DNA from: Mesotoga sp.
GTDB taxonomy: Bacteria; Thermotogota; Thermotogae; Petrotogales; Kosmotogaceae
Assembly: GCA_011620045.1 (NCBI GenBank)
Contig: WOZY01000285.1
Location: 1-11,612 of the forward strand
Reading direction: 5' to 3'
Length of the DNA: 11,612 nucleotides
Both the position numbers and the translations under genes were made by a program. How positions within the stretch are numbered: position 1 is the stretch's first letter; each line of letters opens with the position of its first letter. Under the pieces are notes generated by a model, which was given only the letters and a program-made list of their open reading frames with translations, did no database searches and was not told the DNA's origin. Shown here in pieces: positions 1 through 11,612 of this stretch.

Positions 1-505
1 CCGCAGGAGCTTCGAAGAAGCCTGGGCAGACCCCGTCATCCGAAATGAGCCGCTTCGCAAGAGTTTTCATATAGTTATCTTCTACTGACTCTATCAGTGC
101 TGAAACTTCAGACTTGATTCTTTCGAGGTCTTTAACGACGGGCAGTAACTGCGAAATCGAATCAGAACTGTAGCTTTTCATTTCCTCAATTGAGAAGATC
201 CTTCTGATTTTGATACTTAATCCGAATCTATCATCTACTAGATAGTCCGCAAGAGCCACAGTACCGACAACCGGTTCCAGGCATCCCGATTCACTAATCC
301 AAGCTTTTGCTTCCTTCCTATTTTTGTAATCTCCAACCATACAATCATAGTAAGGGCCCCTGCTCCCCTCGACCTTCTTGGCACCAAATATGAAAAAGAA
401 GCCTTGCCTTGAATTGACGAAATTCTCAACCCTGTCAGAAGAAGCATCGTACTCCCTTAGGATTTCGGAAAGGATCGGATAACTGCCACTCTTCCCTTCA
501 ATCAT
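1..505 (-). CDS. YhaM-like OB-fold/HD-domain protein, N-terminal part (runs off left edge)
   Basis: The frame is open from ATG at 505 to the left edge, about 168 residues without a stop. A good SD (GAGGAG, about 6 nt spacing) precedes the ATG. Residues about 26-105 read like a nucleic-acid-binding OB fold (RQGFFFIFGAKK, then GTVALADYLVDDRFGLSIKI). They are followed by a helical linker and then MKTLAKRLISDD and PGFFEAPAG. That last stretch resembles the segment just before the HHAYxGG(L)xEH metal site of YhaM/CBF1-type 3'-5' exoribonucleases with an HD domain. The HD domain itself would lie outside the window, so catalysis cannot be checked. It is the third gene of the oadB-like operon, 61 bp after the small membrane protein. 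The nuclease assignment rests on architecture and remembered family similarity. Another OB-fold/HD protein is possible. Confidence 0.65.
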   Translation of the reverse strand, partial: MIEGKSGSYPILSEILREYDASSDRVENFVNSRQGFFFIFGAKKVEGSRGPYYDCMVGDYKNRKEAKAWISESGCLEPVVGTVALADYLVDDRFGLSIKIRRIFSIEEMKSYSSDSISQLLPVVKDLERIKSEVSALIESVEDNYMKTLAKRLISDDGVCPGFFEAPA

Positions 506-566
506 TGTAATTCTCCTCACTGAAGGTTACTGAAGTCTTATTAGTCGAGTATCGTAATAGAGAGAC

Positions 567-701
567 CTACTCATCATTCTTTCTTGAGGCAGACTTCATA
601 AGCAATTTTATCATTATGAAGAAAGCGATCGTAGCCAGAAATGTTGTTGGATAACCTTCAAGAAAAATCATGATACTCTTCGAAACGGCTTCGCTCATCA
701 T
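567..701 (-). CDS. 44-residue single-pass membrane protein, possible gamma-type subunit of the decarboxylase pump
   Basis: The ORF starts at ATG 701 (a second ATG follows at 698) and ends in TAG at 567-569. It has a strong SD (AAAGGAG, 5 nt before the first ATG) that lies in the tail of the upstream pump gene, 15 bp after that gene's stop. The product has a short polar N-terminus and one hydrophobic helix at about residues 19-36 (TTFLATIAFFIMIKLLMK). The C-terminus is basic, then acidic (KSASRKNDE). The FLEGYPTTFLAT stretch resembles the EGF...MFLG start of OadG/MmdD-type gamma subunits, which are small membrane anchors encoded beside the beta subunit. Position, spacing and topology support a partner of the beta subunit. 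The homology is only suggestive. Such short genes are often missed in annotation. Confidence 0.6.
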   Translation of the reverse strand: MMSEAVSKSIMIFLEGYPTTFLATIAFFIMIKLLMKSASRKNDE

Positions 702-716
702 TCAAGCTCCTTTCAT

Positions 717-1811
717 TCATAGAAAGAGTGCGAGTACTATACTGCCAGCCAGAACAGAACCGATCTGTCCTGCAACGTTTGCGCCAGTTGCATACATTAT
801 CAGGAAGTTATTTGGATCTTCTTCAAGCCCCATCCTGTGAACAACCCTGGCAGACATCGGAAAGGCAGATATTCCCGCTGCGCCTATCATGGGATTTATC
901 TTCTGTTTTCTGAAGAGGTTGAATGTTTTTGCAAAGAGGATTCCACCCATGGTATCAAGTATGAAAGCAACGAGTCCCATGAGAAGTATCAGCAGGGTAC
1001 TTTGATTTAGAAACGCGCTTGCCGTCATCGTTGAACCAATAGCGATCCCCAAAAAGAGAGTGATGATGTTGGAAAGCTCATTCTGGGCAGCATTACTAAG
1101 TTTGTTCAGGACTCCTGATTCTCTTATCAAATTTCCGAACATTAGCATTCCGATCAATGCAACGCTTACTGGAGCGATAATTCCGGCCAGAAGGGTAACG
1201 AGTATGGGGAACAGTATTCTAACATGCTTGGGAACCTTCTCGGTTCTGTTATCCATTCTGATCCTTCTCTCTTCTTTCGTAGTAAGCAACTTGATGATAG
1301 GTGGCTGAACTACAGGCACTAGAGCCATGTATGAGTATGCGGCGACTGAAATCGGACCAAGCATATGTATGGCAAGTCTACTTGCAACATATATGGATGT
1401 AGGGCCGTCCGCAGTGCCAATGATACCGATGGATATCGCTTCTCTGATGTCGAATCCAAGCAAGGCTGCCACTATTATCGTGAGAAAGATCCCCAGCTGT
1501 GCCGCTGCTCCGTAAAAGAACATCACAGGCTTTTGGAGGAGAGGTCCGAAATCGATCATCGCTCCTATTCCAATGAAGATTAGAGCAGGAAAGAGTTCAT
1601 TTGCTATGCCGGCTTCATAGAGAATTGTGAGTACACCGTGCTCTCCGATGGCCGAGGATCCCGGAATATTAGTGAGAATTGCTCCGAAGCCTATCGGCAG
1701 AAGTAACATCGGTTCATATTGTTTCTTTATTGCCAGGAAGATCAGAACCCCACCTATTGCAAACATAATGAGATTTCCCACGGGGATCAAAAAATTCGAT
1801 AGCAAATTCAT
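717..1811 (-). CDS. Sodium-ion-translocating decarboxylase, beta subunit (OadB/GcdB/MmdB family)
   Basis: This is the integral membrane subunit that couples decarboxylation of a biotin-bound carboxyl group to Na+ export. The protein is about 364 residues, close to the shorter family members, and hydrophobic throughout. The conserved core is present: GTADGPTSIY at about 132-140, whose Asp matches the essential pump aspartate of Klebsiella OadB (GADGPT), then AYSYMALVPVVQPPI at about 159-172. The C-terminal INPMIGAAGISAFPMSAR motif is also there. Which carboxylic acid is used cannot be told, because no alpha (carboxyltransferase) or biotin-carrier gene lies in the window. Start choice: ATG at 1811 has GAGG 8 nt upstream, while an in-frame TTG at 1814 has 5 nt spacing and is possible. 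It is the first gene of a minus-strand operon with the small membrane protein and the YhaM-like gene. Confidence 0.92.
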   Translation of the reverse strand: MNLLSNFLIPVGNLIMFAIGGVLIFLAIKKQYEPMLLLPIGFGAILTNIPGSSAIGEHGVLTILYEAGIANELFPALIFIGIGAMIDFGPLLQKPVMFFYGAAAQLGIFLTIIVAALLGFDIREAISIGIIGTADGPTSIYVASRLAIHMLGPISVAAYSYMALVPVVQPPIIKLLTTKEERRIRMDNRTEKVPKHVRILFPILVTLLAGIIAPVSVALIGMLMFGNLIRESGVLNKLSNAAQNELSNIITLFLGIAIGSTMTASAFLNQSTLLILLMGLVAFILDTMGGILFAKTFNLFRKQKINPMIGAAGISAFPMSARVVHRMGLEEDPNNFLIMYATGANVAGQIGSVLAGSIVLALFL

Positions 1812-1987
1812 CAATGCTGCCTCACAGATTTGAAGTCATCTCTCGAGCGCGGAGAATCGAAAGACACTACCGATTCGGAACCGCTTCATCACATACAATA
1901 CTAATACAACCCGTAGCCCTTTTGATCAGAACGAAAAGGTTTTGGGGTTTTCTTTCAAGACTTTCCAGCTCAACTTGATAACTCCAT

Positions 1988-1996
1988 TGGTATGAT
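1988..1996 (+). promoter_or_regulatory. Extended -10 promoter element before the GH1 pseudogene
   Basis: TGG followed by TATGAT forms an extended -10 element (TGn plus a 5/6 hexamer). It lies about 40 bp before the TTG start and upstream of a strong SD. No good -35 is seen at 16-18 bp, which is tolerated by extended -10 promoters. The 1812-2034 interval is a divergent intergenic region. I see no convincing promoter for the leftward pump operon in it. Confidence 0.35.
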
Positions 1997-2034
1997 AGGA
2001 TTTGTCTGTTGAGATGAACTGAGGAGGGAAATAC

Positions 2035-3367
2035 TTGGCAGCGGGTTTTCATGAGGACTTTCTATGGGGTGTTGCAACGGCAGCTTATCAGATAGAAGGA
2101 GCCGATCTTGAAGAAGGTAAAGGTCCTTCAATTTGGTCGGATTGTTCTCACAAGCCCGGAAGGATAGATTTCGGGGAAAGCGGCGATGTTGCTTGTGACC
2201 ATTATCAAAGATTCACAGAAGATATTGATCTCATGACGGCACTTGAACTGAATTCTTATCGATTCTCCATATTCTGGCCGAGGGTACTTCCAAAGGAGCG
2301 TGGCCCGACAAATCAAAAAGGCATTGATTTCCACGATAGACTAGTCGATGAGCTTCTGGAAAGAGAAATACAACCTCTTGTCACTCTGTATCACGGGGGT
2401 TTTCCTTTAGATTTGCAGGCGAGATTCGGTCGATGGGAGTGCAGAGATGTCAGTCATTACTTTGACGATTACTCAAGTTTGATGTTTTACAGATTGGGTG
2501 ACAGAGTAAAATGCTGGATTACTTTGAATGAACCTTGCTGCTCTTCTCACGTGAGCTATCTCTGGGGTGAACACGCTCCTGGAAAGAGAGACCTGAAACT
2601 GTCACTTTCCGTCTCTAACAATTTTCTGCTTTCCCTTGGGGAAGCAGTAAGAAGTTTCAGAGAGAGCGTAAGAGATGGCCTGATCGGTCTTGAGAATGTT
2701 TCCGCTTTTGTTGAGCCTGTGACTGATTCCAAAGGAGATCTCCGTGCTGCAAAAATCTATGATCAGTTCATTAATGGTTGGTTCCTTGAAACTCCGCTAA
2801 CTGGTGAATATCGCTCTGAACTCTTTGTGATCTTTGAAAATGAGGGGCTGGCGCCAATTGTCCAAAGCGAAGATATGGAAATCATATCGACGCCCTTCGA
2901 TTTCTGGGGTGTGAATTATTACACAAGAAACCTCGTTAGAAGAGAAGAATCAAGTATACTTGGTACCGAAGTCGTTCAAGGAGAACTACCGAAGAGCGAG
3001 ATGAGCTGGGAGATCTACCCGGAGGGCCTTGCAGCTTTTCTCTTCAGGGCCTACAAAGAGTTTGGCAAGAAACCGATATACGTTACAAAGAACGGTATTG
3101 CGGGCAAAGATACGTTGTTGGATGCCTCAGTTGGTGATTATTATAGAATTGAGCATCTGAGACAGCACTTTTCCGCTGCTCTTAATGCAATAAAAGGAGG
3201 GGTGAATTTAAGGAGGTTATTCTGTCTGGACTTTGATGGATAATTTTGAATGGGCGCTTGGTTATTCGAAGAGATTTGGCCTGGTATTTGTGGATTATAA
3301 TAATGATGTGAAACGCATCCCAAAGACAAGTTTTGAATACTACTGGGATCTCATTAAAACGCGGTGA
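2035..3367 (+). pseudogene. Beta-glucosidase, glycoside hydrolase family 1 (frameshifted and catalytically degraded)
   Basis: GH1 enzymes are cytoplasmic retaining beta-glycosidases. The frame starts at TTG 2035 after a strong SD (GAGGAGGG, 6 nt spacing). It begins with the family hallmark FLWGVATAAYQIEG, and the acid/base motif TLNEP is intact (Glu166). It reads as GH1 for about 393 codons, then jumps frame: after AGG at 3211-3213 the family's C-terminus continues in the +1 frame from 3215 ([18 protein letters not shown]...) to TGA at 3365-3367. A one-base insertion around 3211-3216 explains this, and the in-frame product stops at 3243. The catalytic nucleophile motif (I/V)TENG reads VTKNG, a Glu-to-Lys change at residue 352 (codon AAG, 3088-3090). 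The YHWDLP sugar-binding motif reads YHGGFP (2392-2403). Total length matches the family (about 445 residues). Several independent lesions point to real decay rather than a single sequencing error. Confidence 0.88.
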
Positions 3368-3452
3368 AGTACGCTTCATCTGAATAGTAATCAATGTCGA
3401 GTTGTTCAATATGTTGGCCATAGGAAGCCTTTCTAAACAGATTGGCGAAAAC

Positions 3453-3488
3453 AGAGGTCTTGTGAAAGCTTAAGAGAGACCTTTTTTT
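3453..3488 (+). terminator. Hairpin plus T tract between the GH1 pseudogene and the degV-family gene
   Basis: AGGTCT (3455-3460) pairs with AGACCT (3477-3482), extendable by a G-T and an A-T pair, with a 16-nt loop. Seven Ts follow (3482-3488). It could end GH1 transcription. The T tract sits only a few bases before the SD of the degV-family gene, so that gene's own promoter must lie upstream of the hairpin or overlap it. The element may therefore act as an attenuator. The long loop lowers confidence. Confidence 0.5.
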
Positions 3489-3505
3489 GAGAGGGGGTTT
3501 GCCAA

Positions 3506-4366
3506 ATGATTGGAGTCATAGTAGATTCAGGATGTGATCTTCCCGAATCGATGAAAGAAAGTGATAACGTAAGAGTCATTCCACTGAAGATAATTCTTGA
3601 TGGTAAGGAATATAGAGACAATATTGATATCACTACTTCAGATCTTCTTCAATACATGGAAGACAAGTTTCCAAAGACCTCGCTTCCAAGACAGTCGGAA
3701 ATCGAGGAGGCTTTTGACAGCCTTTACGAGAAGGGATTCAGGGAGTTCCTTTATATTGGAATTTCTAGCGGTCTAAGCGGGACTCTGGGGCAAGTGAAGA
3801 CTTTTGTCAGAGACTTCTCCGAAAAGCACTCCGATGTGAATGTCGAGGTAGTAGACTCAAAAAACATTTCGATTGGTTCAGGACTGCTTGCTATGAAGGG
3901 AATAGATCTGGCCCGGCGAGGGTTGGCCTTTGAAGAGGTAGTGAGCGAGATCCACGATTCTGTGAGTAAGTCCAAGGTCTTCTTCTGCATACCTGTCCTA
4001 AAGTTTCTTAAGGCTGGAGGACGAATTGGAAAGGTTACCGCAACAATCGGGGATTTTCTCGATCTGAAGCCTGTAATAACCGTTGGCGAAGATGGGGTCT
4101 ATCACAGCGTTTCAAAAGAAAGAGGCATGAAGAGAGCCGTTAAAGCTTCGGTAAATAAGCTATTGGAATTCATTGAGGGCAAAAAACTGCTGAACATTGC
4201 CGCTTATACATCGGACAAAAGTGAGAAGACCAGAGAGTTTTTCAAGATGGCTGTAGACGAGATTGAGGCAGCAGGAATAAGTGAAATAATCACGGGGCAG
4301 ATCTCTCAATCACTTGTTTGTCACACAGGCCCCGGCTTAATTGGTGTTTCTGCAATCTTTGAGTAA
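3506..4366 (+). CDS. DegV-family fatty-acid-binding protein (FakB type)
   Basis: The protein is 286 residues, a normal full length for DegV/FakB proteins. These cytoplasmic proteins bind a fatty acid and, in organisms with FakA, present it for phosphorylation to acyl-phosphate. Landmarks are the N-terminal VIVDSGCDLP (about 4-13), TSLPRQS (58-64) at the place of the family's TSxPs, and ISSGLSGT (86-93) of the lipid-carboxylate site. VVDSKN (115-120), LKAGGRIGK (168-176) and HTGPG (273-277) near the C-terminus are also family hallmarks. The ATG at 3506 follows a G-rich SD (GAGGGGG, 8 nt spacing). No FakA gene is present in the window, so a role in fatty-acid incorporation is inferred from the family only. 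A G/C hairpin follows the stop immediately. The SD is perfectly complementary over 9 nt to the predicted RNA encoded convergently next door. Confidence 0.92.
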   Translation: MIGVIVDSGCDLPESMKESDNVRVIPLKIILDGKEYRDNIDITTSDLLQYMEDKFPKTSLPRQSEIEEAFDSLYEKGFREFLYIGISSGLSGTLGQVKTFVRDFSEKHSDVNVEVVDSKNISIGSGLLAMKGIDLARRGLAFEEVVSEIHDSVSKSKVFFCIPVLKFLKAGGRIGKVTATIGDFLDLKPVITVGEDGVYHSVSKERGMKRAVKASVNKLLEFIEGKKLLNIAAYTSDKSEKTREFFKMAVDEIEAAGISEIITGQISQSLVCHTGPGLIGVSAIFE

Positions 4367-4391
4367 AAAAAAGCCGCCAGTATGGCGGCTT
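4365..4391 (-). terminator. Strong minus-strand terminator, probably also the end of the degV-family transcript
   Basis: GCCGCC (4373-4378), loop AGTAT, GGCGGC (4384-4389) form a 6-bp all-G/C stem, extended by A-T pairs. On the minus strand eight Ts follow (4372 down to 4365), a textbook intrinsic terminator. On the plus strand the tail is only TTAAAT, so termination of the degV-family gene would be weaker. It closes the candidate small RNA that starts near 4539. Confidence 0.75.
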
Positions 4392-4539
4392 AAATCGGGA
4401 TATTCCAGGGGGTTTCAACATGCCTGTCCTTCATCCATACTTGGGGGGTGATGGGGGACTTGCATATCGGTACTCGTGTGTTTTGCCTTTTTTAATGACC
4501 GTTCGAGCTTTTGGGGTTTCAAGGGTTACTTATCTATTT
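4365..4539 (-). ncRNA. Candidate C-rich small RNA, about 175 nt, convergent with the degV-family gene
   Basis: A near-consensus promoter (4546-4574) and a strong terminator (4365-4391), both on the minus strand, frame a segment with no credible protein gene. The predicted RNA is poor in G and rich in C and A, so apart from the terminator it should be mostly single-stranded. It contains two copies of TTGAAACCCC (complements of 4513-4522 and 4409-4418), a C5 run (4453-4457) and a C6 run (4443-4448). Such C-rich unpaired stretches are typical of trans-acting bacterial small RNAs that pair with G-rich SD sites. AAACCCCCT in this RNA is the exact complement of AGGGGGTTT at 3492-3500, in the SD region of the neighbouring degV-family gene. 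I recognise no known RNA family (not SRP RNA, tmRNA or RNase P). Transcription and function are inferred. Confidence 0.6.
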
Positions 4540-4545
4540 GATTTA

Positions 4546-4574
4546 ATTCTACCCAAAGAAGTCGGGTTTGTCAA
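4546..4574 (-). promoter_or_regulatory. Consensus sigma-A promoter for the candidate small RNA
   Basis: On the minus strand TTGACA (4574-4569) is a perfect -35 hexamer. A 17-bp spacer separates it from TAGAAT (4551-4546), a 5/6 match to TATAAT. The predicted start of transcription is near A4539. No minus-strand protein gene follows. The next signal is the terminator at 4365-4391. Confidence 0.72.
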
Positions 4575-4582
4575 TATAGTTG

Positions 4583-4635
4583 AGCAGGATTGTCGGCTTT
4601 GATTTGTAAACATTGTGTTAACTTGAAGTCCTGCT
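4583..4635. repeat. Inverted repeat AGCAGGA ... TCCTGCT upstream of the MFS gene
   Basis: AGCAGGA at 4583-4589 and TCCTGCT at 4629-4635 are perfect 7-bp inverted arms separated by 39 bp. The interior holds a near-palindrome around GTAAACATTGTGTTAAC (one mismatch per arm). It could be a structured 5' leader of the MFS/pepT transcript or an operator. I found no convincing plus-strand promoter for the MFS gene in 4575-4740, and the rest of that stretch shows nothing recognisable. Confidence 0.3.
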
Positions 4636-4740
4636 GATTTCTAAACTGATTCTTGCTGAATGAAGGTTTTTCTAGTGGCCGTTTTGGCTTGAAGTTTCGC
4701 AAATGGAAAGAACTGTTCCAATAACACTTCATACCCGGAG

Positions 4741-6111
4741 ATGCATCAATTGGACAAAAACAGTCAAACGAGGATCCTCTCGGTTTTTGAGGGTGCTATC
4801 TATAATGGTTTCTTCTTGATTACTCAGGGCTTCCTTGGGACCGGGCTTGCTCTCGAATTTGGAGCCTCTGAACCAGTTATAGCTTTGATCGGAGTTCTTC
4901 CCGCAGTCTCTCAGTTTGTTCAGCTGATTGCTCCTTCGATTTTGAGAGCCGTGGGAAGCAGAAAGCGGGCAATGATGATCTGCGCTTCTGCGGGGAGATT
5001 ATCTACGGTATTCATTCCGGTCACACTTGCTTTAGGAATAAACAGACAGTCTCTTCTTCTAGTCATTCTTTCTTTCTTCTCGCTTTCTGCAAGTCTTGCG
5101 GGCAATTTCTGGGTATCAATCATCAGAGACGTTGTCCCCTCCACCGGGTCTGCCAGGTTTTTCAGCATGAGAAACGTGACATTCACAATTACAAATATGC
5201 TTATAACGCTTCTGTACTCATTCATTCTTGATTCATTTCCTGGAAGAACGGGATTTTTAGCTATCACTACTCTTGGAGTAATCAGCGCGGTGATAAGCTT
5301 ATTGTTGCTGGGTTTCCATCACGATCCTCCGCATGAAATAAGCTATGGAAGAGGCTTATTCAAGGCCGTTGCTGGAGACAAGAAGTTCATGCCATATCTT
5401 CGTTTCTATTCTTTCTGGAGTTTTTCGATAGCAATCACTTCACCCTTTTTCGCTTATCATGAGCTGGTCAATATGAAGCTGGACTATTCCTTTCTCAGTT
5501 CACTCAACGTTTTTAGTTCGCTTTTAACAATGTTATTCTATCTATTGTGGGGGAAGATGGCTGATAGGATTGGGGGACAGGCGGTCTTAGAGTTCGGCGT
5601 CTTTGGAGCGTTTCTGAAAACCTTACTGTGGTTGTTCATGGATAGTGGAACGGTATATCTTTTATACATCGACACGGTGATTGGAACTGCTTCGTGGAGT
5701 GCCATAAACCTGTGTCTATTTACTACCATGCTTGAGCTACTCAGAGGAGCAGATGTGCAGTCTTACTATGCATTGATCTCATTCGCGAATGGCACCTCTG
5801 CCCTTGCCGGTTCACTTGTGGGCGGGTTTCTTGCATCATGTTTGAACAGATATAGCTGGACTTTCAGTGGACATGAATTCTTTGGGATTCAGATTCTTTT
5901 TCTTGTTACCTTCGTTCTTAGAGGAATCTCTCTGATTCTCTTAAAGAGAGTTAAGACTAGAAAAGTGGTATCTGTATCTGGAATGGTCTTCAATTCTGCA
6001 GCCGTCTTAGCTAATCGATTTGCGGCAAGACCGAGAGAGTTGATCGAAGTTCTCATACATAAGAACAAACCAAGACAGAGAAAGGAGAATGATGATGGAA
6101 AGACTAATTGA
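4741..6111 (+). CDS. Major facilitator superfamily (MFS) transporter
   Basis: The protein is about 456 residues and strongly hydrophobic, with roughly 11-12 membrane-spanning stretches, a normal MFS size. WGKMADRIGG near the middle resembles the MFS loop motif A (GxxxDRxG) as placed at the start of the second six-helix half. The region from about residue 405 on is a basic, soluble cytoplasmic tail rich in Lys, Arg and Asn. The substrate cannot be read from the sequence. Start: ATG 4741 has GGAG directly abutting it, too close for an SD. An in-frame TTG at 4750 has the same GGAG at 9 nt and is the more likely initiator. The 3' end overlaps the pepT start region, so the two are probably co-transcribed and translationally coupled. 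This hints at a peptide or amino-acid link, but that is only context. Confidence 0.85.
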   Translation: MHQLDKNSQTRILSVFEGAIYNGFFLITQGFLGTGLALEFGASEPVIALIGVLPAVSQFVQLIAPSILRAVGSRKRAMMICASAGRLSTVFIPVTLALGINRQSLLLVILSFFSLSASLAGNFWVSIIRDVVPSTGSARFFSMRNVTFTITNMLITLLYSFILDSFPGRTGFLAITTLGVISAVISLLLLGFHHDPPHEISYGRGLFKAVAGDKKFMPYLRFYSFWSFSIAITSPFFAYHELVNMKLDYSFLSSLNVFSSLLTMLFYLLWGKMADRIGGQAVLEFGVFGAFLKTLLWLFMDSGTVYLLYIDTVIGTASWSAINLCLFTTMLELLRGADVQSYYALISFANGTSALAGSLVGGFLASCLNRYSWTFSGHEFFGIQILFLVTFVLRGISLILLKRVKTRKVVSVSGMVFNSAAVLANRFAARPRELIEVLIHKNKPRQRKENDDGKTN

Positions 6112-7348
6112 GAGATTTCTAAAGTATGTGTCTGTAGAGACTACTTCCAGTTTCGAATCTAAGACATTCCCTTCAACGAATACTCAAATGGGACTGGCCA
6201 GAATTCTTAAAGAAGAGATGGAGTCAATAGGATTGAAAGAAGTTGTTCTGGATGATTATGGGTATGTAATGGGGACCTTGCCATCAAATATCGAGTCCGA
6301 CGTTCCTGTTATTGGATTTATTGCCCACATGGATACCAGCCCCGATATGAGCGGGAAGGACATCAAACCTTCGATTATTGACTATCAAGGAGGAAAGATA
6401 CTGATCAACGAAGAGAAAAATATCTATATTGATCCTGATCTCTATCCGGAGATGGATAACTACGTTGGGGAGAGACTCATTGTTACGGATGGAACTACTC
6501 TGCTTGGAGCCGATGACAAAGCAGGAGTCGCGGAAATCATCACCGCTATGGAGTACTTGATCTCAAATCCTCAAATCAAGCATGGCAAGATAAGGATTGC
6601 ATTTACGCCGGATGAGGAGGTTGGAAAAGGAACAGAGCATTTCAGTATAGAGAAATTTGGAGCCGATTACGCTTATACCGTTGATGGAGGGGCTCTTGGA
6701 GAGCTTCAGTACGAGACATTCAACGCAGCCAGTGCCGAAGTTGTTGTCAAAGGATTAAACATTCATCCAGGAAGCGCCAAAGGTAGGATGAAGAATTCCC
6801 TCCTGATTGCATGCGAGTTCAACGGCATGCTGCCTTCAAACGAAGTACCGGCTGTAACCGAAGATCGGGAAGGGTTCTTTCATTTGGGAAGCATAAAGGG
6901 ATCTGTGGAGGAAACAGTCCTCAAGTACATAATCCGGGATCATTCGAAAAAGAAGTTCGAAAAAAAGAAGAGATTGATTGTGGAGATATCAGCTTTCCTG
7001 AACTCAAAGTACGGAGAAGACACGGTAGCTTTCAATATGAAAGACTCCTATTACAATATGAAAGAGAAGATAGAAGAAGAGATGATCGTTGTAGAGATTG
7101 CCAAAAAAGCCATGGAGAGTCTCTCAATAGAGCCAAGAATAGAGCCTGTAAGAGGAGGGACAGACGGAGCTCACCTTTCTTTTATGGGACTTCCGACACC
7201 TAATATCTTCACTGGGGGCCATAATTTTCATGGAAGATATGAATACATTCCTATTAGTTCAATGGACAAGGCAGTTACGGTAATTGTTAAGATCGCTGAG
7301 CTTTTCTCAAGAGAGGAAAACTGGAAAAGCCGAAAATCAGCTTTGTGA
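6095..7348 (+). CDS. pepT: Peptidase T (tripeptide aminopeptidase), M20 zinc metallopeptidase
   Basis: PepT removes the N-terminal residue from tripeptides in the cytoplasm, using two zinc ions. The M20 ligand set is complete, numbered from the third of three consecutive ATGs: His78 and catalytic Asp80 in AHMDTSPD, Asp140 in GADDKAG, Glu174/Glu175 in PDEEVG, Asp197 in TVDGG, and His376 in GGHNFHGRYE. IHPGSAKGRM (about 223-232) belongs to the lid/dimerisation domain. These numbers match those known for enterobacterial PepT almost exactly. This supports ATG 6095, which also has the best spacing (7 nt) from AAAGGAG at 6081-6087. ATGs at 6089 and 6092 are alternatives. The length of 417 is slightly above the usual 405-410 because of a basic C-terminal tail. 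It overlaps the end of the MFS gene by 17 bp, indicating coupling. Confidence 0.95.
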   Translation: MERLIERFLKYVSVETTSSFESKTFPSTNTQMGLARILKEEMESIGLKEVVLDDYGYVMGTLPSNIESDVPVIGFIAHMDTSPDMSGKDIKPSIIDYQGGKILINEEKNIYIDPDLYPEMDNYVGERLIVTDGTTLLGADDKAGVAEIITAMEYLISNPQIKHGKIRIAFTPDEEVGKGTEHFSIEKFGADYAYTVDGGALGELQYETFNAASAEVVVKGLNIHPGSAKGRMKNSLLIACEFNGMLPSNEVPAVTEDREGFFHLGSIKGSVEETVLKYIIRDHSKKKFEKKKRLIVEISAFLNSKYGEDTVAFNMKDSYYNMKEKIEEEMIVVEIAKKAMESLSIEPRIEPVRGGTDGAHLSFMGLPTPNIFTGGHNFHGRYEYIPISSMDKAVTVIVKIAELFSREENWKSRKSAL

Positions 7349-7528
7349 AGAATAGTGATTATGAGTTCAAAAATGGTGGCTCACTGATTGGTTACCTTAA
7401 CCCATAATAACTCTACAGTATTTTTCATAAAGAGTCTTATCCCGATTTCCCGGTTCTTGGCCGAAGGTGCTAGATTAATCGTGATTCGCACAGTTTATGT
7501 GGATTATGCGAGCTTTTCTAATTCTTAT

Positions 7529-7570
7529 GGTAGAGAGATCTTCTACCCAAGAATCTGCTAATCTTCTTGG
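7529..7570 (+). promoter_or_regulatory. Two adjacent inverted repeats in the pckA leader
   Basis: GGTAGA (7529-7534) and TCTACC (7542-7547) enclose 7 bases, and CCAAGAA (7547-7553) and TTCTTGG (7564-7570) enclose 10. Both arm pairs are perfect and share base 7547, so the hairpins are mutually exclusive by one base or stack back to back. The second ends 5 bp before the pckA SD (GGAGG, 7576-7580), close enough to affect translation initiation. There is no T tract, so they are not terminators. The rest of 7349-7528 shows no terminator after pepT and no promoter I would defend. Confidence 0.4.
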
Positions 7571-7586
7571 CCTTTGGAGGTGAAGA

Positions 7587-9239
7587 ATGTCAACAGGGTC
7601 CAGATTCATGAGGGGTAAGATTGGAAGAGACAATCCCCTCTTCTCAATGACTAGGGTAACAATAGAAACTGCCTTCTACGGGAATAATGTTGTGCCGGTA
7701 TTTTCACCAAGTGAAGCATACAAGCTGGCTAAAAGCTCTCCGGGCACTATAGTTACAGATCTTCCAGTTTACAGACCTGAGAAAATTGGACTTGAATCCA
7801 ATTCAAAAGTGCTTCTCTTCAACGATGGTGCTGTGACTGGAAGATGTGCATCCGCGAGAAGAATCATTGGAGAGCCCGGAGTAAACGAAGCAGAATATGG
7901 AGCTAAGATTAGAGAAGCGATCTACAATACCAGAAGACAGAAGATGTATCATGCGCAGGCTTATATAGGGCTCGACAGAGATTTCATGGTCAAAGCCCAT
8001 CTACTTGTTCCCGAAACTCATGAGAACTTAATCTACAACTGGTTGTTGAACTTTCAGCCTATCAACGAGTTCTACAGTGAAATGTATGAGTCTTCGCAAA
8101 GATGCGAAAATGAAGGAGACATCTTTGTTTTTTCCAATCCAGATTGGCAACATCCCGACCATCCACTGGGTCTTTCATTCTTCGATCCGGAGCACAACTG
8201 TGCGGCTATTCTTGGGATGAGGTACTTTGGTGAATTCAAGAAAGGAACCCTCACCTTAGCGTGGGGATGCGCCAACAGACAAGGTTTTGCTGCTTGTCAC
8301 GGTGGGCAGAAGAGGTACAATCTGAAGGATAGAAAATTCGTTGTGGGATTCTTTGGCCTCTCCGGGTCTGGAAAATCCACATTGACGCATGCCAAACATG
8401 GTGAAAAGTATGACGTAACGGTATTACATGACGATGCGTTCGTGATATCTTCTTCCGATGGGTCCTCCGTGGCGCTCGAACCTTCCTACTTTGACAAGAC
8501 TTCGGATTATCCTTTGAGGAGCGAAGACAACAAATTCCTTCTGTCTGTTCAGAATGTTGGAGCTACCCAGGACGATGAGGGAAGAGTTGTTATTGTGACT
8601 GAAGATATTCGCAATGGTAATGGACGGGCAATCAAATCAAAGCTTTGGTCTCCAAATAGAGTAGACAAGTTTGCTGAGCCTGTGGACGCTATTATCTGGT
8701 TGATGAAGGATCCATCAATTCCTCCAGTAATCAAGGTTAAAGATCCTGTTCTAGCATCAGCCATGGGTGCTACTCTAGCAACAAAGAGAACCTCTGCCGA
8801 GCGGTTGGCACCGGGAGTTGATCCCGATGCACTTGTTATTGAGCCTTATGCCAATCCCTTCAGAACATATCCACTATCTGACGATTTTAACCGTTATCTT
8901 GAATTATTCGCCAGAAGAAATATTGAATGTTACATATTCAATACGGGACACTTCGGTCAAACTAAGGTTCCAAAAGAACTTACTCTCCAAATTCTGGAGT
9001 CAATTGTCGAGAATCGCGCTGAATTCGCTTCCTGGGAACCCTTCCAGGAGCTTGAAGTAATGGACATCGATGGTTTTCAGCCTGATCTGTCTGACGAAGA
9101 TTACAGAAAGCTCGTTAGGGACAGACTGGTTGACAGATTGAACTTCCTTCGCTCTAGAGAAGTGGAGAGAGGGGGTTTCGACAGAGTACCTCAAGAAGCA
9201 GCGGAGTCAATTTCATCATTAATAGACAGGCTTAGGTAG
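7587..9239 (+). CDS. pckA: Phosphoenolpyruvate carboxykinase (ATP)
   Basis: This family interconverts oxaloacetate plus ATP with PEP, CO2 and ADP in the cytoplasm, linking C4 acids to glycolysis and gluconeogenesis. The protein is 550 residues (E. coli PckA is 540). Landmarks in order: TGR at 84-86, holding the likely substrate-binding Arg; YFGEFKKG at 213-220, with the metal-binding Lys; His238 in the ACHGG stretch; the P-loop GLSGSGKST at 257-265; the kinase-2 aspartates in LHDDAF (282-283); and NTGHFG near 452. The usual RSPKDKF after TGR is replaced by CASARRI, and the P-loop has Ser instead of Thr at two places. It is therefore a divergent branch of the family, but all core residues I can check are present. 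The ATG at 7587 has a good SD (GGAGG, 6 nt). Structured repeats precede it and an intrinsic terminator follows. Confidence 0.9.
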   Translation: MSTGSRFMRGKIGRDNPLFSMTRVTIETAFYGNNVVPVFSPSEAYKLAKSSPGTIVTDLPVYRPEKIGLESNSKVLLFNDGAVTGRCASARRIIGEPGVNEAEYGAKIREAIYNTRRQKMYHAQAYIGLDRDFMVKAHLLVPETHENLIYNWLLNFQPINEFYSEMYESSQRCENEGDIFVFSNPDWQHPDHPLGLSFFDPEHNCAAILGMRYFGEFKKGTLTLAWGCANRQGFAACHGGQKRYNLKDRKFVVGFFGLSGSGKSTLTHAKHGEKYDVTVLHDDAFVISSSDGSSVALEPSYFDKTSDYPLRSEDNKFLLSVQNVGATQDDEGRVVIVTEDIRNGNGRAIKSKLWSPNRVDKFAEPVDAIIWLMKDPSIPPVIKVKDPVLASAMGATLATKRTSAERLAPGVDPDALVIEPYANPFRTYPLSDDFNRYLELFARRNIECYIFNTGHFGQTKVPKELTLQILESIVENRAEFASWEPFQELEVMDIDGFQPDLSDEDYRKLVRDRLVDRLNFLRSREVERGGFDRVPQEAAESISSLIDRLR

Positions 9240-9254
9240 TCATAGTAGGTAGCG

Positions 9255-9277
9255 AGGTCGCCCTTGGGCGGCCTTTT
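9255..9277 (+). terminator. Intrinsic terminator of pckA
   Basis: GGTCGCCC (9256-9263) and GGGCGGCC (9266-9273) form a G/C-rich stem with one G-T pair and a tight loop, followed by TTTT (9274-9277). It lies 16 bp after the pckA stop. Confidence 0.85.
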
Positions 9278-9309
9278 CATTATCTAAGAAGATGAAAAGA
9301 TTGTCTTAG

Positions 9310-9340
9310 AAAAAAGGATTCCTGACTGGCGTCAGGAATC
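9310..9340 (-). terminator. Minus-strand intrinsic terminator of the second candidate small RNA
   Basis: GATTCCTGAC (9317-9326), loop TGGC, GTCAGGAATC (9331-9340) are perfect 10-bp arms. On the minus strand the hairpin is followed by C and then six Ts (9315-9310). On the plus strand there is no T tract. No minus-strand protein gene ends here. Confidence 0.75.
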
Positions 9341-9449
9341 GAAGGGGGAATTGCTACGAAACGAGGAGTTGTCCGGATTGCGGCTAACTGTACTATGTCA
9401 TCGAGTGCATTAAGAATACATTGTGACTGAAGTTAACCGTCAACCTTTC
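9310..9449 (-). ncRNA. Candidate small RNA, about 140 nt, between pckA and the ATP-grasp gene
   Basis: A minus-strand promoter (9456-9484) and a minus-strand terminator (9310-9340) frame about 140 nt with only trivial reading frames (ATGs followed within 3-5 codons by stops, no SD). The predicted RNA has a possible 5' hairpin (TGAC/GTCA arms). Two pyrimidine stretches follow, ACTCCTCG and TTCCCCCTTC, the latter just before the terminator stem. Such CCCCC/CUCC stretches can pair with SD sites, as in C-rich small RNAs of Gram-positive bacteria. I do not recognise a known family. Existence and function are inferred from the paired signals. Confidence 0.55.
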
Positions 9450-9455
9450 AGAGAT

Positions 9456-9484
9456 ATTATACAATTTATTCTCAAAGAAACCAA
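9456..9484 (-). promoter_or_regulatory. Promoter for the second candidate small RNA
   Basis: On the minus strand TTGGTT (9484-9479), a 17-bp spacer and a perfect TATAAT (9461-9456) form a strong sigma-A-type promoter. The predicted start is near G9449. The 357-bp gap 9341-9697 holds this unit, the dyad at 9509-9532 and the SD of the ATP-grasp gene. I see nothing else in it. Confidence 0.7.
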
Positions 9485-9508
9485 ACCGTATTTGTTATGT
9501 AAATGGAT

Positions 9509-9532
9509 GTGCAAATTGAGTCACACTTGCAC
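9509..9532. promoter_or_regulatory. Dyad GTGCAA-N12-TTGCAC, possible operator
   Basis: Perfect 6-bp inverted arms (9509-9514 and 9527-9532) are separated by 12 bp, which places the half-sites about 18 bp apart. The right arm coincides with a possible plus-strand -35 (TTGCAC, followed 18 bp later by TATTCC). The dyad also lies about 25 bp upstream of the minus-strand -35 at 9479-9484. A regulator bound here could control both the ATP-grasp gene and the small RNA. The evidence is symmetry and position only. Confidence 0.3.
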
Positions 9533-9697
9533 GGCATTGATCTATATTCGTATTCCGAAACGTTATGTTAGAAGGCACAAGGTCTGTTAGAAGCAGAATC
9601 AGTGAAATTAGATAGACAATTATAGCTGTTACGTTTTTAGCTTAATATGGTTTTGAGAAAATCCTGTGTTCAATTCACTTGGCGGGAGGTATGAAGT

Positions 9698-10906
9698 TTG
9701 AGGGTTCTAGTAACTGGTGCAAGAATGTGGTACGCAATTAATACCATAAGGCTTCTGGCTGAAGGAGGCCATGAAGTATTCGCCGCCGACAGCAGCAAGT
9801 TAAGTGGTGGGCTTTATTCAAGGTGCCTCAAAGGTAAGTTCATCTATCCTTCGGTAAGTGAGAATGGTAAAGCTTTTGTCCGTAGCGTAATGGAAAAGAT
9901 AGAGGAAATGGAAATTGACGTGTTATGTCCAACGTTTGAAGAGGGCTTTGTATTGAGCAAGCATTTAGATATGCTGGAGGGGCGAGTTAAGATGATTGTT
10001 CCTTCTTATGAGCATATTATGCTCCTACACGACAAATTCCTCATGACCAATTACGCCAGGTCTCTCGGGATAAGCGTTCCAAGGACGACGCTTCTGGAGA
10101 ATTTCGAACCTACCAGTAGTAGCTTCCCGGTAGTAATCAAACCTAGAAATCTTCGTTCTGCTGAAGGCGTTTCAAGAGTCAACTCCCAGGATGAATTCGA
10201 GAGGTATTCGAAGGGCCTTGATGGTGACAAGTATCTTGTCCAGGAGTGGAAGCATCCCTACCAAATATGTACAACGGGTTTAGCTTATGATGGCCAACTT
10301 GTAGGGAATGTCATCTATCACAATCTTAGAGAGTATCCGGAGTCAGGTGGAATAGGCACTTGCAGAATTTCTGTTGAGTGCGAAGAAGTGCTTAGCAACG
10401 TAAGGAAGATAGTCAGTGATCTTAACTATTCAGGGTTCATATCAATGGATTTTCTACATGACAGAAATAGCAACAGATATTATCTTGTAGACGTTAATCC
10501 CAGAATGAGTCCCGGTTTACTGGTAGCGTACACTTCAGGAGTAGATATGGTGAGTGCCTACATCGATTTGGTGATCAAAAATGAGGTGGCCCGACTCTCT
10601 CCTTTGGAAACCGGAAACGGAACATACACGACCGCCATGGAGATTGGTTGGTTTTTCAGCACGCTATTCAAAGGTAAGTTCGGTAATCTGAAAGGTTTCT
10701 TCAGAAGCAGAAAGAAACTTAAGGATGATTCCTGGGATGTGCGAGATCCGGCACCTTTTTTCGTCATGCTCGTGTCAATGTTATATACGGCAATCTTCGG
10801 GCCACTCAAGGGAGGACAGACGAAGAGTTTTTCTCTGGGAGCAACCTATGATATCGATAATCTGGATGAAGAAGAGAATTTCAATGAGAAAAGGCAAGTA
10901 GTTTGA
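9698..10906 (+). CDS. ATP-grasp domain carboxylate-amine ligase-like protein, substrate unknown
   Basis: The protein is 402 residues. The N-terminal Rossmann-like pre-ATP-grasp domain starts MRVLVTGARMWYAINTIRLL. The ATP-grasp fold follows: HDKF (111-114), VVIKPR with the nucleotide Lys148, a glycine-containing loop around 152-160, the VQEW hinge (Glu183), MDFL (Asp251), and VDVNPR (265-269) as the Mg-binding ExNPR variant. Such enzymes activate a carboxylate as acyl-phosphate and join it to an amine or another nucleophile. The C-terminal about 90 residues are not ATP-grasp: a basic stretch (about 325-343), SWDVRDPAPFF, then a hydrophobic segment at about 353-369 that may touch the membrane, and an acidic end. 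The TTG start at 9698 has GGGAGG 8 nt upstream. An ATG at 9691 is out of frame. No partner gene is adjacent, so the product cannot be inferred. Confidence 0.82.
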   Translation: MRVLVTGARMWYAINTIRLLAEGGHEVFAADSSKLSGGLYSRCLKGKFIYPSVSENGKAFVRSVMEKIEEMEIDVLCPTFEEGFVLSKHLDMLEGRVKMIVPSYEHIMLLHDKFLMTNYARSLGISVPRTTLLENFEPTSSSFPVVIKPRNLRSAEGVSRVNSQDEFERYSKGLDGDKYLVQEWKHPYQICTTGLAYDGQLVGNVIYHNLREYPESGGIGTCRISVECEEVLSNVRKIVSDLNYSGFISMDFLHDRNSNRYYLVDVNPRMSPGLLVAYTSGVDMVSAYIDLVIKNEVARLSPLETGNGTYTTAMEIGWFFSTLFKGKFGNLKGFFRSRKKLKDDSWDVRDPAPFFVMLVSMLYTAIFGPLKGGQTKSFSLGATYDIDNLDEEENFNEKRQVV

Positions 10907-10923
10907 TCAGCAATCGATGGAAT

Positions 10924-10950
10924 AAAAAACGCTGTCCTTGTAAGGACAGC
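10924..10950 (-). terminator. Minus-strand intrinsic terminator after the ATP-grasp gene
   Basis: GCTGTCCTT and AAGGACAGC (10931-10950) are perfect 9-bp arms around GT. On the minus strand the stem is followed by G and six Ts (10929-10924). On the plus strand no T tract follows, so it is a poor terminator for the ATP-grasp gene. It most likely once served the minus-strand radical SAM gene whose remains lie upstream. A -10-like TATTAT or TAGAAT (minus strand, near 10980-10996) could alternatively feed a short RNA into it, but that is weak. Confidence 0.65.
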
Positions 10951-11042
10951 AAAGCGGTCTGAGGGTTAACTCGAGGATATTCTACCACATAATACACTTC
11001 TTCAGCCATTGTGAGAAGGCTTTTCTAAACTGAAGTCCTTTT

Positions 11043-11612
11043 TCAGGTTGAAGAAGACAGTAGTCTCACCGTATAGAGTTTGGAGCGACTGATGGGCTTA
11101 GTGACAAGCGATCGTATGCTAAAACAGGTACTCTGTGAATCAAAATCAGGGTAAACAGTCGGTTCGCCAAATGCAAGAAGTTTGATGCCAAGCAAGTAAG
11201 CTTTAGCCTTGATAAAGTTCTTTAACTCACGGGTTTTTGGGAGCTACAGGAATACAGCTCTCCGTAAGTTCTTCTATACATTTCGGTCAGGTCGGGAAAA
11301 TACTGATCGAGTCTCTTGTAGTAATACTCTCTCTGTCTATCTCTCAAAGTCATTCCATTTGAAGCATACACGAAGCTTGCACCTACATCTTTTGAGTTGT
11401 AAGTATTGCTAAAGAATGTCCATGCCATCTTCAGTGAACGGTAGGATTGGTGTCACGGCAATTCCCACATAGGTACCCTCATCCACAAGAGCTCGGATAG
11501 CTGCAATCCTCTGTAAGGTGAAGGTGCCGCTGGTTCAACCTTGTTTGCCAACACGTCATCTATTGTAGTGAGCGTGAAGACCACTGAGCAGTACCGCAAA
11601 GAAATGTCTCTC
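11043..11612 (-). pseudogene. SplB-like radical SAM protein, C-terminal part, multiply frameshifted (runs off right edge)
   Basis: Reading leftward from the right edge, three minus-strand frames supply successive pieces of one COG1533/SplB-type radical SAM protein. Piece one is SVVFTLTTIDD and NKVEPAAPSP (frame breaks at about 11514). Piece two is RIAAIRALVDEGTYVGIAV, then TPILPFTEDGMDIL, ending at an in-frame TAG (11411-11409). Piece three is DVGASFVYASNGMTLRDRQ, then YFPDLTEMYRRTYGELYSC (frame shift at 11390-11393). After another one-base loss near 11240, the frame continues ELKNFIKAKAYLLGIKL as a plausible C-terminus, open to TGA at 11043-11045. That is at least three frameshifts and one nonsense codon in 400 bp. 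The 4Fe-4S cysteine motif would lie outside the window. The last about 30 residues before 11043 resemble nothing and may not be original coding sequence. The piece at 11222-11428 taken alone could be mistaken for a small gene. Confidence 0.82.

Follow-up and report, generated by a model that had tools for sequence, protein, structure and literature searches.

The window, meaning the whole stretch of 11,612 nucleotides analysed here, is a contig of an incomplete Mesotoga genome (G000; 1.75 Mb in 317 contigs), which was compared with nine further genomes of the same genus. A small RNA gene was identified on its minus strand, converging on a DegV-family gene, with the following features.

4575..4615, minus strand: upstream element, TTTACA then CCGAYAA (motifs at 4590-4610 in the window), recognized by column conservation
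4569..4574, minus strand: -35 box TTGACA, identical in 12/12 copies of alignment A1
4546..4551, minus strand: -10 box, TAGAAT in 11/12 copies and TACAAT in G004
4364..4539, minus strand: predicted small RNA gene of about 175 nt, its start placed from the promoter and its end from the T-run
4513..4527, minus strand: site S1, AACCCUUGAAACCCC, single-stranded in the centroid fold and with a weak three-pair contact in the minimum free energy (MFE) fold
4416..4469, minus strand: central hairpin predicted by folding, apical loop CCCCCC at 4443-4448
4408..4418, minus strand: site S2, UUGAAACCCCC, with its UUG in the 3' arm of the hairpin
4394..4400, minus strand: tail segment UCCCGAU, complementary (G-U pairs included) to GUUGGGA of the C69 peptidase leader
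4371..4391, minus strand: hairpin of the intrinsic terminator; the U8 after it reaches about 4364, and the terminator adjoins the stop codon of the convergent DegV gene (4366)
3492..3500, plus strand: candidate target, the ribosome-binding site AGGGGGUUU of the DegV-family gene, with 9 bp to S2 in the window and 10 bp in four relatives

The promoter TTGACA-17-TAGAAT that had been proposed from the sequence-only reading was present at 4574-4546 as described. With its 17 nt spacing and 11/12 consensus bases, it was the best promoter-like site in the window. The hairpin and the eight Ts of the proposed terminator were also present, but the stem, which had been called all-G/C, consists of nine pairs with six G-C among them. 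Four C-runs of at least four were found, as claimed, at 4516-4513, 4457-4453, 4448-4443 and 4412-4408, two of them inside the repeat TTGAAACCCC, which occurs in the window only at 4522-4513 and 4418-4409, 104 nt apart. The RNA, which had been described as C-rich, was instead A-rich (A 34%, C 27%, G 19%). The exact repeat was not kept among the 11 complete copies of the gene: the first site was TTGAAACCCC in 2 copies, TTGCAACCCC in 3 and other variants in 6, while the second site was TTGAAACCCCC in 9/11.

Two other frames of the window were also noted. The frame at 2035-3243 (plus strand) resembles a GH1 beta-glucosidase, with a match that stays below the family cut-off and stops at position 388 of a 427-position profile, and it may be truncated or frameshifted. 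The frame at 7587-9239 (plus strand) is like a phosphoenolpyruvate carboxykinase of a divergent form; it matched seven NCBIfam models, none of them at a score that reached the cut-off.

Conservation of the RNA gene within the genus

A 251-base query matched all nine other genomes of the genus, and the promoter was present in 10/10. Complete copies numbered 11, in 9/10 genomes, while the G007 contig breaks off directly downstream of the -10 box. G003 and G008 each contained two gene copies and the other seven genomes a single one. Seven of the 11 complete copies were located at DegV/MFS loci, two at beta-lactamase-like/Tex loci and two beside NUDIX, nitrilase and Crp-type regulator genes; the truncated copy of G007 was near a TrmB-type gene. 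The neighbourhoods were thus at least three and unrelated to each other. The second copies of G003 and G008 (L039 and L040) lie one gene from the Crp/Fnr-type regulator, which may be a controller.

Across the seven DegV/MFS loci, the invariant columns amounted to 20% in the spacer, 60% in the upstream element, 83% in the promoter, 70% in the 5' part of the RNA, 62% in the middle, 56% in the hairpin, 88% in the 3' C-run block (region 4392-4421) and 60% in the terminator. Over the same loci, distant pairs were 43% identical in the spacer and 76-92% identical in each of the remaining regions. A kept promoter, C-runs and terminator together with a diverging spacer had been named beforehand as the pattern that would support the gene, and this pattern was found (20% in the spacer vs 56-88% elsewhere). 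The five Cs of S2 were invariant in 11/11 RNA copies, and the tail UCCCGAU was identical in 10/11, G004 differing at the last base. The unit carries a promoter and a terminator that do not depend on the flanking genes, which by sequence is the mark of a trans-encoded small RNA. We consider it very likely that this small RNA gene is real and conserved.

In the window, TTTACA and CCGACAA were located 16-36 nt upstream of the -35 box, and CCGA occurs again inside the promoter spacer. TTTAC and CCGA were identical in 12/12 copies, while 4/12 copies deviated from the strict pattern TTTACAN{2,7}ANCCGAYAA. This pattern had 9 matches in the 10 genomes, 8 of which were the promoter of the RNA, and its reversed control had 0; a wider regulon was not found with it in the ten genomes of the genus. 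The upstream element is likely a dedicated site of a putative regulator.

Family and homologue searches

The search of 4227 Rfam families gave no match at the gathering score, in line with the earlier remark that no named family matches, and a known Rfam family was rejected on this ground. Relaxing the limit to E up to 10 gave 15 matches, each of which overlapped the terminator and looks like chance. Covariance model R1 scored 117-206 bits for the 11 copies in 9/10 genomes of the genus, high scores that were expected because R1 was built from those copies. Outside the genus, blastn gave matches at E up to 1 in 44/51 genomes, which were short and scattered with a best value of 0.0029. R1 gave matches at E 0.0025-0.08 in 10/28 non-genus genomes of the order, and with stricter filters a single match (E 4.6e-4, in G073) among the 93 class genomes from outside the genus. 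These non-genus matches were treated as chance, and no convincing homologue was found outside the genus among 103 class genomes. In the open-access literature, no title or abstract reporting a small RNA of Mesotoga was found.

Predicted structure

The RNA of the window was folded with an MFE of -43 kcal/mol and a z-score of -3.2, and the two G003 copies had z-scores of -2.3 and -2.1, which makes the earlier description of the RNA as likely unstructured doubtful for its central part; the G001 RNA folded no better than shuffles (z +0.26). For four helices, the terminator included, 96% of the alignment cells could pair vs 26-46% with the partners slid, with one compensatory change, in a test that was run on an alignment fitted to the named structure. 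Since the covariation of this structure was reached by 93/500 shuffles and the alignment was fitted to it, covariation does not prove the structure. With RNAalifold, alignment A2 yielded a consensus without any compensatory pair. In G008, the hairpin loop is missing from one copy, and in the second copy the C-run of the loop is interrupted. A central hairpin presenting the longest C-run is plausible as a model.

Complementarity to start regions and candidate targets

In 800 kb of G001, 775 start regions were predicted. GGGG was present in 113/775 and GGAGG in 303/775, so the C-runs would reach a subset of genes. Complementary 8-mers in these regions numbered 88 for the window RNA (shuffle mean 48, reached by 3/100 shuffles) and 81 for G001's own RNA (shuffle mean 56, reached by 7/100), in a test that partly reflects the runs themselves because the shuffles also break up the C-runs. 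The positions with at least three 8-mer matches were all in C-run sites for the window RNA and in 4/6 cases for the G001 RNA. The mean duplex energy of the C-rich segments against the 775 start regions was within about 1.5 SD of same-composition shuffles, and by this measure broad anti-Shine-Dalgarno enrichment was not seen. Sequence complementarity thus suggests but does not establish a general anti-Shine-Dalgarno role, and Shine-Dalgarno masking, for which specific candidate targets were found, is plausible.

The pattern GGGGTTKCAA had 117 matches in the 10 genomes, 14 of them inside the RNA gene, vs 49 for the reversed-pattern control. Among 70 loci inspected, seven had the motif 9-10 nt before a frame of more than 100 residues: four were C69 peptidase genes (G001, G005, G007, G009) and three were other genes found once each (L054, L075, L086). 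Four further C69 sites were read (two in G003, one each in G007 and G008). Family C69 peptidase (Pfam PF03577) was the recurrent ribosome-binding-site match to the pattern.

The C69 leaders share a conserved block, GUUGGGAGGGGUUUCA, which is complementary to the conserved 3' segments of the RNA. Among the close C69 members with a readable start, 12/13 had GAGGGGTTTCA[A/T] before TTG and 10/13 had the full GTTGGGAGGGGTTTCA[A/T]; a fourteenth member, G008 b, was omitted since its start was unreadable. Ten more distant C69 paralogues were without the block, and the best C69 match in G002 had only 50% identity. The block is predicted to pair with GUUGAAACCCC of the S2 region, or a shorter part of it, and then with UCCCGAU or the G004 variant, with an 8-nt bulge between. 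For full-block leaders the duplex energy was -22.2 to -25.0 kcal/mol in 8/8 genomes (one leader each). Among the 775 start regions of G001, the C69 leader ranked 4th with the window form of the RNA (three regions scoring above it) and 5th with the G001 form (four above it). Shuffled RNAs matched the C69 duplex in 15/5000 cases for the window form and 10/5000 for the G001 form, figures that are optimistic since the C69 site was picked after viewing the matches and no correction was made for this choice.

When the whole RNA and the C69 leader were co-folded without constraint, S1 and not S2 was placed on the Shine-Dalgarno block, and the tail was placed on an upstream GGGGUAU, so that either S1 or S2 may be the acting site. 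The C69 peptidase is the leading candidate target, and we put the chance that it is a true target somewhat short of even. Upstream of the Shine-Dalgarno block, the C69 leaders L168, L165, L081 and L087 carry two more conserved hairpins, AGGTC...GACCT and GGGGT...TCCCC; the CCCC of the leader hairpin could compete for GGGG, which suggests that the leader is regulated on its own.

The adjoining DegV gene is the second candidate target, through a predicted pairing. Its site was CAGGGGGTTT in G002, G004, G005 and G009, AGGGGGTTT in the window and G006, and CAGGGGGT in G003 and G008, where the RNA gene is located elsewhere. In G001 the DegV site was GGAGG, the pairing fell to -14.4, and S2 was without UUG. 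Both the C69 and the DegV cases are confounded by the conservation of Shine-Dalgarno sequences as such.

The pattern CAGGGGGTTT had 44 matches against 26 for its control, and 30 loci were inspected. A formate/nitrite transporter gene with CAGGGGGTTT in G001 was found in 4/10 genomes, the window's not among them, and CAGGGGG was kept in four transporter gene copies (three genomes) with readable starts. In G001, identical start regions lie 76,303 bases apart (L185, L189 and neighbours; G001:C1, about 1.8309-1.8455 Mb and 1.9072-1.9218 Mb), which suggests a duplication of about 15 kb that includes the formate/nitrite transporter. In G008, five GGGGTTTCAA matches were located within 6 kb on one strand (G008:C1:1334070-1339836), perhaps a CRISPR array whose repeats contain GTTTCAA.

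Discussion

We propose, with a probability of about 0.7, that the gene encodes a stand-alone, trans-acting regulatory RNA that masks Shine-Dalgarno sites and is so far restricted to one genus, Mesotoga. The RNA would be transcribed from the sigma-70-type promoter under control of an upstream regulator and would end at the intrinsic terminator. It would probably use Hfq, which is encoded in 10/10 genomes of the genus, and would present its C-rich sites as S1 in the 5' single-stranded stretch, the hairpin loop, and S2 in the 3' block. These sites may pair with G-rich Shine-Dalgarno regions and thereby keep ribosomes from initiating translation on a limited set of mRNAs. Since the same unit is located at DegV/MFS, beta-lactamase/Tex and NUDIX/nitrilase loci, it is independent of its neighbours.

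The alternatives differ in what they leave unexplained. That a promoter and a terminator came together between genes by chance agrees with the counts in the window, where promoter-like sites numbered 21 vs a shuffle mean of 19.6 and terminator-like sites 10 vs 9.8, and with those in 800 kb of G001, where promoter sites of at least 11/12 numbered 26 vs 21 in one shuffle of it. Promoter and terminator alone prove little because the window counts match the shuffles, but the unit is conserved in all ten genomes with a diverged spacer, and its conservation across the genus and its loci excludes chance, so that accident has a negligible probability. A dual-function RNA or a short mRNA for a small peptide is very improbable, too. 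Short frames do exist, such as the 16-residue frame MQVPHHPPSMDEGQAC in the window, but frames of at least 8 residues from its start column were present in only 6/11 copies and differed in length and sequence, and the one other sense start column common to at least 6 copies (9/11) gave peptides whose length ranged from 9 to 35 residues. Indels whose length is not a multiple of three are common among the copies and break the frames, and no start codon with a consistent frame was common to the 11 copies on either strand. A peptide-coding transcript was rejected on this basis, and the earlier claim that no credible frame is present held: the conserved coding frame that had been named as a refutation of the small RNA was absent from the 11 copies.

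An RNA that acts in cis on the gene converging with it (DegV, Tex or NUDIX), as its antisense or its terminator element, would suit the three loci where the RNA points into a convergent gene, with its end from a 2-3 nt overlap to about 52 nt off the stop codon. However, the whole unit and the upstream element were kept beside unrelated neighbours, and a shared terminator would need neither a promoter nor 175 conserved nt, which makes a cis element improbable. A conserved RNA that mainly serves as a ligand or sponge for Hfq or another RNA-binding protein, and does not pair with mRNA, is less improbable, while still unlikely. The presence of Hfq in the whole genus speaks for it, as do the A-rich middle and the U-tail, which presumably could be Hfq contacts. 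Against it, the most conserved transcribed block is the C-run block, and most start-region complements fall in the C-run sites. A CsrA sponge of the CsrB or RsmZ kind is unlikely in particular and was rejected: CsrA was found in 0/10 genomes of the genus, by a search that finds it in the controls Thermotoga maritima, E. coli and B. subtilis.

Within the preferred reading, Shine-Dalgarno masking by a trans-acting RNA, a more specific version can be drawn. In it, a genus-specific, Hfq-linked C-run RNA would make a split contact, with UUGAAACCCC and UCCCGAU, an 8-nt bulge apart, pairing with an uninterrupted 17-nt block in the leader of a C69 peptidase that is probably secreted. Such an RNA would give the mesophilic Thermotogota a first small RNA that pairs with mRNA and has a defined target, and would have arisen or spread to new loci after the lineage became mesophilic. 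We regard this version as doubtful, and the split contact was weighted down because the unconstrained co-fold puts S1 on the Shine-Dalgarno block.

The LhrC family of Listeria binds Hfq and is controlled by LisRK, and RoxS is likewise a C-rich-seed small RNA of Firmicutes. The present RNA resembles LhrC in having several C-rich sites in a loop and in single-stranded parts (here S1, the loop and S2, the loop being absent or broken in the G008 copies), in a host that encodes Hfq and, in part, in gene number, since two genomes (G003 and G008) have two copies. As described in PMC4132741, the UCCC motifs of LhrC are taken to bind Shine-Dalgarno sequences, and RNAIII, RsaE, SprD and FsrA have a C-rich motif complementary to such sequences. 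In contrast to LhrC, which is 111-114 nt long with five copies in L. monocytogenes, the present RNA is about 175 nt long, has a single copy in seven of the nine genomes that carry it complete, has C-runs of 4-6 and has targets that are predicted only; by Rfam it is not a member, and LhrC was absent from the 15 sub-threshold matches. RsaE, FsrA and RoxS differ in that no Rfam relation was found and that the host here belongs to the phylum Thermotogota. By analogy, the RNA would be a new family of a known kind, most like LhrC and the other C-rich-motif RNAs of Firmicutes in its working and not a member of them.

In Thermotoga maritima, of the same phylum, 12-13 putative ncRNAs were reported, described as a paucity (PMC3636130), and a survey table gives one Rfam small RNA for Thermotogae (PMC9029176); R1 found nothing convincing outside the genus in the class genomes. 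Small RNAs are thus little catalogued in Thermotogota, and the family adds, from a genus that encodes Hfq, a case for which a promoter, a terminator, a candidate regulator site and candidate targets can be named. If the proposed reading is true, the masking of ribosome-binding sites by C-runs, described in Firmicutes, would also be used in Thermotogota.
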